Source of the DNA: Streptomyces sp. WMMC940
GTDB lineage: Bacteria > Actinomycetota > Actinomycetes > Streptomycetales > Streptomycetaceae
Assembly (NCBI RefSeq): GCF_027460265.1
Contig: NZ_JAPZBC010000001.1
Span: forward strand, 434,001-498,000
Direction: 5' to 3'
DNA length: 64,000 nt
Shown: positions 1 to 64,000 of the stretch, one piece after another
Layout: every line of letters starts with the position of its first letter
Position numbering within the stretch: the first letter of the stretch is position 1
The notes under the pieces: model-generated
Database searches by the model: none
What the model saw: the letters and a program-made list of their open reading frames with translations, nothing else
Told to the model about the DNA's origin: nothing
Translations under genes and position numbers: made by a program

Positions 1-475
1 GGCGTCTTCCCCCACGGGTTCGCCCGCCGGCTCCCTCGACAGCGGCGGCGGCTCGCAGGGCGCAAAGGTCCCCGAGGCGCTGGACTTCACCGCCACCACC
101 GTGGACGGCAAACCGTTCGACGCGAAGACCCTCGCGGGCAAGCCCACCGTGCTGTGGTTCTGGGCACCCTGGTGCCCGACGTGCAAGGGCCAGGCCGCCG
201 AAACCGCCAAGGTCGCCGCCGCCAACCAGGGCAGGGCGAACGTCGTCGGCGTCGCGGGCCTGGACGAGAGCGCCGCCATGCGCGACTTCGTCTCCGACAC
301 CGGCACCAGCGCCTTCCCCCACCTCTCCGACGAGAGCGGCGAGGTGTGGAAGCGGTTCGAAATCACCCAGCAGAGCTACTACGTGATCCTCGACCGGACG
401 GGAAGGACCGTCCACGAGGGCGTACTCCCCGGCGGCAAGGGCCTGGCGGAGAAGCTCTCCGCCCTCACCGGCTGA
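1..475 (+). CDS. TlpA/DsbE-like thioredoxin-fold protein, 5' end missing
   Basis: The reading frame is open from base 2 and runs off the left edge, so the start is outside the window. The visible part begins with a Ser/Gly/Pro-rich linker, typical of the segment after a lipobox in actinobacterial lipoproteins, and is followed by a thioredoxin fold with the active site WCPTC (codons near 172-186). TlpA/DsbE proteins are extracytoplasmic thiol-disulfide reductases that take electrons from CcdA or DsbD. A CcdA-like gene follows after 6 bases, which fits this partnership. The lipoprotein status is inferred, because the signal peptide is not visible. Confidence 0.85.
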   Translation, partial: ASSPTGSPAGSLDSGGGSQGAKVPEALDFTATTVDGKPFDAKTLAGKPTVLWFWAPWCPTCKGQAAETAKVAAANQGRANVVGVAGLDESAAMRDFVSDTGTSAFPHLSDESGEVWKRFEITQQSYYVILDRTGRTVHEGVLPGGKGLAEKLSALTG

Positions 476-481
476 ACCGTC

Positions 482-1345
482 ATGGCCGACCTGCCCCTGG
501 CCGTCGCGCTCGGCGCCGGGATACTCGCCGCCGTCAACCCCTGCGGCTTCGCCCTGCTCCCCGCCTACCTCTCCCTGCTCGTCCTCGGCGACGACACCCC
601 CAGCCGCACCGTCGCCGTCGGCCGGGCACTCGCCGCCACCACAGCGATGACCATCGGCTTCGCCGCCTTCTTCGGCATCTTCGGACTCGTCATCCAGCCC
701 GTCGCCGGCCAGGTCCAGCAACACCTGCCCTGGTTCACCATCGCCTTCGGCCTGCTCATCACCGCCGCCGGAGCATGGCTCCTCGCAGGCCGCCAACTGC
801 CCACCCCGGCCCCGAAGCTCCGTCGCGCCCCCACCGTCACACGCTCCGCGCCCTCCATGGCACTGTTCGGCATGGCGTACGCCACCGCCTCCCTCGGCTG
901 CACCATCGCCCCCTTCCTCGCCATCGTCGTCTCCGCCTTCCGCAGCGGCTCCACCACGGAGGGCGTCGTCCTGTTCGCGGCCTACGCCGCCGGGATGGGC
1001 CTGATCGTCGGGGTGGCCTCCCTGACCGTCGCCCTCACCCGCACCACGGCGGTCACCCGCCTGCGCCGCCTCGGCGCGATCGCCCCGCGACTCGGCGGCG
1101 GCCTGCTCCTCCTGGTCGGCGCGTACGTCGCCTACTACGGCTGGTACGAGATCCGCGCCCAGGGCGACCCCACCACCACTGACCCGGTCGTCGACGCGGC
1201 GACCGGCATCCAGCGAGTCGCTGCCGACGCCCTGGATTCAGCCGGGCCGGCCGTGATCGCCGTGCTCTTCGCGCTCCTGCTCCTCACTCCTCTTCTGATC
1301 CGGCGCCGCAAGCGCACGAGTCGGGACACCGGCCTGCAAACGTGA
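482..1345 (+). CDS. CcdA/DsbD-family cytochrome c biogenesis membrane protein
   Basis: 287 residues with about six hydrophobic segments. The first segment carries the NPCGFALLPAYLSL motif (residues about 20-33), and a second cysteine lies in SLGCTIAPF (about residue 138). These are the two intramembrane cysteines that CcdA proteins use to carry electrons from cytoplasmic thioredoxin to an outer thiol protein. The ATG lies 6 bases after the upstream thioredoxin-like gene, so the two are very probably co-transcribed and form one electron relay. The C-terminal tail (after residue about 270) is Arg/Lys-rich and cytoplasmic. No other cytochrome c maturation genes are visible, so the final target may be another thiol protein. 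Confidence 0.9.
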   Translation: MADLPLAVALGAGILAAVNPCGFALLPAYLSLLVLGDDTPSRTVAVGRALAATTAMTIGFAAFFGIFGLVIQPVAGQVQQHLPWFTIAFGLLITAAGAWLLAGRQLPTPAPKLRRAPTVTRSAPSMALFGMAYATASLGCTIAPFLAIVVSAFRSGSTTEGVVLFAAYAAGMGLIVGVASLTVALTRTTAVTRLRRLGAIAPRLGGGLLLLVGAYVAYYGWYEIRAQGDPTTTDPVVDAATGIQRVAADALDSAGPAVIAVLFALLLLTPLLIRRRKRTSRDTGLQT

Positions 1346-1709
1346 TCAAGGGCCTCCTGGCAGGAGGAGGGTCGCCGGGCACCCTGCCGTGGAGGCGGTG
1401 CCGGTCGTCTTCGGCCGGGCGTGCCGGGAAAGCCGTGCCCGATCCGACCCGGCAGAACCGGGCCCTCCGCTTCCGCCGTCGGCCGGCGGCCCGTCATCCG
1501 GGTGGCGAGGCGTTGGCCGGCCCACGACGAGCAGGCACTGGCCGATGACGGCCCGGGGCGCGGCCCGGCCGGGATCCTGACCCGCACGGTCTAAACGCAG
1601 GCCAGGGACGCTTCACGGCCGGCAACGGCCGGTGCGAGGGTGGTCGTCCGTCGGACATCCCGCGTCCGACGCCTTCCGTGTACTCGAAACCTGTTCTAGT
1701 TTGCCGGGT
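1346..1709. other. Intergenic region, 364 bp
   Basis: No convincing gene; the open frames here have no recognisable product. It holds a short inverted repeat at 1353-1367 (CCTCCT, 3-base loop, AGGAGG) that could end transcription of the CcdA-like gene, and a KstR-like half-palindrome just before the next start codon. Confidence 0.5.
1684..1701 (+). promoter_or_regulatory. KstR-like TetR-family operator candidate
   Basis: The bases around GAAACCTGTTCTAGTT match the pattern TnnAACnnGTTnnA of KstR-type operators except for the first T, which is C here. The right half GTTCTAGTT is the exact KstR half-site as I remember it. It ends about 9 bases before the ATG at 1710, where a repressor would block initiation. 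The assignment is by pattern only; no kstR gene is in the window. Confidence 0.35.
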
Positions 1710-3761
1710 ATGTGGATGACGTGGACACGTCGAACACTGGTCGGCCTGGGCCTCGCGGCCGCGTTGACACTGGGTGCGCCGCCCGGCGCGCAGGCGCACG
1801 AGGAGCGTGAAGTCGCGTTCCCCGACGGTTCGGGAAGCGTTCCCGCGTACCGCGAGGGCGAACCCGACCTCCTGGTCTGCAAGACCGACACGGCGGCCTT
1901 CGAGCGGCGCGTGTCCCGGTTCCCCGACGCCCTGCGCGAGCGGAATCTCCGGCTCTACGAGAGGTGTCTCGGCGAGGGGTTCCGGCATCTGCAGCAGGCG
2001 GTGGACGCCGTCGACAGACCCGGCATGAGCATCGCCGTCCTGCCCGGCCGCTACGAGGAGGAGCCCTCCCAACCGGAGCCCAAGGGCGACTGCGCCCGGC
2101 TCAAGGCCCGCAAATCGGCCCTGGGATATCAGATCCTGTCCTACGCACAGCAGCAGCAGTGCCCCCACAACCAGAATCTCGTGGCCGTCCTCGGCAAGAG
2201 GGACCTGCAGATCGAGGGAACGGGCGCGGGCCCGCTCGACGTGGTCGTGGACGCCGGCTACCGCAAGCTCAACGCGATCCGGGCCGACGGTTCCGACGGA
2301 GTCTACTTCCGCAACTTCACCGCTCAGCGCACCACCTTCAACTCACTGTACGTGCTCGGTGTGGACGGGTTCGTCATCGACCGGGTGCTCACCCGCTGGA
2401 ACGACGAGTACGGCTTCCTCACCTTCGCGAGCGACCACGGGCTGTACCGCGACTGCGAGTCGTACGGGAACGGAGACTCGGGGATCTACCCGGGCAGCGC
2501 GTCGGACATCAACAGCGGGCGCGGCCACGACGTGCCGCGCTACTCCATCGAGATCACCGGCTGCCGCAGTCACCACAATCTGCTCGGCTACTCGGGGACC
2601 GCGGGCGACTCGGTGTGGGCCCACGACAACGAGTTCGACCACAACATGGCCGGTGCGTCGATGGACAGTGTGTTTCCGGGCCATCCGGGCCTCCCCCAGA
2701 ACCACGCCAGATTCGAACGCAACCTCATCCACGACAACAACCAGAACTACTACCGGTACGTCAGGGACGGCACGTGCGCCAGACCTCCCGCCGAACGCGG
2801 CTACGAGCAGGGCGTCGTGTGCCCACAGACCTCGGTCCCTCCCGGAACCGGGGTGATCGTCGCCGGTGGCAACTGGAACGTGTTCGAGGGCAACTGGGTC
2901 TACGGACACCAGCGCACCGCGTTCCATCTCAACGCCGTTCCCGCCTTCCTGCGCGGTGAGGACGCCTGGTCCCGTCAGGCCGACACCTCGCACCACAACC
3001 GGTTCCGTGACAACCACCTGGGCAGGGCGAGGAGCGGCGAGTCCAGACCCAACCGGACGGACGTCTGGTGGGACGGCCAGGGCACGGACAACTGCTGGCA
3101 GGACACGGGAGACAGCAGCCCGCGAGCCCTGCCCCGGTGCCGGAACGACACCGGCGCCGCCCTCGGGGGATCGCACCGGATCGTGGGCGAACCCATGAAG
3201 GTCGTCCAGTTGCTGGTCTGCTCCGACTACAACGTTCAGGCGCGGCGGCTGCCGGCGGGCTGCGACTGGTACGGAGCCCGGGGCCTCGCCCGTATCGAGG
3301 TGCAGCTCGCGCTCGGCGTCGCCGCCGTGCTCGCCGTGGTGGGAGGGTTCCTGTGGTGGCGCAGACTGCGCGGCAACCTCCTGGTCACCGCGGCCACCGC
3401 GCTCGGCGCGGCGGGGCTCGTACTCGACGTCGCGAGCGAGACGACGGCACTCGCCCCGACGGTGGCCGGGCCCCTGGCGCTCCTGCTGATCGGGGTCTGG
3501 CTGACCGCAACCGGTCTGGGGTTGCGGCACAGCAGCCGCGCCTTCGGGACGACGACCGTGGTGCTGGGACTCCTGACGCTGCTGGACGCCTTCGAGCGGG
3601 CCTTCGTGATGATTCCGTGGACTCCCCTCGGCCCGGCGTGGCTGCGAGGTCTGCTGGGACTCGTCTGGGTCCTGTGGGCGGTGGCCGCCTCGGCACGACC
3701 GGGGGGCCGGGGCCGGTCCGCCTCCCCGTCCGCGGACGACCCGGCCCGGGTCTCCCCGTGA
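1710..3761 (+). CDS. Secreted right-handed beta-helix (NosD-like) protein with C-terminal membrane domain
   Basis: 683 residues from ATG 1710; an ATG two codons later is equally possible. The frame is open further upstream, but this start places a clean signal peptide (residues 1-29, ending AQA) at the N terminus. Residues about 60-480 show the Asn/Asp/His-rich periodicity of a parallel beta-helix (phrases such as HHNLLGYSG, HDNNQNYY, GNWNVFEGN), as in NosD and CASH-type carbohydrate-binding proteins. The last 140 residues hold about five hydrophobic segments, so the helix would face outward from a membrane anchor. NosD proteins help copper-site assembly in nitrous oxide reductase, but no nosZ is visible here. 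The stop codon overlaps the next start, showing translational coupling to the cupredoxin-like lipoprotein. Confidence 0.8.
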   Translation: MWMTWTRRTLVGLGLAAALTLGAPPGAQAHEEREVAFPDGSGSVPAYREGEPDLLVCKTDTAAFERRVSRFPDALRERNLRLYERCLGEGFRHLQQAVDAVDRPGMSIAVLPGRYEEEPSQPEPKGDCARLKARKSALGYQILSYAQQQQCPHNQNLVAVLGKRDLQIEGTGAGPLDVVVDAGYRKLNAIRADGSDGVYFRNFTAQRTTFNSLYVLGVDGFVIDRVLTRWNDEYGFLTFASDHGLYRDCESYGNGDSGIYPGSASDINSGRGHDVPRYSIEITGCRSHHNLLGYSGTAGDSVWAHDNEFDHNMAGASMDSVFPGHPGLPQNHARFERNLIHDNNQNYYRYVRDGTCARPPAERGYEQGVVCPQTSVPPGTGVIVAGGNWNVFEGNWVYGHQRTAFHLNAVPAFLRGEDAWSRQADTSHHNRFRDNHLGRARSGESRPNRTDVWWDGQGTDNCWQDTGDSSPRALPRCRNDTGAALGGSHRIVGEPMKVVQLLVCSDYNVQARRLPAGCDWYGARGLARIEVQLALGVAAVLAVVGGFLWWRRLRGNLLVTAATALGAAGLVLDVASETTALAPTVAGPLALLLIGVWLTATGLGLRHSSRAFGTTTVVLGLLTLLDAFERAFVMIPWTPLGPAWLRGLLGLVWVLWAVAASARPGGRGRSASPSADDPARVSP

Positions 3762-4573
3762 GGGCCTGGGGTGCGGGTCGCGTCCCGGGAAGGGCCGGGA
3801 TGATCTGGGCGGCGGCCGCGGCCCTCGCCCTGGGATCGGCCTGTACGGAGCGGCCCACCACCCATCACGGCCCCGGAACGAGCCACGATGTCGCCACAGA
3901 CGGTGCCGGGACGCTCCTGGGCGCCCCGGGCACGGGACACCACGAACGGCTTCGGCAGGTGCCCGCCGCGGATGCTCCGACCGTCACCCTGACCGTCCGG
4001 GCGGACGCGGACGACGGATGGAACGTCCGTATCGATACCGGGCGCTTCCGCTTCAGCCCGGACAGCGTGGGCGGTGCTGCCGTCCTGGGCAGCGGACACG
4101 CCCACCTCTTCGCGGACGGCAAGAAGGTCGCCCGCGTGTACGGCCGCTGGCACCATCTGCCCGCGGACGACGTACCTCCCGGCACCAAGGCGCTCTCCGT
4201 CCGGCTCTACGCGGACGACCACACGGCATGGGCCGTCGGCGGGGTCGCCGTACAGGCCACCGCACGCCTGCCCGAGCCCCCTCCCGACGACCGTCCGGTG
4301 GGGGAACAGCCGGACAGAACGGCCGACTTCACCATCACCGCGGGCGTCGTCAGACCGGAGCCGGGCCGGATCGAGCTGAGAAAGGGCGACCTGCTGGCCA
4401 TCCGCGTCACCAGCGACACGGACGACGAACTGCATGTGCACGGCGTGAACCGCACGGCGGAGGTCGAGGCCGGTCGCACCACCACACTCCGGGTCGCCCT
4501 GGACCGTTCGGGGCTGTTCGAGGTGGAGATGCACCGGTCCGGTCTGGTGCTGACGCAACTGGCCGTCCGATGA
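3758..4573 (+). CDS. Lipoprotein with C-terminal cupredoxin-like domain
   Basis: 271 residues from GTG 3758, which overlaps the previous stop (GTGA). An internal ATG at 3800 would leave almost no positive N-region, so the overlapping GTG is preferred. The signal ends in a lipobox-like LGSAC (Cys about residue 28), so the protein should be anchored on the outer membrane face. Residues about 195-271 resemble the small cupredoxin-like domains of actinobacterial lipoproteins: a strand, RKGDLLAIRV, then DELHVHG and a C-terminal FEVEMHRS segment. HVHG and MHRS could contribute metal ligands, but a full type-1 copper set is not evident. The middle domain is unassigned. It is the second gene of the coupled trio and its stop overlaps the next ATG. 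Confidence 0.75.
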   Translation: MRAWGAGRVPGRAGMIWAAAAALALGSACTERPTTHHGPGTSHDVATDGAGTLLGAPGTGHHERLRQVPAADAPTVTLTVRADADDGWNVRIDTGRFRFSPDSVGGAAVLGSGHAHLFADGKKVARVYGRWHHLPADDVPPGTKALSVRLYADDHTAWAVGGVAVQATARLPEPPPDDRPVGEQPDRTADFTITAGVVRPEPGRIELRKGDLLAIRVTSDTDDELHVHGVNRTAEVEAGRTTTLRVALDRSGLFEVEMHRSGLVLTQLAVR

Positions 4574-5868
4574 GCGGTTCGACCGGCCTCGCCCACGGCG
4601 TCGGCGCCGGGCACGACCTGCCGATCCCCGCCTTCCACGCCTACGCGGGAGCGTTCGCCGCCCTGCTCGTCTCCTTCCTCGCGCTGGGACTTCTCTGGCC
4701 CCGTTCGCGTTTCCGGGGCGACCGCGCCGGGCGTCCCCTGCCGGCCCGCGTGCAGCGCTGGGCGAGGGCGCCCGCCCTCCGTGCCGGCCTGCGCGTACTG
4801 GGGCTCGCCGCCACCGCCACGGTCCTCCTCCACCTTCTGCTCGGCCCGGACGACCCCGAACGCAATCCGGCCCCCGGAGCGGTCTACGTCCTGCTGTGGG
4901 TGGGCCTGGTCCCCGCCTCGCTCCTGCTCGGACCGGTGTGGCGGCTCCTCAACCCACTGCGCACGCTGCACGCACTGGGCTGCCGGGTGGTTCACCGCTC
5001 CCCGGCGGAGCCGCACCGCCCGCTCCCGCAGCGAATCGGCTACTGGCCCACGGCCGCCGGGCTGCTCGCTTTCACCTGGCTCGAACTCGCCTCTCCCGCC
5101 CCAGCCTCGACCACCGCCCTGCTCGCCTTTCTGCTCGCTCACGCGTCCGTGCACCTCGCAGGCGCCGCGGTCTTCGGCAGCGACTGGTTCGACCGGTGCG
5201 ACGCGTTCGAGGCCTACTCCGGACTCCTCTCGCGGCTGGCCCCGATCGGCCGCCGCGCGGACGGGCAACTCGTCGTGCGGAGCCCGCTGCACGGTCTGGA
5301 CGGCACTCCCCCGGCACCGGGGCTGGTGGCCGTCATGTGCGTGCTGCTCGGCAGCACGGCCTACGACGGGATGTCCGACACACCGTCATGGATCACCACA
5401 CTGCAGACGTCGCCACTGGGCCGCACCGCCACGGCCACGCTCGGGCTTCTGGGCAGCACGGCCGCCGTCGCCGCCGTCTACGTCGTCGGTGCCGGTGCGG
5501 CCCGCCTCGTGGCCGGGCCCGTGCGCCGGCCGCTCACCACGTTCGCGCACGCCCTGCTGCCGATCGCCATCGGCTATCTGGTCGCCCACTACTGCTCGCT
5601 CCTCGCCGTCGAGGGGCCGCGCACCGTACTGACCGCGATGGGTTCCGATCCGGCCGACCCGCCCGGGCCGGAACCCCCGTTCAGCCCCGGGACCCTTGCC
5701 ACTCTGCAGGTGGCGTCGGTGGTCACCGGACATGTCCTGGGCGTCGTGGCGGCACACGACAGATCGGTACGCGTCCACCCTCCGGACCGGGCGCTGGCGG
5801 GGGAGGTCCCCCTCCTGGTTCTGATGATCGTGTACACGCTCGGCGGCATCGGGCTGCTCATCAGCTGA
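4570..5868 (+). CDS. Polytopic membrane protein, third gene of beta-helix/cupredoxin operon
   Basis: 432 residues with roughly ten or eleven hydrophobic segments. The ATG overlaps the stop of the lipoprotein gene (ATGA), so all three genes are coupled. The N terminus has AHGVGAGHDLPIP before the first membrane segment; I recall a similar HG-x-G-x-x-x-DLP motif in membrane proteins auto-annotated as fenitrothion hydrolase-like, but this is memory, not a search. Several histidines lie at membrane edges (GHDLPIPAFH, AHYC, GHVLGVVAAH) and could bind metal or haem. There are no ATP-binding or transporter signatures. The role is unknown; context suggests handling of a metal or redox cofactor outside the membrane. 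Confidence 0.75.
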   Translation: MSGSTGLAHGVGAGHDLPIPAFHAYAGAFAALLVSFLALGLLWPRSRFRGDRAGRPLPARVQRWARAPALRAGLRVLGLAATATVLLHLLLGPDDPERNPAPGAVYVLLWVGLVPASLLLGPVWRLLNPLRTLHALGCRVVHRSPAEPHRPLPQRIGYWPTAAGLLAFTWLELASPAPASTTALLAFLLAHASVHLAGAAVFGSDWFDRCDAFEAYSGLLSRLAPIGRRADGQLVVRSPLHGLDGTPPAPGLVAVMCVLLGSTAYDGMSDTPSWITTLQTSPLGRTATATLGLLGSTAAVAAVYVVGAGAARLVAGPVRRPLTTFAHALLPIAIGYLVAHYCSLLAVEGPRTVLTAMGSDPADPPGPEPPFSPGTLATLQVASVVTGHVLGVVAAHDRSVRVHPPDRALAGEVPLLVLMIVYTLGGIGLLIS

Positions 5869-5899
5869 CCGGGGGCCCCGGCGAAAACCCGCCCGCCGC

Positions 5900-6278
5900 G
5901 AATCCCGCCGGGGCAACGTCCGCTCCCGCGGCGTCTTCGCCGTCGCCGATTCCGACGAGTGGGCCGACTCCACCAAAGGCCCCTTCGACTCCACCCTCAT
6001 CAGCCCTCGTCGGGCCACGACCGGCGGTTCAGCGCTCACCCTGAGCCACCGGTCGCACTACCGCTCCTGGCCCGGCCACCGGGCCGAGGTCCGGATGTCC
6101 CTCGAGGGGGCCCCTGGGCGACGGTCAGGAGCCGCCGGCGCACCGCTCCGGCCTCCGGCGAATCGATGCACATCGACATGCCCGCGAGCACCACCGACAT
6201 CCGGGGGGCTTCCGCTACCGCGGAAGCAACGACTGGTACCGGGCGGTGGACGGCGTTCGCGGCGGCCCGGCGCGCTGA
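5900..6278 (+). pseudogene. Decayed C-terminal domain of a secreted hydrolase (metallophosphoesterase-type)
   Basis: One frame from about 5927 encodes RGVFAVADSDEWADSTKG, then SALTLSHRSHYRSWPGHRAEVR. A second frame (6210-6278) encodes FRYRGSNDWYRAVDGVR and ends in TGA. These phrases resemble the C-terminal beta-sandwich of actinobacterial secreted phosphoesterases (DEW, SHYR-W, NDW-AVD), as I remember them. The frame changes between 6095 and 6210, and no catalytic domain or start precedes it; the operon gene ending at 5868 lies immediately upstream. It is best read as a truncated, frameshifted remnant. The family name is uncertain; the decay is well supported. Confidence 0.5.
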
Positions 6279-6292
6279 ACCGTCCCGTCGGA

Positions 6293-6324
6293 CGGTCCGG
6301 CCCCGTCGAGGCGGGGCCGGACCG
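6293..6324 (-). terminator. Terminator of the lipase gene
   Basis: Perfect 13-bp inverted repeat (6293-6305 with 6312-6324) and a 6-base loop, 7 bases beyond the lipase stop. GC-only stems without a clear T tract are usual in this kind of genome. Confidence 0.75.
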
Positions 6325-6331
6325 GGCGCGG

Positions 6332-6997
6332 TCAGGCGACGAGGTCCCGCACCTTCGTGTAGTTCCCGTGGTCGTCGTTCATGCTGTTGTGGGACTTGCA
6401 TCCCACCGACGTGTTGGCCGCGCCGCTCAGTTTCGCCGACTCGTCCGGGTTGATGGCGGCGTCACACGTGGACCAGAGGGTGGCGTAGTCGACCGCACCC
6501 GGGGTTTCGTCGTCGGCGTTGAGGCTCTTCAGGAAGCTGCTCCCGATGACCATTTCCTTGCACGAGGTGTAGAAGGAGCAGAAGAACGTGACGTCCGTCC
6601 CGTGGTTCACTCCGGCGACAGAGACGAAGTCGTCGACGTACGAGGTGCCGCCGTGGGACTTGAGGTACCAGCGGGAGCTCAGCGCGCCCATCGAATGGGC
6701 GACGATGTCGACCTTCTCGGCGCCCGTGGCGGCGAGTACCTGCTGCACCTTCACCGCCAGTTGCGACGCCGTGGTCTTGTTGGACTGCTTCCAGTCGTAG
6801 GACCAGGTGTGCAGCTCCGACGCCGCGTACCCGTCCGCCTTGAACTTGCCGACCCAGTCGTTCCAGGTGCCGGCCGAGCTGCTGAGACCGTGCACGAACA
6901 GGACCGGGTTGCGCGTCGCCGCATGTGCGGGGGGTACGGCGACGAGCGGCGCCAGAACCGCGGCGGTGGCCGCGGCGAGCGTTGCGGTGCGTCTCAT
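6332..6997 (-). CDS. Secreted lipase/esterase, LipA-like alpha/beta hydrolase
   Basis: 221 residues from ATG 6997, which has a good ribosome site (GGAGT, 5 bases upstream). Residues 1-26 are a signal peptide ending AHA. The mature enzyme begins [12 protein letters not shown] (oxyanion-hole HG) and has the nucleophile motif AHSMGAL, where Ala replaces the first Gly of GXSXG as in Bacillus LipA-type lipases. The C-terminal HNSMNDDH segment probably supplies the catalytic His. Cysteines at [10 protein letters not shown] and elsewhere suggest disulfides, as expected for an exported enzyme. Likely an extracellular carboxyl-ester or triacylglycerol hydrolase. It stands alone between a remnant and an AraC gene of the same orientation. 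Confidence 0.9.
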
Positions 6998-7195
6998 GTG
7001 TGACTCCGATGTCTGGCCATGCCTGGTCCGCGTTCGACCTCGGGCATGGGTGGGAGGTGGGGTCACCGGCCGGTGGCATCGGGGAATCTGACACAGCATC
7101 ACCAGTTACCGCAAGGTAACTGCACATGTCTTTTCGCCCGGGAGGCAAACGCGGTGCCCGGGCGTCAACGGCTGGGGAAGTCGGTCAGGTACCGA

Positions 7196-8158
7196 TCACG
7201 CCTGGTGGTGTCGGCGACGCAGCTCCCGCGGACTGGTCCCGAAACGCCGGCGGAAGGCGGTGCTCAGGGCGCTGGCCGAGGAGAAGCCCATGGCGCACGC
7301 GAGTTCACTGATCGTCATGTGCGCGTACTCGGCACGCTGGAGGCGGTCGCGGACCACGCGCAGGCGTTCCTCGCGGATCACTTCGCGCGGCGTGGTCCCG
7401 GCCCGCTGGAGGGCCAGTTGGATCTGGCGGAGCGACCAGCCGAGCGCTCGCGCCATGGACGTCCCCGTGAGTCCCGGATCGGTGGCGTGGTCCCGTGCGT
7501 AGCGACGGACGACAGCCTCGACCTCGGCCAGGTGGCCGGGAACGTCCGGGCGGTCGTCACCGGCGGCGAGCATGCACAGCAGCTCGACCGCGCGGTCCGT
7601 GACGGCGTTGAACTGCGCGGCGTCGAGGTGGGTGCGCTCGTCGTACAGGCCGACCACCATGCCGTGCAGGACGCGTCCCAGACCGGTGGACAAGTCCACT
7701 CCGGTCGAGAGGGGGGACTTCCGGTTGAGCGGGCCGTCGATCTCGCAGGCGGGTATGGACAGGATGACGCCCCTCAACATCGGGTCGTGCCGCAGTGCGA
7801 AGGGGGCGTCCAACGGCACCAGCCTTCCCGAGCCCGGGGTCAGCCGGACCTGCCGGTCGTTCTGACGAATCGTCAACTCACCCTCGACCGGGAACACGAA
7901 CCGGTAGTCCGGAGCGGGCGCCTGGCGCACCAGCCCGGGCGTCCGGACGTACTCGACCCGATCACTTCGCCAGGTGATGAGGTCGTAGGTGTCGCTGCGC
8001 TGGCTGGTCATCTCGCCGATGAAGCAGTCCGGTCGGGCATAGCGGAAATCCAGCCGGGTGTGGTGGAAGTCGACCTGCTCGCTCCACGAGTCGGCCCGTT
8101 CCCGCGGCTCGACATGCGCCGTCGTCCGTTCGACCAGACTGTACGTTCTCCCACGCAA
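7196..8158 (-). CDS. AraC-family transcriptional regulator
   Basis: 320 residues. The start is TTG at 8158 with a strong GGAGG 6 bases upstream; no ATG or GTG is better placed. Residues 40-195 look like the AraC N-terminal sensing domain (AraC_binding_2/cupin type). Residues about 215-318 form the double helix-turn-helix, with the end signature LACAMGFSSASALSTAFRRRFGTSPRELRRR typical of the second helix-turn-helix. It lies about 200 bp upstream of the lipase gene and has the same orientation, so it may control the lipase or itself. The effector is unknown. Confidence 0.9.
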   Translation of the reverse strand: MRGRTYSLVERTTAHVEPRERADSWSEQVDFHHTRLDFRYARPDCFIGEMTSQRSDTYDLITWRSDRVEYVRTPGLVRQAPAPDYRFVFPVEGELTIRQNDRQVRLTPGSGRLVPLDAPFALRHDPMLRGVILSIPACEIDGPLNRKSPLSTGVDLSTGLGRVLHGMVVGLYDERTHLDAAQFNAVTDRAVELLCMLAAGDDRPDVPGHLAEVEAVVRRYARDHATDPGLTGTSMARALGWSLRQIQLALQRAGTTPREVIREERLRVVRDRLQRAEYAHMTISELACAMGFSSASALSTAFRRRFGTSPRELRRRHHQA

Positions 8159-8428
8159 AGCGCCCCTCCGCCGTCACGCGTCCCTGCCGTACCGAAGGCC
8201 GATCCGACGGTCCAGCGGCCATCCGCGCGGGCATCGTAGTGCAGACGGCCGGACCGGGTCCCCATGCTGACCGCACTGCGGACGGCAGGGACGGACCGCG
8301 GCCGACCGACCTCTCCGGAGGACCTCTGCGTCTGACGGCAAGTTCTCTGCGCGTGAGGTGTAGTACGCGCGTCCGACCGGAACTAACGTCAGGCGCTCCC
8401 GCAGGGTTCAAGCCGTCTTGAGGACTTC

Positions 8429-9724
8429 ATGACTGAACGAATACCGGACGCGGTGCTGTGGTGCCTGGCCGTCGGCCTGCTCGCCCTCGCCGTGCTCCTG
8501 GTACGGCAGCGCGGGATCAGCGCGCGGCAGAGAAGGCGGAACGAGGAGCTGGCGGACGGCCTGCGAACCCGGGAAGAGGAGCTCCGCCACCTGATCACCG
8601 TACGGCTGCCGGCCCTCGAGGAGTCGGCGGGCCGGTCCGTACCCGGCGTCGGGCTCCTCGACAACCGGCTGGCGGAGACGGAGTTCGCGAAGTGCCTGGA
8701 CGGCGTGCTCGCACGGTTCACCGAGGCCGTGGAGAACGCACAGGCCCGTGCCGACCGGTCGGCGAAGGCGGCGCTGAAGTCCTCGATGCGCTCGATCCAG
8801 GCCCTGGCCAACGAACAGCAGGTGGCCATCTCGGAGATGCAGGACCGCCACGACCACCCCGACGTCCTGCGGGATCTCCTGGAAGTCGACCACGCGAACG
8901 CCCAGTTCGGCCGCCGCGCCCAAGCCATCGCCGTGTTGTGCGGATCCTGGCCGGGGCGGCAGCGGACGGCGTCCGGGCTGGTCGAGGTGGTGCGCGGAGC
9001 CACGTCGCGGATCCGTGACTACCGCCGGATCCGGATCCGCGGTGAGGTGGACATCGCTGTCGAGAGCCGAGCCGTGGAGCCCGTGGTCCTGGCCGTCGCG
9101 GAGCTGCTCGACAACGCGGCGCGCCACTCGCAACCCACCACCCAGGTCGAGGTGGGCGTCCAGGCAGTCCACAACGGCGCCTGCATCGTGATCGACGACG
9201 CGGGAGTCGGAATGGACGCGCAGGCGTCGGAGAAGGCCTCGGTGCTGCTGTCCGGCAGGCGCACGGTGGACGTCACCCGGCTCGAGGACCCTCCACAGTT
9301 CGGGTTCGCGGTCATCGGGGTCCTCGCCCATCGGTACGGGTTCGGCGTCCGCGTGGACACCCAGTCCCCGTACGGGGGCGTACGCGCCGTCGTGTTCCTC
9401 CCGAGCGTCCTGCTCACGCGTCCGGAGGACTCCGACGGGCTTCCCACCGCGTCCGTGGCTGCGGCCCGCGGTGCGTCAGGTCCCGCCCGGGCGCCCGAGC
9501 CGGCGGCCCCCGCGGCGACGACCGCGGGCGGTCTCCCGAAGCGCCGCCGCCGCGCGGCGCAGCATCCCGCGACGGCACAGCGGGCGCCGGACCCCGCCGA
9601 GGAGGCCGACACCCGGTCCGCCGAGGAGACCGCCAGGCGGATCGGTGCGTTCGCACGCGGCACTCTGCACGGCCGTGCCACCCAGGCCGCCGACCACGAA
9701 GACGAAGGGGACGACCGAGGATGA
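8429..9724 (+). CDS. cvnA: Conservon sensor-kinase-like protein CvnA
   Basis: 431 residues. One membrane segment (residues 8-25) is followed by a helical linker and an HATPase domain (about 200-330) with ELLDNAARHSQP (N box), DDAGVGMD (G1 box) and GFAVIGVLA (G2 region). There is no canonical phospho-acceptor H box, as in other CvnA proteins. The C-terminal 100 residues are Ala/Pro/Arg-rich and probably disordered. The ATG has GAGGA upstream. Conservons are actinobacterial four-gene systems resembling G-protein signalling, and CvnA is their membrane sensor. The stop overlaps the start of cvnB (ATGA). Confidence 0.93.
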   Translation: MTERIPDAVLWCLAVGLLALAVLLVRQRGISARQRRRNEELADGLRTREEELRHLITVRLPALEESAGRSVPGVGLLDNRLAETEFAKCLDGVLARFTEAVENAQARADRSAKAALKSSMRSIQALANEQQVAISEMQDRHDHPDVLRDLLEVDHANAQFGRRAQAIAVLCGSWPGRQRTASGLVEVVRGATSRIRDYRRIRIRGEVDIAVESRAVEPVVLAVAELLDNAARHSQPTTQVEVGVQAVHNGACIVIDDAGVGMDAQASEKASVLLSGRRTVDVTRLEDPPQFGFAVIGVLAHRYGFGVRVDTQSPYGGVRAVVFLPSVLLTRPEDSDGLPTASVAAARGASGPARAPEPAAPAATTAGGLPKRRRRAAQHPATAQRAPDPAEEADTRSAEETARRIGAFARGTLHGRATQAADHEDEGDDRG

Positions 9725-10134
9725 TCGAGCCCGGGAACAGCGATGTGGGCTGGATGCTCGATGAGGTCCTGAAGGTGCCCGAGGCCCTGCACGCGATCCT
9801 GCTCTCGGCGGACGGCATGCTCCGGGCCCACTCCGCGGACATCGGCAGGGACGACGCCGAGCGGCTGGCGGCCGGGCTCTCCGGCCTGCAGTCCATCAGC
9901 CGCAGTACGGCCGAGTTCTGCGGACACGACGACAGCCCGTGGCGGCAGACCCTCATCGAGTTCGCCCACGGCTACGTGTTCCTCGTCGCCGCAGGCGAGG
10001 GCGCCTACCTCGCGGTCTCCACGACGGAGAACGTGGACATGGAGGCGGTCACGTACCGCATGCACAAACTGGTCGACCGGCTCGGCAAGGAGCTGACCAG
10101 TCCGGCTCGGCATGGAACCGGCATCCGGGCATGA
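9721..10134 (+). CDS. cvnB: Conservon roadblock/LC7 protein CvnB
   Basis: 137 residues with the roadblock/LC7 pattern: LDEVLKVPEALHAILLSADGMLRAHS, then a helix, an Asp/Glu-rich turn and VFLVAAGEGAYLAV. Roadblock proteins act as partners or GTPase-activating subunits for small Ras-like GTPases; here the partner is the CvnD gene two positions downstream. It overlaps cvnA at its start and cvnC at its end (both ATGA), which favours equimolar synthesis of the complex. Confidence 0.93.
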   Translation: MIEPGNSDVGWMLDEVLKVPEALHAILLSADGMLRAHSADIGRDDAERLAAGLSGLQSISRSTAEFCGHDDSPWRQTLIEFAHGYVFLVAAGEGAYLAVSTTENVDMEAVTYRMHKLVDRLGKELTSPARHGTGIRA

Positions 10135-10493
10135 CGCCACCCAGGAGCCGCCCCGGCGGAAGGCTGGTACGGCCCTACGTGGTCACGGAGGGCCGCGCTC
10201 ACCCGAGCCGCGGCACCCTGGACCTCGTCACACTCCTGATCGCCTCCGAGGGGCAGTCCCTCGCCGGTCTGGGGCCCGAGAAGCGACGTATCGCGGAGCT
10301 CTGCGGACCGGGGGCACTGTCGGTGGCGGAGGTGGCCGGACATCTGTCGCTGCCGGTCAGCGTCACGAGGGTCCTGGTGGCCGACCTCCTGGACAGCGGA
10401 CACATCGTCACCCTCGCGCCGGTCCCGGCCGCCCTGCCGTCCGATGCCCGAATCCTGCAGGAGGTGCTCGATGGGCTCCGCACCCGCCTCTGA
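10131..10493 (+). CDS. cvnC: Conservon DUF742 protein CvnC
   Basis: 120 residues from the ATG that overlaps the cvnB stop. It shows the DUF742 pattern: LVRPYVVTEGRAHPS near the N terminus, then a winged-helix-like region (ALSVAEVAGHLSLPVSVTRVLVADLLDSGHI) and a short C-terminal tail. DUF742 proteins always sit between the roadblock and GTPase genes of conservons, and their molecular role is not settled. The end overlaps the start of cvnD by 23 bases. Confidence 0.92.
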   Translation: MTPPRSRPGGRLVRPYVVTEGRAHPSRGTLDLVTLLIASEGQSLAGLGPEKRRIAELCGPGALSVAEVAGHLSLPVSVTRVLVADLLDSGHIVTLAPVPAALPSDARILQEVLDGLRTRL

Positions 10494-11079
10494 GTCCGAA
10501 GACGTCCACCTCCGGCCGGGCGTGCAGACCGCCGTCAAGATCCTTGTGGTCGGCCACTTCGCGGTCGGCAAGACCACCTTCGTGGGGACGTTGTCCGAGA
10601 TCCGTCCGCTGCGCACCGAGGAGGTGATGACCGAAGCAGGCGCCCTGGTCGACGACCTGGAGGGCACCCACGACAAGACGACCACCACCGTGGCCCTCGA
10701 CTTCGGCCGCCTCACGCTCAGCGACGCTCTTGTGCTGTACCTCTTCGGCACCCCCGGGCAGCAGCGGTTCACCGAGCTCTGGCGCGACATGTCCCGGGGC
10801 GCGCTCGGCGCACTCGTCCTGGCGGACACCCGCCGCCTTCAACACTCGTTCGACGTCATGGGCGTCCTGGAGGAACTCGGCCTGCCCTACGCGGTGGCCC
10901 TCAACGAATTCGACGGCGCACCCCGGCACCCGCTGAACGAGGTGCGGGAGGCCCTCGACCTGCTCCCGGAAACCCCCCTCGTCCGCTGTGACGCCCGCGA
11001 CCGCGATTCCTCGACCCGGGCACTGGTCTCCCTCGTCGAGCACCTGCTGACCCGCACGAGCGAACTGGAGCACGCATGA
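10471..11079 (+). CDS. cvnD: Conservon Ras-like GTP-binding protein CvnD
   Basis: 202 residues. ATG 10471 has GGAGG 7 bases upstream and is preferred to an upstream in-frame ATG at 10444. Walker A is GHFAVGKTT (residues about 31-39), the switch II motif is GTPGQQRF, and the guanine-specificity region is NEFD, a variant of NKxD. These place it in the bacterial MglA/ARF-like GTPase branch. It should cycle between GTP and GDP under CvnB and CvnA and pass the signal to effectors, perhaps the P450 encoded next. The stop overlaps the P450 start (ATGA). Confidence 0.93.
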   Translation: MGSAPASESEDVHLRPGVQTAVKILVVGHFAVGKTTFVGTLSEIRPLRTEEVMTEAGALVDDLEGTHDKTTTTVALDFGRLTLSDALVLYLFGTPGQQRFTELWRDMSRGALGALVLADTRRLQHSFDVMGVLEELGLPYAVALNEFDGAPRHPLNEVREALDLLPETPLVRCDARDRDSSTRALVSLVEHLLTRTSELEHA

Positions 11080-12452
11080 CCCCTGAATCGACACCCGACC
11101 CCGAGTCCGGCTGCCCCCGCCACGAGCTGCTGTACGGGCCCGGTTTCGCAGCGGATCCGGCCGCCGCGTACCGGCGCATGCGGCAGGCCGGACCGGCCGC
11201 CCCGGTCGAGCTGTCGCCCGGGGTGCGGGCCACCCTCGTCACCGGCTACGACGCCGCACTCCACGTGCTGCGCAGTCCCGAGACGTTCTCGAAGGACTCC
11301 CGCCGCTGGCGCGACATGGCCGACGGCACCGTGCCCGCGGACAGCCCGGTCGCGCCGATGATGGCCTACCGGCCGAACGCCCTGCTGACCGACGGGCCGG
11401 AACACCGGCGACTGCGCGAAGCGATCACGGACAGCCTGGGCGGCGTGGAGCCCAGCGCCCTGCGCGGCTACGTCGGGCAGAGCGCCGATGCGCTCATCGA
11501 CCGCATCGCCGCGGACGGGGAGGCGGATCTGCTCGGCGCCTACGCCCGGCCCCTGCCGCTTCTGGTGCTCAACCAACTCTTCGGCTGTCCGCCCGAGTAC
11601 GGCGAGCGGTTGGTCGAGGGAATGGCCGGCATCTTCGAACTCGTCGAAGCAGAGAAGGCGAACGAGCTCCTCACCCGAACCGTCGGCGAACTGATCGCAC
11701 TCAAACGCGAGACTCCGGGGAAGGACGTGACCTCCCGGCTCATCGCCCATCCCGCGCGGCTGACGGACGAGGAACTCGTCCACACCCTGGTGCTGCTCAT
11801 CGGTGCCGGCACCGAGCCCGAGCAGAATCTGATCGCGAACAGCCTGCGCCTACTGCTGTCGGACGACCGATTCGCGGGCAGTCTTTCGGGCGGCAGCCTG
11901 CCCGTGGAGGACGCCCTCGACGAAGTGCTGTGGACCGACCCGCCCATGGCGAACTACGCCGTCCACTTCCCCGTGCACGACGTCGTGTACGAAGGGACGC
12001 TGCTGAAGGAGGGCCACCCCGTCGTCATCAGCTTCGCCGCCGCGAACACGGACCCTGCCCTGGTGGTCGACCAGCGCACGGGCAACCGCGCCCACCTGGC
12101 GTGGAGCGCGGGCCCGCATTCCTGTCCCGCACAGGGCGCGGCTCGGCTGATCGCCGCCGTGGCCATCGAGAAGCTCCTCGACCGGCTGCCCGACATGGAA
12201 CTCGCCGTTCCCGTCCGGGACCTCGAGTGGCGGCAGGGCCCCTTCCACCGCGCGCTCGCCGCTCTGCCCGTGCGTTTCCAGCCCGTCGCCGTCACCCGCT
12301 CCGAAGAGGATGAGCGGCCTGCGGGTGACGGCGGGTCCACGGGGCCGGCCAGGCACACCTCCGCACCGCCCGGAGGGCGCCGGAGTACGCCGGTGACCAC
12401 TGCGCCCAAGAGTGGCTGGGCCCGGCTGCTGGCCTGGTGGCGGGGAGAGTGA
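11076..12452 (+). CDS. cvnE: Conservon cytochrome P450, CYP157-like, lacking EXXR
   Basis: 458 residues, coupled to cvnD. The haem-binding loop WSAGPHSCPAQG has Cys350. The I helix reads GAGTEPEQN (about 243-251), and the K helix reads E283-V-L-W286, so the Arg of the usual EXXR motif is Trp. Loss of EXXR is a published property of the CYP157 family, whose members often lie in conservons; this identification is by motif and context. The last 55 residues are an extra low-complexity tail ending SGWARLLAWWRGE, possibly membrane-associating. Whether the enzyme is a monooxygenase or a haem sensor for the GTPase system is open. Its stop codon directly abuts the stop of the opposing P450. Confidence 0.9.
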   Translation: MTPESTPDPESGCPRHELLYGPGFAADPAAAYRRMRQAGPAAPVELSPGVRATLVTGYDAALHVLRSPETFSKDSRRWRDMADGTVPADSPVAPMMAYRPNALLTDGPEHRRLREAITDSLGGVEPSALRGYVGQSADALIDRIAADGEADLLGAYARPLPLLVLNQLFGCPPEYGERLVEGMAGIFELVEAEKANELLTRTVGELIALKRETPGKDVTSRLIAHPARLTDEELVHTLVLLIGAGTEPEQNLIANSLRLLLSDDRFAGSLSGGSLPVEDALDEVLWTDPPMANYAVHFPVHDVVYEGTLLKEGHPVVISFAAANTDPALVVDQRTGNRAHLAWSAGPHSCPAQGAARLIAAVAIEKLLDRLPDMELAVPVRDLEWRQGPFHRALAALPVRFQPVAVTRSEEDERPAGDGGSTGPARHTSAPPGGRRSTPVTTAPKSGWARLLAWWRGE

Positions 12453-13697
12453 TCAGGTGAGGCGTACGGGCAGGGACCGGTGGCCGTTGGAGATGAACGA
12501 CTCCACGGGCAGCAGTTCCTCCGAGGGCACGGCGAGGGTGAGCCCGGGGAAACGGCCGAACAGCGCGGGAAGTGCGATGCGGGCCTCCAGGCGGCCGAGC
12601 GGGGCGCCGAGGCAGTGGTGCACCCCGTACCCGAACGCCAGGTGGTCCTTGTCCACACGGGTGACGTCGAAACGATCGGCGTCGTTCCCGTACCGCTGGG
12701 GATCGCGCCCCGCGGCGGCGTAGGCGGCGAGGATGGCCTCTCCCGCGCGGATCACCGTCCCTTCCGGGCCTCCGAGTTCACCGAGTTCGATGTCCTCCAC
12801 GGCGTACCGCAACGGCAGACTGGCCACCGGTGCGTCCGCACGCAGGGTCTCTTCGACGGCGTCGTCCCACGTGGCCCGTCCCTCGCGGACGTGCGCGAGC
12901 TGCTCGGGGTGGGTCAGCAGGGCGTGCACGGCGTTGTCGATGAGATTGACCGTGGTCTCGTGACCGGCACCGATCATGAGCACCAGGGTGTCGAGCAGTT
13001 CCTGCTCACTGAGCCGGGCACTGCTCCCGTCGTCGCGGGCCGCGAGGAGGTTGGTGGTCAGGTCGTCTCCCGGCGATTTCCGCTTGTCCTCGACGAGTTC
13101 CCCCATCACGGCGTAGAGACGGGCGTAGTTGGCGGTGACCTCGTCGGGCTCGGCGGCGGTGTGGAAGAGGCTGTCCACGATCTCTCGCAGATCCACCGCC
13201 CTGTCGCGGGGCAGACCGAACAGCTCACTGATCACCTGGATCGGCAGCGGATAGCAGAACTCCTCGCGCAGATCGACCACCTCGCCGTGTCTCCCCACTT
13301 CGGCGACACGGTCCAGCAGCTTGCCGGTGATCTCCTCGATGCGCGGTCTCAACGCGGCCGTGCGCCGCGCGGTGAAGGCGCTGGAGACCAGGGTCCGCAG
13401 GCGTTTGTGCTCGGTGCCGTAGGCAGTGAACATGTTCTGCACGGCGACCCAGGCGAACAGCGGCCAGTCCGGGGAGATCTGTCCGTCGATCCAGAGCGGC
13501 CAGTGCCGGCGCGGATCCTTGGACACCCGCGCGTCGGTGAGCAGCCGCTTGAGGAGTGCGGGACTGCTGACCGCGAACGCTCCCACGGCATCCGGAAGTT
13601 CGACCCGCGCCACCGGCCCTCTCTCACGCATCCGAGAGCCCTCACCGTGGATGTCCCGACCCGCCGGGTCCATCGCCATCGGGCACTGATCTGGCAT
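12453..13697 (-). CDS. Cytochrome P450, CYP154-like
   Basis: 414 residues from ATG 13697, which has GGAGG upstream; the frame stays open for 38 more codons without a better start. It has all the classic motifs: AGHETT in the I helix (244-249), ETLR for EXXR (283-286) and FGYGVHHCLGAPLGR with haem ligand Cys362. The VSKDPRRHW region and overall pattern resemble CYP154 enzymes, which are often neighbours of CYP157 in conservons. It probably hydroxylates a small hydrophobic substrate using ferredoxin-delivered electrons; no ferredoxin gene is adjacent. It converges tail-to-tail with the conservon P450 with no base between the stops. Confidence 0.9.
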   Translation of the reverse strand: MPDQCPMAMDPAGRDIHGEGSRMRERGPVARVELPDAVGAFAVSSPALLKRLLTDARVSKDPRRHWPLWIDGQISPDWPLFAWVAVQNMFTAYGTEHKRLRTLVSSAFTARRTAALRPRIEEITGKLLDRVAEVGRHGEVVDLREEFCYPLPIQVISELFGLPRDRAVDLREIVDSLFHTAAEPDEVTANYARLYAVMGELVEDKRKSPGDDLTTNLLAARDDGSSARLSEQELLDTLVLMIGAGHETTVNLIDNAVHALLTHPEQLAHVREGRATWDDAVEETLRADAPVASLPLRYAVEDIELGELGGPEGTVIRAGEAILAAYAAAGRDPQRYGNDADRFDVTRVDKDHLAFGYGVHHCLGAPLGRLEARIALPALFGRFPGLTLAVPSEELLPVESFISNGHRSLPVRLT

Positions 13698-13878
13698 GGA
13701 ACGCCCCTCCGGTACTCGACTGCGAACACGTTCGGTGACGCTACTCCCGCGTAGGGAAGTCATTCCCAGGCACGCTCGCGGCATGCGCACTGCGCCAAGT
13801 TCCCTGCGCACAGCGGAAAGTGCCGAGCGGGTCCCGGCCGGCGCGTGCGGGCGCCGCGTGGTCCCGCCCGGAAACGTC

Positions 13879-13915
13879 CGTGTCCCGGAAGGCGGGGTCC
13901 GCCTTCCGGGACACG
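13879..13915 (-). terminator. Terminator of the GAPDH gene
   Basis: Perfect 16-bp inverted repeat (13879-13894 with 13900-13915) around a 5-base loop, 75 bases beyond the GAPDH stop. Confidence 0.75.
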
Positions 13916-13989
13916 CAGCCGGCCGCCCGACGGCGCCGCACCGCCGGGGTCCGACGACCGGGTACGAACGACCGGTCAGGTGGAGGTGG

Positions 13990-15435
13990 TCAGGCCACCG
14001 GCGCCGGGTAGGTCGGGTACTCCACCCCGGAGACGTGCTGGACGACGCGGATCACCTGGCACGAGTAGCCGAACTCGTTGTCGTACCAGAGGTAGAGGAT
14101 CGCGTTGTCGCCGTCGACCTTCGTGGCCCCGGCGTCGACGATCGACGCGTGGCGCGAGCCGATGAAGTCGTTGGAGACCGCGTCGGGGGCGGTGATGAAG
14201 TCGATCTGGCGCTTGAGCGGCGAGGTCAGCGACACATGGCGGAGGTAGTCCAGGACTTCCTCGCGCGTGGTCTCGCGGCCGAGCCGCAGGCTCAGGATCG
14301 CGATCGAGACGTCCGGTACCGGGACGCGGATCGAGCTGCCGGTGATCGGCGCCTTGAGGTCGGGCAGCGCCTTGGCCACGGCGGAGGCGGCCCCGGTCTC
14401 GGTGATGACCATGTTGAGCGGGGCGGAACGGCCGCGGCGGTCGGCCTTGTGGTAATTGTCCAGCAGATTCTGGTCGTTGGTGAACGAGTGGACGGTCTCC
14501 ACGTGACCGCGCAGGACACCGTACTCGTCCGCCATGGCCTTCAGCGGCGGGACGATCGCGTTGGTGGTGCAGGACGCGCAGGACAGGATCTGCTCGTCAG
14601 GCTTGATCGTGTCGTGGTTGACGCCGTGCACGATGTTCGGGACGTCGCCCTTGCCCGGGGCGGTCAGGACGACCTTGTCGATACCGGGGCGGAGATGTGT
14701 CGACAGGCCCTCGCGGTCCCGCCACTTGCCCGTGTTGTCGATGAGGATGGCGTCCTTGATGCCGTAGGTCGTGTAGTCGACCTCCGACGGGTCGCCGGCG
14801 TAGATGACCTTGATCTCGTTGCCGTTGGCGATGATCGTGCTGTTCGCCTCGTCCACGGTGATCGTGCCCTGGAACTGACCGTGGATCGAGTCCCGGCGCA
14901 GCAGCGACGCACGCTTGACGATGTCCTGGTCACCGCCCCGGCGGACGACGATGGCACGCAGCCGGAGGCCGTTGCCGGAACCGGCCTTCTCGATGAGCAG
15001 ACGGGCGACGAGCCGGCCGATGCGGCCGAAGCCGTAAAGCACCACGTCGCGCGGCTGACGGCGCTCGATCTTGTTGTCGCCCGTGGCCCCCGAGACGGCC
15101 TCCGCGGTGAACTCCTCCACCGAGAGACCACGGTCGTCGGTCCGGTACGTGGCGGCGAGCATGCCGATGTCGATCTGGGAAGGCCCGAGATCGAGTTCGG
15201 TGAGGGCCTGCAGGAAGGGAAGCGTCTCGGTGACCGAGAGCTCCTCGCCGGCGATCTGGCGGGCGAATCGATGGGTCTTCAGGATGCTGACCACCGACTT
15301 GTTCACCAGGGAGCGGCTGTGCAGCAGGACGGTGACGTCCCGCTCACGGTGCAGCTTCCCGATGATCGGGATCATCGACTCCGCGATCTCCTCGCGATGC
15401 TTCCAGTTTGTGAACGAGTCCTCGTTGACAGTCAC
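13990..15435 (-). CDS. gap: Long-form glyceraldehyde-3-phosphate dehydrogenase
   Basis: 481 residues, about 145 more than a classical GAPDH. The start is GTG 15435. Residues 1-128 form an extra helical N-terminal region. The NAD-binding Rossmann core starts VVLYGFGRIGRL (131-142), and the catalytic cysteine is in SCASCTTN (Cys289). The C-terminal domain ends with WYDNEFGYSCQV. This long type is known in actinobacteria and some proteobacteria beside a normal Gap, and has been linked to gluconeogenic or alternative use; that role is inferred here. It is monocistronic and divergent from the DUF5709 gene. Confidence 0.93.
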   Translation of the reverse strand: MTVNEDSFTNWKHREEIAESMIPIIGKLHRERDVTVLLHSRSLVNKSVVSILKTHRFARQIAGEELSVTETLPFLQALTELDLGPSQIDIGMLAATYRTDDRGLSVEEFTAEAVSGATGDNKIERRQPRDVVLYGFGRIGRLVARLLIEKAGSGNGLRLRAIVVRRGGDQDIVKRASLLRRDSIHGQFQGTITVDEANSTIIANGNEIKVIYAGDPSEVDYTTYGIKDAILIDNTGKWRDREGLSTHLRPGIDKVVLTAPGKGDVPNIVHGVNHDTIKPDEQILSCASCTTNAIVPPLKAMADEYGVLRGHVETVHSFTNDQNLLDNYHKADRRGRSAPLNMVITETGAASAVAKALPDLKAPITGSSIRVPVPDVSIAILSLRLGRETTREEVLDYLRHVSLTSPLKRQIDFITAPDAVSNDFIGSRHASIVDAGATKVDGDNAILYLWYDNEFGYSCQVIRVVQHVSGVEYPTYPAPVA

Positions 15436-15827
15436 AGATTTATCTTTCGAGCTAGGCGGTGCTCATATGCTAACCCGCCTTTCATCTGACCCTTCAGAGG
15501 GTCCCGTCCGGGAGCGGACGACCGCCGCACCACCACGGAGCACATCACCTCACAACGGGTATACGGGAGGATCCGAACCCTCTCCGGTCGCAGAACGTGG
15601 CGATGGGGCGACGCTCCGGGATGGACAGGCCGTCGGGCGTGACGTTACCTAGGCTTGCGCTTAGGGCACGCGCGATCCACGGGGGTCCCGGGCGCGGGAC
15701 GAGCGACGCGCACCGGGCCCGCGCAGTGGGACACAGGGCAGGCCATCGAGCCATGACGACGAGCAGGCGCTCTGACCGGAGTGCACGTCCTCCGCAGATC
15801 GGAGCTCCGCGGAGCGAGAAGACGATC
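15436..15827. other. Divergent intergenic region, 392 bp
   Basis: Separates the GAPDH gene (minus) from the DUF5709 gene (plus) and should hold both promoters. A TAGCAT -10-like hexamer for GAPDH lies at 15467-15472 on the minus strand; I cannot assign a -35. No gene is supported. Confidence 0.4.
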
Positions 15828-16313
15828 ATGAGCGACAGCAGGGCGGACGACGTCTACCAGCCGACCGGTGACAACGAGGAACAGGGCGACGCGGCCCACT
15901 TGGACCTCGAGGACGCGCTGGACGAACCGGACTACGACCAGATACTCGACCAGGGCTACTCGCCACCGGAGAGGCCGTTCGGCGTCAACAAGGTGGGTAC
16001 GACGGGGGCGGAACAGCGCGAGGGCGAGACACTCGACCAGCGGCTGGCGGTGGAGCTCCCCGATGTCGCCGCGGACGACTGGGACGGCATCGGCGACCTG
16101 CCGGGCGGTGATGGCGAGCCGATCGACGACGAGGTCGGCTCCTGGCGCGCGGGGCGGCTCGTCGCCCCCGACGAGGGCACCCGGCCGGACACGGACAAGC
16201 AGCTCTTCGCCTCCGACGTGGGCATCGACGCGGGAGCCGCCGGCGCGGAGGAGGCGGCGGTGCACGTCGTGTTCGAGGAGGACGGCGGCGAACCGCCCGA
16301 CGACGAGTCGTGA
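15828..16313 (+). CDS. DUF5709 acidic protein
   Basis: 161 residues from ATG 15828. It is very acidic, with YQPTGDNEEQ followed by LDLEDALDEPDYDQILDQGYSPPERPFGVNKVGTT, the core pattern of DUF5709 proteins. The rest alternates acidic and Gly/Ala-rich stretches (DIGAGAAG-like), with no membrane segment. DUF5709 proteins are small soluble actinobacterial proteins of unknown function. Here the gene precedes PRC-barrel and PPK2 genes on the same strand, a set reminiscent of stress-response neighbourhoods, but the spacing (148 bp) does not prove an operon. Confidence 0.8.
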   Translation: MSDSRADDVYQPTGDNEEQGDAAHLDLEDALDEPDYDQILDQGYSPPERPFGVNKVGTTGAEQREGETLDQRLAVELPDVAADDWDGIGDLPGGDGEPIDDEVGSWRAGRLVAPDEGTRPDTDKQLFASDVGIDAGAAGAEEAAVHVVFEEDGGEPPDDES

Positions 16314-16461
16314 CCGGGTGACGGGACTCGGGGCGTTGCCCGCACGGCCACCATGTGTGCCGTCCGGAAAGCGGGGCACGCGGATGTCCGGGGACGGGAA
16401 AAGCGAGCTTCTTCCGGAATTCCCGTCCGCCGCCGAGGAACACCCGAGGTGAGGAGCACCG

Positions 16462-16809
16462 GTGAGCGAGCACATGTGGGCCTACGTACCGACCAGCGGG
16501 CACAACCGCGACGACGACCTGACGGGTTATCGGGTGGAGGCGACCGACGGGGACATCGGCAAGGTCGACAAGCACTCCAACGAGGTCGGCTCCCAGTACA
16601 TCGTCGTCGACACCGGGGTGTGGATCTTCGGCAAGGAAGTGCTACTGCCGGCCGGCACCATCACGGTCGTCGACCACGACGAGAGGCGGATCATCGTGTC
16701 CCGCACGAAGGACGAGATCAAGTCCGCGCCGGAGTTCGACAAGGACAAGCATCTCGGCGACCCGGCCTACCGCGACCAGCTCGGCGGGTACTACGGCTCC
16801 GGCCACTGA
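16462..16809 (+). CDS. PRC-barrel domain protein
   Basis: 115 residues from GTG 16462 with GAGGAG 5 bases upstream. Residues 18-85 form a PRC-barrel: LTGYRVEATDGDIGKVD, QYIVVDTGVWIFGKEVLLPAGTITVVD. The C-terminal PAYRDQLGGYYGSGH tail is typical of Streptomyces members. PRC-barrels are small beta domains found in photosynthetic reaction centres and RNA-processing proteins; the Streptomyces single-domain forms are uncharacterised and often associated with stress. A hairpin follows the gene. Confidence 0.88.
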   Translation: MSEHMWAYVPTSGHNRDDDLTGYRVEATDGDIGKVDKHSNEVGSQYIVVDTGVWIFGKEVLLPAGTITVVDHDERRIIVSRTKDEIKSAPEFDKDKHLGDPAYRDQLGGYYGSGH

Positions 16810-16827
16810 GCCGCCGGGCCACGCCGT

Positions 16828-16866
16828 CCGCTGGGCACGTCCCGTACACCGGGGCGTGCCCAGCGG
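16828..16866 (+). terminator. Terminator after the PRC-barrel gene
   Basis: 12-bp perfect inverted repeat (16828-16839 with 16855-16866) around a 15-base loop, just downstream of the stop at 16809. Confidence 0.6.
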
Positions 16867-16914
16867 GCTGTGCGCGCGGGACGACCGGGCAGGCGGTGCA
16901 CGTCCCGGACACAG

Positions 16915-16946
16915 GACCGACAGACCGACAGACCGACAGACCGACA
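16915..16946 (+). repeat. Four tandem copies of GACCGACA in the ppk2 leader
   Basis: Four exact 8-bp units lie head to tail, ending 23 bases before the ppk2 ATG and just before its ribosome site (GAGGAGG). The unit length is not a multiple of three and the array is outside the coding region, so changes in copy number would alter promoter or leader spacing rather than the protein. Confidence 0.9.
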
Positions 16947-16969
16947 GGACAGGACGAGGAGGACGCGCC

Positions 16970-18043
16970 ATGGACGGGGAGAGCCGCAACACCTCCGCGG
17001 CACCGGGGGCCGCGGAGCCGCACGAGCCGGACCCCTCCACGGGGAAGCACGCCCCTGAGGGGTCCGGAAGACCCGGCGCGACGGCGATGGCGGCCGGAGC
17101 GGACACCGCGCTGCTCAGGGGACTGCGGATCGACGACGCCCGCCCCGAGCAGCCGGTCCTGCTGGACGGTGACGGCACGCCGATCGGCACCTGGCGCGAG
17201 AACCATCCCTACGACCACAAGCTGAGCCGCAAAGCCTACGAGCGCGAGAAGCGAGTGCTGCAGATCGAGCTGCTGAAGCTGCAGAAGTGGGTCAGGGACA
17301 CGGGCCGGCGCATGGTCGTCGTGTGCGAGGGCCGCGACGCGGCGGGCAAGGGCGGCACGATCAAGCGCTTCACCGAACGCCTCAATCCGCGCGGCGCGCG
17401 CGTTGTGGCCCTGGACAAACCCACCGAACGGGAGTCCGGCCAGTGGTACTTCCAGCGGTATGTGTCCCACCTCCCCGCCGCCGGCGAGATCGTCTTCTTC
17501 GACCGGTCCTGGTACAACCGGGCGGGCGTGGAGCGGGTCATGGACTTCTGCACCCCCGAGGAGTACCGGCACTTCCTCGCCCAGGCACCGGTGTTCGAGA
17601 GACTGCTGACGGACGACGGCGTGATGCTGGTGAAGTTCTGGTTCTCGGTGTCCCGCAGTGAGCAGCGCACACGGTTCGCGATCCGCCAGGTCGACCCCGT
17701 CCGCCGGTGGAAGCTCTCCCCCACCGACCTCGCGTCGCTCGACCGCTGGGACGACTACACCCGGGCCAAGGTCGACATGTTCCGGGAGACCGACACGCCT
17801 CACGCGCCGTGGACCGTGGTGAAGAACAACGACAAACGACGCGGCCGGCTGGAGGCGATGCGGCATCTGCTCCTCCGCGCCGACTACGCGGACAAGGACC
17901 CGGAGGCCGCGGGAAAGGCGGACCCGCTGATCATCGGTGCCGCCGACACCCTGCTGGAACGCGGTGAGACACCTGCCGATCTGACCCCCACTCCCCTGGC
18001 ACCGATCGACGACGGACCCGGCAACCATCCCGGACGGCGGTGA
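16970..18043 (+). CDS. ppk2: Polyphosphate kinase 2
   Basis: 357 residues from ATG 16970 (GAGGAGG 7 bases upstream). The N-terminal 50 residues are low-complexity. The PPK2 catalytic domain has Walker A G121-RDAAGKGGT-130 and Walker B EIVFFDRSWYNRAG (173-186), followed by the lid-region residues and WKLSPTD/WDDYTRAK near the C terminus. PPK2 enzymes transfer phosphate between polyphosphate and nucleotides, often forming GTP or ATP from the diphosphate in actinobacteria. The direction is not decided by the sequence. An 8-bp tandem repeat in the leader could affect its expression. Confidence 0.95.
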   Translation: MDGESRNTSAAPGAAEPHEPDPSTGKHAPEGSGRPGATAMAAGADTALLRGLRIDDARPEQPVLLDGDGTPIGTWRENHPYDHKLSRKAYEREKRVLQIELLKLQKWVRDTGRRMVVVCEGRDAAGKGGTIKRFTERLNPRGARVVALDKPTERESGQWYFQRYVSHLPAAGEIVFFDRSWYNRAGVERVMDFCTPEEYRHFLAQAPVFERLLTDDGVMLVKFWFSVSRSEQRTRFAIRQVDPVRRWKLSPTDLASLDRWDDYTRAKVDMFRETDTPHAPWTVVKNNDKRRGRLEAMRHLLLRADYADKDPEAAGKADPLIIGAADTLLERGETPADLTPTPLAPIDDGPGNHPGRR

Positions 18044-18136
18044 CGTTCACGGTGCCGACCCTCGACACGCCGGCCCGGGGCGCCCGCCGTGGCAAGGGGC
18101 GGCCCCTCGACGCGCCCCACGGAATCGCCGGTGTGC

Positions 18137-19333
18137 CTAGAGGAACCGCCGGATCGGGGCGACCGAGGCCTCCTTGAGGCGCTGCACGGCGGCGCGCCGC
18201 CTCCAGCGGACGAGATCGATGTCCACGCTGTTCTCGATGTCCTCGTCGAAGTGGGCGTCGAGAGTCGCGGTCAACGACTCGTCGAGGATGGCGAGCATCA
18301 CCTCCTCGTCGTGGTCCATCGAACGCCGGTTGAAGTTGGTGGAGCCGATCAGGGACGCGACCGAGTCCACCGTCATGACCTTGGCGTGCATCATCGTGGG
18401 CTGGTACTGCCGGATGCGCACGCCCGCTTCGAGCAGCGTGGTGTAGTGGTGCTGGCCCGCGAGCTGGCAGGCACGCTGGTCGGTGTGCGGGCCGGGAAGC
18501 AGGATCTCCACCAGCACACCGCGGCGAGCTGTCCGGCACAGCAGGTCGACGAAGAACGCGTCGGGCGCGAAGTACGCGGTCGCCAGGCGGAAGCGCTTCT
18601 CGGCGGAGGTGAGCATGACGCGGATCAGCGTCTGCATGTCCTGCCATCCGATGCTCGCCGAGCCACGGACCACCTGCACCACGGAGTCGCCGTGCCGGGT
18701 GTGCTCGACGAACCGGTCGTGCTCGTCGAACATCTCGTCGTGGCACTCGGCCCAGTTCTGGGCGAACGCCGCCGCGATGCCGTCCACCGCGGGCCCGCGG
18801 ACCTTGACGTGGGTGTCGCGCCACTCGCGCGGGTTGCGGGCGTCCCCGCACCATTCCTCCGCGATGCCCACTCCACCGGTGAAGGCGGTGTGCTCGTCCA
18901 CGACCAGTGCCTTGCGGTGGCATCGGTGGTTCTGCTTGAACGGCGACAGCCAGACGGGCTTGCGGAACCAGGCGACCTGGACGCCGGCGTCGTCCATGGC
19001 GTCGAGGAGGTCCTGCTCTATCTCCTTCGCCCCGAAGCCGTCGAGCAGCAACCGCACACGCACCCCGGCGCGCGCCCGGTCGGCCAGCACCTCGGCGAAG
19101 TCCCGGGCTATCCGCCCCCGCCAGTAGACGAACGTCATCATGTCGACGGTGTGCTCCGCCGCGCGGATCGCCTCCAGCATCGCCGGGAAGATCTCCTGCC
19201 CGTTGCGCAACGGCACGAGTTCGTTGCCCTCGGTCGCCGCCACTCCGATCAGCCGCTCGAGTCTGCGTCGCAGCCGCTGGACGGCGATGTCGGCCGGGCC
19301 GGTGGCGGGACGTAGGGCGTCTTCGAGAGTCAC
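18137..19333 (-). CDS. Phospholipase D-type cardiolipin synthase
   Basis: 398 residues from GTG 19333, which has GGAGG 5 bases upstream; the frame is open much further upstream without homology. It has two HKD motifs: H139-R-K-ALVVD and a second HAKVMTVD near residue 307, followed by GSTNFNRRS. There is no membrane segment at the N terminus, as in ClsB-like forms. PLD-type synthases join two phosphatidylglycerols, or transfer a phosphatidyl group to another alcohol, to make cardiolipin. It converges with ppk2. Confidence 0.9.
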   Translation of the reverse strand: MTLEDALRPATGPADIAVQRLRRRLERLIGVAATEGNELVPLRNGQEIFPAMLEAIRAAEHTVDMMTFVYWRGRIARDFAEVLADRARAGVRVRLLLDGFGAKEIEQDLLDAMDDAGVQVAWFRKPVWLSPFKQNHRCHRKALVVDEHTAFTGGVGIAEEWCGDARNPREWRDTHVKVRGPAVDGIAAAFAQNWAECHDEMFDEHDRFVEHTRHGDSVVQVVRGSASIGWQDMQTLIRVMLTSAEKRFRLATAYFAPDAFFVDLLCRTARRGVLVEILLPGPHTDQRACQLAGQHHYTTLLEAGVRIRQYQPTMMHAKVMTVDSVASLIGSTNFNRRSMDHDEEVMLAILDESLTATLDAHFDEDIENSVDIDLVRWRRRAAVQRLKEASVAPIRRFL

Positions 19334-19803
19334 TTGCGCCTCCAGGCGGCGGGGTCGGCGTTCGGTGTCGTCGTCTCCGACGCGCGGAGGCGGCGGCCGA
19401 CGGGCCGGTCCGCGGCAGGATCGGCGGCGCGGTGCGGCACGGCGCCGACCGCACTGTAGCCGAGGGTGAAAGGGTCTGCGAGGCCGCGACCAGCGACGGT
19501 CCACCGGCGCCGGTGCCCACGGCCCCGTTCCGCCGTCCGGCAGCCCGGGGGAGCCCCGCTGATCCCGCGCGGCGCCGGACCCACCCTGACCGGATCGCGT
19601 TCGGCGGCGGCCCCGCCCGACACGTGCCGCGTCCGCCGCACCACAGGCCGCGCCCGTCCGGCGCACCCGTCCGGTCCGCCGGCCGGGGGCACGGTCGCGG
19701 CTCACGGTCGACGGCCGCGCGCACCTCGGGTCGTCGGGCCGGCCACTCGGGCGCGGTGTCCGTGCGGGGAACCCGACGGTCGGCCGGTCCCCCCGTCGGT
19801 CTC
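19334..19803. other. Intergenic region, 470 bp
   Basis: Very GC-rich. Open frames exist on both strands, but none resembles a protein I recognise. It should contain the promoter of the phospholipase D-type gene; I see no confident promoter, repeat or RNA. Confidence 0.4.
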
Positions 19804-20205
19804 CTACCTCCCCACGGTGCGGATGTCCCCACCGAGCCTGGCGTGCAGAGACCGCACGGTGGCCGGGTGGCCGTAGGCGACCCATCGCGTGCCCGCGAGG
19901 TAGATCGCTCCGTCCGGGAGCGTGTCCGCGATCCATGCGTTCCGTTCACCGGTGCCGGTGAACGTCACCAGGACGTACCGCTCGTCGCCGTCCGCGCAGG
20001 ACGCCAGCCGGTGGCCGGCCTCCTCGGCCTCGAGCGTGGCACGGCAGCCCGCCCTGCCCGCGAGCTCCCCGAGCCTGCCGCCGGGGCGGTCCTCGGGCAA
20101 GGGCCGGTGCACCAGTCCCGCTCCCCAGGCGAACAGGGCCACGGCGACGGTCGCGAGGACCAGAGCGAGGACGCGGTCACGGTTCTTGGACGGGCAGTGG
20201 GGCAC
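19804..20205 (-). CDS. Hypothetical membrane-anchored protein
   Basis: 133 residues if started at GTG 20205; an upstream GTG at 20292 would give 162. One hydrophobic segment (about residues 12-30, VLALVLATVAVALFAWGAG) is followed by an extracytoplasmic domain with two cysteines (GCRATLEA, ASCADGDE) that could form a disulfide. It ends with a basic SLHARLGGDIRTVGR. I do not recognise the family. It is divergent from the DUF6230 gene. The start is uncertain. Confidence 0.55.
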   Translation of the reverse strand: MPHCPSKNRDRVLALVLATVAVALFAWGAGLVHRPLPEDRPGGRLGELAGRAGCRATLEAEEAGHRLASCADGDERYVLVTFTGTGERNAWIADTLPDGAIYLAGTRWVAYGHPATVRSLHARLGGDIRTVGR

Positions 20206-20442
20206 GGGGTCATGGTGCCCCCACGGGCCGGGCAGCACCGCACCCGGGGTGGCCCTCGCCGCCGGGCGGGCCGCGGCGGGCCCGCGCTTCACCCGTCTGC
20301 CCCGCGCACGTGCCGTCGGCCGGAAGATCGGTAAGCCTGGGATCCATCACCGGACGGGGACGTGCCCGTTCCTGTTCGGCCCTGTTCGGCGCACTTCCCG
20401 TCCGGCGTCGGCAGTGACGCTCCACGGCCCCGGGAGACCGCC

Positions 20443-21066
20443 ATGTCGCACAGTCACGGCAGGACACGCTGGAAGCGCTTCGCCGCGGTGCTGGTCCCCT
20501 CGGTGGCCGCCGCGGTGGCCCTGGGCGTCGGCATGGCGGAGGGAGCCCTCGCCGCTTCCTTCCTGATCTCGGGCCGGACGTTCCAGATCAGCGCCGACAC
20601 GCTGAAGGTCCGGGGGCTCAGCATCTACGGCATGGTCGACGTGACCAGGGACGGCACTCCGGTGCCCGTCACGGTCACCGGCTTCCGCCATGCAGAGATC
20701 GGCGGTCTGTGCCAGTCCGTGGTGGTTCCCGTCCCCGTCCTCGGCCCCTACACGCTGAGGCTCACCGGCGGCGAGCGGGACCGGGTCGAGGCGAGGAGCA
20801 TGTTCATCGACTCCAAGGCCCTGTCTATCGGCCGGGCCGAGTTCGAGGACATCGACACCGGCGTGGCGGCGGGCGCCGTCGACAAGGGACCGATCAGCCC
20901 GGGAGACAGGCACTCACGGTACTTCGACCCCGACGGCATCGCCCAGCAGGCCCGGTCGGCCGACCTGACGGACGTGCGGGTGACCGCCGTCGCGGTGACC
21001 GCCGCCACGCTCAGCGTTCCCGATCTGACCATGCGTCTCAAGAGGGGAAGCCGCGAATGCTTCTGA
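20443..21066 (+). CDS. DUF6230 family exported protein
   Basis: 207 residues from ATG 20443 with GGGAG 7 bases upstream. An N-terminal basic region and hydrophobic helix (residues 13-37) form a signal or anchor. The rest is beta-rich with little charge (SFLISGRTFQISADTLKVRGLSIYG and repeated VPVTVTG patterns), as in DUF6230 proteins of Streptomyces. The product is likely exported and structural, but no activity is known. It overlaps the DUF6114 gene by 10 bases; the two families are usually adjacent, so they probably work together at the cell surface. Confidence 0.8.
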   Translation: MSHSHGRTRWKRFAAVLVPSVAAAVALGVGMAEGALAASFLISGRTFQISADTLKVRGLSIYGMVDVTRDGTPVPVTVTGFRHAEIGGLCQSVVVPVPVLGPYTLRLTGGERDRVEARSMFIDSKALSIGRAEFEDIDTGVAAGAVDKGPISPGDRHSRYFDPDGIAQQARSADLTDVRVTAVAVTAATLSVPDLTMRLKRGSRECF

Positions 21067-21614
21067 CCCCCGGGCGCGAGCGCCCATTCCACCGGCTCCC
21101 CCGCGCCACGCGGTCGCGGGCACGCATGCTCCTCGGGGCGGTACGGGCCGTCCGGCCGCCCCGGCGCTCCGACGCCGTCGAGGCTCGTCGGCGCTTCCGC
21201 GCATGGCGCGGCGCGCGGCCGTTCTGGGCGGGCCTGTTCACGCTCGTCGCGGGCCTGCCCATCGTGTACTTCCCCTATGTACCGCTGAGCCTGTCGGGTA
21301 TTCCGTTGGCGCTGTCCACCACGGCGGGCGCGGGGGCCCTGCTCACCGGGACACTCCTCGTCGTGCTGGGCCTCAGCATGTGGCTCCGTCCGCAGACGCG
21401 TGTGTTCGCCGGGATCACGGCACTGCTCCTGTCGCTCGTCTCCTTCCCCGTCGCCAACTTCGGGGGCCTCTTCCTCGGGCTCCTCGCCGGCCTGATCGGC
21501 GGTTCGCTGGCATGCGCCTGGGCAGCACCCCCGGAGAGCGCGAGCGGGACCGCTGTGCCCCCGTACGGCAGGACCCCGTCCTCGGTGCCCTCGGCGGCAC
21601 GCGAATCGGCCTGA
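21057..21614 (+). CDS. DUF6114 family membrane protein
   Basis: 185 residues from ATG 21057, inside the end of the DUF6230 gene, with GGGAAG upstream. RAWRGARPFWAGLFTLVAGLPIVYFPY leads into about four hydrophobic segments, and the tail (after residue 160) is Ala/Pro/Ser-rich. This matches DUF6114, the usual companion of DUF6230. Probably a membrane partner for the exported DUF6230 protein. Function unknown. Confidence 0.8.
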   Translation: MLLTPGRERPFHRLPRATRSRARMLLGAVRAVRPPRRSDAVEARRRFRAWRGARPFWAGLFTLVAGLPIVYFPYVPLSLSGIPLALSTTAGAGALLTGTLLVVLGLSMWLRPQTRVFAGITALLLSLVSFPVANFGGLFLGLLAGLIGGSLACAWAAPPESASGTAVPPYGRTPSSVPSAARESA

Positions 21615-21861
21615 GGCGCCCCGTCGGGCCGGCCCGGGAGCGCGCAGGGCCGCAGCGGCTCGACGACTCCTGACCGCCGATGCGTCTCCGCCGTTCCCAC
21701 ACGGTCCCGGACGTATCGTCACATCGGCCGTCCATATGACAGATCATGGCATTTCGCTCAAAGGACGTTATGGCCGGAACCGTTCGCTCCATGGGCTGCC
21801 GCACGAGGTCGCGGTCCCGATCATGGGTGAGTCGGGTCCCCAGGTCCTCCGGAGGTGCTTC

Positions 21862-22545
21862 GTGATCGCTTTCTGGCCTCGCGGTCTGGACAGGTCGCCC
21901 GCTCCGGCCGGACCCGCCCACGTGGTGGCGGCGGTCACCGACGGCGGCGGCGCCCGGGCGACGGTGACGGTGTGCGGCCATGTCACCGGCCTCGACGCCT
22001 GCGGGCTGGACGGCACGCTCGTGGCCGCCCTGCAGCAGTCCCGGACGGGACTGGACCTCGATCTGTCGCAGGTGACCTACTGCGACACCGCCGGGCTGCG
22101 AATGCTGCTCGATGTGCGCGAGCAGGCTCTGGCCTCGGGGCGGACCGTGCTGGTCACGGTGGCCGGCAGCTTCATGGGGCACCTGCTGGACAAGACCGGA
22201 ACCGCACAGCTGTTCACCACCGGTACGGAGCCCGCAGGGCCCGACGGCACCCCGCTGGCCTCGGCCGTACGCACCGCACTGCTGCGGGCCGGCTTCCCGC
22301 TCACCGGCCGGCCCGGGGTTCCCGGCTTCCTCCATGTCCGCCCCGACGGAGAGGCGGTCGACGTCTTCTGGCGGACCGGCGGCGATCGTGTGGGCACCCG
22401 CGCGGCGGACCGGGTCCTCGGCGACGCCGTGGCCGGGGCCCTGACCGGCTCGGGACTGAAGATCGAGCGGCGGACGGACATCGGGGTCCGTGCCGTCGGC
22501 GGCACCACGCCGCACACCGGGCCCGCGACCCGACCGGCGGACTGA
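21862..22545 (+). CDS. STAS-domain protein (anti-sigma-factor antagonist-like)
   Basis: 227 residues. GTG 21862 has GGAGG exactly 6 bases upstream and is preferred to the ATG at 21736, which lacks a ribosome site. The STAS core reads RATVTVCGHVTGLDACGLDGTL...LDLDLSQVTYCDTAGLRMLLDVREQAL (residues about 32-95); the residue before the usual Ser is Cys-Asp-Thr, so a Thr could be the phosphorylated residue. A further 110 residues of unknown fold follow. STAS antagonists bind anti-sigma kinases and release sigma factors. No kinase gene is adjacent. Confidence 0.8.
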   Translation: MIAFWPRGLDRSPAPAGPAHVVAAVTDGGGARATVTVCGHVTGLDACGLDGTLVAALQQSRTGLDLDLSQVTYCDTAGLRMLLDVREQALASGRTVLVTVAGSFMGHLLDKTGTAQLFTTGTEPAGPDGTPLASAVRTALLRAGFPLTGRPGVPGFLHVRPDGEAVDVFWRTGGDRVGTRAADRVLGDAVAGALTGSGLKIERRTDIGVRAVGGTTPHTGPATRPAD

Positions 22546-22557
22546 CGCACCGTCACC

Positions 22558-22944
22558 ATGCTCTCGACGACAGACGCCCAGCGGCCCTTGCCGCGACCCC
22601 TCGTCATCGTGCACCGGCCCGACGGGTGGGGCGGCAGACGCGTGCGCGTCCATGGCCTCGTCATGGGGCGCGCCTATCACCTGCCGCATGTGGTGGAGTT
22701 CATGCGGAGGGCGTGGCTGGACCCCGGTCAGGTGGATGTCCGGGACCCTCGGCAGGTCGAGTGGCGAGGTGGCGGGCCGGACGTCTGGCCCGGCACCGTG
22801 TGCGCGCCGACTGCGCCGTGCGGTGAGGAGCGGGCCGGGCCCCGGGTCGCTCCGCCCCGCCCCGGGGACGAGGTCCGCGCGGCGGCGCACGGGACGGAAG
22901 CCGAGACGGGGACCGGCCCGGGCCAGGGGCAGGCGGGCCCATGA
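22558..22944 (+). CDS. Hypothetical Streptomyces protein
   Basis: 128 residues, 12 bases after the STAS gene and probably in the same operon. The N-terminal 70 residues are compact (VIVHRPDGWGGRRVRVHGLVMGRAYHL, then VVEFMRRAWLDPGQVDV and VEWRGGGPDVW) and look like a genuine small domain; I recall similar short hypothetical proteins in Streptomyces. The C-terminal half is Pro/Gly/Glu-rich. No function can be assigned. ATG 22558 has only a weak ribosome site, consistent with coupling. Confidence 0.55.
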   Translation: MLSTTDAQRPLPRPLVIVHRPDGWGGRRVRVHGLVMGRAYHLPHVVEFMRRAWLDPGQVDVRDPRQVEWRGGGPDVWPGTVCAPTAPCGEERAGPRVAPPRPGDEVRAAAHGTEAETGTGPGQGQAGP

Positions 22945-23052
22945 GATGCAGCGCTCACCCGGCGGGAGCGAGGCGGAGGCCGTGCGACCCTGCGCGGTCG
23001 TCCCCGCCGGACGCGTGGCGCCACCGGACGGCCACGTGTTTGACTCTCACGC

Positions 23053-23826
23053 ATGCCAACGATTCTCGGTGCGTCACGGCCCGACCCGGCCGCCTACATG
23101 CTGCGGGCAGCAGGCGGCGGCGCCGGGCGAGCGTACGAACAGGAGCTGATCGAGCTGCTGGACGTCCGGCCCGGTCAGACGGTGCTGGACGTCGGGTGCG
23201 GGTCGGGTGCGGATCTGCCCGCGCTGGCGGAACGGGTCGGTGGCGCCGGCACCGTGATCGGCGTGGACCACGACCCGGCCATGCTCGCCGAGGCGCGGCG
23301 GCGCACGACCGGCCTGCCGGTGATCGACCTCCGCGAGGGGGACGCCCACGCCCTGCCCGTGGCGCCCGGCACGGCGAACCGCGCCAAGGTCGACCGGGTC
23401 CTGACGCACGTCGCCGACCCGGTCGCCGTACTGGCGCAACTCCACACGGCCACGCGCCCCGGAGCGCTGGTCGGGCTCGTCGAACCCGACTGGGACACCC
23501 TCGCCGTCGACGCGGAGGACCTCGACACGAGCCGGGCGTTCACGCGGTACACGACCTCCGAAGTGGTCCGCAACGCCACGATCGGCCGCAGTCTCGCCCG
23601 GCTCGCCGAGCGGGCGGGCTTCGTCGTGCAGACCGTGCTCACCACGACACCCGTCTTCCGGGACTTCGAGGACGCCGACCACATGCTGGGACTGGGCCGT
23701 AGCACCCAGCGCGCCATCGAGGAGGGGCACATCGACGCCGCACGCGGCCACAGCTGGTTCGCGTCCCTGTCGGAAGGTCCGTTCTACGCGTCCTTCACCC
23801 TGGTCACCGTCGTCTGCTCGCGCTGA
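23053..23826 (+). CDS. SAM-dependent methyltransferase
   Basis: 257 residues. Class I Rossmann methyltransferase: VLDVGCGSGADLPALAERV (motif I, residues about 39-57), GVDHDPAMLAEAR (motif II) and LREGDAHALPV, with post-I loop. Closest in pattern to UbiE/Menaquinone-type small-molecule methyltransferases. The motif IV region (VDRVLTHVADPVAVLAQ) is normal. Substrate unknown; the neighbours do not point to a pathway. It starts 108 bp after the previous gene. Confidence 0.88.
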   Translation: MPTILGASRPDPAAYMLRAAGGGAGRAYEQELIELLDVRPGQTVLDVGCGSGADLPALAERVGGAGTVIGVDHDPAMLAEARRRTTGLPVIDLREGDAHALPVAPGTANRAKVDRVLTHVADPVAVLAQLHTATRPGALVGLVEPDWDTLAVDAEDLDTSRAFTRYTTSEVVRNATIGRSLARLAERAGFVVQTVLTTTPVFRDFEDADHMLGLGRSTQRAIEEGHIDAARGHSWFASLSEGPFYASFTLVTVVCSR

Positions 23827-24110
23827 GCGAACCCGCCCCACCTCCCGCTCGGCGGCCCGTTCGCCCACGAGGAGGGCCCGCCCGTAACGCGTTCCGTGCC
23901 CCCCTCGGGACACGCGCCCGGGAGCGCGGTGCCCGCCGCGCCGGCGGTCCGCTGCGGGCGACGGCCCGCCCCGGCGAGGTGTCGACGGCCGATCGCGGGG
24001 CATCCGTCCGCAACCGGCTGCGATCGGCTGCCCGGAGCGTCCCGCTCCGGGCGGCCGGGGCGTCCGGGGTCACACGGAGAATGCGGCCTGGCCGCGGAAG
24101 GGCGGTTGAC

Positions 24111-25208
24111 GTGCGCAGTGTGGGTGTCGAGGAAGAACTGCTGTTGGTGGACGCCGAGAGCGGTGAGCCCCGGGCCCTGTCGACGGCCCTGCTGGCCACC
24201 GCCTCGCGCGAGGCCGTCCGTGATGACACGGAGGAGGTCTTCGAGGAGGAACTGCACCGGGAGCAACTGGAGTTCGCGACCCGGCCGCACATCGCCATGC
24301 CGGACATCGCGGAGGAGATCCGGGGCTGGCGGGCCGAGGCCGCGCGCCATGCGGAGCGGGTGGGCGGTGCGGTGGCCGCGCTGGCCACGTCCCCGCTGCC
24401 CGTCAGCCCCTCGATGGGCTTCGGCGAGCGGCACCGCTGGCTGGGCGGGAAGTTCGGCCTGACCGCGCAGGAACAGCTCACCAGCGGCTGCCATGTGCAC
24501 GTCTCGGTGGAATCCGACGAGGAGGGCGTGGCGGTCCTGGACCGCATCCGGCCGTGGCTGGCCGTGCTCATGGCGATGAGCGCGAACTCCCCGTTCTGGC
24601 AGGGCAAGGACACCCGGTACGGCAGCTACCGCAGTCAGGTCTGGGGACGCTGGCCGTCCGCCGGCCCGGTCGACGTCCTCGGCTCGGCGCAGCGCTACCA
24701 CGAACTGGTGCGGGACCTGCTGGGCACGGGTGTGCTCCGTGACGAGGGCATGGTCTACTTCGACGCCCGGCTGTCCCACCGCTATCCGACCGTCGAGATC
24801 CGGGTCGCGGACGTGTGCCTGTCCCCCTCGACGACGGTGCTGCTCGCGACCCTGGCCCGGGGACTGGTGGAAACGGCGGCCCGCGAGTGGCACAAGGGCG
24901 AACCGCCCGCCCGGCACGGGACGTCGCTGCTGCGGATGGCGGCCTGGCAGGCGGGACGGTACGGGCTCGAGCACGAGTTGATGCATCCCCTGACCATGCG
25001 GCCGGAGCCGGCGGGGAACGTGGTGCGCGCGCTCTTCGACCACGTACGGGACGCCCTCGACGTGACGGGTGATCTTGCGGCGGCCCGGAAGGCCCTCGAC
25101 GTACTGCTGTCGGAGGGCAACGGGGCGCGGGTCCAGCGGGAGCTGCTGGAGCGGACCGGCAACCTCCGTGATGTCGTCACGGAGTGCGTGCGGCGTACCC
25201 AGGGCTGA
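24111..25208 (+). CDS. YbdK-type carboxylate-amine ligase (glutamate-cysteine ligase family 2)
   Basis: 365 residues from GTG 24111 (GGAAGG 9 bases upstream); an in-frame ATG at 24081 is possible but has GGAG directly against it. The start VGVEEELLLVD is the hallmark of the GCS2 family; CHVHVSV, RLSHRYPTVEIRVAD and ARHGTSLLRM are also typical. YbdK enzymes make gamma-glutamyl amides with weak glutamate-cysteine ligase activity. Actinobacteria use mycothiol rather than glutathione, so its substrate here is unclear; an ergothioneine-type role cannot be excluded, but no egt genes are near. Confidence 0.9.
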   Translation: MRSVGVEEELLLVDAESGEPRALSTALLATASREAVRDDTEEVFEEELHREQLEFATRPHIAMPDIAEEIRGWRAEAARHAERVGGAVAALATSPLPVSPSMGFGERHRWLGGKFGLTAQEQLTSGCHVHVSVESDEEGVAVLDRIRPWLAVLMAMSANSPFWQGKDTRYGSYRSQVWGRWPSAGPVDVLGSAQRYHELVRDLLGTGVLRDEGMVYFDARLSHRYPTVEIRVADVCLSPSTTVLLATLARGLVETAAREWHKGEPPARHGTSLLRMAAWQAGRYGLEHELMHPLTMRPEPAGNVVRALFDHVRDALDVTGDLAAARKALDVLLSEGNGARVQRELLERTGNLRDVVTECVRRTQG

Positions 25209-25230
25209 CCGGGCTCCGGGGCGGAGGACG

Positions 25231-25428
25231 TCAGGCGGCCCTGGGCAGGGGCCGTTCCCGCTCCTCCGGACCGGGCTCCGGCCGGCGGCGCGGGAGGAGG
25301 CGTGGACGGCGTCGCGGCCGGGCGTGCCGCGGGGGCTCCGGGACCGCGAACAAGCGGTCCTCGAAGCGGTCCATCGCGATGATCAGGAGCAGAAGCGCGG
25401 GGGGAATGAGCACGGCGATGAGAATCAC
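25231..25428 (-). CDS. Small membrane protein, 65 residues
   Basis: GTG 25428 is preceded by GAGGAG at 6 bases, a strong ribosome site. The product has one N-terminal hydrophobic helix (ILIAVLIPPALLLLIIAM), then RFEDRLFAVPEPP and a very Arg/Pro-rich cytoplasmic tail. Similar small proteins are common in Streptomyces and have no known function. It converges with the YbdK-type gene, with the stops about 20 bases apart. Confidence 0.65.
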   Translation of the reverse strand: MILIAVLIPPALLLLIIAMDRFEDRLFAVPEPPRHARPRRRPRLLPRRRPEPGPEERERPLPRAA

Positions 25429-25906
25429 GGGCGTCTCCTCGTGGACTGGAGCTCGCTTTGCCGCCGGAGCGCGAAGCGAACGCCCGTGTTCGTGAAGTTT
25501 CTGTGACCGCTCGCGGGCCGGGGCACCGACCCGGGCGGCACCGGCACGAAAGGGCGCCCGGCGTGCCGAGTCCGTCCTTGTGGGCATGTCCGGCAGACCG
25601 GCGGCCGTAGCCGGTGCGCCGAGCCAAGGGGCGCCCTGGCGGTGAAGGACGGTCCGGGACGGCGGAGTCGAGGTTCCGGGTGGTCGTCACGGCGGAGCCC
25701 CGGGTGGGCGAATCGTCCGTGAGCCGGGCGTAGTTGGCGGGCCACCGGGCCATCAGGTCACCCGTCCCGGACTATTGACTCTTTGTGTGACAGTCGCGAT
25801 TCTCGTCGCACCGCTTGCACGGGTCATGACAGGGGGATCTCGGCGGAAGGTCCCGGCTCCGGACGGACCCGGCCCCGGCCCGGCCGTCCGCTCACCGAAG
25901 GCTTGA
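25429..25906. other. Intergenic region, 478 bp
   Basis: No gene is supported. It separates the small membrane protein (minus) from the secreted hydrolase (plus) and contains a TTGACT promoter candidate. The middle (25500-25740) is plain GC-rich sequence with no recognised element. Confidence 0.4.
25775..25803 (+). promoter_or_regulatory. Housekeeping-type promoter candidate
   Basis: TTGACT at 25775-25780 and GATTCT at 25798-25803, with 17 bases between. The -35 is close to consensus and the -10 is weak. It lies about 100 bp upstream of the secreted hydrolase start. The only such AT-rich stretch in this intergenic region. Confidence 0.4.
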
Positions 25907-27973
25907 GTGATGACGATGAAACGGCTCTCGCGCCGCCGCCGTGGACCCCTCGCGGTGGTGACCCTGCTCCTCACCGCACTGACCCTGGTCCTCGGCACGG
26001 CCCCCGGTTCCTCGGCCGAGTCCGGCTGGTGGGTGCCTGCCGCCCGGCCGGCGCCCGACTCCGGGATCAATGTCACGGGCGAACCCTTCAAGGGCACCGG
26101 ACCGGACGGAAAGGTGCGCGGTTTCGTCGACGCGCACAACCACATCATGTCGAACGAGGCGTTCGGCGGGCGGCTCATCTGCGGCAAGGCGTTCTCGGAG
26201 CAGGGCATCGCCGACGCCCTCAAGGACTGCCCGGAGCACTACCCCGACGGCTCCCTCGCCGTCTTCGACTTCATCACCAAGGGCGGGGACGGCCGGCACG
26301 ACCCCAACGGCTGGCCGACGTTCAAGGACTGGCCCGCCCACGACTCGCTCACGCACCAGCAGAACTACTACGCCTGGATCGAACGGGCCTGGCGCGGCGG
26401 TCAGCGCGTCCTCGTCAACGACCTGGTGACCAACGGTGTGATCTGCTCGGTGTACTTCTTCAAGGACCGCAGCTGCGACGAGATGACCTCCATCCGCCTG
26501 CAGGCTCGGAAGACCTACGAGATGCAGGCGTACATCGACGGCATCTACGGCGGACCGGGCAAGGGCTTCTTCCGGATCGTCACCGACTCCGCGCAGGCCC
26601 GGCAGGTCATCGAGCAGGGCAAACTGGCCGTGGTCCTCGGGGTGGAGACCTCCGAGCCGTTCGGCTGCAAGCAGATCCTGGACGTCCCGCAGTGCGGCAG
26701 GGACGACATCGACCGCGGTCTCGACGAACTCCACGAGCTCGGCGTACGGAGCATGTTCCTCTGCCACAAGTTCGACAACGCGCTGTGCGGCGTACGGTTC
26801 GACTCGGGCACGCTCGGCACCGCGATCAACGTCGGCCAGTTCCTGTCGACCGGCACCTTCTGGAAGACGGAGAAGTGCGCGGGCCCGCAGCACGACAACC
26901 CCATCGGCCTCGCCGCCGCCCCCGGCGCCGAGAAGGAGCTCCCGCCGGGCGTGAAGGTCCCGTCGTACTCCGCGGACGCGCGGTGCAACACCCGCGGCCT
27001 CACCGAACTAGGCGAGTACGCCGTGCGCGGCATGATGAAGCGCAAGATGATGCTCGAGATCGACCACATGAGCGTCAAGGCCACGGGCCGGGTGCTCGAC
27101 ATCCTCGAGGCCGACGCGTACCCGGGTGTGCTCTCCTCGCACAGCTGGATGGACATCGACTGGACCGAGCGCGTGTACCGGCTCGGTGGCTTCATCGCCC
27201 AGTACATGCACGGTTCCGAGCAGTTCAGCGCCGAGGCCGACCGCACCGACGCGCTGCGCGAGAAGTACGGCGTCGGATACGGCTACGGCAGCGACATGAA
27301 CGGCGTCGGCGGCTGGCCGGGGCCGCGGGGCGCCGACACCCCCAACCCCGTGCGCTACCCCTTCCGCAGCGCCGACGGCGGCTCCGTACTCGACCGGCAG
27401 ACCACCGGCCTGCGCACCTGGGACCTCAACACCGACGGCGCGGCGCACTACGGCCTCGTCCCGGACTGGCTGGAGGACGTACGGATCGTGGGTGGCCAGG
27501 GCGTGGTGGACGACCTCTTCCGGGGCGCCGAGTCCTACCTCGGCACCTGGGGCGGGTCCGAGCGGCACAGGGCCGGGGTGAACCTCGCCGCCGGCGCACC
27601 GGCCACGGCCAGTTCGTCGGAGTGGAGCCTGTTCACCAGTTACGCCCCCGCCAGGGCCGTCGACGGCGACGCGAGGACCCGCTGGGCGAGCCACTGGAAC
27701 GACAACCAGTGGCTCCGGATCGACCTCGGCGCACCGACCCTGGTCAAACGGGTCACTCTCGACTGGGAACGCGCCTACGGGAAGTCCTACCGGGTCGAGG
27801 TGTCGTCGGACGGGACGAACTGGCGGCCGGTGTGGTCCACGACGGCCGGTGACGGCGGCCTGGACACCGCCCGGTTCGACGGGACGACGGCCCGCCATGT
27901 GCGTATCCACGGGCTGGAGCGCGGCACCAAGTGGGGCTACTCCCTGCACGAGGTCGGCGTCTACAGCAGCTGA
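25907..27973 (+). CDS. Secreted M19 dipeptidase-like hydrolase with C-terminal F5/8 type C domain
   Basis: 688 residues (GTG 25907, or ATG directly after it). Residues 1-38 are a twin-basic-rich signal peptide (KRLSRRRRGP, then a hydrophobic core ending SSA). The catalytic part resembles a TIM-barrel amidohydrolase of the renal dipeptidase type: DAHNH (75-79), VETSE (246-250), LEIDHMS, SSHSW and YGSDMNG supply the expected His/Glu/Asp metal ligands in order. Residues about 565-688 form a discoidin/F5-8 type C module (NLAAGAPATASSS, AVDGDARTRWAS, WLRIDLG), which usually binds sugars. An extracellular peptidase or amidase targeted to a glycan is plausible; the substrate is unknown. Confidence 0.82.
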   Translation: MMTMKRLSRRRRGPLAVVTLLLTALTLVLGTAPGSSAESGWWVPAARPAPDSGINVTGEPFKGTGPDGKVRGFVDAHNHIMSNEAFGGRLICGKAFSEQGIADALKDCPEHYPDGSLAVFDFITKGGDGRHDPNGWPTFKDWPAHDSLTHQQNYYAWIERAWRGGQRVLVNDLVTNGVICSVYFFKDRSCDEMTSIRLQARKTYEMQAYIDGIYGGPGKGFFRIVTDSAQARQVIEQGKLAVVLGVETSEPFGCKQILDVPQCGRDDIDRGLDELHELGVRSMFLCHKFDNALCGVRFDSGTLGTAINVGQFLSTGTFWKTEKCAGPQHDNPIGLAAAPGAEKELPPGVKVPSYSADARCNTRGLTELGEYAVRGMMKRKMMLEIDHMSVKATGRVLDILEADAYPGVLSSHSWMDIDWTERVYRLGGFIAQYMHGSEQFSAEADRTDALREKYGVGYGYGSDMNGVGGWPGPRGADTPNPVRYPFRSADGGSVLDRQTTGLRTWDLNTDGAAHYGLVPDWLEDVRIVGGQGVVDDLFRGAESYLGTWGGSERHRAGVNLAAGAPATASSSEWSLFTSYAPARAVDGDARTRWASHWNDNQWLRIDLGAPTLVKRVTLDWERAYGKSYRVEVSSDGTNWRPVWSTTAGDGGLDTARFDGTTARHVRIHGLERGTKWGYSLHEVGVYSS

Positions 27974-27994
27974 GCCGCGGACGGGGTGAGCACA

Positions 27995-28022
27995 GCGGCC
28001 GGGGCCGGCAGGCCCCGGCCGC
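27995..28022 (+). terminator. Terminator after the M19-like gene
   Basis: Perfect 12-bp GC stem (27995-28006 with 28011-28022), GGCA loop, followed by TTCCCC; 22 bases beyond the stop. Confidence 0.8.
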
Positions 28023-28167
28023 TTCCCCGCAACACGTCGCGAGGCTCCGGGGCGAGGCGGGGTGGGCACGGGGAACACCACACCGGCACCGCGGGGCGCA
28101 GCACGGCAGGCACGGCACAACAGAGGACAACGAAAGACACGGCACAGCAGGGGAACGAGGGAACCGC

Positions 28168-28791
28168 ATGGCACGGATGCCGTCGGCCGAACGGCGCCGG
28201 CAGCTGATCGAGGCAGCGATCCGGGCGATGACCCGTGACGGTGTCCCCAGGACGACGACTCGGTCGATCGCCGCCGAGGCGGATGTGTCGCTGAGCGTCT
28301 TCCACTACTGCTTCGACTCCAAGCAGGAACTGCTGGAGTCCGTCATCGAGGCGATCACCGAGCACTACATCGCGGTGGTGCGGGAAGCGATCCGGCCCAA
28401 GGCGACCCTGCGGGAGACGGTCCGCGCCGGGTTCCAGGCCTACTGGGACCATGTCTGCGCCAACCCCGGCGAGCACATGCTCACCTACGAGCTCACCCAG
28501 TACGCACTGCGCCAGCCGGGCTTCGAACATCTGGCACGCCGTCAGTACGAGTTGTACACGGACACGTTCACCGAGCTGATCGACCAGTTGCGGCACGACA
28601 TGGGGCTCGAGACGAGCGTCCCCGTCGCGGTCCTGGCGCACTACCTGGCCGTCATGACCGACGGGCTCACCCTGAACTTCCTGGTCCTCGGCGACGCGAC
28701 CGCCGCTGCGGACGTCCTGGACACGATCGCCGACCAGGTCGTGCGTCTCGTCCGCGCCGAGGACCGGCCGACCGCGCCCGGAACCACCTGA
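28168..28791 (+). CDS. TetR-family transcriptional regulator
   Basis: 207 residues from ATG 28168 (GAGGGAA upstream). N-terminal helix-turn-helix: RRRQLIEAAIRAMTRDGVPRTTTRSIAAEADVSLSVFHYCFDSKQELL (residues 9-56). The C-terminal ligand domain (60-195) ends LVLGDATAAADVLDTIADQVV. It sits between the M19-like gene and the sugar transporter and could regulate either; an AT-rich perfect palindrome at the transporter start is a possible target. The leader has a 13-bp direct repeat. Confidence 0.9.
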   Translation: MARMPSAERRRQLIEAAIRAMTRDGVPRTTTRSIAAEADVSLSVFHYCFDSKQELLESVIEAITEHYIAVVREAIRPKATLRETVRAGFQAYWDHVCANPGEHMLTYELTQYALRQPGFEHLARRQYELYTDTFTELIDQLRHDMGLETSVPVAVLAHYLAVMTDGLTLNFLVLGDATAAADVLDTIADQVVRLVRAEDRPTAPGTT

Positions 28792-28929
28792 CGGCCGCTC
28801 GACACTCGCTCCCGTCCGCGGTCCGAACCGGGCCCGGGCGCATCCGTCGACCGCCGCCTCAAGCGGGCCCCGCGGGGCGGCGCCGGACCGGGCCGCCCCA
28901 CCGCCTCGCCCGACAGCTCCTTTTTGCAT

Positions 28930-28948
28930 TTTCCCATACATTGGGAAA
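28930..28948 (+). promoter_or_regulatory. AT-rich palindromic operator at the transporter start
   Basis: TTTCCCA and TGGGAAA form perfect 7-bp arms around a 5-base spacer. The site ends 2 bases before ATG 28950 and stands out as AT-rich in this genome. Its position would let a regulator block both transcription and initiation of the sugar transporter operon. TACATT within it could also be a -10 of a leaderless transcript. Confidence 0.6.
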
Positions 28949-28949
28949 T

Positions 28950-30117
28950 ATGCTGGTTTCACCTCATCGTTCGCAGAGCCGCCACGGCCGCGGCGGAAGG
29001 ACGCCGTGGACGCGCGGGCGTCCGGCCCGTGCCCTGGCCGCCGCCACCGCGACCGCGGCGCTCGCCGGACTCGCGGCCTGCGGGACGGCCGGGGAGGCGG
29101 GTCAGGACGCGGGCGACACCTCGGGCTCGGGCGGCTTCACGATCGGGCTGCTGCTCCCGGACGTCCACACCGCGCGCTGGGCGACCGCCGACAAGCCCCT
29201 CATCCAGGCGAAGGTCAAGGCGCTGTGTCCCGACTGCACGCTGCTGCACGCCTACGCCTCCGCGGACGTGGCCACTCAGCAGCAGCAGATCGAGTCCATG
29301 ATCGCGAAGGGGGCCAAGGTCCTGATCCTCGACCCCGTCGACGACAAGGCACTGCGGTCATCGATCGCCCGGGCCCCGCGACGCGAACGTGCCGGTGGTC
29401 TCGTACGACCGCCTCGCCCAGGGGCCCATCTCCGCCTACTCCAGCTACGACTCGGAGGAGATCGGCAGGATCCAGGCCCAGGAACTCCTCAAGGCGATGG
29501 GACCCAAGGCCCGCGGCGGCCAGATCGTGATGATGAACGGCGACCCCACCGACCCCAACACCCGGGACCTGCGCCGGGGCGCGCTGTCCGTGCTCCAGGG
29601 CAAGGTGAAGATCGCCAGGTCCTACTACACCGGCGGGTGGATACCGGAGAACGCCTTCCGGAACATGTCCGCAGCGATCGCCGAACTCGGCCCGGACCGC
29701 ATCGACGGCGTGCTGTCGGCCAACGACGGGCTGGCGGGCGGTGTCGTCACGGCACTCAAGGCGGCCGGGGTCAAGCCGCTGCCGCCCGTGACCGGGCAGG
29801 ACGCCGATCTGTCCGCCATCCGCAGGATCGTCAAGGGCGAGCAGTACATGACCGTCTACAAGTCCTTCGAGGCGGAGGCCGAGGCCGCCGCCGAGATGGC
29901 CGTCGCCCTGGGACGCGGCGAGAAGCTCGACGACGTGGCCCAGGACCGGGTGCGCAACGACACCGACGACGACATCCCCGCGGTTCTGGGGCCCCTGGTA
30001 CCCGTGACCGCGGACAACATCGAGGAAACGGTGGTCGAGGGCGGCCTCTACACGGTCGACCAGATCTGCACCCCGGCGGTCGAGGCCGCCTGCCGGAAAG
30101 CGGGACTCACCGGATAG
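28950..30117 (+). pseudogene. Monosaccharide ABC transporter binding lipoprotein, frameshifted
   Basis: The gene starts at ATG 28950 with a lipoprotein signal (LAGLAAC, Cys about residue 46). The first frame encodes FTIGLLLPDVHTARW and QQQQIESMIAKGAKVLILDPVDDKALRSSIARA up to about 29373. The normal continuation (RDANVPVVSYDRLAQGPI) is in the +1 frame and runs to the stop at 30117. Deleting one C from the run of four at 29374-29377 restores a continuous xylose/ribose-type binding protein (family Peripla_BP_4). As written, the protein cannot be made whole, so the transporter lacks its binding protein unless the base is an assembly error or the frame is shifted in translation. The family call is confident; the cause of the shift is not. 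Confidence 0.85.
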
Positions 30118-30177
30118 CCGGCCGGATGCCGCCGGTGCGGCTCCCGGCCGGAGCGACGGACGGGACGGGCGAAGGAG

Positions 30178-30972
30178 ATGGTTCACGTGTCGAGCGCCCC
30201 ACTCCTGGCGATGCGCGGGATCAGCAAGCGGTACGGCGCAGTGTGGGCACTGACCGACATCGAGCTGGAGATCCACGCCGGCGAGGTCGTCGCCCTGGTC
30301 GGCGACAACGGGGCGGGCAAGTCCACGCTGGTCAAGGTGATCACCGGGGTCGGACCCGCCGACAAGGGCGTCATCGAGTGGAACGGCCGCCCCGTGAGGA
30401 TCTCCCGCCCCCGCGACGCCCAGGCCCTGGGCATCACCAGCGTCTACCAGGACCTCGCCCTGTGCGAGACGCTCGACGTCGTCGGCAACATCTTCCTGGG
30501 ACACGAGCTCGGCGGGAGCGGCATCCTCGACGAGGTGTCCATGGAGCGACGGGCCCAGGAACTGGACGTACTGGAGTCGCTGTCGACGCGCCTCCCCAGC
30601 TTCCGCGTACCCGTCGCCTCGCTCTCCGCGGGGCAGCGGCAGACGGTCGCCATCGCCCGCGCGCTGCTCAGCGAACCCAGGCTGCTCATCCTGGACGAGC
30701 CCACCGCCGCGCTGGGGGTCAGACAGACCGCCCAGTTCCTGGACCTGATCGAGCGGCTGCGGGACCGAGGGCTCGGAGTGCTCCTGGTGAGCCACAACCT
30801 GGGCGACGTGAAGGCCGTCGCGGACCATGTCGCGGTGCTCCACCTCGGCCGCAACAACGGCTTCTTCAGCGTGCCGACCACCTCCCAGGAGCAGATCGTC
30901 TCCTCCATGACCGGCGCCACCAACAACGCCGTGACCCATCGCCGGGACCGGTGGGGGGAGGTGCTGCGGTGA
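30178..30972 (+). CDS. Monosaccharide ABC transporter ATP-binding protein
   Basis: 264 residues. It has Walker A GDNGAGKST (residues about 42-50), Q-loop VYQDLAL, signature LSAGQRQ, Walker B LLILDEP and a H-loop VSHN. It is a single nucleotide-binding domain, like FrcA, whereas RbsA and XylG carry two in tandem, so a homodimer is expected. It lies 60 bp after the binding-protein gene, and its stop overlaps the permease start (GTGA). The binding-protein frameshift is outside this gene. Confidence 0.93.
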   Translation: MVHVSSAPLLAMRGISKRYGAVWALTDIELEIHAGEVVALVGDNGAGKSTLVKVITGVGPADKGVIEWNGRPVRISRPRDAQALGITSVYQDLALCETLDVVGNIFLGHELGGSGILDEVSMERRAQELDVLESLSTRLPSFRVPVASLSAGQRQTVAIARALLSEPRLLILDEPTAALGVRQTAQFLDLIERLRDRGLGVLLVSHNLGDVKAVADHVAVLHLGRNNGFFSVPTTSQEQIVSSMTGATNNAVTHRRDRWGEVLR

Positions 30973-32258
30973 AGCGGAGCGGAGCGTCGGAGCGCACCGG
31001 GGCCACGAGACCCGGGGAGGGCGGGGCCCGGGGCAGCCCCGCGCGCGCCGACCGGGCCCGCGCGGACGCCGACAGGGGTTTCAGAAGCCACGCCCGGGAC
31101 TTCGTCCGCCGGATGCGCAGCGGCGAGTTCGGCGCGGTCCCGGGAGTCGCCGCCGTCGCCCTGCTGTGGATCATCTTCCAGAGCCTGGACCAGCAGTTCC
31201 TCTCTCCGCGCAATCTGTCCAACCTCAGCATCGACATCGTCGGCACGGGCATGATCGCGCTCGGTCTGGTCTTCGTGCTGCTCCTCGGCGACGTGGATCT
31301 GTCCGTCGGCTCCGTCAGCGGGCTCACGGCGGCCGTGTTCGCGGTGCTCAACGTGAACCAGGGCATGCCGGAGTGGGCGGCCGTGCTCGCCGCCCTGGTG
31401 GTGGGCGCGGCGATAGGCGCCGCCCAGGGCTTCTTCTCGGCCCGGCTCGGCGTCCCGGCGTTCGTCGTCACACTGGCGGGACTGCTGGCCTGGAACGGGC
31501 TGATGCTGTACGTGCTGGGCGCCAGCGGCACCATCAACCTCCCCGAAGAGGGCTTTATCCACGCCCTGACCAGCTACTACTTCCGGGAGACCGCGGTCGC
31601 CTACGGGCTGGCCGCACTGAGCGTGGCCGTGTTCTTCCTCGCGTCGTACCGGGACTCCCGCCGGCGCCGGTCCGTCGGTGTGATGTACCGGCCGCTCAGC
31701 GTCGTCGTCGTGCGCACGGCCGCGGTGGCTGTGGTCGCCTTCGCCGCCGCGTACATCCTGAACCGCTTCCAGGGCCTGCCGCTCGCGCTGCTGATCTTCC
31801 TGGCCTTCGTCGTCGGACTGGACTTCGTGCTGCGGCGCACCTTCTACGGCCGCAGGATCGTCTCCATCGGCGGCGGTCGCGAGGCGGCCCGCCGTGCCGG
31901 GATCAACGTGGTGTGGCTGCGGATCTCGGCGTTCATGGTGTCCGGGACGCTGGCCGCGGTCGGCGGGCTGTTCCTGGCGTCCAGGGTGGCCGCCGTCGGC
32001 CAGACGTCGGGCTCCAGCATTCTCCTGATCAACGCGATCGCCGCGGCCGTGATCGGCGGCGTCAGCCTGTTCGGCGGGCGGGGGACGACATGGTCCGTGC
32101 TGCTGGGCATGCTCGTCATCCAGTCGATCGCCTCGGGCATGGTCCTGCTGGGCATCCCGACGCCCATGCAGTCGGTGATCACCGGGTGTGTGCTGCTCGC
32201 CGCGGTGGTCCTCGACTCGTTGGCACGGCACTCGCAGAAGGCGCACGGCAGGGCGTGA
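30969..32258 (+). CDS. Monosaccharide ABC transporter permease, XylH-like
   Basis: 429 residues from GTG 30969 (GGAG upstream, overlapping the ATPase stop). An Arg-rich cytoplasmic N-terminus of about 55 residues precedes about ten membrane segments. [25 protein letters not shown] is the BPD_transp_2 signature, and RVGINVVWLRISAFMVSGTLAA matches the coupling region that touches the ATPase. An extra 20-residue loop (SYRDSRRRRSVGVMYRPLS) resembles XylH. It imports a pentose or related sugar together with the ATPase. Confidence 0.92.
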   Translation: MKRSGASERTGATRPGEGGARGSPARADRARADADRGFRSHARDFVRRMRSGEFGAVPGVAAVALLWIIFQSLDQQFLSPRNLSNLSIDIVGTGMIALGLVFVLLLGDVDLSVGSVSGLTAAVFAVLNVNQGMPEWAAVLAALVVGAAIGAAQGFFSARLGVPAFVVTLAGLLAWNGLMLYVLGASGTINLPEEGFIHALTSYYFRETAVAYGLAALSVAVFFLASYRDSRRRRSVGVMYRPLSVVVVRTAAVAVVAFAAAYILNRFQGLPLALLIFLAFVVGLDFVLRRTFYGRRIVSIGGGREAARRAGINVVWLRISAFMVSGTLAAVGGLFLASRVAAVGQTSGSSILLINAIAAAVIGGVSLFGGRGTTWSVLLGMLVIQSIASGMVLLGIPTPMQSVITGCVLLAAVVLDSLARHSQKAHGRA

Positions 32259-32427
32259 CCCGGCCGGCGCGGAGGGCCCGGCCGTGGCGCTCGGCCGCGC
32301 GCGGGCCCGTGGGCCGGTCCGGGCAGCCCGGCAGGTCATGGAAGCCCGGGCCGCGGAGGGGGTCGGCGCCGCACGCGCGTGACGGACGGTGCGGAGCGGG
32401 GCTCGGCCGGGGTCCGGGCCCCTGCGG

Positions 32428-33048
32428 CTACTCGAACCGTGCGGTGTCGCCGGCGCCCCGGCGCACGATCTCCGGTTCGCCGCCGGAGAAGTCGATGACG
32501 GTGGTCGGTTCGGTGCCGCAGTCGCCCGAGTCGAGCACGGCGTCCACCACGTGGTCGAGCCGTTCCTTGATCTCCCAGCCCTGCGTCATCGGCTCGTCCT
32601 CGTCGGGCAGGAGGAGGGTGCTGGACAGCAGGGGCTCGCCGAGCTCCTCGACGAGCGCCTGCGCGACGACGTGGTCGGGGATGCGGACGCCGACCGTCTT
32701 CTTCTTGGGGTGCAGCAGCCGGCGCGGCACCTCCTTGGTCGCCGGCAGGATGAACGTGTAGCTGCCGGGGGTGGCGGCCTTGACCGCCCGAAAGACGTCC
32801 TTGTCGACGTGCACGAACTGGCCGAGCTGGGCGAAGTCCCGGCACACGAGGGTGAAGTGGTGGCGGTCGTCGAGACCGCGGATCGAGCGGATCCGGTTGA
32901 TGCCCTCCCGGCTGCCGAGACGGCAGCCCAGGGCGAAACAGGAGTCCGTCGGGTACACGACGAGGCCGTCGGACCGGATGGAGTCGGCCACGGTGTTGAT
33001 GGTGCGGCGCTGGGGGTTCTCGGGATGGACGTCGAAGTACTTCGCCAT
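32428..33048 (-). CDS. YciO/Sua5-family threonylcarbamoyl-AMP synthase-like protein
   Basis: 206 residues from ATG 33048; the open frame extends 48 codons upstream without homology. Core: GLVVYPTDSCFALGCRLGSREGINRIRSIRGLDDRHHFTLVC (residues 27-68), with the KxR-type and SxxD-type region variants of the short YciO branch. These proteins bind ATP, threonine and bicarbonate for the tRNA t6A modification, or are paralogues of unknown role (YciO). A second, housekeeping TsaC/Sua5 elsewhere in the genome is likely. It is divergent from the pgm gene. Confidence 0.85.
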   Translation of the reverse strand: MAKYFDVHPENPQRRTINTVADSIRSDGLVVYPTDSCFALGCRLGSREGINRIRSIRGLDDRHHFTLVCRDFAQLGQFVHVDKDVFRAVKAATPGSYTFILPATKEVPRRLLHPKKKTVGVRIPDHVVAQALVEELGEPLLSSTLLLPDEDEPMTQGWEIKERLDHVVDAVLDSGDCGTEPTTVIDFSGGEPEIVRRGAGDTARFE

Positions 33049-33311
33049 CCGGCGAGTGTAGGTGATCAGGGCGGATCGGCCCCCCGGGCGGGCGAGGACG
33101 TTCAAGGCGGCGGCGGCAGGTCGCGGGTGGGGCGGGGCAGGATTCCGGAGAATCGCCGGTGCGGGGCGCGTGCGCGGGCGCACGCTGGGCATGCCCGACT
33201 CCGGGTCCCTCCCGGCACGTACGTGCGGAGGGGCAACCGGACGAGCGGCGACTGACGAGCGATCATGACGGGTGCACTGATCGCACCCACCGATACGGAG
33301 GAGTGGAACGG

Positions 33312-34952
33312 ATGCCGAACGAGCGCGCAGGACAGCCGGCGCGGCCGGAGGACCTCATCGATGTGCCTCGGCTGGTGACGGCGTACTACGCCTTGCACCC
33401 CGATCCGGCGGACCCCGCCCAGCGGGTCGCCTTCGGCACCTCGGGGCACCGCGGGTCCTCCCTCACCACGGCCTTCAACGAGGACCACATCGCCGCGACC
33501 AGCCAGGCGATCTGCGAGTACCGGAGCCGGCAGGGCATCGACGGGCCGCTGTTCCTCGGCGCCGACACCCATGCGCTGTCCGAACCCGCGAAGGTCACGG
33601 CGGTCGAGGTGTTCGCGGCCAACGGCGTCACCGTGCTGGTCGACGAGACCGACGGCTACACCCCCACCCCGGCCGTCTCGCACGCCATCCTCGTCCACAA
33701 CCGCGGTCGCGCCTCCGGCCTGGCCGACGGTGTGGTGGTCACGCCGTCGCACAATCCCCCGTCGGACGGGGGCTTCAAGTACAACCCGCCAAACGGCGGC
33801 CCCGCCGGTTCCGAGGCGACCGGCTGGATCCAGGAGCGCGCCAACGAGATCATCACCGGCGGGCTGAAGGACGTGCGCCGCATCCCCTGGGCCAGGGCGC
33901 TGACCGCCGCGACGACCGGCCGGTACGACTTCCTGGGTTCCTACGTGTCCGACCTGCCGTCCGTGCTCGACCTCGACGCGGTGCGCGCCGCGGGCGTACG
34001 CATCGGGGCCGATCCGCTCGGCGGGGCGTCCGTGGCCTACTGGGGCCGCATCGCCGAGCAGCACCGCCTCGATCTGACCGTCGTCAACCCGCTCACGGAC
34101 CCGACGTGGCGCTTCATGACGCTGGACTGGGACGGCAGGATCCGCATGGACTGCTCCTCCCCGTACGCGATGGCGTCGCTGATCGAGCAGCGCGACCGCT
34201 TCCAGGTCGCCACGGGCAACGACGCCGACTCCGACCGGCACGGCGTCGTCACCCCGGACGGCGGGCTCATGAACCCCAACCACTATCTGTCCACGGCGAT
34301 CTCGTACCTCTACGGCCACCGCGCCCAGTGGCCGGCCGGAGCGGCGGTCGGCAAGACGCTGGTGTCGTCGAGCATGATCGACCGGGTGGCGGCCGACCTC
34401 GGACGGGAACTGCGTGAAGTACCGGTCGGTTTCAAGTGGTTCGTGGACGGGCTGCTCGACGGCTCACTCGGCTTCGGCGGTGAGGAGTCCGCCGGCGCCT
34501 CGTTCCTGCGGAGGGACGGCTCGGTGTGGACGACCGACAAGGACGGCATCGTGCTCGCCCTGCTCGCGTCCGAGATCCTGGCGGTGACGGGGGCGTCGCC
34601 CAGCCGCCACTACGCCTCGCTCACGGAGCGGTTCGGCGAACCGGCCTACGCCCGGGTCGACGCTCCCGCGACCCGTGAGGAGAAGGCCGTGCTGAGCCGG
34701 CTCTCCCCCGAGCAGGTGACCGCGGACACCCTGGCCGGGGAGCCGATCACCGCGGTGCTGACCCACGCGCCGGGCAACGGCGCGCCGATCGGCGGCATCA
34801 AGGTGACCACCGCCAACGCCTGGTTCGCGGCGCGGCCTTCGGGCACTGAGGACGTCTACAAGGTGTACGCCGAGTCGTTCCTCGGACCGGACCATCTGAC
34901 GAGGGTCCAGGACGAGGCCCGGTCCGTGGTGGCGGCGGCCCTGCGCGGCTGA
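33312..34952 (+). CDS. pgm: Phosphoglucomutase (alpha-D-glucose phosphate-specific)
   Basis: 546 residues, exactly the length of the E. coli enzyme. ATG 33312 has GGAG about 11 bases upstream. Motifs: FGTSGHRGS at the N terminus, the phosphoserine loop [11 protein letters not shown] (about 138-148), the metal loop DADSDRHG and the sugar-specificity loop [11 protein letters not shown], with [10 protein letters not shown] at the C terminus (phosphate binding). It interconverts glucose-1-phosphate and glucose-6-phosphate for glycogen, trehalose and cell-wall precursors. A short inverted repeat (34977-34998) follows. Confidence 0.97.
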
Positions 34953-34976
34953 ACCCGGGCCGCGACGGCCACCGGT

Positions 34977-34998
34977 CCCGCGCTCGCCGTGGCGCGGG
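34977..34998 (+). terminator. Terminator candidate after pgm
   Basis: 7-bp GC inverted repeat (CCCGCGC with GCGCGGG) around an 8-base loop, 25 bases beyond the pgm stop. Weaker than the others reported here. Confidence 0.4.
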
Positions 34999-35191
34999 CC
35001 GGGCCGTCCGACTGCGCGTGGAGCACCGGGACGGGCCCTGCCCCGCTTCCACCAACAGCATCCTTCCCGCGCGGCGGGGCGCGCCCCGAACGCGGACTCG
35101 ACGGGCCCCCCGGACTCACCCCGCGTGAGGGTGATCGCCGGTCACGGGCGAACGCGCCCCGACGCCCTCCGAAGCGCCGGACCGGGGTGTG

Positions 35192-36640
35192 TCAGAGCGG
35201 TTCGTCCCCGGAGGGCCGGACGAGGGGCAGGCAGACCCGGAACCGCGTGTCGCCCGGGTGCGAGGCGACGCGGATGTCACCGCCGTGCTTGTCGACCACG
35301 ATCCGGTAGGAGATGTCGAGTCCGAGGCCCGTCCCCTCGCCGACCGGTTTCGTGGAGAAGAACGGTTCGAAGATGCGGGGGCGGATTTCGGGATCGATGC
35401 CCGTGCCCGTGTCCCGTACCTCGATGTACGCCTTGCCGTCCTCGTGCCAGGTGGCGAGGGTGAGAGTGCCGTCGCCGTCCATCGCGGAGAGGGCGTTGTC
35501 GATGAGGTTCGTCCACACCTGGTTGAGCTCCGCGCCGTACGCGGGGACGAGCGGCATGTCCCCGGCGTACTCCTTCTCCACCCGCACCCCGGCGGGGATC
35601 TTGGCCTTGAGCATCACCAGGGTGGCGTCGAGGAGTTCGTGGACGTCGACGGGCTGTTGGGCGGCGCGGTCGAGCTGGGAGTACTGCCGTGCCGCGTCGA
35701 CCAGTCCGGAGACGCGGCGGACCGCGTCCTCGATCTCGCCCATCAGCATCTCGGTGTCGACGGTGTAGTTCAGCCAGGCCACCGCAGCCCGACGGTTCTC
35801 GTCGGACAGTTCCGCGGTGGCGTCGGCGAGCCAATCGGCGTCGATGCCGCCGGAGACGAGGGTGGGGGCGATGTCCCAGGCGTTCTCCAGCCCTGCCTCC
35901 GCGAGCCAGTCGCCCAGTTCGTCCTCGGCGTCGGCCGCCTCGATCGCCGTGAGCCGGCGGGCGTCCCGGGCCCGCCGCACCGCGGCGTCCTGCATCTCCA
36001 CCAACTCGTGGAGGCGCTTGCCGTCGACGCGGCCGTCGGCGATCAGCGCCAGCTTGTGCCGCATGCGGGTCACCCGGTCACGCAGGGTGTCGGTGGCGCG
36101 GGCCGCCGCCGCGGCGGGGTTGTTGAGCTCGTGGGTCAGGCCGGCGGTCAGCGAGCCGAGGGCGACCAGCCGCTCGCGTTCGCCGACGATGATGTCGCTG
36201 GCCCGGAGCCCGAGGAACAGTCCTTCGAGCAGATGCAGGGCCATGGGGAACCAGGTACGGATGGCCGTGGCGAACTCGGACGCGGGCAGGACGAACAACT
36301 CCACGTCGGTCACCGCACGCATCGTGTTCGAGTACACCTGGTCCACGCGGTCGCCGAGGTAGGCCTGGGTGGCCCCGCCGTAGGCGCCGCGCTGTCCGCT
36401 GCGGCTGAGTTCGATCTCGTCGCCGTGGAGCTGGCGGCTGATCGCGACGGTGCCGGCGAGAAGCACGAAGAAGCAGGTCGCGCCCTCGCCCTGGGCGTAC
36501 ACGGGCGTTCCCGCCTCGCGCACCTCCACGCGCCCGCGCTCGGACAGCCAGGCCAGCTGGTCGTCGTCGAGCGCCTCGAAGAGGAACAGGGTGCGCAGCT
36601 CGTCCGGGGTGAGCACCTCCCGCGAGACCGAGGCGGTCAT
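35192..36640 (-). CDS. Sensor histidine kinase with cNMP-binding-like domain
   Basis: 482 residues. Residues 10-140 form a cyclic-nucleotide-binding-like fold (LFLFEALDDDQLAWLSERGRVEVREAGTPVYAQGEGATCFFVLLAGTVAIS). The H box is LTAGLTHELNNPAAAA (His about 174), then a helical linker, NQVWTNLIDNALSAM (N box), DTGTGID, EPFFSTKP and GTGLGLDISYRIV. No membrane segment, so it is cytoplasmic. Its ATG overlaps the stop of the receiver/reductase gene by 4 bases, so the reductase gene is the promoter-proximal one and the pair is coupled. The partner receiver is probably its phosphorylation target. Confidence 0.93.
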   Translation of the reverse strand: MTASVSREVLTPDELRTLFLFEALDDDQLAWLSERGRVEVREAGTPVYAQGEGATCFFVLLAGTVAISRQLHGDEIELSRSGQRGAYGGATQAYLGDRVDQVYSNTMRAVTDVELFVLPASEFATAIRTWFPMALHLLEGLFLGLRASDIIVGERERLVALGSLTAGLTHELNNPAAAAARATDTLRDRVTRMRHKLALIADGRVDGKRLHELVEMQDAAVRRARDARRLTAIEAADAEDELGDWLAEAGLENAWDIAPTLVSGGIDADWLADATAELSDENRRAAVAWLNYTVDTEMLMGEIEDAVRRVSGLVDAARQYSQLDRAAQQPVDVHELLDATLVMLKAKIPAGVRVEKEYAGDMPLVPAYGAELNQVWTNLIDNALSAMDGDGTLTLATWHEDGKAYIEVRDTGTGIDPEIRPRIFEPFFSTKPVGEGTGLGLDISYRIVVDKHGGDIRVASHPGDTRFRVCLPLVRPSGDEPL

Positions 36641-38295
36641 TGGGCCTCCAGATAGCGGTGCACGAGCGTGACGGCCATCGCCCCCTCGCCGACCGCGGAC
36701 GCCACCCGCTTGACCGACTCGGCGCGGACGTCCCCCGCCGCGAACACCCCGGGCACGCTGGTCTCGAGGTGGTACGGCGCCCGCACCAGCGGCCAGCGGG
36801 GCGACCGTCCGCCCGCCTCGGGGAGGTCGGGGCCGGTCAGGACGAATCCGCGGTCGTCACGGGCGATCAGTCCGTCCAGCCACTGCGTCTGCGGCTCGGC
36901 CCCGATGAACACGAACAGCCAGGTGGCGTCGACCTCCGTGCGGGCCCCGGTGCGGTTGTCCCGCAGGGTCAGCCGCTCCAGATGGCCCTCCCCGTCCCCG
37001 GTGGCCACCTCGGTGCACGGATGGATCTCGATGTTGGGCACGGCCTCGATCTGCTGGATCAGATAGGCGGACATGGAGTGGGTCAGGTCCGGGCCGCGCA
37101 GCAGCACATGGACCCTCGCGGCGAAACGCGAGAAGTACACCGCCGCCTGCCCGGCGGAGTTGGCGCCGCCGACGATGTACACGTCGTCACCGCGGCAGCC
37201 GGCCGCCTCGAAGGCCGCCGAGCCGTAGAAGACGCCCGCGCCGCAGAAGCCGTCGAGCTGTGCGCCGGCGAGACGCCGGTAGGTGACCCCCGTGGCGAGG
37301 ACGACGGTGTGCGCGCCGACCGAGGTGCCGTCCGCGAACCGCAGGACGCGTCCGGACCCGGCGGCCTCCAGGGCCACCACCTCGGTGGCGCTGAGTATCT
37401 CGGCGCCGAACCGGGCCGCCTGCCTCCGCGCACGGTCGGTGAGCTGCGCGCCGGTGACCCCGTCGGGGAAGCCCAGGTAGTTCTCGATCCGGCTGCTCTG
37501 CCCCGCCTGGCCGCCGGTGGCGCTGCGCTCGACGAGCACCGTGCGCAGCCCCTCGGAGGCGGCGTAGACGGCGGCGCCCAGCCCGGCCGGGCCGGCGCCG
37601 ATGACGACGACGTCGTAGAAGTCGGCCGCGGGGCTGGTGCGCAGGCCGACGTGGGCGGCGAGTTCCGCCCCCGTGGGGGCGTGCAGGACCTTGCCCTCCG
37701 CGGTGACGACGAGGGGGACGTCCGCCGGTGTGAGCCCGGCCGCCTCGAGCAGCTGGGCGCCCTCGGGTTCGTCGGCGGCTATCCACCGGTACGGCACGAG
37801 GTTGCGCGCGAGGAACTCCCTCACGGCGAAGGAGGGGGCGGACCAGCGATGGCCCACCAGCCTCGTCTCGGGCGTCTCCGGGTCGGATGCCGCGCCCCAG
37901 ATGTCGACCAGGGTGTCCAGCACGGGGTAGAGGTTCTCCTCCGGCGGGCTCCAGGGCTTGAGCAGATAGTGGTCGAGATCGACGACGTTGATCGCGTCGA
38001 TCGCCGCGCCCGTGTCCGCGTACGCGGTGAGCAGCACCCGCCGCGCCCGGGGGAACAGGTCCATGGCGGCCTCCAGGAACTGGACGCCGTTCATGGTGGG
38101 CATGCGGTAGTCGGCGATCATCACGGCGACCGCCTCGCCCCGCAGCCTGACCTCGCGCAGGGCTTCGAGACCCTCGTCGCCCGAGGTGGCGCGCAGCACG
38201 CGGAAGCGGTCGCCGTAGTGGCGCCGCAGATCACGGGCGATGGCCCGGGAGACTCCTGGATCGTCGTCGACGGTCAGGATCGTCGCCTTAGCCAT
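36637..38295 (-). CDS. Response-regulator receiver fused to thioredoxin reductase-like FAD oxidoreductase
   Basis: 552 residues. Residues 1-130 are a CheY-type receiver: LTVDDDPG, phospho-acceptor in DYRMPTMNG (Asp about 62) and KPW. Residues about 228-550 form a TrxB-like flavoprotein: FAD site VVVIGAGPAGLGAAVYAA, RIENYLGFP, NADPH site DVYIVGGANSAGQAA and GVFAAGDVR at the end. The redox CXXC of TrxB (YCATC) is replaced by YGSAA, so it cannot reduce thioredoxin by the usual disulfide exchange. The region between (130-225) is a linker domain. Phosphorylation may control a NADPH-dependent flavin activity or the flavin state may gate signalling. Confidence 0.92.
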   Translation of the reverse strand: MAKATILTVDDDPGVSRAIARDLRRHYGDRFRVLRATSGDEGLEALREVRLRGEAVAVMIADYRMPTMNGVQFLEAAMDLFPRARRVLLTAYADTGAAIDAINVVDLDHYLLKPWSPPEENLYPVLDTLVDIWGAASDPETPETRLVGHRWSAPSFAVREFLARNLVPYRWIAADEPEGAQLLEAAGLTPADVPLVVTAEGKVLHAPTGAELAAHVGLRTSPAADFYDVVVIGAGPAGLGAAVYAASEGLRTVLVERSATGGQAGQSSRIENYLGFPDGVTGAQLTDRARRQAARFGAEILSATEVVALEAAGSGRVLRFADGTSVGAHTVVLATGVTYRRLAGAQLDGFCGAGVFYGSAAFEAAGCRGDDVYIVGGANSAGQAAVYFSRFAARVHVLLRGPDLTHSMSAYLIQQIEAVPNIEIHPCTEVATGDGEGHLERLTLRDNRTGARTEVDATWLFVFIGAEPQTQWLDGLIARDDRGFVLTGPDLPEAGGRSPRWPLVRAPYHLETSVPGVFAAGDVRAESVKRVASAVGEGAMAVTLVHRYLEAQ

Positions 38296-38574
38296 CTCTT
38301 CATGATGCGCCCGCGGTCGTGCGGGCGCCCACCGGGCCGGCGTCTCCGCCGGGCGTTCCCACGGTGCGGGCGCCTGCCGGGGATGGGCTCCGTGGGCGCT
38401 CGCGCGGACCTACGGGCCGGCACCGGCCGCGCGGACGTACGGGCCCTGACGGAGAAGGGCCCCGCCCGCACGGGAACGCCTGGGTGAGCACAGGCGGAAG
38501 CCCCGGCGGGAGCGCAGACTGAGTGTCGTCGGGCCGAGCCCGAGCCGCCTCCTTGTGTGACGCGGAGGAGTCCG

Positions 38575-40836
38575 ATGGCACATCCAGTCACGCCCACCGC
38601 CGGGGAACCGCCGGAGGAGCCTCACCGGACGGGCCCGCGCGCCCGGTTCCCCGCGCACGCTGTCCTCCGCGGCTGCCGCGCCGCCGTCGTGCTGCCCGCG
38701 GTGCTCGCCCTCGGTCTGCTGGTCGTGGGCGACCCGGCGCTGGCGGGCTTCGCGGCATTCGGGGCGTTCGCCTCCCTCGTCATCGCGTCCTTCGGGGGCT
38801 CCCGGAACACCGGGGCCCTGGCCTTCGCCCTGCTGCTCGCGGTCGGGGGACTGATGGTGGCCGCAGGCTGCCTGGCGTCGCTGAGCCTGCCCTCCGCCGT
38901 GCTGGTGACGCTTCCCGTGGCCTTCCTCGCCTACTACTGCGCGATCGAGGGCCCGCACGGGGGGTCGGGCGCGACGGCCGCGCTGCTGGGATATGTGCTG
39001 GCGGCCTCCACCCCGGCGCCGCTGTCCGAACTGCCCATGCGCGTCGGCGGCTGGTGCCTCGGGGTCGCGGCCGGAGGGGTCGCCACGCTGCTGCTGAGGG
39101 CCCCCGCGGGCGAGGACTCCTTCCGTTCGGCGGTCTCGCGCACGGCGCGGGCGCTCGGCGGCCATCTGTCGGCGCTGCTGGACGGCACGGCGGGACCGGA
39201 CGAGGCACGGTCCTCGGAGAAGGCCGTAGGCACGATGCTCACGGAGTTCACCTCCGGGATGCACCAGCCGAGCGGCACCAGGTCCGCCGACCGGTCGCTG
39301 ACGGACGTGGTCGGGGCACTCCTCTGGGCCAAGGGGCTGATCGGCGAGGCAGCCAACCGGTGCGTGGGAGGTCTGAGCAGGGCGGACAGGCCAGAGACCG
39401 AACTCCTGGAGACGTCCGCGGAACTGCTGTGCCGGACCGCGGACTTCCTCGACGACGAGGGCCCGGAGCCCGACGCGACGCGGGTCCAGCGGCTCCTGGC
39501 GGCGTACGGGACGCGGGTGGACTGCATGGACCACGAGTCCCCGCCGTCCGGGACGTTCGTCTCCCACGCCTTCTACACCGCCAACATCGGTGAAGCGGCG
39601 GCGACCACCGCGGTGGAGACCCTGCGGGCGGCGCGCCGGCCCCCCTCCTACCGGCCGCACATCGCCTGGCGCCGGGCCGTCGCCCCGTGCCGGTCGTCGC
39701 TGCGGCACCTGGCCGGCCGGGCGCGCCACAGCAGCGTCGTCACGGCCTGGCGGGACTCGGCCACCATCGACTCGATCTGGTTCGTCAACGCGCTGCGCTC
39801 GGCGGTCGCCATGGCGCTGACCATCGTCGTCGTCCACCTGGCGGGGCTCGACCGGGGCTTCTGGGCACTGCTCGGCGTGCTCGCGGTGCTGCGCACGAGC
39901 GTCGCGTCCACCGGGTCGCGGGCCGTGGTCGCCCTGCTGGGGACGGTCGCGGGTGTCGTCGTGGGCGGCGTCCTGATCGGCCTCGCGGGCGGCGATTCGG
40001 CCGTCATGTGGGCGGTGTTCCCCTTCGTCGTGTGGCTCGCCGCGTTCAGCCCCGGCACGCTGCCCGACGCGGTCGGCCAGGCGGCGTTCACCGTGGTCGT
40101 CCTCTGCCTCTACACACTCCTCTCCCCCTCGGGCTGGCAGTTGGGGCTCGTCCGGCTGCAGGACGTGGCCGTCGGGGCAGCGGTCAGCCTGCTCGTCGGG
40201 GCACTGATGTGGCCCCGCGGCGCCGCGGGAGTCCTGCGGAGCAACATGGCCGAGGTGTTCCGGCTGGGCGGCCGGGACCTGACCGCGTCCACCGGTTGGG
40301 CGCTGGGATTCGTCACCACCCGTCCATCGGTGCGTCTGACCTCGTCGTCGCCCGCGACCCGCCACATGCACGACTCCCTGCGCGGTTTCCTGGCCGAGCC
40401 CGCCTCCAGCGGAATGGAGCGGACGGACCTGTGCTTCCTGTCCTCCTCGGCCGTCTGGCTGCGGATGACGACGAGCGGCCTCGCCCGGCAGTCGCAGGTC
40501 GTGCTGGACAAGGACCCGGACCGCTTCCGGCTCGGCGACCTCGCGTCGCGGCTCGCCACCTTCTACACCCGGCTCGGGGACCGGCTGGAGCGGGCTGACG
40601 TGCGGAACCCGGCGAGCGGGCCGTCGGACGACCGCGTCACGCTGTCCGGGGTCATGCCCCGCACATGCCGGTCCTGGTGGGTGTACGAGTACCTCCTCCA
40701 TCTCGACCGACAGGCCGCGCGGCTGACGGCACCGACGCTCCGGCTGGCCAGGGAACCGGGCCCGGGCGGCCGGTGGTTCGGGCGCACCGGCCCGGCCGAG
40801 CCGTCGGTACGGGAGCGTTCCGGCGAGCAGTGGTGA
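38575..40836 (+). CDS. FUSC-like aromatic-acid exporter family membrane protein
   Basis: 753 residues from ATG 38575 (GGAGGAG 4 bases upstream). Two membrane bundles of about six helices each (residues about 30-190 and 400-560) flank a soluble region; a second soluble domain follows residue 570. The bundle beginning FWALLGVLAVLRTSVASTGSRAVVALLGTVAGVV is the FUSC signature (as in fusaric-acid resistance and YccS/AaeB proteins). These export aromatic acids or unknown small molecules. It stands alone; no membrane-fusion gene accompanies it. Confidence 0.85.
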   Translation: MAHPVTPTAGEPPEEPHRTGPRARFPAHAVLRGCRAAVVLPAVLALGLLVVGDPALAGFAAFGAFASLVIASFGGSRNTGALAFALLLAVGGLMVAAGCLASLSLPSAVLVTLPVAFLAYYCAIEGPHGGSGATAALLGYVLAASTPAPLSELPMRVGGWCLGVAAGGVATLLLRAPAGEDSFRSAVSRTARALGGHLSALLDGTAGPDEARSSEKAVGTMLTEFTSGMHQPSGTRSADRSLTDVVGALLWAKGLIGEAANRCVGGLSRADRPETELLETSAELLCRTADFLDDEGPEPDATRVQRLLAAYGTRVDCMDHESPPSGTFVSHAFYTANIGEAAATTAVETLRAARRPPSYRPHIAWRRAVAPCRSSLRHLAGRARHSSVVTAWRDSATIDSIWFVNALRSAVAMALTIVVVHLAGLDRGFWALLGVLAVLRTSVASTGSRAVVALLGTVAGVVVGGVLIGLAGGDSAVMWAVFPFVVWLAAFSPGTLPDAVGQAAFTVVVLCLYTLLSPSGWQLGLVRLQDVAVGAAVSLLVGALMWPRGAAGVLRSNMAEVFRLGGRDLTASTGWALGFVTTRPSVRLTSSSPATRHMHDSLRGFLAEPASSGMERTDLCFLSSSAVWLRMTTSGLARQSQVVLDKDPDRFRLGDLASRLATFYTRLGDRLERADVRNPASGPSDDRVTLSGVMPRTCRSWWVYEYLLHLDRQAARLTAPTLRLAREPGPGGRWFGRTGPAEPSVRERSGEQW

Positions 40837-41264
40837 CGCCCGTGCCGTCCGCGACCACCCGCGGGTGACGGCGCCCGGGCGGCCGGCCCGCTGAGATCCC
40901 GCACGGGCGTCCGAGCGGACGGCCGCTCCCATCCGGCGCGGGCGTCCCGCCCGACCCGTCCCCACCGGGGACGCCCGACCCGGGCATTGGCCCATCGGAC
41001 GTCTTTCGTACGGCCGAACGGCGGGCAGGCCGCCCACCCCTGTGGCGACAGGTCGTCAAAGGGGGAACAGAACCCGGTTCACAGGGTTCCGGAGCACCCT
41101 CGAACCCCACGTCCGGGGCCCTTTGGTCACTCACCCGCATGGACTAATCACGGAGCGAGAACCCCTGCGGCCATTGGGGTGTCCGCCATTCGGAGTTGCA
41201 GCCCCCCACGGGCCATGAGTCCTTGGAAAGCGTGTCCCGCCGGTTCTCACCATCAGGAGGAGAC
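40837..41264. other. Regulatory region upstream of the four-gene P450 operon, 428 bp
   Basis: No gene is supported. It contains a GTCCCC-ACC-GGGGAC hairpin near 40958 that may end transcription of the FUSC-like gene, and a nest of inverted repeats at 41064-41090. From 41110 the sequence is less GC-rich than its surroundings, as expected of a promoter region. Confidence 0.45.
41064..41090 (+). promoter_or_regulatory. Nested palindromes with ECF-like promoter spacing
   Basis: An 11-bp palindrome GAACC-C-GGTTC (41070-41080) is followed by a third half-site GGGTTC (41084-41089). Flanking GGAAC (41064-41068) and GTT (41086-41088) are 17 bases apart, resembling the GGAA(C/T)-N16-18-GTT layout of extracytoplasmic-function sigma promoters. 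It lies 175 bp before the operon start. Repressor site and promoter cannot be told apart here. Confidence 0.4.
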
Positions 41265-41603
41265 ATGGGCACTGTGCAGAACAGCCGACAGAACGACAGG
41301 CTGTCCGTGGTTTTCGCGGTCCGGGTCATCGAGGGCGGCGAAGAGGGATTCCTGGAGATGTACGACAAGCTCCGGAAGTCCGTCGCCGGTACTCCCGGCC
41401 ACATCGTCGAGCGGCTCGGTGAGCCCGTCGACGACTCCCGCCAGTGGGTGATCACCAGCGAGTGGGAGACTCCCGAACACTTCTTCGCCTGGCAGCAGAG
41501 CGAGGACCACCGTGCGCTGGTGGCCCCGCTCCGCGAATGGGTCGACTCGACGCAGTCCCTGAGGTTCCGGGTCGTCAAGGAGACCGTGAAGGAGACGTCA
41601 TGA
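41265..41603 (+). CDS. Antibiotic biosynthesis monooxygenase (ABM) domain protein
   Basis: 112 residues from ATG 41265 with AGGAGG 6 bases upstream; an upstream GTG/ATG frame extension has no support. The dimeric alpha-beta ABM fold is suggested by LSVVFAVRVIEGGEEGFLEMYDKLRKSVAGTPGHIVERLGEP and EWETPEHFFAWQQSEDH. ABM proteins include cofactor-free quinone-forming monooxygenases and haem-degrading or structural relatives, so the reaction is not fixed. First gene of a four-gene operon; the stop overlaps the next ATG (ATGA). Confidence 0.85.
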   Translation: MGTVQNSRQNDRLSVVFAVRVIEGGEEGFLEMYDKLRKSVAGTPGHIVERLGEPVDDSRQWVITSEWETPEHFFAWQQSEDHRALVAPLREWVDSTQSLRFRVVKETVKETS

Positions 41604-42487
41604 CATACGCCACGAACGGCCCCGTCGCCGTCCTCGGTCTCGGCACCATGGGCAGCGGCCTGGCCTCGCGCCTCCTCGATCAAGGCATACAGGTGCGGGT
41701 GTGGAACCGCACCCCGGAGCGTGCCGAGTCCCTCGCCAGAGCGGGCGCCTTCGCCGCGTCCCGCCCGAGCGAGGCTGTCGAGGGCACGAGTGCCGCCATC
41801 TGCACCGTCGCCGACGGCGACGCCCTGCGGACCGTACTGCGCGGTCCGGACGGGATCCTGGCACGGGACGGCTATCCCGGAGCCCTGATCTGCGCCAGCA
41901 CCGTCGCTCCCGAGGAGGTCGTCCGGCTCGCCGGTGACGCACCCTCCGTCCTGGACGTCGGCATGCTCGGCAACCGCGACCACGCCCGCGACGGCGAGCT
42001 GCGCCTGTTCGTCGGCGGCGAGGAGCGGGTCTTCACCGCCGGCCGTCCGCTGCTGGAGATGCTGGCCAAGGAGGTCGTCCATCTGGGCGCACTCGGTTCC
42101 GGCATGCGGATGAAGCTGCTCCTCAACCTGCTGATGGGCATAGAGGTGCAGGCGATGGCCGAGGCCGCCGAGCTGGCGGCCGCCTCCGGACTCGACCGGA
42201 AGCAGGTCCTGCGCACGATTGCGGGCAGCGGCTTCGCGTCGCCGGTCATGTCGTTCAAGTCCCGGCGCCTTGCCTCGGGCCGCTTCGAGGAGCCGGACTT
42301 CCGGCTGCGGCTGATGGCCAAGGACCTCATGCTCGCAACGGAGCAGGCCGCAGCTTCCGGCCTGAGCCTGCCGCTCACCGCGGCGGCCGCGGAGACCCAT
42401 GTCCGCGCCATCGAGCAGGGGTTCGGTGACGAGGACTGCGCCGCGGTCACCCGCGCCCTCACACGGAAACCGGGAACCGACAAATGA
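41600..42487 (+). CDS. NADP-dependent beta-hydroxyacid dehydrogenase-like oxidoreductase
   Basis: 295 residues. The Rossmann motif GLGTMGSG (13-20) is followed by VWNRTP (35-39), whose Arg favours NADPH. The catalytic Lys172 and Asn176 of the family are kept in GSGMRMKLLLN. The usual substrate loop DAPVSGG is replaced by LDVGMLGNRD (118-127), so the substrate is not 3-hydroxyisobutyrate or a simple relative. Imine reductases share this fold. It is coupled on both sides by ATGA overlaps. Confidence 0.88.
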   Translation: MTYATNGPVAVLGLGTMGSGLASRLLDQGIQVRVWNRTPERAESLARAGAFAASRPSEAVEGTSAAICTVADGDALRTVLRGPDGILARDGYPGALICASTVAPEEVVRLAGDAPSVLDVGMLGNRDHARDGELRLFVGGEERVFTAGRPLLEMLAKEVVHLGALGSGMRMKLLLNLLMGIEVQAMAEAAELAAASGLDRKQVLRTIAGSGFASPVMSFKSRRLASGRFEEPDFRLRLMAKDLMLATEQAAASGLSLPLTAAAAETHVRAIEQGFGDEDCAAVTRALTRKPGTDK

Positions 42488-43506
42488 TCATCGACATCCA
42501 CGGACACCTGTCCCCGCCGGAGGCGGCCGAACGCTTCCCCATGCCCCCCAGCCTGACCGACGTGGACGGAATGCTCGCCGCCCGGGCCCAGGCCGGAATC
42601 GACCTCACCATCATCGGCAGCCCCGTCGGCGCCGGGGCGATGGCACGGGTCCCGGGCGTGGACAACTACAAGCAACCGCGCGACCGGCTGCGTGGCTTCC
42701 ACGCGTGGATGTCGGGCCTGATCACCACGTTCCCGGACCAGTTGCGCGGGTACGTCTACGCGAACCCGTTCGGGGACGACGACCATCTGGAAGGGGTGCG
42801 GGAGACGCTGGCGGACCCCGCCTTCGTCGGTCTGATCACCACTTCCAGCGTGCACGGCGAGCTGCTCTGCTCGCCGCGGGCGGACTCCTTCTTCGCGCTG
42901 GCCGCCGAGGCAGGAGTGCCCGTCATGGTGCACGCACCGGCGGAACCGGTCGGCACGGAGCGGGTGGAGAACATCGCCTTCGTCGAGCAGATCGGCCGTT
43001 TCGGCGACGTCACCATGGGCATGGCCATGATCGCTTTCGCGGGGTGGCTGGACAAGTACCCCGGTCTGCGACTGATCGGCGCGACCGGCGGCGGTGCCAT
43101 GGCACTGCTGCCCGAGCGCCTCCAGATGGCGGCGCGCCCCCGGCACTGGGGCGGGGGCGCGCCGCCCTCCGCCCCGCCGGAGGCCGGCCGGAAGGGGGCC
43201 GGAAGGCCCTCGGCCGGCCGGCCGGCGGGGGGCCCCGGGCCGACCGTCCCGGCGTCGCCCGACCCGGGTGCCGCGCTGCAGCGCATGTACGTCGACACCA
43301 GCCCGTTCAGCCCGGCGCACCTGAACCTCAACGCGGAGGTCCTGGGGCCCGAGCGGATGCTTTTCGGCACCGACTCGCCGCCGCTGTCCGTGCCGCTCGA
43401 GGACCTCGTCCGCATGATCGAGAAGCTGCCCGTCCAAAAGGCGGACCAGCAGCGCATCCTCGGCGGCAACGCCGAGGCCCTCTTCGACCTCAGGAGCCGT
43501 CCGTGA
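42484..43506 (+). CDS. ACMSD-like amidohydrolase with a replaced active-site histidine
   Basis: 340 residues, TIM-barrel amidohydrolase of the aminocarboxymuconate-semialdehyde decarboxylase type. Metal ligands H6, H8 (IHGH), H150 (VMVHAP) and D297 (GTDSPP) are present. The family motif with the catalytic His before GGG (HGGG in ACMSD) reads ATGGG here, with Thr201 in place of His. Residues about 219-262 are an inserted Gly/Pro/Arg/Ala-rich low-complexity loop before the barrel continues with MYVDTSPF. Relatives decarboxylate aromatic or alpha-amino-muconate acids. Loss of His may alter the reaction or abolish it. Coupled to both neighbours. Confidence 0.82.
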   Translation: MIIDIHGHLSPPEAAERFPMPPSLTDVDGMLAARAQAGIDLTIIGSPVGAGAMARVPGVDNYKQPRDRLRGFHAWMSGLITTFPDQLRGYVYANPFGDDDHLEGVRETLADPAFVGLITTSSVHGELLCSPRADSFFALAAEAGVPVMVHAPAEPVGTERVENIAFVEQIGRFGDVTMGMAMIAFAGWLDKYPGLRLIGATGGGAMALLPERLQMAARPRHWGGGAPPSAPPEAGRKGAGRPSAGRPAGGPGPTVPASPDPGAALQRMYVDTSPFSPAHLNLNAEVLGPERMLFGTDSPPLSVPLEDLVRMIEKLPVQKADQQRILGGNAEALFDLRSRP

Positions 43507-44741
43507 CCACGACGCACGACCCCGTCGCCGCAGCCGAGCGGTGCACCGCGGAGTTCCGGCGGAACCCGCACCCGGTGTACGCGCACCTCCGGGACACCAC
43601 TCCCGTCTGCCCGATGACGCCGCCGCACGGCATCGAGACGTACCTGATCACCCGGTACGAGGACGCGCGCGCGGCACTGTCGGACCCCCGGCTGAGCAAG
43701 GACATGTACGGGGCCATGGACGCGTACCGGAGGATCTTCGGCGACTCGTCGGTGGCACTGGACGACAACATGCTCAACTCCGACGCGCCCAAGCACACCC
43801 GGCTGCGCAAACTCGTCAACTCCGAGTTCACCCCGCGCCGGGTCGAGGCCCTGCGGCCGAAGATCCAGGAGATCGTGGACCGGCTGCTCGACGCATGCCC
43901 GACCGGGGAGCCGTTCGACCTGCTTCCGGCGTTCGCCTTCCCGGTGCCGATCACGGTGATCTGCGAGCTGCTCGGCGTACCGCCGGAGGAGCGGTCGCTG
44001 ATGCAGGAGCTGTCGACGACGGTGGCCCAGACGGGCTTCGGCGAGGAGTTCAAGCGGGCCCAGCAGCAGGCGGAGGAGAACCTCCACGCCTACTTCACCG
44101 AGCTCATCGCGCGCAAGCGCGACCGGCCGGGTGACGACCTGCTCAGCGCGCTCGCCGCGACCCAGGACCAGGAGGGCGGGCTGACCGGCAACGAACTGGT
44201 CTCCACGGCCTTCCTGCTGATGTTCGCGGGCCACAAGACGACCGCGTACCTCATCGGCAACGCCGTGTACCACTTCCTCGCCAACCCGGCACAGCTCCGC
44301 GCCGTGCAGGCGGACCCGCAGCTGACGGGCCCGGCGGTGGAGGAACTGGTCCGCTTCGACGGCTCGGTCGAAAGCGCGACGTTCCGGTACGCGACCGAGG
44401 ACATGGAGATCGGCGGCACCCGGATCCCCAAGGGCGCCCTGGTGCAGATCTCGCTGCTCTCGGCCAACCGCGACCCGCTGAAGTTCGAGAACCCGGACGA
44501 GTTCGACGTGCACCGCCAGGGCACCGCCGCGCATATCGGCTTCGGGCACGGCGGCCACTACTGCCTGGGAGCGCCGCTGGCACGGCTGGAGACGCAGTTG
44601 GCGCTGAACGGCCTGTTCGGCCGGTTCCCGAGGATCGCACTGGCCGATCCGCAGACCGGGCCGGCGTGGATGGAGGTGCCGTTCCCGGCCTTCCGCGGCC
44701 TCACGGAACTGCCGGTCGTGCTCGAACCCGCCGCCTCCTGA
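43503..44741 (+). CDS. Cytochrome P450 with AGHKTT I helix
   Basis: 412 residues from GTG 43503, overlapping the previous stop (GTGA). Haem motif FGHGGHYCLGAPLARLE (Cys354), ExxR as E281-LV-R284. The I helix is FAGHKTT (241-247): Lys245 replaces the acidic residue of the usual AG-x-E/D-T proton-delivery pair, while the Thr is kept. This would change oxygen activation or indicate an unusual reaction. It looks like a class I bacterial P450 (CYP105/107-like by eye), and no ferredoxin lies beside it. Last gene of the four-gene operon. Confidence 0.9.
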   Translation: MTTTHDPVAAAERCTAEFRRNPHPVYAHLRDTTPVCPMTPPHGIETYLITRYEDARAALSDPRLSKDMYGAMDAYRRIFGDSSVALDDNMLNSDAPKHTRLRKLVNSEFTPRRVEALRPKIQEIVDRLLDACPTGEPFDLLPAFAFPVPITVICELLGVPPEERSLMQELSTTVAQTGFGEEFKRAQQQAEENLHAYFTELIARKRDRPGDDLLSALAATQDQEGGLTGNELVSTAFLLMFAGHKTTAYLIGNAVYHFLANPAQLRAVQADPQLTGPAVEELVRFDGSVESATFRYATEDMEIGGTRIPKGALVQISLLSANRDPLKFENPDEFDVHRQGTAAHIGFGHGGHYCLGAPLARLETQLALNGLFGRFPRIALADPQTGPAWMEVPFPAFRGLTELPVVLEPAAS

Positions 44742-44758
44742 GCGGCGGCGTCCAGAAC

Positions 44759-44803
44759 GCCGCGGTGCGAGCCCGTACCCCCGAGCCGGACTCGCACCGC
44801 GGC
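44759..44803 (+). terminator. Terminator of the four-gene P450 operon
   Basis: Perfect 13-bp inverted repeat (44759-44771 with 44791-44803) around a 19-base loop, 18 bases beyond the P450 stop. Confidence 0.7.
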
Positions 44804-44844
44804 CCCATGTGCCCCGGGGCCCGCCGGTGGGTACGGTCGGAACC

Positions 44845-45648
44845 ATGCGACGGGCCGACGCGGTACTGATCGACATCGACGGTGTCCTCACCCTCTCCTG
44901 GAAGCCCCTGCCGGGGGCGGTCGAGGCCATGGAGCGCCTGCGGGAGCGGCGCGTCCCGCTGGCACTGGTCACCAACACCACGTCGCACACCCGCGAATCC
45001 GTCGCCGCCGCACTGGCCGGGGCCGGCTTCCCGGTGACCGCGGACGACGTCCTCACCGCGCCCGCCGCGACCGCCGCCCATCTCGCCGCGCGGTTCCCCG
45101 GGGCGCGATGCCTGCTGCTCAACAGCGGTGACATCGCCGAGGACCTCGAAGGGGTCACCGTCGTGGGCCCGGAGGACGACACCCCGGCGGACGTGGTCGT
45201 CGTCGGCGGCGCGGGGCCCGAGTTCGGCTACGCGGCACTGAACCGCGCGTTCGCCCATCTCCAGCGCGGCGCACGCCTGGTCGCCATGCACCGCAATCTG
45301 TACTGGCGGACCGACGCGGGACTCCAGCTCGACTCGGGCGCGTTCCTGGCCGGCCTGGAACGGGCGGCCGGCACGGAGGCCGAGGTGATCGGCAAGCCGT
45401 CGGGGGCATTCTTCGCCACGGCACTGACCCGTCTCGGCGCCGATCCCGCCGGGACGCTCATGGTGGGCGACGACATCGAGTCCGACGTCCTCGCGGCACA
45501 GCGCCAGGGCCTCACCGGGGTCCTGGTCAGAACGGGCAAGTACCGGCCCGAGACCCACCGGGACGCGTCGGGGACGCCGGACCACGTCCTGGACTCCTTC
45601 GCCGACGTGCCGGGGCTGTTGGAGCGGCTGGCGGGCCGGGACGGCTGA
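44845..45648 (+). CDS. HAD-superfamily IIA hydrolase (NagD/LHPP-like)
   Basis: 267 residues from ATG 44845. It has DIDGVL (motif I, nucleophile Asp11), VTNTTSHTRES (motif II), Lys in GKPSGAFF (motif III) and VGDDIESDVLAA (motif IV). The cap domain between motifs II and III is of the C2 NagD type. It dephosphorylates a small phosphorylated metabolite; mammalian LHPP is a relative that acts on phosphohistidine and inorganic pyrophosphate. No pathway partner is adjacent. Confidence 0.92.
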   Translation: MRRADAVLIDIDGVLTLSWKPLPGAVEAMERLRERRVPLALVTNTTSHTRESVAAALAGAGFPVTADDVLTAPAATAAHLAARFPGARCLLLNSGDIAEDLEGVTVVGPEDDTPADVVVVGGAGPEFGYAALNRAFAHLQRGARLVAMHRNLYWRTDAGLQLDSGAFLAGLERAAGTEAEVIGKPSGAFFATALTRLGADPAGTLMVGDDIESDVLAAQRQGLTGVLVRTGKYRPETHRDASGTPDHVLDSFADVPGLLERLAGRDG

Positions 45649-46065
45649 ACATCCCGGAGCGCCTCTCGTGGTCGACGCGGGTCCGCGTCACCGGCCGCGG
45701 CAGGAGGTGCCGGCGCACCTGCCGGCCCGGGTGCGGAGACGGGCCTCGACCGGGAGCGCCGCACCGGCCTCGGCGCCGCGCGGGAACGGGAGCTGATCGA
45801 CGCCCTGCGCGCGGTCCGGGCACCGCATGACGCGCGGGGACGAGCGGCACGGACACCACGTGATCGCACAGGACGCGCGGTCACCGGGCGACATGACGGG
45901 TCCGCCGTGTCGGCCCCGGCGCAACCCCGTCGCAACGTCGCCGGGGGTTGACTCGGCCACCACGCCGCGCCCACGTACCGCGGCGGGGAAGGGGCGGAAC
46001 GTGTATCAGCGTCATACGGAGCGGCCGGTGCGCGGGTGGGCACCTCGGCCCCCGGATCCCGCGTC
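45649..46065. other. Intergenic region, 417 bp
   Basis: No gene is supported; short open frames contain no recognisable domain. A TTGACT hexamer at 45950 could belong to a promoter for the DUF779 gene. I see no repeat or RNA signal. Confidence 0.4.
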
Positions 46066-46434
46066 ATGAGCGCCGGGACGGGTGCGCTCGCGCCCGTGGA
46101 GCTCACGCCGGCCGCGGCCGGCCTCGTACGTCGGCTGACCGCGGCCCACGGGCCCTTGATGTTCCACCAGTCGGGAGGCTGCTGCGACGGCAGCGCCCCC
46201 ATGTGCTACCCGGCGGGCGAGTTCCGCACCGGCGGCTCGGACGTGCTGCTCGCCGAGCTCGTGGTCGAGGGCGTCGACGCGCCGGTGCCCTTCTGGATGT
46301 CGGTGAGCCAGTACGAGGCGTGGCGCCACACGCGTCTGATCGTCGACGTCGTCGAGGGGCGAGGCAGCGGGTTCTCGCTGGAGGCCCCCGAGGGTGTGCG
46401 GTTCCTGATCCGCTCCCGGATGCTCGGCACCTGA
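46066..46434 (+). CDS. DUF779 family protein
   Basis: 122 residues from ATG 46066. HQSGGCCDGSAPMCYPAGEF with three clustered cysteines is the DUF779 hallmark, and VPFWMSVSQYEAWRHTRLIVDVV follows. DUF779 genes usually sit beside an acetaldehyde or other aldehyde dehydrogenase (exaC-like) and may act in its maturation; no dehydrogenase is adjacent here. The cysteines could bind a metal. The start has no strong ribosome site. Confidence 0.85.
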   Translation: MSAGTGALAPVELTPAAAGLVRRLTAAHGPLMFHQSGGCCDGSAPMCYPAGEFRTGGSDVLLAELVVEGVDAPVPFWMSVSQYEAWRHTRLIVDVVEGRGSGFSLEAPEGVRFLIRSRMLGT

Positions 46435-46653
46435 TCCCCCCGGCCCGGTCCGCGACGCCCCGGTGCGGCGGGGAGAGGGCGGGCCACGTGTCGGGGCGGG
46501 GCTCCCCCGGACCGGCGACACCCGGGGGGCTCGTGCGTCGATGCCCCGCCGCGCCACCGCGCGGGACGGCGCGGCGGTGGTTAGCGTGGCCGGCGGGGGA
46601 GCCTTTGAGCCTCACGATCCGCACAGAAGTCCGCACAGAAGAGAGTCACCGTC

Positions 46654-47445
46654 ATGGCAGACGCACCCGAAGGCACACCGATCTGGGCCGACGCGATGTT
46701 CTCCGACCTGGAGGGGGCCAAGGCCTTCTACGGCGAGGTCCTGGGCTGGACGTTCGGCGAGTCGTCGTCGGAGTACGGCAACTACACGCAGGCGTACGCG
46801 GACGGCAAGGCCGTCGCCGCGGTGGTGCCGCCCATGCCCGGGCAGGAGGGGCACTCCCGGTGGTGCCTCTATCTGGCGTCCCCGGACGCCGCCGCCACCG
46901 CCGGGAAGATCCGGCAGAACGGCGGCACCGTGCTCATGGAGCCGATGCAGGTCGGCGACTTCGGGACGATGTGCCTCGCGCAGGACCCGAGCGGTGTCGC
47001 CTTCGGCGTCTGGCAACCGGGTACGCACAAGGGCTTCGAGGCGACGAACGTCCCCGGCTCCTTCTGCTGGGCGGAGGTCTTCACCCGTGAGCCCGGGAAG
47101 TCGGACGCGTTCTTCCCCGCGGTCTTCGGCTACGGCGTGAAGGCCGTCGCGGACCCCGGGATGGACTTCAAGGTGTTCGACCTGGGCAGCGATCCCGTCC
47201 TCGGACGGATGAGGATGACGGACGAGGAGTTCCCGCCCGAGGTGCCCTCCTACGTCCAGGTCTACTGGACCGTCGCGGACTGCGACGCCGCGGTGGCGAA
47301 GGTCCGGGAACTGGGCGGCAGGGTGGTGTTCGGGCCGATGTCGATGCCCTTCGGCCGCTTCGCGGCCGTGATCGACCCCCAGGGCGCGCCGTTCGCCGTC
47401 ATCGACACCACCACGACCGAGGGCGAGATGCCGACGTTCACCTGA
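46654..47445 (+). CDS. Two-domain VOC (glyoxalase-fold) protein
   Basis: 263 residues from ATG 46654. Two VOC modules: residues about 8-125 (WADAMFSDLEGAKAFYGEVLGWTFG, ending GVAFGVWQP) and about 130-255 (SFCWAEVFTREPGKSDAFFPAVFGYG). This is the CFP30B/27-kDa-antigen type common in actinobacteria, whose activity is not established. Fosfomycin-resistance and dioxygenase enzymes are relatives. It converges with the beta-lactamase-like gene around a shared terminator. Confidence 0.9.
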   Translation: MADAPEGTPIWADAMFSDLEGAKAFYGEVLGWTFGESSSEYGNYTQAYADGKAVAAVVPPMPGQEGHSRWCLYLASPDAAATAGKIRQNGGTVLMEPMQVGDFGTMCLAQDPSGVAFGVWQPGTHKGFEATNVPGSFCWAEVFTREPGKSDAFFPAVFGYGVKAVADPGMDFKVFDLGSDPVLGRMRMTDEEFPPEVPSYVQVYWTVADCDAAVAKVRELGGRVVFGPMSMPFGRFAAVIDPQGAPFAVIDTTTTEGEMPTFT

Positions 47446-47453
47446 CGCGCGGC

Positions 47454-47489
47454 CGGACGCCCGGCACCCGCACCGGTGCCGGGCGTCCG
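47454..47489 (+). terminator. Bidirectional terminator
   Basis: Perfect 15-bp inverted repeat (47454-47468 with 47475-47489), 6-base loop, 8 bases after the VOC stop and 63 bases beyond the stop of the convergent hydrolase. It can serve both genes. Confidence 0.8.
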
Positions 47490-47552
47490 CGCGCGCCGGG
47501 AACCGGCAGTCCTCCGCGGTCGCGTACGGGGGGTGCCGGCCGGAGGGCCGGT

Positions 47553-49214
47553 TCAGCGGCGCGTGAAGGTGCCCAGGCCCGTCTCGTCGAGGTACTCGAC
47601 GCGCAGCGTCCGCGCCGCCGTGCCGCCTTCTCCGAAGGAGAAGGTGACGCCCGTCGGCCCCACGGCGTTCTCGCCGGTCGTCTCGAAGCTGAAGGTGTCG
47701 CCGTCGTAGTGGCGCAGCGGGAAACGCTTCGGCTCCGGGCCGAGTTCGAGCACGAGACCGTCCGGACCGGTGGTGACGACGGCCTTGCCGTAGTAGGCGT
47801 TGCCGTACGTCCCCGTGTAGGCGCCGTCGGGCCGGGCGGCCTTGGCGGCGGCGGGCGGTTCGGCGTAGTCCGTCGGCGACACACCGGCGTCGTCCATCTC
47901 CGTGTACAGCGCTGCGAACAGGGCGAGCCAGTCGCGAGTGGGTTTGCCGTACTGGGCGGTGTCGAAGAAGTCCTCGGCGACGGCGTCGGCCAGTCCCACG
48001 GGCTTGCCGTTGGTGAGCACGACGATGCCGAGCCGCTCACCGGGCAGCATGGTCACGTTGGTGTTGGCGCCGAGCTCGAAGGCACCGGAGTGGCTGAGCC
48101 GCAGCCTGGCCTGGTTGTCGTAGTTCACGTTCCAGCCCAGCCCGTAGAAGCCGGTGCGGCCCGCGGGGGCCGTCGGCGGCTGGGAGACGATCTCGGGCAG
48201 ATGGGTGTGCCGCAGGCTCGCCGCGTCGATGAGCTGTCTGCCGTCGAGCCTGCCTCCGGCGAGTTGGAGCCGCAGCCATCGCATCATGTCGGCCGCGGTG
48301 GAGCTGACGCCTCCGGCGGGCGCCTGGGCGTCCGCGTTCCGGACGTACTTGGCCTGCCAGGTGCCGTCGGGCCCGGGCACGTGGGCCACCGCCTTGTTCG
48401 CGGCCTTCTCGTAGTCGGCGAACGTGGTGCTGGTGGAGTCCATGCCGGCGGGCCGGAAGAGGGTGTCCTCGGCGAGCTTCTGCCAACTGACGCCCTCCGC
48501 GCGGGCGACGGCCTCCGCACCGGCGGTGAAGCCGAAGTTCGTGTACGCGTACGAGGCGCGGAAGGGGGCGAGCGGCTCCTCGCGGAGACGGCCGAGGATG
48601 TACGCCTGGTCGTAACCCAGGTCCTCCAGCAGGTCTCCCGCGTGGTCGGGCAGCCCGCTGCGGTGGGACATGAGGTCGGTGACGGTGACATGCCCGGACA
48701 CCCAGGGGTCCTTGAGCGCGAAGCCGGGCAGGTGGCGGGCGACGGGTTCGTCCCAGCCGGCCCCCCGGTCGTCCGCGTCCTTGCCGGCGACGGCCCCCGC
48801 GACGACGGTCGAGCCGATGGGCTTGGAGAGGGAGGCCAGCTGGAAGACGGTGTCGGGGTCGACGGCCGCGGGCTCGCCGACGTGCCGCTGGCCGAAGCCC
48901 TTCAGATACAGCACGCGGTCCTCGTGCACGACGCCCACCGCGACTCCGGGGACGCCGGTCTGCTTCATCATGCCCCGCACGACGCCGTCGAGCCGGGCCA
49001 CGGCGCGGTCCACGTCGGCCCGGGTGAGCAGCGGCGGCGGCTGGTCCGACGGGGGTTTCGGTACGGCTCGGGACGGCGGCGGGGTGGGGCTGGGCGAGGG
49101 GTCCTGACCGACCGCACCCGAGGTGAGGGCCGTCGCCGCGAAGAGCAGTGCGGCCAGGCCCGATGCGGCGAGCGGGCGGCCACGGCGCGGCCGCAGGCCT
49201 TTCGCGGCGTGCAT
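47553..49214 (-). CDS. Secreted class-C beta-lactamase-like serine hydrolase
   Basis: 553 residues from ATG 49214 (the frame is open further, but this begins a signal peptide at residues 10-35). A Pro/Ser linker (SPSPTPPPSRAVPKPPS) leads into the beta-lactamase/penicillin-binding fold: SLSKP (SxxK, nucleophile Ser), YAYTNFGF (YxN) and HSGAFELGAN (HxG). The last 100 residues form a small extra beta domain typical of esterases and D-aminopeptidases of this family. A true beta-lactamase is less likely than a peptidase or esterase. Exported. Confidence 0.88.
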   Translation of the reverse strand: MHAAKGLRPRRGRPLAASGLAALLFAATALTSGAVGQDPSPSPTPPPSRAVPKPPSDQPPPLLTRADVDRAVARLDGVVRGMMKQTGVPGVAVGVVHEDRVLYLKGFGQRHVGEPAAVDPDTVFQLASLSKPIGSTVVAGAVAGKDADDRGAGWDEPVARHLPGFALKDPWVSGHVTVTDLMSHRSGLPDHAGDLLEDLGYDQAYILGRLREEPLAPFRASYAYTNFGFTAGAEAVARAEGVSWQKLAEDTLFRPAGMDSTSTTFADYEKAANKAVAHVPGPDGTWQAKYVRNADAQAPAGGVSSTAADMMRWLRLQLAGGRLDGRQLIDAASLRHTHLPEIVSQPPTAPAGRTGFYGLGWNVNYDNQARLRLSHSGAFELGANTNVTMLPGERLGIVVLTNGKPVGLADAVAEDFFDTAQYGKPTRDWLALFAALYTEMDDAGVSPTDYAEPPAAAKAARPDGAYTGTYGNAYYGKAVVTTGPDGLVLELGPEPKRFPLRHYDGDTFSFETTGENAVGPTGVTFSFGEGGTAARTLRVEYLDETGLGTFTRR

Positions 49215-49360
49215 GAACCCATTGAACGCCCGAATCGGGGTCCTGTCGTCCGGAGGCCGTGGCCGTACGCGCTCGGACCTCCGGCTCCGGGCCCGGGCGC
49301 CGTCGTCCGCTGCGGGGGCCGGCCCGCGGGCGCCGGGGCCGCCGTCGGGGCGCCGAACCG

Positions 49361-49555
49361 TCAGGGCTTGAGCTTGCCGACGACCTCGGCGGTCGCGGAG
49401 ACCCCGTCGTGGATGGTGGGCGCCATGCTCGTACCCGCGAGGAAGAACCCGAGCAGGCCGCACACGAGGGCGTGTGAGAGCTTCAGCCCGCCGTTGCGGA
49501 GGAAGATCACCGCGAGGACGAGCAACAGCAGCACCACTGAAACCGAAACGGCCAT
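49361..49555 (-). CDS. Small hydrophobic membrane protein, 64 residues
   Basis: ATG 49555 has GGAG 8 bases upstream. Two hydrophobic segments (MAVSVSVVLLLLVLAVIFL and LVCGLLGFFLAGTSM) are joined by RNGGLKLSHA, and the C terminus is VSATAEVVGKLKP. Similar proteins with the LRNGGLKLSHA stretch are widespread in Streptomyces; I recall them near other small membrane proteins but know no function. Confidence 0.75.
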   Translation of the reverse strand: MAVSVSVVLLLLVLAVIFLRNGGLKLSHALVCGLLGFFLAGTSMAPTIHDGVSATAEVVGKLKP

Positions 49556-49696
49556 GGCCGGTCTCCCTCCGCCGCACCGGGGTTGTGCGGCATTCGGGCG
49601 CCAGTGTGGCGGAGTGGAGGCGCCGGACGACCGACTGGCGTGTCCGCCGATCGGGTGGTCGTCAAATCGGTTGTTGACCCCTGGCGTTGCCGCGGG

Positions 49697-50255
49697 TCAG
49701 CCGTCGTGGGCGAGGAGGAAGCGGCGCAGACCGGCGAGGTCGTCGGTGTTGATGTGGTCGGCGCGGGCCGCGAGCAGTTCGTGCCACACGGCGTCGCGGG
49801 CGGCGCCCGGAGCATCGGGGGTGGACCAGAACCGGACGCGCTGTCCTCCGGCATGGGCGGTGGAGACGATGGAGTTCAGCCGGGCTCGCTCGGCTTCCGG
49901 GAAGGGCCCGTCGCCCCGCCAGGTGAAGCTCTGGGTCCGGTTGCCGGAGACGAGCGGGATGAAGGAGGCCGGGGCCGGGGCGGCGAGGTCGCCGCCGAAC
50001 GCCGAGGCGGGCCAGTGCCACCGGCGGGAGACCAGCGGCTGGTCGGCGCCGAGGTCGGCGGATCTGGTCCGGGTTCTCCTGGGAGGTGGTGAGACCGGCG
50101 GTGCCGGTGCACGCCTTGACCGGGTCGAAGGGGGAGGCGGCGGCGAAGACCGCGAAGGTCGATGCCGTCAGCACGGGACGGCGGACAGCGCCCGCCGTCC
50201 CGTCATCCGTGCCATCGGCCCCCAGGGCAGGCCCCGGGGGTCGCGGGGTGCTCAC
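49697..50255 (-). pseudogene. Decayed PI-PLC/glycerophosphodiesterase-like gene with internal deletion
   Basis: The start region (from 50255) encodes MSTPRPP..RRPVLTASTFAVFAAAS, a signal-like segment, up to about NPDQI (about 50060). The rest is in another frame and encodes PASFIPLVSGN, TWRGDGPFPEAERARLNSIV, GQRVRFWSTPDAP and HINTDDLAGLRRFL, ending TGA at 49697. That C-terminal half matches the end of Streptomyces phosphodiesterases of the PI-PLC/GDPD fold, as I remember them. The HxD-containing catalytic N-terminal half is missing, so the gene is about half length and shifted at the junction. Clear decay by deletion. Confidence 0.7.
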
Positions 50256-50310
50256 CTCGTCGGCAGGCCAAGGCCGGCCGACCGGAATTCAGTCAGCCCC
50301 GGTCCCCGGG

Positions 50311-50333
50311 GGCCCGCCGCGTCACTGCGGGCC
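50311..50333 (-). terminator. Weak terminator candidate at the end of the acyl-CoA dehydrogenase operon
   Basis: 7-bp inverted repeat (50311-50317 with 50327-50333) that overlaps the last gene's stop codon. Confidence 0.3.
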
Positions 50334-51407
50334 GGGCAGCGAGACGAGTTCCGCCAGCACCTCCTTGTGACGGCCCGGGGTGCCGAGGGCGATCTCATCG
50401 GCCTTGGCACGTTTGAGGTACAGATGTGCGGGGTGCTCCCAGGTCATACCGATACCGGCGTGGAGCTGGACGCACTCCTCGGCGGCGCGCACCGCCACTC
50501 GGGAGCAGTGCGCCTGGGCGACGGAGACCGCGAGCGGCACCTCGGCGCTTCCGGTGGCGAGCGCGTCCGCCGCGTTGCGGGCCGCGGCGCGGGCTCCGGC
50601 GACATCGACCCACAGTTGCGCCATGCGGTGCTTCAGTGCCTGGAACGAGCCCACGGGCCGGTTGAACTGGTACCGATCACGCGTGTACCGGACCGTCTCC
50701 TCCAGGCACCATTCCGCGATCCCCAACTGCTCCGAGGCGAGCAGCCCTGCGCCGGCGAGCAGCCCGCGGCGCACCGCGGCGCGGGCCTGCTCCGCGTCCG
50801 CGATCCGGGTGCCGGATCCTTCCGCGGTGGTGACGGAGGCGAGGGGGCGGGTGAGGTCGAGCGGGGTGAGCGGTTCGACCGTCGCGTCGCCGCGCTCCAC
50901 GGCGTGGAGGCCGTCGTCCCTGAGCACGAGGAGCACATCGGCGGCTGCGGCGTCGGCGACACCCGTGACGGTCGTTCCGTTCGGGCGGTCGGACCCGGCG
51001 GAGTCGGAGAGCGGGAGGGCGAGGACCGCCACGGTCCGACCGGCGGCCAGCCCCTTCAGGAGGCCCGTGACACCGTCACGCGCCGCGCCGAGCGCAAGCA
51101 GCGTCTCGGTGGCGATGACCGAACTGGTGAGGTAGGGCGCGGGGGTGACCGCGCGGCCGAGCTCCTCGAGGACGACGGCGGCCTCGCGGTGACCGGCGCC
51201 CTGGCCGCCCAGTTCCTCGGGCACGAGGAGTCCGGCCGCGCCGATGCCTGCCGCGAGCGACTGCCACAGCCCGTCGTCGTAGGGCGATCCCGACTCGGCG
51301 CGGGCGAGGACGGCCGTGTGGTCGGACCGTCCGGTGAGCAGGGAGCGAACCGCTGCCCGCAGGTCGTCCTCGGTCTCGGAGTAGAGGAGGTCGGGCTGTG
51401 TGCTCAT
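50322..51407 (-). CDS. Acyl-CoA dehydrogenase, shorter subunit-like member
   Basis: 361 residues from ATG 51407. Acyl-CoA dehydrogenase fold: LLVPEELGGQGAGHREAAVVLEELGRAV in the N-terminal helical domain and a C-terminal helical domain with YTRDRYQFNRPVGSFQALKHRMAQLWVD and VQLHAGIGMTWEHPAHLYLKRA. The central FAD-binding TTAEGSGTRIAD is weak compared with the next gene. In actinobacteria, a short and a long FadE encoded together often form an alpha2-beta2 enzyme for branched or steroid side-chain acyl-CoAs. The start overlaps the previous stop (ATGA). Confidence 0.9.
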   Translation of the reverse strand: MSTQPDLLYSETEDDLRAAVRSLLTGRSDHTAVLARAESGSPYDDGLWQSLAAGIGAAGLLVPEELGGQGAGHREAAVVLEELGRAVTPAPYLTSSVIATETLLALGAARDGVTGLLKGLAAGRTVAVLALPLSDSAGSDRPNGTTVTGVADAAAADVLLVLRDDGLHAVERGDATVEPLTPLDLTRPLASVTTAEGSGTRIADAEQARAAVRRGLLAGAGLLASEQLGIAEWCLEETVRYTRDRYQFNRPVGSFQALKHRMAQLWVDVAGARAAARNAADALATGSAEVPLAVSVAQAHCSRVAVRAAEECVQLHAGIGMTWEHPAHLYLKRAKADEIALGTPGRHKEVLAELVSLPGPQ

Positions 51408-52591
51408 CGCGCGAGGTCCTTCCAGGGGACGTCCTTGTCGTTGCGGGGTTCGGCGGGCAGTCCGAGCACCCGTTCGGCGACGATGTTGAGCAGCACCTCG
51501 CTGGTGCCGCCCTCGATCGAGTTGCCCTTGGACCGCAGATAGCGGTAGCCCGCGTCACGTCCGGTGAAGTCGACCAGCTCGGGGCGGCGCATGGTCCAGT
51601 CGTCGTACAGCAGGCCCTCGCCGCCGCGGAGTTCCACCTCGAGGCCGCTGATCTCCTGGTTCAGCCGTGCGAAGCCGAGCTTCATGCCCGATCCCTCGGG
51701 GCCCGGCCGGCCCGCGGCCAGCTGCTGGCGCAGTCGTTCGCCGGTGAGCCGGGAGACCTCGGCCTCCACCCAGAGGGTGAGCAGCCGCTGGTGGAGGTCG
51801 TGGGTGCGCAGCTCCGGGCGGTCGCGCCAGGTGCGGGCGACGGGCCCGATCATTCCGCCTTCGCGCGGCAGCCGCATGCCGCCGATGGAGACGCGTTCGT
51901 TCATGAGGGTGGTCTGGGCGACCTTCCAGCCCTCGCCGACGGGCCCGAGGCGGCGGGCGTCGGGGATCCGCACGTCCGTGAGGAAGACCTCGTTGAACTC
52001 GGCCTCGCCGGTGATCTGGCGCAGCGGCCGGACCTCGACGCCCGGGTCGCTCATGTCGCAGAGGAAGTAGGTGATGCCCCGGTGCTTGGGAGCGTCCGGG
52101 TCGCTGCGGGCGATGAGGATGGCCCAGCGGGCGAGGTGCGCGCTGGAGGTCCACACCTTCTGGCCGTTGACCACCCAGTCGCCGCCGGCGCCCTCCCGGA
52201 CGGCGCGGGTGCCGAGAGCGGCCAGGTCGGAGCCGGCGCCGGGTTCGCTGAACAGCTGGCACCAGACCTCCTCGCCGACCCAGAGCGGGCGCAGGAACCG
52301 CCGCTTCTGCTCCTCGGTGCCGTACGCGAGGATCGTGGGCGCCGCCATGCCGAGGCCGATGCCGATCCGGCGGGGGTCGTTGTCGGGGGCGCCGGCGGCT
52401 TCCAGTTCGGCGTCGACGACGGCCTGCAGCGAGCGGGCCGCGCCGAGTCCGCCGAGCCCGGCCGGGTAGTGCACCCAGGCCAGGCCGGCGTCGAAGCGGG
52501 CCCTGAGGAAGTCGGTCCGCCCGGTGGTGGCGGGCGGGTGCGCCGCGAGGAACTCGCGGGTGCGCAGACGCAGTTCGGCGGCGTCGGTCAT
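51404..52591 (-). CDS. Acyl-CoA dehydrogenase, larger subunit-like member
   Basis: 395 residues from ATG 52591. FAD-binding CQLFSEPGAGSDLAAL and WVVNGQKVWTSSAHLARW (residues about 115-150) and GITYFLCDMSDPGVEVRPL are classic. The C-terminal RYLRSKGNSIEGGTSEVLLNIVAERVLGLP is typical. It is the middle gene of a coupled trio (overlaps at 51404-51407 and 52588-52591). Pairing with the shorter dehydrogenase suggests a heterotetramer; substrate not determined. Confidence 0.93.
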   Translation of the reverse strand: MTDAAELRLRTREFLAAHPPATTGRTDFLRARFDAGLAWVHYPAGLGGLGAARSLQAVVDAELEAAGAPDNDPRRIGIGLGMAAPTILAYGTEEQKRRFLRPLWVGEEVWCQLFSEPGAGSDLAALGTRAVREGAGGDWVVNGQKVWTSSAHLARWAILIARSDPDAPKHRGITYFLCDMSDPGVEVRPLRQITGEAEFNEVFLTDVRIPDARRLGPVGEGWKVAQTTLMNERVSIGGMRLPREGGMIGPVARTWRDRPELRTHDLHQRLLTLWVEAEVSRLTGERLRQQLAAGRPGPEGSGMKLGFARLNQEISGLEVELRGGEGLLYDDWTMRRPELVDFTGRDAGYRYLRSKGNSIEGGTSEVLLNIVAERVLGLPAEPRNDKDVPWKDLAR

Positions 52592-53556
52592 GCGGCCGCT
52601 CCTTCCGGGAGGACGACGAGGCGTCCGGTGGTGGTGCCGTCGGCGACGCGCTGGACGGCGTCGGCGGCGTCCTTGAGGGCGACCCGGTCGCTGACGAGGG
52701 GCTTGATCAGCCCCCTGGCCGCCAGGTCGGTGAGCGTCTCGTGGCAGCGGAGCACGGCCCGGGGGTCCTTCCGGTTGTAGAGGCCCCAGTGCAGTCCGAC
52801 GATCGAGTAGTTCTTCACCAGCGCGTGGTTGAGCGCCGGACTGGGGATGCCGCCGCTCGCGAAGCCCACGACGAGGATGCGGCCCTCGAAGGCGACGCAC
52901 TTGGCGGACTTGGCGTACGCGTCGCCGCCGACCGGGTCGTAGACGACGTCGGCACCACGGCCGCCGGTGGCGTCCTTCACCGCCGTGACGATGTCGTCCT
53001 CACGCCGGTCGATGACGTGGTCGCAGCCGAGTTCGCGGGCCACGGCGGCCTTCTCCGGTCCGCCGACGACGCCGATGACACGGGCGCCGGCGGCCTTGCC
53101 GAGCTGTACCGCCGCGCTGCCGACGCCGCCGGACGCCGCGTGCACGAGCAGCGTCTCGCCCTCCTGGAGGTTCGCGCGACGGTGCAGTCCGAACCAGCCC
53201 GTCTGGTAGCCGATGTGCAGTGCCGCGGCCTCGGCGTCGTCGAGGGCGTCGGGTGCGGGGAGCAGCGCGACCTCGTCCGCGACGGCGTACTCGGCGAGCC
53301 CTCCGTACGGCAGGGCCGGAGTGGCGATGACGCGGCGGCCGTCCTCGGTCTCACCGCAGATCTCCACCCCGGGGGTGAAGGGCAGCGGCGGCGTCACCTG
53401 GTAGTGGCCGCGGCAGAGCAGCGCGTCGGGGAAGTTCACGTTGGCGGCCCGCACCCTGAGCAGGACCTGCCCTTCGCCGGGCTCCGGGCGACTGGTCTCC
53501 TCCAGGCGCATCACCTCGCCCGGCTCGCCGTTCCGGTGCACTCGCCATGCCTGCAT
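52588..53556 (-). CDS. Zinc-independent quinone oxidoreductase (QOR-like, MDR superfamily)
   Basis: 322 residues from ATG 53556 (GGAGG 6 bases upstream). MDR family: NFPDALLCRGHYQVTPPLPFTPGVEICG, the NADPH site LLVHAASGGVGSAAVQLGKAAGARVIGVVGG and the C-terminal GRLVVLPEG. Zinc ligands of alcohol dehydrogenases are absent. These enzymes reduce quinones or enoyl groups. First gene of the acyl-CoA operon; an AAGCG-GT-CGCTT palindrome lies 47 bases upstream. It may reduce the unsaturated product or the reverse. Confidence 0.92.
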   Translation of the reverse strand: MQAWRVHRNGEPGEVMRLEETSRPEPGEGQVLLRVRAANVNFPDALLCRGHYQVTPPLPFTPGVEICGETEDGRRVIATPALPYGGLAEYAVADEVALLPAPDALDDAEAAALHIGYQTGWFGLHRRANLQEGETLLVHAASGGVGSAAVQLGKAAGARVIGVVGGPEKAAVARELGCDHVIDRREDDIVTAVKDATGGRGADVVYDPVGGDAYAKSAKCVAFEGRILVVGFASGGIPSPALNHALVKNYSIVGLHWGLYNRKDPRAVLRCHETLTDLAARGLIKPLVSDRVALKDAADAVQRVADGTTTGRLVVLPEGAAA

Positions 53557-53872
53557 TCGGGCCTCCGCGGTGTGTAGGGCGTACCACTGCTCTGCGCATA
53601 CTAAGCGGTCGCTTGCCCTTCTGGGAACAGCCGCTTCCGGCCGGGACGCCCAGCCGCCGGCCCTCCCGGCTCCCGGCCCTGGCTGCTCCGCTCTCCCCCG
53701 GCCGCCGGCCCTTCACTGCGCCCCGCCGGAAGCCCCCGCCGCACGGCGGCAACCGTCGGGCCGCCACCGGCGTCCCGGCCCACGGCCGAACACCCCGCCC
53801 GTGCGGCCGCGTCGCGGGACCGCGGGTCCGGGAGCACGCTGGACAGTAGGCCGTCTCCCGGAGGGCGTGTCC
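53557..53872. other. Divergent intergenic region, 316 bp
   Basis: Carries the operator candidate for the acyl-CoA dehydrogenase operon (53603-53614) and, near 53850-53872, GGAGG for the membrane protein. No gene or RNA is supported in the central part. Confidence 0.45.
53603..53614 (-). promoter_or_regulatory. TetR-type operator for the acyl-CoA dehydrogenase operon
   Basis: AAGCG-GT-CGCTT is a perfect 5-bp palindrome with a 2-base centre, preceded by ACT. The pattern ACTAAGC..GCTTAGT is familiar upstream of actinobacterial fatty-acid and FadE genes. It lies 47 bases before the quinone oxidoreductase ATG, within the expected promoter. No TetR gene is adjacent, so the regulator must be elsewhere. 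Confidence 0.55.
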
Positions 53873-54706
53873 ATGAACGCCATCGCTGACACCGAGGCGG
53901 GGCGCCGTCTCGCCGCATTCTTCGACAACCCCGTCGTCGGGATGCTCCCGTGGATCATGTTCTCGGTCCTGGTCGGCCCCGGCCGGTTCGAGTTCGCCGT
54001 CGGGGTCTCCCTGGCGATCGCCGTCTTCGTCCTCGTCGTGGACCGGCTGAGACGCCCCGGCACGTCGGTCAAGATCCTCGAGGTCTCCGACGTCGTCTTC
54101 TTCGCGGCCCTCACGATCGTCGGCCTCTTCGCCTCGGTGGGTACGCTGCGCTGGCTGGAGACGTACTCCGGGGAGCTCTCCAACTTCGCCCTGGTGGCCA
54201 TCGCCCTCGGTTCGATCGCGGTCCGCGAGCCCTTCACCGTGCAGTACGCGCGCGAACGGGTGGACCGCTCGCTGTGGAACACCCGCGGCTTCCAGCACAC
54301 CAACTACGTGATCACCGCCGTATGGGGACTCGCCTTCCTGGTGGCGGCGGTGGCGGGGCTCATCGGTGACCTCGTGCTGCGCCAGCCGGACAACATCTGG
54401 ACCAACTGGGTCATCCAGATCGGGGCGATCATCGTCGCCCTGCGCTTCACCGAGTGGTACCCCCCTGTCGTACGGGAGCGCATCCACGGCGGCAGGCCGT
54501 CCCGCGGCGGCCCGACGTCCGTGGGCGCCCTGTTCATGCCCTTCGCCGGCTATCTGGTGCCCGTGGGGATCGTCGTGCTCGCCTTCGGCTCCGGGCCGAC
54601 CTGGCTGGGCATCGCCCTGATCGTCCTCGGAGCCCTGCTCGTACGGGCGTTCAAGCTCGACGCGAACGGCGAGCGGGCCACGGAGCCGCGCCGCGATGCC
54701 GACTGA
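53873..54706 (+). CDS. Integral membrane protein beside carotenoid oxygenase
   Basis: 277 residues from ATG 53873 with GGAGG 8 bases upstream. About seven hydrophobic segments with charged loops (VREPFTVQYARERVDRSLWNTRGFQHTNYVITAVWGL), no transporter signature. The protein ends with an Arg/Glu/Asp tail. I do not recognise the family. The carotenoid oxygenase gene starts 82 bases later on the same strand, so an operon is likely and a role with its lipid-soluble substrate or product is possible. Confidence 0.75.
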   Translation: MNAIADTEAGRRLAAFFDNPVVGMLPWIMFSVLVGPGRFEFAVGVSLAIAVFVLVVDRLRRPGTSVKILEVSDVVFFAALTIVGLFASVGTLRWLETYSGELSNFALVAIALGSIAVREPFTVQYARERVDRSLWNTRGFQHTNYVITAVWGLAFLVAAVAGLIGDLVLRQPDNIWTNWVIQIGAIIVALRFTEWYPPVVRERIHGGRPSRGGPTSVGALFMPFAGYLVPVGIVVLAFGSGPTWLGIALIVLGALLVRAFKLDANGERATEPRRDAD

Positions 54707-54788
54707 GCGCCACGGCGTGAACCGTCCGACACCACCGGCCACCACGAGCACCGTCGCCGAGACCCGAGGAACCACCGGGAGATCCGTC

Positions 54789-56234
54789 ATGACCGCGCAC
54801 ACCGCTCCGCCCGCCCCGTTCGACCCGACCCGGGTACCCCATCTCACGGGGCTGTTCGCGCCCGTCACCGAGGAGGTCGACGCGGCCGACCTGGAGGTGT
54901 CCGGCGAGCTGCCGGACGAGCTGGACGGCGTGTATCTGCGCAACGGCCCCAACCCGCGCTTCTCGCCGATCGGTTCGTACCTCTTCCCGATCGACGGCGA
55001 CGGCATGGTGCACGGGGTGTGGCTGTCCGGCGGCAGGGCCCGCTACCGCAACCGCTTCGTCCGCACTCCCGCCCTGCGGGCGGAGGAGAAGGCGGGTCAC
55101 GCGCTGTGGGGCGGCCTGGAGTCCATGATCACGCCCGGCCCCGACGAGGTGGGCCCGGACCTGGCGCACACCTTCAAGGACCTGCCCGACATCAACGTGG
55201 TCCGGCACGCCGGCAGGATCCTGGCGCTCGCCGAGTCGGCGTGCCCGTTCCGGCTCACACCCGGGCTGGGCACCGCGGGGCGGGAGACCTTCGGCGGACG
55301 CCTGCCGGCCGGGATCACCGCCCACCCGAAGATCGACCCCGTCACGGGCGAAATGGCCGTGTTCTGCTACGACATCGAACCGCCCTACCTCACCTGGTCG
55401 TTGATCGGCCCGGACGGCGCGGTGCGACGCGGCCCCACCCCGGTCGAGGGCGCCGACGAACCGATGATGATCCACGACATGGCGTTGACCGACCGCTACC
55501 TCGTGGTGGTGCTCGCACCCGCCTTCTTCGACATCGCGGCGGCCATGCGCGGCGGTTCGCTCCTCGCCTGGCGGCCGGAGCGGGGCACCAGGGTCGCGCT
55601 CATCCCGCGCGACGGCTCACCGGTGCGCTGGGCGCACGACGAGGCGTTCTGGATCTGGCACACGGCGAACGCCTACGACGCCGGGCCCGGTCCGGGGGCC
55701 GAGGTGGTCCTGGAGTACGTGCAGTGGTCGAGGCTGAGCCTCGGACCGGGCGAGCCCGGGGCGGAGCAGGCGAGGAGCGCCCTGGTGCGTGCCGTGCTCG
55801 ACCCCGCCTCGGGCACGATGCGGCGTACGGTCCTCGACGAGGCGCGGCTGGAATTCCCGCGCATCGACGACCGGAGCCTCGGCAGGCGGCACCGGCGCAT
55901 CGCCATCGCCACGGAGTCGGGCACGCTGGACCTGCTGCCCGGCGAGTACGACGGGATCTCCTGGTACGACACCTCGGCGCCGTCGGACGGCGGGGTGCGG
56001 AAGTGGTTCGCCGGGGACGACTCGGTCGGCGAGCCGGTGTTCGCGCCCTCGCCGGGTCGGACGGGCGACGACCGGGGCCACTGGCTGGTGTTCGCGACCG
56101 ACCGCACCGACGGGACCTCCCGGCTGCTGGTCTTCCCCGCGGAGGATCCCGCCTCGGGCCCGGTCGCCCGGGTGCGGATCCCCGTACGGGTCCCGCTCGG
56201 GCTGCACGGCGCCTGGCTGCCCACGGAGGAATGA
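54789..56234 (+). CDS. Carotenoid oxygenase (CCD/RPE65 family)
   Basis: 481 residues from ATG 54789 (GGGAG 7 bases upstream). The four iron-binding histidines lie in HPKIDPVTGE (about 200), MIHDMALTDRY (about 242), IWHTANAYD (about 312) and LHGAWLP (about 475); VYLRNGPNPRF near the N terminus and a Glu-rich second shell (GADEPMMIHD) are also typical. These enzymes cleave C=C bonds in carotenoids, stilbenes or lignans using Fe(II) and O2. No crt genes are in the window, so the substrate comes from elsewhere or is a stilbene/isoeugenol-type compound. Confidence 0.93.
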   Translation: MTAHTAPPAPFDPTRVPHLTGLFAPVTEEVDAADLEVSGELPDELDGVYLRNGPNPRFSPIGSYLFPIDGDGMVHGVWLSGGRARYRNRFVRTPALRAEEKAGHALWGGLESMITPGPDEVGPDLAHTFKDLPDINVVRHAGRILALAESACPFRLTPGLGTAGRETFGGRLPAGITAHPKIDPVTGEMAVFCYDIEPPYLTWSLIGPDGAVRRGPTPVEGADEPMMIHDMALTDRYLVVVLAPAFFDIAAAMRGGSLLAWRPERGTRVALIPRDGSPVRWAHDEAFWIWHTANAYDAGPGPGAEVVLEYVQWSRLSLGPGEPGAEQARSALVRAVLDPASGTMRRTVLDEARLEFPRIDDRSLGRRHRRIAIATESGTLDLLPGEYDGISWYDTSAPSDGGVRKWFAGDDSVGEPVFAPSPGRTGDDRGHWLVFATDRTDGTSRLLVFPAEDPASGPVARVRIPVRVPLGLHGAWLPTEE

Positions 56235-56240
56235 GGGGCC

Positions 56241-56270
56241 GTCCCGGGAACCTCCCGGCCGGTCCGGGAC
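56241..56270 (+). terminator. Terminator candidate after the carotenoid oxygenase
   Basis: GTCCCGG (56241-56247) and CCGGGAC (56264-56270) form a 7-bp stem with a 16-base loop, directly after the stop. Confidence 0.45.
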
Positions 56271-56428
56271 ACCGCCGGCCCGTCGGGGTGCCGGTCCGGG
56301 CCGCTCCGCGGTCGCCCCAGAGCACCTCCGCAGCCCGGCGGAGAGCTGCGCCTCGGCGTCCCGAGGCACACCGGACCGGCGCCTCGGGACGAGCCGGTGT
56401 GGCCGGTCGCCGGGGCGGGCGCCGAGTG

Positions 56429-56632
56429 CGCCACCGCGACCACAACGCAGCCCGCAACATCGTCTTCGAAGGACGCCGAATCGTCGCCGCCGGACGGGCG
56501 GAGACTCCAAACGCCTGTGGAGCGCCGGTAAGACGGGCAGCAGTGCCCGCACAGCGCGGTGAAGCAGGAAGCTCCCGGAAGGGTCACACGACCCCGGCCG
56601 GAATCCCCGACTCCAGGCCGGGGAGCACGTCA
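56429..56632 (+). mobile_element. Remnant of IS200/IS605-type tnpB 3' end
   Basis: The plus-strand frame encodes HRDHNAARNIVFEGRRIVAAG, the conserved end of TnpB (DxN region with Zn-finger-proximal Asp), then NACGAPVRR and GEAGSSRKGHTTPAGIPDSRPG, which I recall from Streptomyces tnpB C-terminal tails. A hairpin (CCCCG at 56605-56609 with CCGGGG at 56618-56623) just before 56630 resembles the element's right end. No TnpA, no upstream TnpB and no left end were seen. The right end touches the stop codon of the PIG-L gene. The stretch may also hold the 3' end of an old guide (omega) RNA, which is not provable here. Confidence 0.75.
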
Positions 56633-57385
56633 ACGGCCGAAGAGTTCGAAGGCCACCGCCGGCACCCCGCCGAACCGGGGCGCCACCGACTGCGCGTTGC
56701 CCACCAGGAACTCCCGGCAGTACGCCTCCGGGTCCCTGTCCGTCAGAACCTCGATGTAGCTGCGGTGCTGCAGCAGCGACCGCACCGAGCGCTCGAGTCC
56801 GGCCGTGGCGTCCACGGCGTGGGTCGGGGTCGACGAGCCGGCGATCGCCACCCACCGGACGCCGCTCCAGGGCCGGAGGCCGTGCTCGGTGAGCAGTTCG
56901 GGGAAGATCCAGCGGTTGCCGGCGTCACCGGCGGCGTCCAGCACGGCCCTGCCAACGGCTCGATGGTCCGGCGAGTTCCAGGCGCCGCCGACGGCCGGGC
57001 CCCAGGTGTCGCGGTGGTTGAGGGTGACGACCAGTTCGGGGCGGTGCCGACGGATCGCGGCCGCGATGTCGCGGCGCAGCGCCGTGCCGTACTCGATGAC
57101 GCCGTCCCGGTGGTCGAGGAACTCGACGGCGCTCACGCCGACGACCGCGGCGCTCGCCCGCTGCTCACGCTCGCGCAGCGGGCCGCACTCGGCGGGGTCG
57201 ACGGTGTCGATCCCGGCCTCGCCCCGGGTGGCGAGCAGGTACGTCACCTCCTTGCCCGCGTCGGTCCAGCCGGCGACGGCCGCGGCGCAGCCGTACTCGA
57301 GGTCGTCCGGGTGGGCGACGACGGCGAGAGCCCGCTGCCAGTCGTCCGGTACGGGCGCGAGCTGAGGTTCGGTCAGTTCGGTCAT
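56630..57385 (-). CDS. PIG-L/LmbE-family deacetylase
   Basis: 251 residues from ATG 57385; the open frame upstream has no homology. VVAHPDDLEYGCA has the HPDD zinc motif (H, D), AWNSPDHRAVG supplies the second His, and TLNHRDTW is typical. Family members deacetylate N-acetylglucosamine conjugates, including mycothiol intermediates (MshB, Mca) or glycopeptide sugars. The substrate is open; a mycothiol-related role is only an analogy. Its stop is 2-3 bases from the tnpB remnant. The alpha/beta hydrolase gene starts upstream on the same strand. Confidence 0.9.
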   Translation of the reverse strand: MTELTEPQLAPVPDDWQRALAVVAHPDDLEYGCAAAVAGWTDAGKEVTYLLATRGEAGIDTVDPAECGPLREREQRASAAVVGVSAVEFLDHRDGVIEYGTALRRDIAAAIRRHRPELVVTLNHRDTWGPAVGGAWNSPDHRAVGRAVLDAAGDAGNRWIFPELLTEHGLRPWSGVRWVAIAGSSTPTHAVDATAGLERSVRSLLQHRSYIEVLTDRDPEAYCREFLVGNAQSVAPRFGGVPAVAFELFGR

Positions 57386-57489
57386 ACGGGCAGCGTATCC
57401 GCGGTGGCCGCGCGTCCCGGCGGCATCCACGGGCGCCGGTGGGGAGTCGCCGCCGTCCCCGCCCGCCGGCGCCGGATCGCGGCGCCTCG

Positions 57490-58788
57490 TCACACCTCGT
57501 CGCGGACCAGGGCGAGCAGCCGGTCGAGCACACGGGAGCCGGACGCCCGCACGCCGTCGTGCTCGTACTCGTCGGTGACCCAGGTGCGCAGTCCGCGGAT
57601 GGCGCGGGCGGTCGCGAGGGAGTGGGCGGTGTCGACGTACATGTCGTCGTGGTAGACGGCCGCGGCGACCGGGACCTCGTTGGCCGCCAGGCGCTCGGTG
57701 TCGTACAGCGCGGGCCAGTCGGTGCGGGCGGCCAGGATCTCGGCGGCGGCGCGCAGGGGGCGCAGGGCGGGGTCGGTCTCGAAGTGCCAGGGGTGGACGG
57801 ACTCGCCGGTGAAGAGCAGCGGTCCGTCCCCCGCCAGCGCCTTCCCCGCGTCGAACTGCGGGAACTCGGCGCGCACCCGCTCGGCCGCCCAGGCCGTGGG
57901 GGCCTGGCCCTGGGCGTAGATGGCCTCGTGGAGGACGGCGTACAGCGGATGGGCCGCGTATGAGAGCGCGGTGAGGACGCCCTGCCGGAAGGCGTCGGAG
58001 AGTTCTTCGCCGTCGGCCGTGCGGACGAAGGCGTTCTCCAGCAGGTAGTGGAGCTGGTGGCCGCCGTCGCCGGTGCCGAGCTGGATCCCCAGCGACTGGA
58101 ACGCCTCGGGGGTGAGGACGTAACCGCCGGGCAGGACGGTCCGCCGGGCGGCGAGGTGTTCGGCGATCCGCCGGGCACGCTCGACGTCCTGCGGGTACCG
58201 GGCGTAGTGGGCGTCGTTCTTGCGCTGGACGCGGGGGTACGCGGCGCGGTAGACGTCCTCGGCCCCGGCGTCCAACGAGGGCAGGCCGCCGGTGATCAGG
58301 ACCGCCTTCAGCCCTTCCGGGGCCGTCGAGAGGTAGTGGGTGGCGCAGAATCCGCCGAAACTCTGGCCGAGGACGGTCCAGCGCGCACCACCGGTCAACC
58401 GTGCGCGGACGGCTTCGCAGTCCCGGACGATGCTGTCGGCCCGGAAGTGCGAGAGGTAGCGGGCCTGCTCCTCGGGGCCGCCGCGCAGGGGCAGGGTCTG
58501 CCGGTTGGCGGGCGAGGACAGTCCGGTGCCGCGCTGGTCGAGGAGGAGGACGCGGAACTCCTGCACCGCGCGTACCAGCCAGGCCTGCCTGCCGGGGAAG
58601 CGCCGCGCCCCGAAGCCGGGTCCGCCCTCCAGGTACACCAGCCAGGGCAGGTCCGCTCCCACCCGGCTGCTGGAGACGACCTCACGTCCGTAGAGGGCTA
58701 TCTGCTCCCCCGAGGGGTCGGCGTGGTCGAGGGGAACGGTGAAGTGGCGGTCCGTGAGGACGAGGCCCGGCTGCCGGTAGCTGGTCAC
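57490..58788 (-). CDS. Proline iminopeptidase-like alpha/beta hydrolase
   Basis: 432 residues from ATG 58788. VYLEGGPGFGARRF (oxyanion loop, GGPG of the S33 family) and VLGQSFGGFCATHYL (nucleophile Ser in GQSFGG) are the S33 prolyl aminopeptidase hallmarks; the C-terminal DMYVDTAHS may hold the Asp/His. A helical cap (about 180-330) is larger than in small hydrolases. Cytoplasmic. It cleaves an N-terminal proline or a related amide. The gene is followed at 105 bases by the PIG-L gene, perhaps in one transcript. Confidence 0.9.
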   Translation of the reverse strand: MTSYRQPGLVLTDRHFTVPLDHADPSGEQIALYGREVVSSSRVGADLPWLVYLEGGPGFGARRFPGRQAWLVRAVQEFRVLLLDQRGTGLSSPANRQTLPLRGGPEEQARYLSHFRADSIVRDCEAVRARLTGGARWTVLGQSFGGFCATHYLSTAPEGLKAVLITGGLPSLDAGAEDVYRAAYPRVQRKNDAHYARYPQDVERARRIAEHLAARRTVLPGGYVLTPEAFQSLGIQLGTGDGGHQLHYLLENAFVRTADGEELSDAFRQGVLTALSYAAHPLYAVLHEAIYAQGQAPTAWAAERVRAEFPQFDAGKALAGDGPLLFTGESVHPWHFETDPALRPLRAAAEILAARTDWPALYDTERLAANEVPVAAAVYHDDMYVDTAHSLATARAIRGLRTWVTDEYEHDGVRASGSRVLDRLLALVRDEV

Positions 58789-59007
58789 TGCGCGCTCCTG
58801 CCGTGTGGTCGCTGATGGTGCGTTCCCCGCCCGCCCAGTGCATCACACGGGCGGGCGGGGGTCGCACCGAGGACCAGCCGACCGGGAAGCCGCCCGGGGT
58901 CCCGACGGGTCGGGAAGCGACGCCGTTGAGCACGCCGACCGCTGTGGGGCCGCCGGCCCGGGTGCGGCCCGTGTGCGCACCGCGCGCGGCGCGCCTAGCG
59001 TGGACGC

Positions 59008-60171
59008 ATGATCCGGTTCGAGGAGGTCGGCAAGGTCTACCCGGACGGGACGGCCGCCGTGGACGGGCTGTCCTTCGAGGTCGCCGAGGGCGAACTGGTC
59101 ACGCTCGTCGGCCCGTCCGGCTGCGGCAAGACCACCACCATGATGATGGTCAACCGGCTGATCGAACCCACGTCCGGGCGGATCCTGGTGGGAGGCGAGG
59201 ACATCTCCCGGGTCGACCCGGTCCGGCTGCGCCGCCGGATCGGCTACGTCATCCAGCAGGTCGGCCTCTTCCCGCACCGGACGGTCCTCGACAACACCGC
59301 GACCGTGCCGTCGCTGCTGGGCTGGAAGAGGCGCCGGGCCCGGGACCGGGCCGCCGAGCTCCTCGATCTGGTGGGCCTCGACCCGAAGACCTTCGGAGAC
59401 CGCTACCCCGAGCAGCTCTCGGGCGGCCAGCGCCAGCGGGTCGGGGTAGCCCGGGCGCTGGCGGCGGACCCTCCGGTGCTGCTGATGGACGAGCCGTTCG
59501 GCGCGGTGGACCCGGTGGTGCGGGAGCGGCTGCAGAACGAGTTCCTGAACCTCCAGGCGACGGTCCGCAAGACGGTGCTGCTCGTCACCCACGACATCGA
59601 GGAGGCGGTGCGGATGGGCGATCGCATCGCCGTGTACGGGCAGGGGCGCATCGAGCAGTTCGACACGCCGGGCGCGGTGCTCGGCACGCCCGCGACCGAC
59701 TACGTGGCCGGGTTCGTGGGCGCGGACCGGGGGCTGAAGCGGCTCTCGGTGACCTGGATCGAGGAGGACGGCCTGGAGCAGCCGCCGATCGCGCGTCCGG
59801 ACGAGCCGGCCGGCGCCGCGGCCGGCCGGCTGCGGGGGGCGGACGCGCGCTGGGCGGTCGTGCTCGACGCCGGGGGCGATCTGCACGGCTGGGTGTCGGC
59901 CGAGTCCCTGGCCCGGGCCGGTGACCGCGGCACGGTCGGCGATCTGGCGCGCCGGATGGAGGCGTGGGTGCCGCTGGGGGCGCCGCTGAAGCAGGCGTTC
60001 AGCGAGATGCTGCAGCACGACGCGGGATGGGTGGCCGTGGTGGACGGGAGCCGTTTCGTGGGGGTGCTGACCCCGGCGAAACTCCACGAGGCACTGCGCC
60101 GTTCGGTGGACGCCGAGGCCCGGGGAGTGGCCAGGGACCAGGTGGACTTCGACTCGGTGGCAGACGCCTGA
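59008..60171 (+). CDS. Osmoprotectant (glycine betaine) ABC transporter ATP-binding protein
   Basis: 387 residues. ATP site: GPSGCGKTT (about 32-40), signature LSGGQRQRVGVARAL, Walker B LLMDEPFGAVDP and VTHDIEEAVRMGDRI. The C-terminal part (after about 245) holds two CBS-type stretches (VVLDAGGDLHGWVS and GWVAVVDGSRFVGVLTP), which in OpuA-type transporters sense ionic strength. Its partner genes are on the other strand and end 53 bp away (60224), so it is not in their transcript. The start ATG 59008 has no obvious ribosome site. Confidence 0.93.
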   Translation: MIRFEEVGKVYPDGTAAVDGLSFEVAEGELVTLVGPSGCGKTTTMMMVNRLIEPTSGRILVGGEDISRVDPVRLRRRIGYVIQQVGLFPHRTVLDNTATVPSLLGWKRRRARDRAAELLDLVGLDPKTFGDRYPEQLSGGQRQRVGVARALAADPPVLLMDEPFGAVDPVVRERLQNEFLNLQATVRKTVLLVTHDIEEAVRMGDRIAVYGQGRIEQFDTPGAVLGTPATDYVAGFVGADRGLKRLSVTWIEEDGLEQPPIARPDEPAGAAAGRLRGADARWAVVLDAGGDLHGWVSAESLARAGDRGTVGDLARRMEAWVPLGAPLKQAFSEMLQHDAGWVAVVDGSRFVGVLTPAKLHEALRRSVDAEARGVARDQVDFDSVADA

Positions 60172-60223
60172 ACCACCCGGGGAGCGGCCGCCCGCGCCGC
60201 CCTGGAGAGGAGCGGCACGCGGA

Positions 60224-61171
60224 TCACTCGGGGAGCAGGCCCTTGGACTCCAGGTACCGCCGGGCGACGTCCTCGGGCAGTCGGCGCCGGCTGTCCACCT
60301 GCTCGTTGAGCCGGGCGAGGTCCTCCGTGGTCAGGACCTCGTTCAGCTTGTCGAGGGCCTTGTCGACCCCGGGGCCGCCGGCCCGCGCCCGGTTGACGAC
60401 GGGCACGATGTGGTCCGCGTTCTGGAGGTGCTTGTCGTCCTTCAGGATCACCAGGCCGAAGTCGTCGAGAGTGGCGTCCGTGGTGGTGGTGAGGACCATC
60501 TGGTCCCGGCCCGACCGGACGGCCTGTTTGGCCTGGGTGGTGCCGACGCCCTTGGGGTCGATGCCGCTGATGCGGATGCCGTACGTCTTCTCCAGCCCGG
60601 GCGCGCAGTACGGCCGCCGGACGCACTCGTCCCCGGCGGCGAGGCGCACGGGGACCCCGGACCTTCCGAGGTCGCTGAGGGTGCGGAGGTCGTGGGCGCG
60701 GGCGAACTCCTCGGTGACGGCGAAGGCGTTCTGGTCGACGGCGCGCCCCGGGTCGAGGACCTTCAGCCCGCGCGCTTGGGCCAGCGGGCGCAGTGCGTTC
60801 ATGGTGGCGCCGAGGTCGGGCGAGCCGACGGCCGGTGCGTCGGGGCCGTGCGCCCTGGCGCCCAGCCAGTCGGCGAAGGTGGCGGCGTACTCGGGGACCA
60901 CGTCGATCTGGCCGCTCTCCAGGGCGGGTTCGTAGATCTCCCGGTTGGTGACGGAGATGATCTTCGTCTGGTAGCCGGCGTGCTCGAGCAGCAGGGAGTA
61001 CATCTGCGCCAGCAGATCGCTCTCGGTGAAGCCGGCGGACCCGATCGTCAGATGCCTGCCGTCCCCGGGCGAGGCCGTCACCCGTCCGCGGTCCTCCAGG
61101 GACGGGCCCGTGGTGCAGGCGGCCGCCAGGGCCAGCAGGGACGCGCCGAGGAGCCCGGGGAGCCGTCTCAT
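60224..61171 (-). CDS. Osmoprotectant ABC transporter substrate-binding lipoprotein
   Basis: 315 residues from ATG 61171. Lipoprotein signal with LALAAACT (Cys about residue 19). OpuAC/QAT-type fold: TIGSAGFTESDLLAQMYSLLLEHAGYQTK, IDVVPEYAATFADWLG, and VVLTTTTDATLDDFGL near the end. Aromatic residues of the betaine cage cannot be confirmed. It binds choline, betaine or a related quaternary compound. Its start overlaps the permease stop (61168-61171). Last gene of a three-gene minus-strand operon. Confidence 0.9.
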   Translation of the reverse strand: MRRLPGLLGASLLALAAACTTGPSLEDRGRVTASPGDGRHLTIGSAGFTESDLLAQMYSLLLEHAGYQTKIISVTNREIYEPALESGQIDVVPEYAATFADWLGARAHGPDAPAVGSPDLGATMNALRPLAQARGLKVLDPGRAVDQNAFAVTEEFARAHDLRTLSDLGRSGVPVRLAAGDECVRRPYCAPGLEKTYGIRISGIDPKGVGTTQAKQAVRSGRDQMVLTTTTDATLDDFGLVILKDDKHLQNADHIVPVVNRARAGGPGVDKALDKLNEVLTTEDLARLNEQVDSRRRLPEDVARRYLESKGLLPE

Positions 61172-61842
61172 GGCGACTTCCCCCTGGCCCGGGCGGGCGC
61201 GGACCGCTCCACGGCGACGAAGACCCCTTCCACCACCAGGGCGAGGGCGGCGACGAGAACCGCACCGGCGACCACCTGCGGAGTGGAGGCGAGATGGAAG
61301 CCCGCCGTGATGATGCGGCCCAGCCCGCCGCCGCCCGCGAGCGCCGCGACGGTCGCGGTGGCCACGAGTTGGACGGCCGCGATCCGTACGCCGGTGAGGA
61401 CCAGCGGTGTCGCGAGCGGGAGTTCGACGCGGAACAGCGTCTGACTGCCCGTCATGCCCATCCCCCGCGCGGCGCGTACGACGTCCCGGTCGACACCGCG
61501 CATACCGACGTAGGCGTTCGTCAGCAGCGGCGGCATGGCGAACAGCACCAGCGCGACGACGGTGGGCCAGTCGCCCCACGTGCCGATCGGGCTGAGCAGC
61601 AGCAGGACGAGGACCGCGAAGGTCGGCACGGCCCGGCCCACGTTGGAGATGTTGACGGCGAGGGCGCCGCCCTTGCCGAGGTGGCCCAGGACGAGGGCGA
61701 CGGGCAGCGCGATCGCGCAGCTGACGACCAGACACACCGAGGTGAGGTAGAGGTGCTGGCCGAGCCGGCGCCACACCCCGTTCTGGCCCGACCAGTTGGC
61801 GGAGCTGGTCAGCCAGTCCCAGGTCTGCCCGAGCGTGTTCAC
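61168..61842 (-). CDS. Osmoprotectant ABC transporter permease (first of two)
   Basis: 224 residues from GTG 61842, overlapping the previous stop. About five to six membrane segments; EAA-type coupling loop VRAARGMGMTGSQTLFRVELPLATPLVLTG and the end GGGGLGRIITAGFHLA are characteristic of OpuCB/OpuCD permeases. Forms one half of the membrane channel with the 61839-62528 product. Confidence 0.92.
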   Translation of the reverse strand: MNTLGQTWDWLTSSANWSGQNGVWRRLGQHLYLTSVCLVVSCAIALPVALVLGHLGKGGALAVNISNVGRAVPTFAVLVLLLLSPIGTWGDWPTVVALVLFAMPPLLTNAYVGMRGVDRDVVRAARGMGMTGSQTLFRVELPLATPLVLTGVRIAAVQLVATATVAALAGGGGLGRIITAGFHLASTPQVVAGAVLVAALALVVEGVFVAVERSAPARARGKSP

Positions 61843-62528
61843 ACGGCGGCCCCCCGGGAGGGGCGCGTCCACGGCGTGAGCATCCGCTGGACGCCCAGCA
61901 GGACGAGGTCGGCGGCCACGGCGATGAGCACGCAGAGCACCGAGGCCGTGAGCACCTGGGCCTTGAAGTAGGTGTTCATCCCCGAGTAGATGAGGTTTCC
62001 CAGCCCCCCGAAGCCGACGATCGCGCCGACGGTGACCAGCGAGACGGCGGACACGGTCGCGATCCGCAGCCCGGCCATCGCGGCGGGCAGGGCCAGCGGC
62101 AGTTCGACGGCGAGAAGCTGCCGCGCCGGGCCGTAGCCCATGCCGCGTGCGGCCTGCCGGATCTCCGCGGGGACGGAGCGGAGTCCCGCGAGGACGTTGC
62201 GGACCAGCAGGGTGAGGGAGTAGAGCACGAGCCCTGCGACGACCAGTGACGCGGAGAGCCCGTACACCGGGAGCAGCAGCGAGAACATCGCCAGGGACGG
62301 GATCGTGTAGAGGATCGTCGTCACCCCGAGCACGGGACCGGCGGTCCAGCGCCACCGCCGGGCCGCGACCGCCAGCGGCACGGCGAGGAGCAGTGCCAGT
62401 GCCACGGATACGAACGTCAGCTGGAGGTGCTGGAGAGTGGCGTCCCAGAGGATCTCGCGGCGGGTGGAGAGATAGGCGCCGCAGATCCACTCGTTGCGTG
62501 CGAGGCAGTCGTCGGGGGTGGCGGTCAC
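61839..62528 (-). CDS. Osmoprotectant ABC transporter permease (second of two)
   Basis: 229 residues from GTG 62528. EAA loop IRQAARGMGYGPARQLLAVELPLALPAAMAGLRIATVSAVSL and GFGGLGNLIYSGMNTYF are typical. First gene of the minus-strand operon. An ATPase gene is not among them; the matching ATPase lies in opposite orientation beyond the binding-protein gene. Confidence 0.92.
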   Translation of the reverse strand: MTATPDDCLARNEWICGAYLSTRREILWDATLQHLQLTFVSVALALLLAVPLAVAARRWRWTAGPVLGVTTILYTIPSLAMFSLLLPVYGLSASLVVAGLVLYSLTLLVRNVLAGLRSVPAEIRQAARGMGYGPARQLLAVELPLALPAAMAGLRIATVSAVSLVTVGAIVGFGGLGNLIYSGMNTYFKAQVLTASVLCVLIAVAADLVLLGVQRMLTPWTRPSRGAAV

Positions 62529-62873
62529 CCGTCCATTGCAGCCCGGGGACCCCGCTCTCGCGCGCTGTGCGCGCCTGTCCGAGTGCGCGGCGGTGCCTCA
62601 GGTACGGCCGGCCGGACCGCGGGATCCCGCCCGTCCTGCGGCGCACGGCACCGGGCCGCGGACGCACCCGACGCACTGCCCGGCACGTCCCCCGACGGCG
62701 GAACGGGGGCGATGACGTCGCCGAGGACGCGGGAGGCCGGGGACCGGGCGGCGGCCGGGGCCGAGGACGGCCCGGCCGGCCTGGACGACGCCCGGGCCCC
62801 GCGGTCACACGTGGCGGAGTCACCGCGGGCGGGACCGCGGTCCCGCCGAGGGCCCGCGGTCCCGCCCGACGCG
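62529..62873. other. Intergenic region, 345 bp
   Basis: Between the osmoprotectant permease start and the DUF7144 stop. It holds a strong terminator (62826-62868); the rest has no gene or recognisable promoter motif. Confidence 0.45.
62826..62868 (-). terminator. Terminator after the DUF7144/SHOCT genes
   Basis: Perfect 15-bp inverted repeat (62826-62840 with 62854-62868) around a 13-base loop, 5 bases beyond the stop at 62874. Confidence 0.75.
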
Positions 62874-63290
62874 TCAGATCTTCTCCTCCTGCGACCGTCC
62901 CACGCACAGGGCCCAGATGATCGCGATGTAGAGGGCGATCGCGACCAGGGACCACAGCGGGTAGTACGGCAGGGAGAGGAAGTTGACGACCAGCAGCACT
63001 CCCGCGAGGGCGATGCCGAGGATCCGCGCCCACAGGGCGCCCTTGAAGAGGGCGAACCCGGCCGCGACGGCGACGATCCCGAAGATCAGATGCAGCCAGC
63101 CCCATGCGGTGAGGTCGAATCGGAAGACGTAGCCGGGCGTCGCCACGAAGACGTCGTCGTTCGCGATGCCCATGATTCCGCGGAAGAAATCGAGGAATCC
63201 GGCGATGATCAGGACCACTCCCGCGAACATCGTCAGGCCTCCGGCCCAGGCGAAGTAGCTCTTGGAGTGTCCGGTGGTCGGTTGGGTCAT
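62874..63290 (-). CDS. DUF7144-type small membrane protein
   Basis: 138 residues from ATG 63290. Four hydrophobic segments (FAGVVLIIAGFLDFFRG, WGWLHLIFGIVAVAAGFALF, LGIALAGVLLVVNFLSLPYYPLWS and IALYIAIIWALCV) with an FRF-x-LTAWGW loop, as in DUF7144 membrane proteins. It lies 15 bp after the PLDc_N-like gene on the same strand, so both are probably one transcript ending at a strong hairpin. Function unknown. Confidence 0.85.
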   Translation of the reverse strand: MTQPTTGHSKSYFAWAGGLTMFAGVVLIIAGFLDFFRGIMGIANDDVFVATPGYVFRFDLTAWGWLHLIFGIVAVAAGFALFKGALWARILGIALAGVLLVVNFLSLPYYPLWSLVAIALYIAIIWALCVGRSQEEKI

Positions 63291-63305
63291 GATGTCCCCT
63301 CGTCC

Positions 63306-63713
63306 TCAACTCAGGAGCTTGTCCTTGGCTCGCTGGAACTCCTCCTCGCTCAGGTCACCCTTGGCCTTGAGCTCGGAGAGCCGGGCAAGCTCGTCCCCCG
63401 GGCCGGCACCCTTGGCGGTCTGCCGGATGTACGCGTTGAAGGCTTCCTGCTGCTCCTGCGCGTGCTTGATCTCGCGCTTGCCCATGTCCCTGCCGCGGAC
63501 GATCACGTAGACCAGCACGCCGAGGAACGGAATCAGCAGCATGAAGATCAGCCAGGCCGCCTTGGCCCAACCGCTCATCTCGTGGTCACGGAAGATGTCC
63601 ACGAAGACACGGAAGAGCAGCACCAGCCACACGACCCAGAGGAAGATCCACATCACGGTCCAGAACGCGCCCAGAACCGGATAGTCGTAAGCGAGGTAGA
63701 CCGTGTCGCCCAT
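63306..63713 (-). CDS. PLDc_N/SHOCT domain membrane protein
   Basis: 135 residues from ATG 63713 (AGGAGG 5 bases upstream). Two hydrophobic segments with DHEMSGWAKAAWLIFMLLIPFLGVLVYVIVRG, the PLDc_N pattern, then a coiled stretch KREIKHAQEQQEAFNAYIRQ and a C-terminal SHOCT motif (ELARLSELKAKGDLSEEEFQRAKDKLL). SHOCT domains mediate oligomerisation. Its role is unknown; the pair with the DUF7144 gene is a common actinobacterial arrangement. Confidence 0.88.
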   Translation of the reverse strand: MGDTVYLAYDYPVLGAFWTVMWIFLWVVWLVLLFRVFVDIFRDHEMSGWAKAAWLIFMLLIPFLGVLVYVIVRGRDMGKREIKHAQEQQEAFNAYIRQTAKGAGPGDELARLSELKAKGDLSEEEFQRAKDKLLS

Positions 63714-63887
63714 CTCCGTCCTCCTGCCGTTCCCGTCGGACCTCGGGTGTCCGCTCGCCGTCAGTGTGGGGCGGCGGGCGCGCGGTTCCCTCACCCCGCA
63801 CGGGTGAATCGGCGGCCCGGCCGGACCACGCGGGGCGGCGGGCGAGCGCCGTGTCGGTGCCCGGGCGGGACGGCCCCGTACCCGACG

Positions 63888-64000
63888 ATGAACCGGTCCG
63901 TGGTGCCTGGTGACGGGGTGGGTGATGGTTCCGTGAGCGGTGGGAACGCCCTGACCGGGGTGGCCGTGGCGGTGGTCACCGCGGGGTATGCGCTGGTGTC
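63888..64000 (+). CDS. Start of an unidentified gene, cut by the window edge
   Basis: Open frame from ATG 63888 (or GTG 63933) to the right edge. The visible part is Gly-rich and becomes hydrophobic (TGVAVAVVTAGYALV), suggesting a membrane or exported protein. Too short to name. No clear ribosome site before the ATG. Confidence 0.4.
   Translation, partial: MNRSVVPGDGVGDGSVSGGNALTGVAVAVVTAGYALV

What the first reader, a model, noticed from the sequence alone, without database searches (positions are those of the whole stretch)
41265..44741. Four-gene coupled operon: ABM monooxygenase, NADP dehydrogenase, ACMSD-like amidohydrolase and P450
All four genes overlap by 4 bases at each junction, are preceded by palindromes and a possible ECF promoter and end at a strong hairpin, so they form one unit. 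The set (quinone-type monooxygenase, dehydrogenase with a novel substrate loop, decarboxylase-type barrel, P450) looks like a compact pathway that remodels a small, probably aromatic molecule. I know no described pathway with exactly this set; that statement is from memory only.
Basis: partly seen in the sequence, partly recalled or inferred. Interest (0 to 1): 0.75.

Follow-up and report, generated by a model that had tools for sequence, protein, structure and literature searches.

The report
Travelling four-gene spore-pigment finishing cassette
Four tightly joined Streptomyces genes travel together as a unit and most likely finish the colour compound of the spores, whose core is made by genes elsewhere on the chromosome; if so, they give a handle on a pigment whose last steps are not understood.

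Summary
In detail: ABM (41265-41603), dehydrogenase (41600-42487), amidohydrolase (42484-43506) and P450 (43503-44741) overlap by 4 bp at each junction. The same order is kept in 32 complete relatives; the next most common neighbour family is in 9 of 41 loci. Best reading: not a pathway of its own but a stand-alone tailoring cassette for the whiE spore-pigment polyketide, acting in trans. (1) The ABM matches the N-terminal ABM domain of WhiE ORF I. (2) A whiE-type ketosynthase is in 32 of 33 cassette genomes but 17 of 32 same-genus genomes without it (p=3e-5); other type II ketosynthases 21/33 vs 21/32. The link survives an rpoB-tree test. (3) In 4 of 17 cassette-free whiE loci, whiE itself carries a 64%-identical P450, an ABM and an amidohydrolase; in 0 of 36 loci of the cassette group. 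(4) Distant dehydrogenase-amidohydrolase pairs sit inside whiE-like type II PKS clusters. The amidohydrolase keeps the metal ligands of the ACMSD fold but has Thr at the catalytic His position (120 of 120 listed). The chemistry is inferred. One cassette genome (G081) has no type II ketosynthase at the cut-off.

The parts
41191..41221 (+). Conserved promoter-like box CGGAGTTGC-N14-CATGAGTC upstream of the operon
   Evidence: footprint; core exact in 26 of 33 aligned upstream regions; only exact match in the own genome
41231..41237 (+). Conserved CGTGTCC (GGACACG on the other strand); role unknown
   Evidence: footprint; exact in 26 of 33 upstream regions
41255..41262 (+). Ribosome-binding site AGGAGGAG
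   Evidence: sequence, conserved
41265..41603 (+). ABM, 112 aa, homologous to the N-terminal ABM domain of WhiE ORF I
   Evidence: PF03992; 42% to own WhiE-I residues 10-114; PDB 9lmm and 9lmn
41600..42487 (+). Beta-hydroxyacid-dehydrogenase-family NAD(P) enzyme, catalytic Lys172/Asn176 kept, loop DVGMLGN instead of VSG(S/T)
42484..43506 (+). ACMSD-fold amidohydrolase: metal ligands H6, H8, H150, D297; Thr201 at the catalytic His position
   Evidence: AF2 model pLDDT 91.6, Foldseek to ACMSD
43144..43263 (+). Pro/Gly/Ala-rich insert of the amidohydrolase (residues 221-260), low model confidence
   Evidence: block means of pLDDT 57-73; protein length varies among relatives
43503..44741 (+). Cytochrome P450 (PikC-like by best solved relatives), heme Cys354, ExxR (E281, R284) kept, Lys245 at the I-helix acid position
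44759..44803 (+). Inverted repeat after the operon, possible terminator without a T-tract

Best explanation
The four genes are one transcription unit that works as an accessory tailoring cassette for the whiE spore-pigment polyketide, whose PKS lies elsewhere (in this genome at G000:C1 about 6.90 Mb, against 0.476 Mb for the cassette). Shown: gene overlap and order, conservation, families, active-site residues, co-occurrence with whiE, and a version with a related P450, an ABM and an amidohydrolase inside whiE in other species. Inferred: co-transcription; the WhiE polyketide (or a close relative) as the substrate; the ABM helping to oxidise or fold the aromatic rings; the P450 oxidising the product, perhaps coupling phenolic rings; the dehydrogenase doing an NAD(P)H-linked redox step on an oxygenated side chain or ring; the metal-binding amidohydrolase removing or rearranging a carboxyl-bearing group without the usual catalytic histidine. 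The result would be a changed spore colour or a cross-linked pigment.
For: ABM 41-51% identical to WhiE-I N-terminus, 42% for the window's own. WhiE-type KS in 32/33 cassette genomes vs 17/32 without, p=3e-5; other type II KS 21/33 vs 21/32, p=1. Tree-based dependence test, 65 tips: LR 13.7 and 17.4, p=0.001 and 0.0002. P450 63.6-64.8% identical within the whiE locus of 4/17 cassette-free genomes, next to an ABM (34-37% to WhiE-I in 3 checked) and with an Amidohydro_2 protein (2 checked by Pfam) in the same locus, vs 0/36 in the cassette group, p=0.008. Lys at the I-helix acid position in 36/36 cassette P450s and 3/3 whiE-embedded ones checked. DH-AH pairs inside type II PKS clusters in S. coacervatus, Amycolatopsis anabasis and G037. 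Distances of cassette proteins follow those of WhiE proteins beyond rpoB: 15 of 16 pairs p<0.05.
Against: G081 (L021) has the cassette but no type II KS at the cut-off. The cassette's box is not found in the own whiE stretch. In the whiE-embedded version no DH was found in the stretches read, and its amidohydrolase is only 22-27% identical and keeps the His. Six P450s at 73-75%, of unseen surroundings, are closer to the whiE-embedded P450 than the cassette P450s are. Two of the three PKS-embedded DH-AH pairs are in clusters with pentangular features, not spore-pigment clusters. ABM vs WhiE-I in the distance test is p=0.079. No expression or chemical data. Cassette genomes and comparison genomes came from different samples, and the former were chosen by their cassette. 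Seven of 36 and 3 of 17 whiE loci were read at less than full width.
Confidence: 0.7

Rival explanations
1. A self-contained small pathway: the four enzymes modify a primary or imported aromatic molecule and have nothing to do with whiE.
For: Stand-alone location: a search with WhiE proteins found no ketosynthase in loci L001-L034, up to 10 kb either side; G081 has the cassette without a type II KS at the cut-off; the promoter box is not shared with whiE.
Against: Specific co-occurrence with whiE-type KS, also on the rpoB tree; WhiE-type ABM; a related P450, an ABM and an amidohydrolase inside whiE in four other genomes.
Confidence: 0.15
2. The cassette tailors another type II polyketide (pentangular-like), and the link with whiE is indirect, by shared lineage or shared chemistry.
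For: DH-AH pairs are embedded in pentangular-like clusters (L037, L075) and in a second type II cluster of S. coacervatus (L035).
Against: Other type II KS are equally common with and without the cassette (21/33 vs 21/32); in 11 of the 33 cassette genomes the whiE-type KS is the only type II KS at the cut-off, and one (G081) has none.
Confidence: 0.12
3. A catabolic or detoxifying operon of the ACMSD / hydroxyacid dehydrogenase type.
For: Some source names (aminocarboxymuconate-semialdehyde decarboxylase) and the enzyme classes.
Against: No other gene family is conserved beside it in more than 9 of 41 loci; the amidohydrolase lacks the ACMSD catalytic His and the dehydrogenase lacks the Ser of the usual substrate loop.
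Confidence: 0.03

Closest known systems
whiE spore-pigment cluster (ORFs I-VIII) of Streptomyces
   Same: The cassette ABM is homologous to the WhiE ORF I N-terminus; the cassette co-occurs with whiE; four of 17 cassette-free genomes read carry a related P450, an ABM and an amidohydrolase inside whiE
   Different: The cassette lies elsewhere, has no PKS gene, and adds DH and an unusual amidohydrolase
Pentangular clusters (pradimicin, benastatin, formicamycin, frankiamicin): ABM proteins PdmH/PdmI, ForS, BenH
   Same: ABM proteins act as oxygenases or as fidelity/cyclisation helpers (PMC6689052, PMC4383371; passages read); DH-AH pairs occur in clusters with pentangular features (L037, L075)
   Different: 'Amidohydrolase' does not occur in the main text of PMC4383371; the cassette is outside any PKS cluster
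ACMSD and related metal-dependent decarboxylases (PF04909)
   Same: Fold and metal ligands
   Different: Catalytic His replaced by Thr in the cassette type and never His in the PKS-like group; 13-19% identity in the 50 best structural alignments listed
Beta-hydroxyacid dehydrogenases (3pef, 3pdu)
   Same: Rossmann motif, Lys and Asn of the active site
   Different: Loop GMLGN instead of VSG(S/T)
RslH amidohydrolase of the rishirilide cluster
   Same: An amidohydrolase gene beside a type II PKS cluster that also has an ABM gene (PMC7221717, passages read)
   Different: Reported as not essential for rishirilide; its sequence was not compared here

Membership tests
ABM superfamily (PF03992) | Pfam match above the gathering score | tested here: met
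   53.6 bits vs 23.1
WhiE ORF I | N-terminal ABM plus following SchA/CurD-like domains | tested here: not met
   112 aa; only the N-terminal domain matches
ACMSD (decarboxylase) | metal ligands HxH, His, Asp | tested here: met
   H6, H8, H150, D297 in 120/120 of the best-listed homologues, of 502 found
ACMSD (decarboxylase) | catalytic His of the HGGG motif (His228; number and role recalled) | tested here: not met
   Thr in 120/120; His in 0 of 73 with a residue there (1 gap) in P0121-P0194; His in 31/33 far relatives; alignment to ACMSD
Beta-hydroxyacid dehydrogenase | GxGxxG, catalytic Lys and Asn | tested here: met
   36/36 for the glycines, K172 and N176
Beta-hydroxyacid dehydrogenase | substrate loop with Ser (VSG) | tested here: not met
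   GMLGN in 36/36; VSGS/VSGT in 3pef/3pdu
Cytochrome P450 | heme Cys motif and ExxR | tested here: met
   Cys354, Glu281 and Arg284 each 36/36
Cytochrome P450 | acid-alcohol pair in the I helix (recalled) | tested here: not met
   Lys245 in place of the acid 36/36; Thr246 35/36, Ser in one
whiE spore-pigment cluster | physical linkage to the whiE PKS genes | tested here: not met
   cassette at 476 kb, whiE at 6.90 Mb
whiE spore-pigment pathway | genetic requirement for spore pigment | not testable with these tools
   needs a mutant
Already characterised cluster | match in MIBiG | not testable with these tools
   no MIBiG search on hand; paper searches only

The most novel reading that the evidence does not exclude
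Spore colour in Streptomyces is set by exchangeable tailoring modules: one stand-alone cassette (this one) and one whiE-embedded version, found in species that include S. coeruleorubidus and S. djakartensis (the first, and several species whose P450 is close to it, are blue-spored by my recall only). The cassette's amidohydrolase founds a subfamily that uses the ACMSD fold for a reaction without the general acid/base histidine.
Probability: 0.35. Interest if true: 0.8.

Novelty: new variant of a known kind. Interest (0 to 1): 0.62.

Why it matters
To my recollection the finished structure of the Streptomyces spore pigment is still not known, because it is hard to extract, and work has centred on the whiE genes. 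A conserved trans-acting cassette would supply missing late steps, would suggest why whiE alone may not give the native pigment in some species, and would show that tailoring genes can lie far from their PKS, where cluster-finding programs would not join them. It also offers an ACMSD-fold enzyme subfamily with an altered active site for study.

Tried and rejected
Looked for a larger conserved cluster around the cassette: none; the next most common neighbour family is in 9 of 41 loci, several of them short contig ends. Looked for the promoter box at whiE: 0 hits with up to 3 mismatches. A genome scan gave one exact hit among 21 places with up to 3 mismatches, against 28 for the reversed control pattern, so no wider regulon is indicated. 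A first pattern with the wrong spacing (N15) gave 21 places, all with 2-3 mismatches, and no exact match in 87 loci.

Looked for published descriptions; nothing with this gene set among the listings and passages seen (one search held 64 papers, of which 25 were listed). Passages were read in seven papers (two in the first pair, four in the second, PMC12664062 and PMC7296137 adding nothing on this set). Searched for blue-spore statements on the named species: the phrase occurs in none of the 15 papers listed of 17, so that point rests on recall.

A first rpoB tree was wrong because some sequences were read in the wrong frame; it was discarded and redone. The first distance-correlation run gave no correlation for the three CLF pairs because of a wrong CLF match in G078; it was rerun without G078. 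My first crude gene caller failed in the cassette region; a codon-usage caller replaced it. The catabolic-operon idea was rejected for lack of conserved neighbours and for the altered active sites.

Three counts rest on labels of mine. 'whiE-type KS' means >=75% identity to the own-genome whiE KS; the next group is <=69%. 'PKS-like group' means P0121-P0194; I saw the gene surroundings only of L037 and L075, which stand for the query and one or two of them. 'Cassette group' of 36 whiE loci means 32 cassette genomes, three genomes with cassette fragments (L036, L038, L039) and S. coacervatus (L035).
Full report
WHAT IS THERE. Four plus-strand genes, ABM 41265-41603, DH 41600-42487, AH 42484-43506 and P450 43503-44741, overlap by 4 bp at each junction. 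Pfam: ABM; NAD_binding_2 + NAD_binding_11; Amidohydro_2; p450. NCBIfam gives no match above its curated cut-offs for the four. None has a TTA codon. Neighbours are a FUSC-type membrane protein and a HAD-IIA hydrolase.

IT IS A CONSERVED CASSETTE. A scan of genome contigs with AH returned 58 loci, of which L001-L041 are the closer relatives. Of these 41, 32 hold all four genes complete at >=60% identity in the same order; seven are contig fragments (L032, L033, L036, L038-L041), and two are the divergent S. coacervatus L035 and Amycolatopsis anabasis L037. The 4-bp overlap is kept in 31, 30 and 32 of 32 at the three junctions. Outside the four genes no gene family is shared by more than 9 of the 41 loci; the FUSC neighbour is matched only in L001 and the HAD neighbour in L001 and L002. 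In a sample of 61 relatives, AH is found in 6: 5 of 37 in the genus (own genome included) and G037 in another family of the order. Upstream, a box GGAGTTGC-N14-CATGAGTC and a CGTGTCC are each exact in 26 of 33 aligned regions; the box is unique as an exact match in the own genome and absent from the own whiE stretch.

LINK TO whiE, 1: THE ABM. The cassette ABM's best solved relatives are 9lmm and 9lmn, the latter the 42.8-kDa whiE-locus protein. It is 42% identical to residues 10-114 of WhiE ORF I of the own genome (cassette ABMs of other loci 41-51%). The own whiE cluster has ORFs I-VIII at G000:C1 about 6.90 Mb (L069).

LINK TO whiE, 2: CO-OCCURRENCE. With the own whiE KS as query, identities fall in two groups, >=75% and <=69%; one further match (G078) is 81% over 314 residues only and is counted as whiE-type. 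WhiE-type KS: 32 of 33 cassette genomes (L001-L034 without L028, which is not held) against 17 of 32 same-genus genomes without the cassette; Fisher p=3e-5. Other type II KS: 21/33 vs 21/32, p=1. The exception is G081 (L021), with none at the cut-off. The three genomes with cassette fragments only (L036, L038, L039) have it too, 3 of 3. On an rpoB tree (65 tips after removing 3 outgroups, 34 with cassette or fragment, 49 with whiE) the cassette changes state at least 15 times (300 shuffles: mean 22, lowest 17), and models in which the two traits depend on each other fit better: LR 13.7 (p=0.001) and 17.4 (p=0.0002). Four genomes are missing from the tree because rpoB was not found at the cut-off: G001 and G062, G071 and G085 of the cassette set. 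G016, G030 and G034 were not fetched and G020 was removed, because they have the same places as G070, G064, G061 and G076. Bias: cassette genomes were chosen for having it, and their completeness is not told.

LINK TO whiE, 3: A VERSION INSIDE whiE. I read 53 whiE loci: 36 of the cassette group and 17 cassette-free. In 4 of the 17 (G001, G007, G009, G026) the whiE locus contains a P450 63.6-64.8% identical to the cassette P450, an ABM directly downstream of it (PF03992 in the one scanned; 34-37% identical to WhiE-I in three compared), and an Amidohydro_2 protein (two scanned). In the 36 there is no P450 hit (p=0.008). Seven of the 36 and three of the 17 loci were shorter than the rest; WhiE-VIII, beyond which the P450 lies, is present in 35 of 36 and 15 of 17. 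Three of three of these P450s checked share Lys at the I-helix acid position with 36 of 36 cassette P450s. In the protein database the listed relatives of the whiE-embedded P450 fall into a group at 80-94%, six proteins at 73-75% of unseen surroundings, and a group at 61-68% in which several are cassette P450s by shared contig length with AH hits (for example S. formicae and strain A3M-1-3). No DH was found in those stretches, and the amidohydrolase there is 22-27% identical to AH and keeps the HGGG motif in 3 of 3 printed: the same fold, not the same enzyme.

LINK TO whiE, 4: PKS-EMBEDDED RELATIVES. S. coacervatus L035 has DH (50%), AH (61-63%) and ABM (45%) in one run inside a type II PKS cluster with KS, CLF, ACP, aromatase, cupin, WhiE-VII and separate proteins matching the later part of WhiE-I; that genome also has a whiE-type KS elsewhere. 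Distances among cassette proteins track those among whiE proteins beyond rpoB in 25 genomes: 15 of 16 pairs at p<0.05, P450 vs WhiE-I partial r 0.64; ABM vs WhiE-I p=0.079. rpoB is a slow marker, so this is supporting evidence only.

ACTIVE SITES. AH: a profile of 40 sequences aligns with ACMSD; the AF2 model (pLDDT 91.6) best matches ACMSD and related decarboxylases, TM about 0.74. Metal ligands H6, H8, H150 and D297 are in 120 of 120 best-listed proteins. The position of the catalytic His in the HGGG motif is Thr201: Thr in 120/120; no His in the 73 of P0121-P0194 with a residue there; His in 31/33 far relatives. DH: catalytic Lys172 and Asn176 36/36, loop GMLGN 36/36, where 3pef and 3pdu have VSGS and VSGT. 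The PKS-embedded DHs have MLGN (L035), VLGN (L075) and LIGN (L037) there. P450: heme Cys and ExxR 36/36, but Lys at the acid position 36/36.

MECHANISM. Most likely the cassette acts in trans on the WhiE polyketide. From the passages read, ABM proteins of aromatic polyketide pathways oxygenate rings or keep the pathway on course (PMC6689052; PMC4383371). The P450, lacking the usual acid, may hydroxylate or couple rings. DH would perform an NAD(P)H-linked redox step. AH would act on a carboxyl-bearing or hydrated intermediate with its metal site but a different proton donor. These assignments are inference. WhiE ORF VIII transcription depends on sigF in S. coelicolor (PMC4282423, passages read); whether the cassette follows is unknown.

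AGAINST. G081; no shared promoter box; the non-orthologous amidohydrolase and missing DH in whiE-embedded loci; closer P450s of unseen context; pentangular-like rather than spore-pigment context of two distant relatives; no functional data.

NOVELTY. No paper with this gene set was seen in the listings; the library holds only open-licence papers, and MIBiG was not searchable. RslH, an amidohydrolase by the rishirilide cluster, was reported dispensable (PMC7221717, passages read). I rate this a new variant of a known kind: polyketide tailoring, but unlinked, conserved, and with an altered amidohydrolase.

Noticed in passing
L068 (G000:C1:1662001-1682000): A second type II PKS cluster in the own genome with genes that look like glycosyltransferases, an ABM-like protein, a P450 and an ABC transporter; product not identified.
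   Followed up: no
L035:3811-12669: S. coacervatus type II PKS cluster in which WhiE-I seems split into separate proteins and DH-AH-ABM are built in.
   Followed up: partly
L205, L208, L212, L217: whiE loci with an added P450, ABM and a His-containing amidohydrolase, in genomes that include S. coeruleorubidus and S. djakartensis.
   Followed up: partly
window 41231-41237: CGTGTCC conserved upstream of 26 of 33 cassettes; contains GACAC on the other strand, recalled as the core of WhiA sites.
   Followed up: no
L037:2-9356: The A. anabasis stretch also has an acyl-CoA-ligase-like enzyme and an NRPS-like adenylation protein next to P450 and SDR genes, by eye from the sequences.
   Followed up: no
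L200 (G078): The whiE KS of S. capoamus is matched only over residues 1-314; possibly broken or masked.
   Followed up: no
P0163, P0186: AH-like proteins in Gemmataceae and Solirubrobacteraceae records, far from Streptomyces; surroundings unseen.
   Followed up: no
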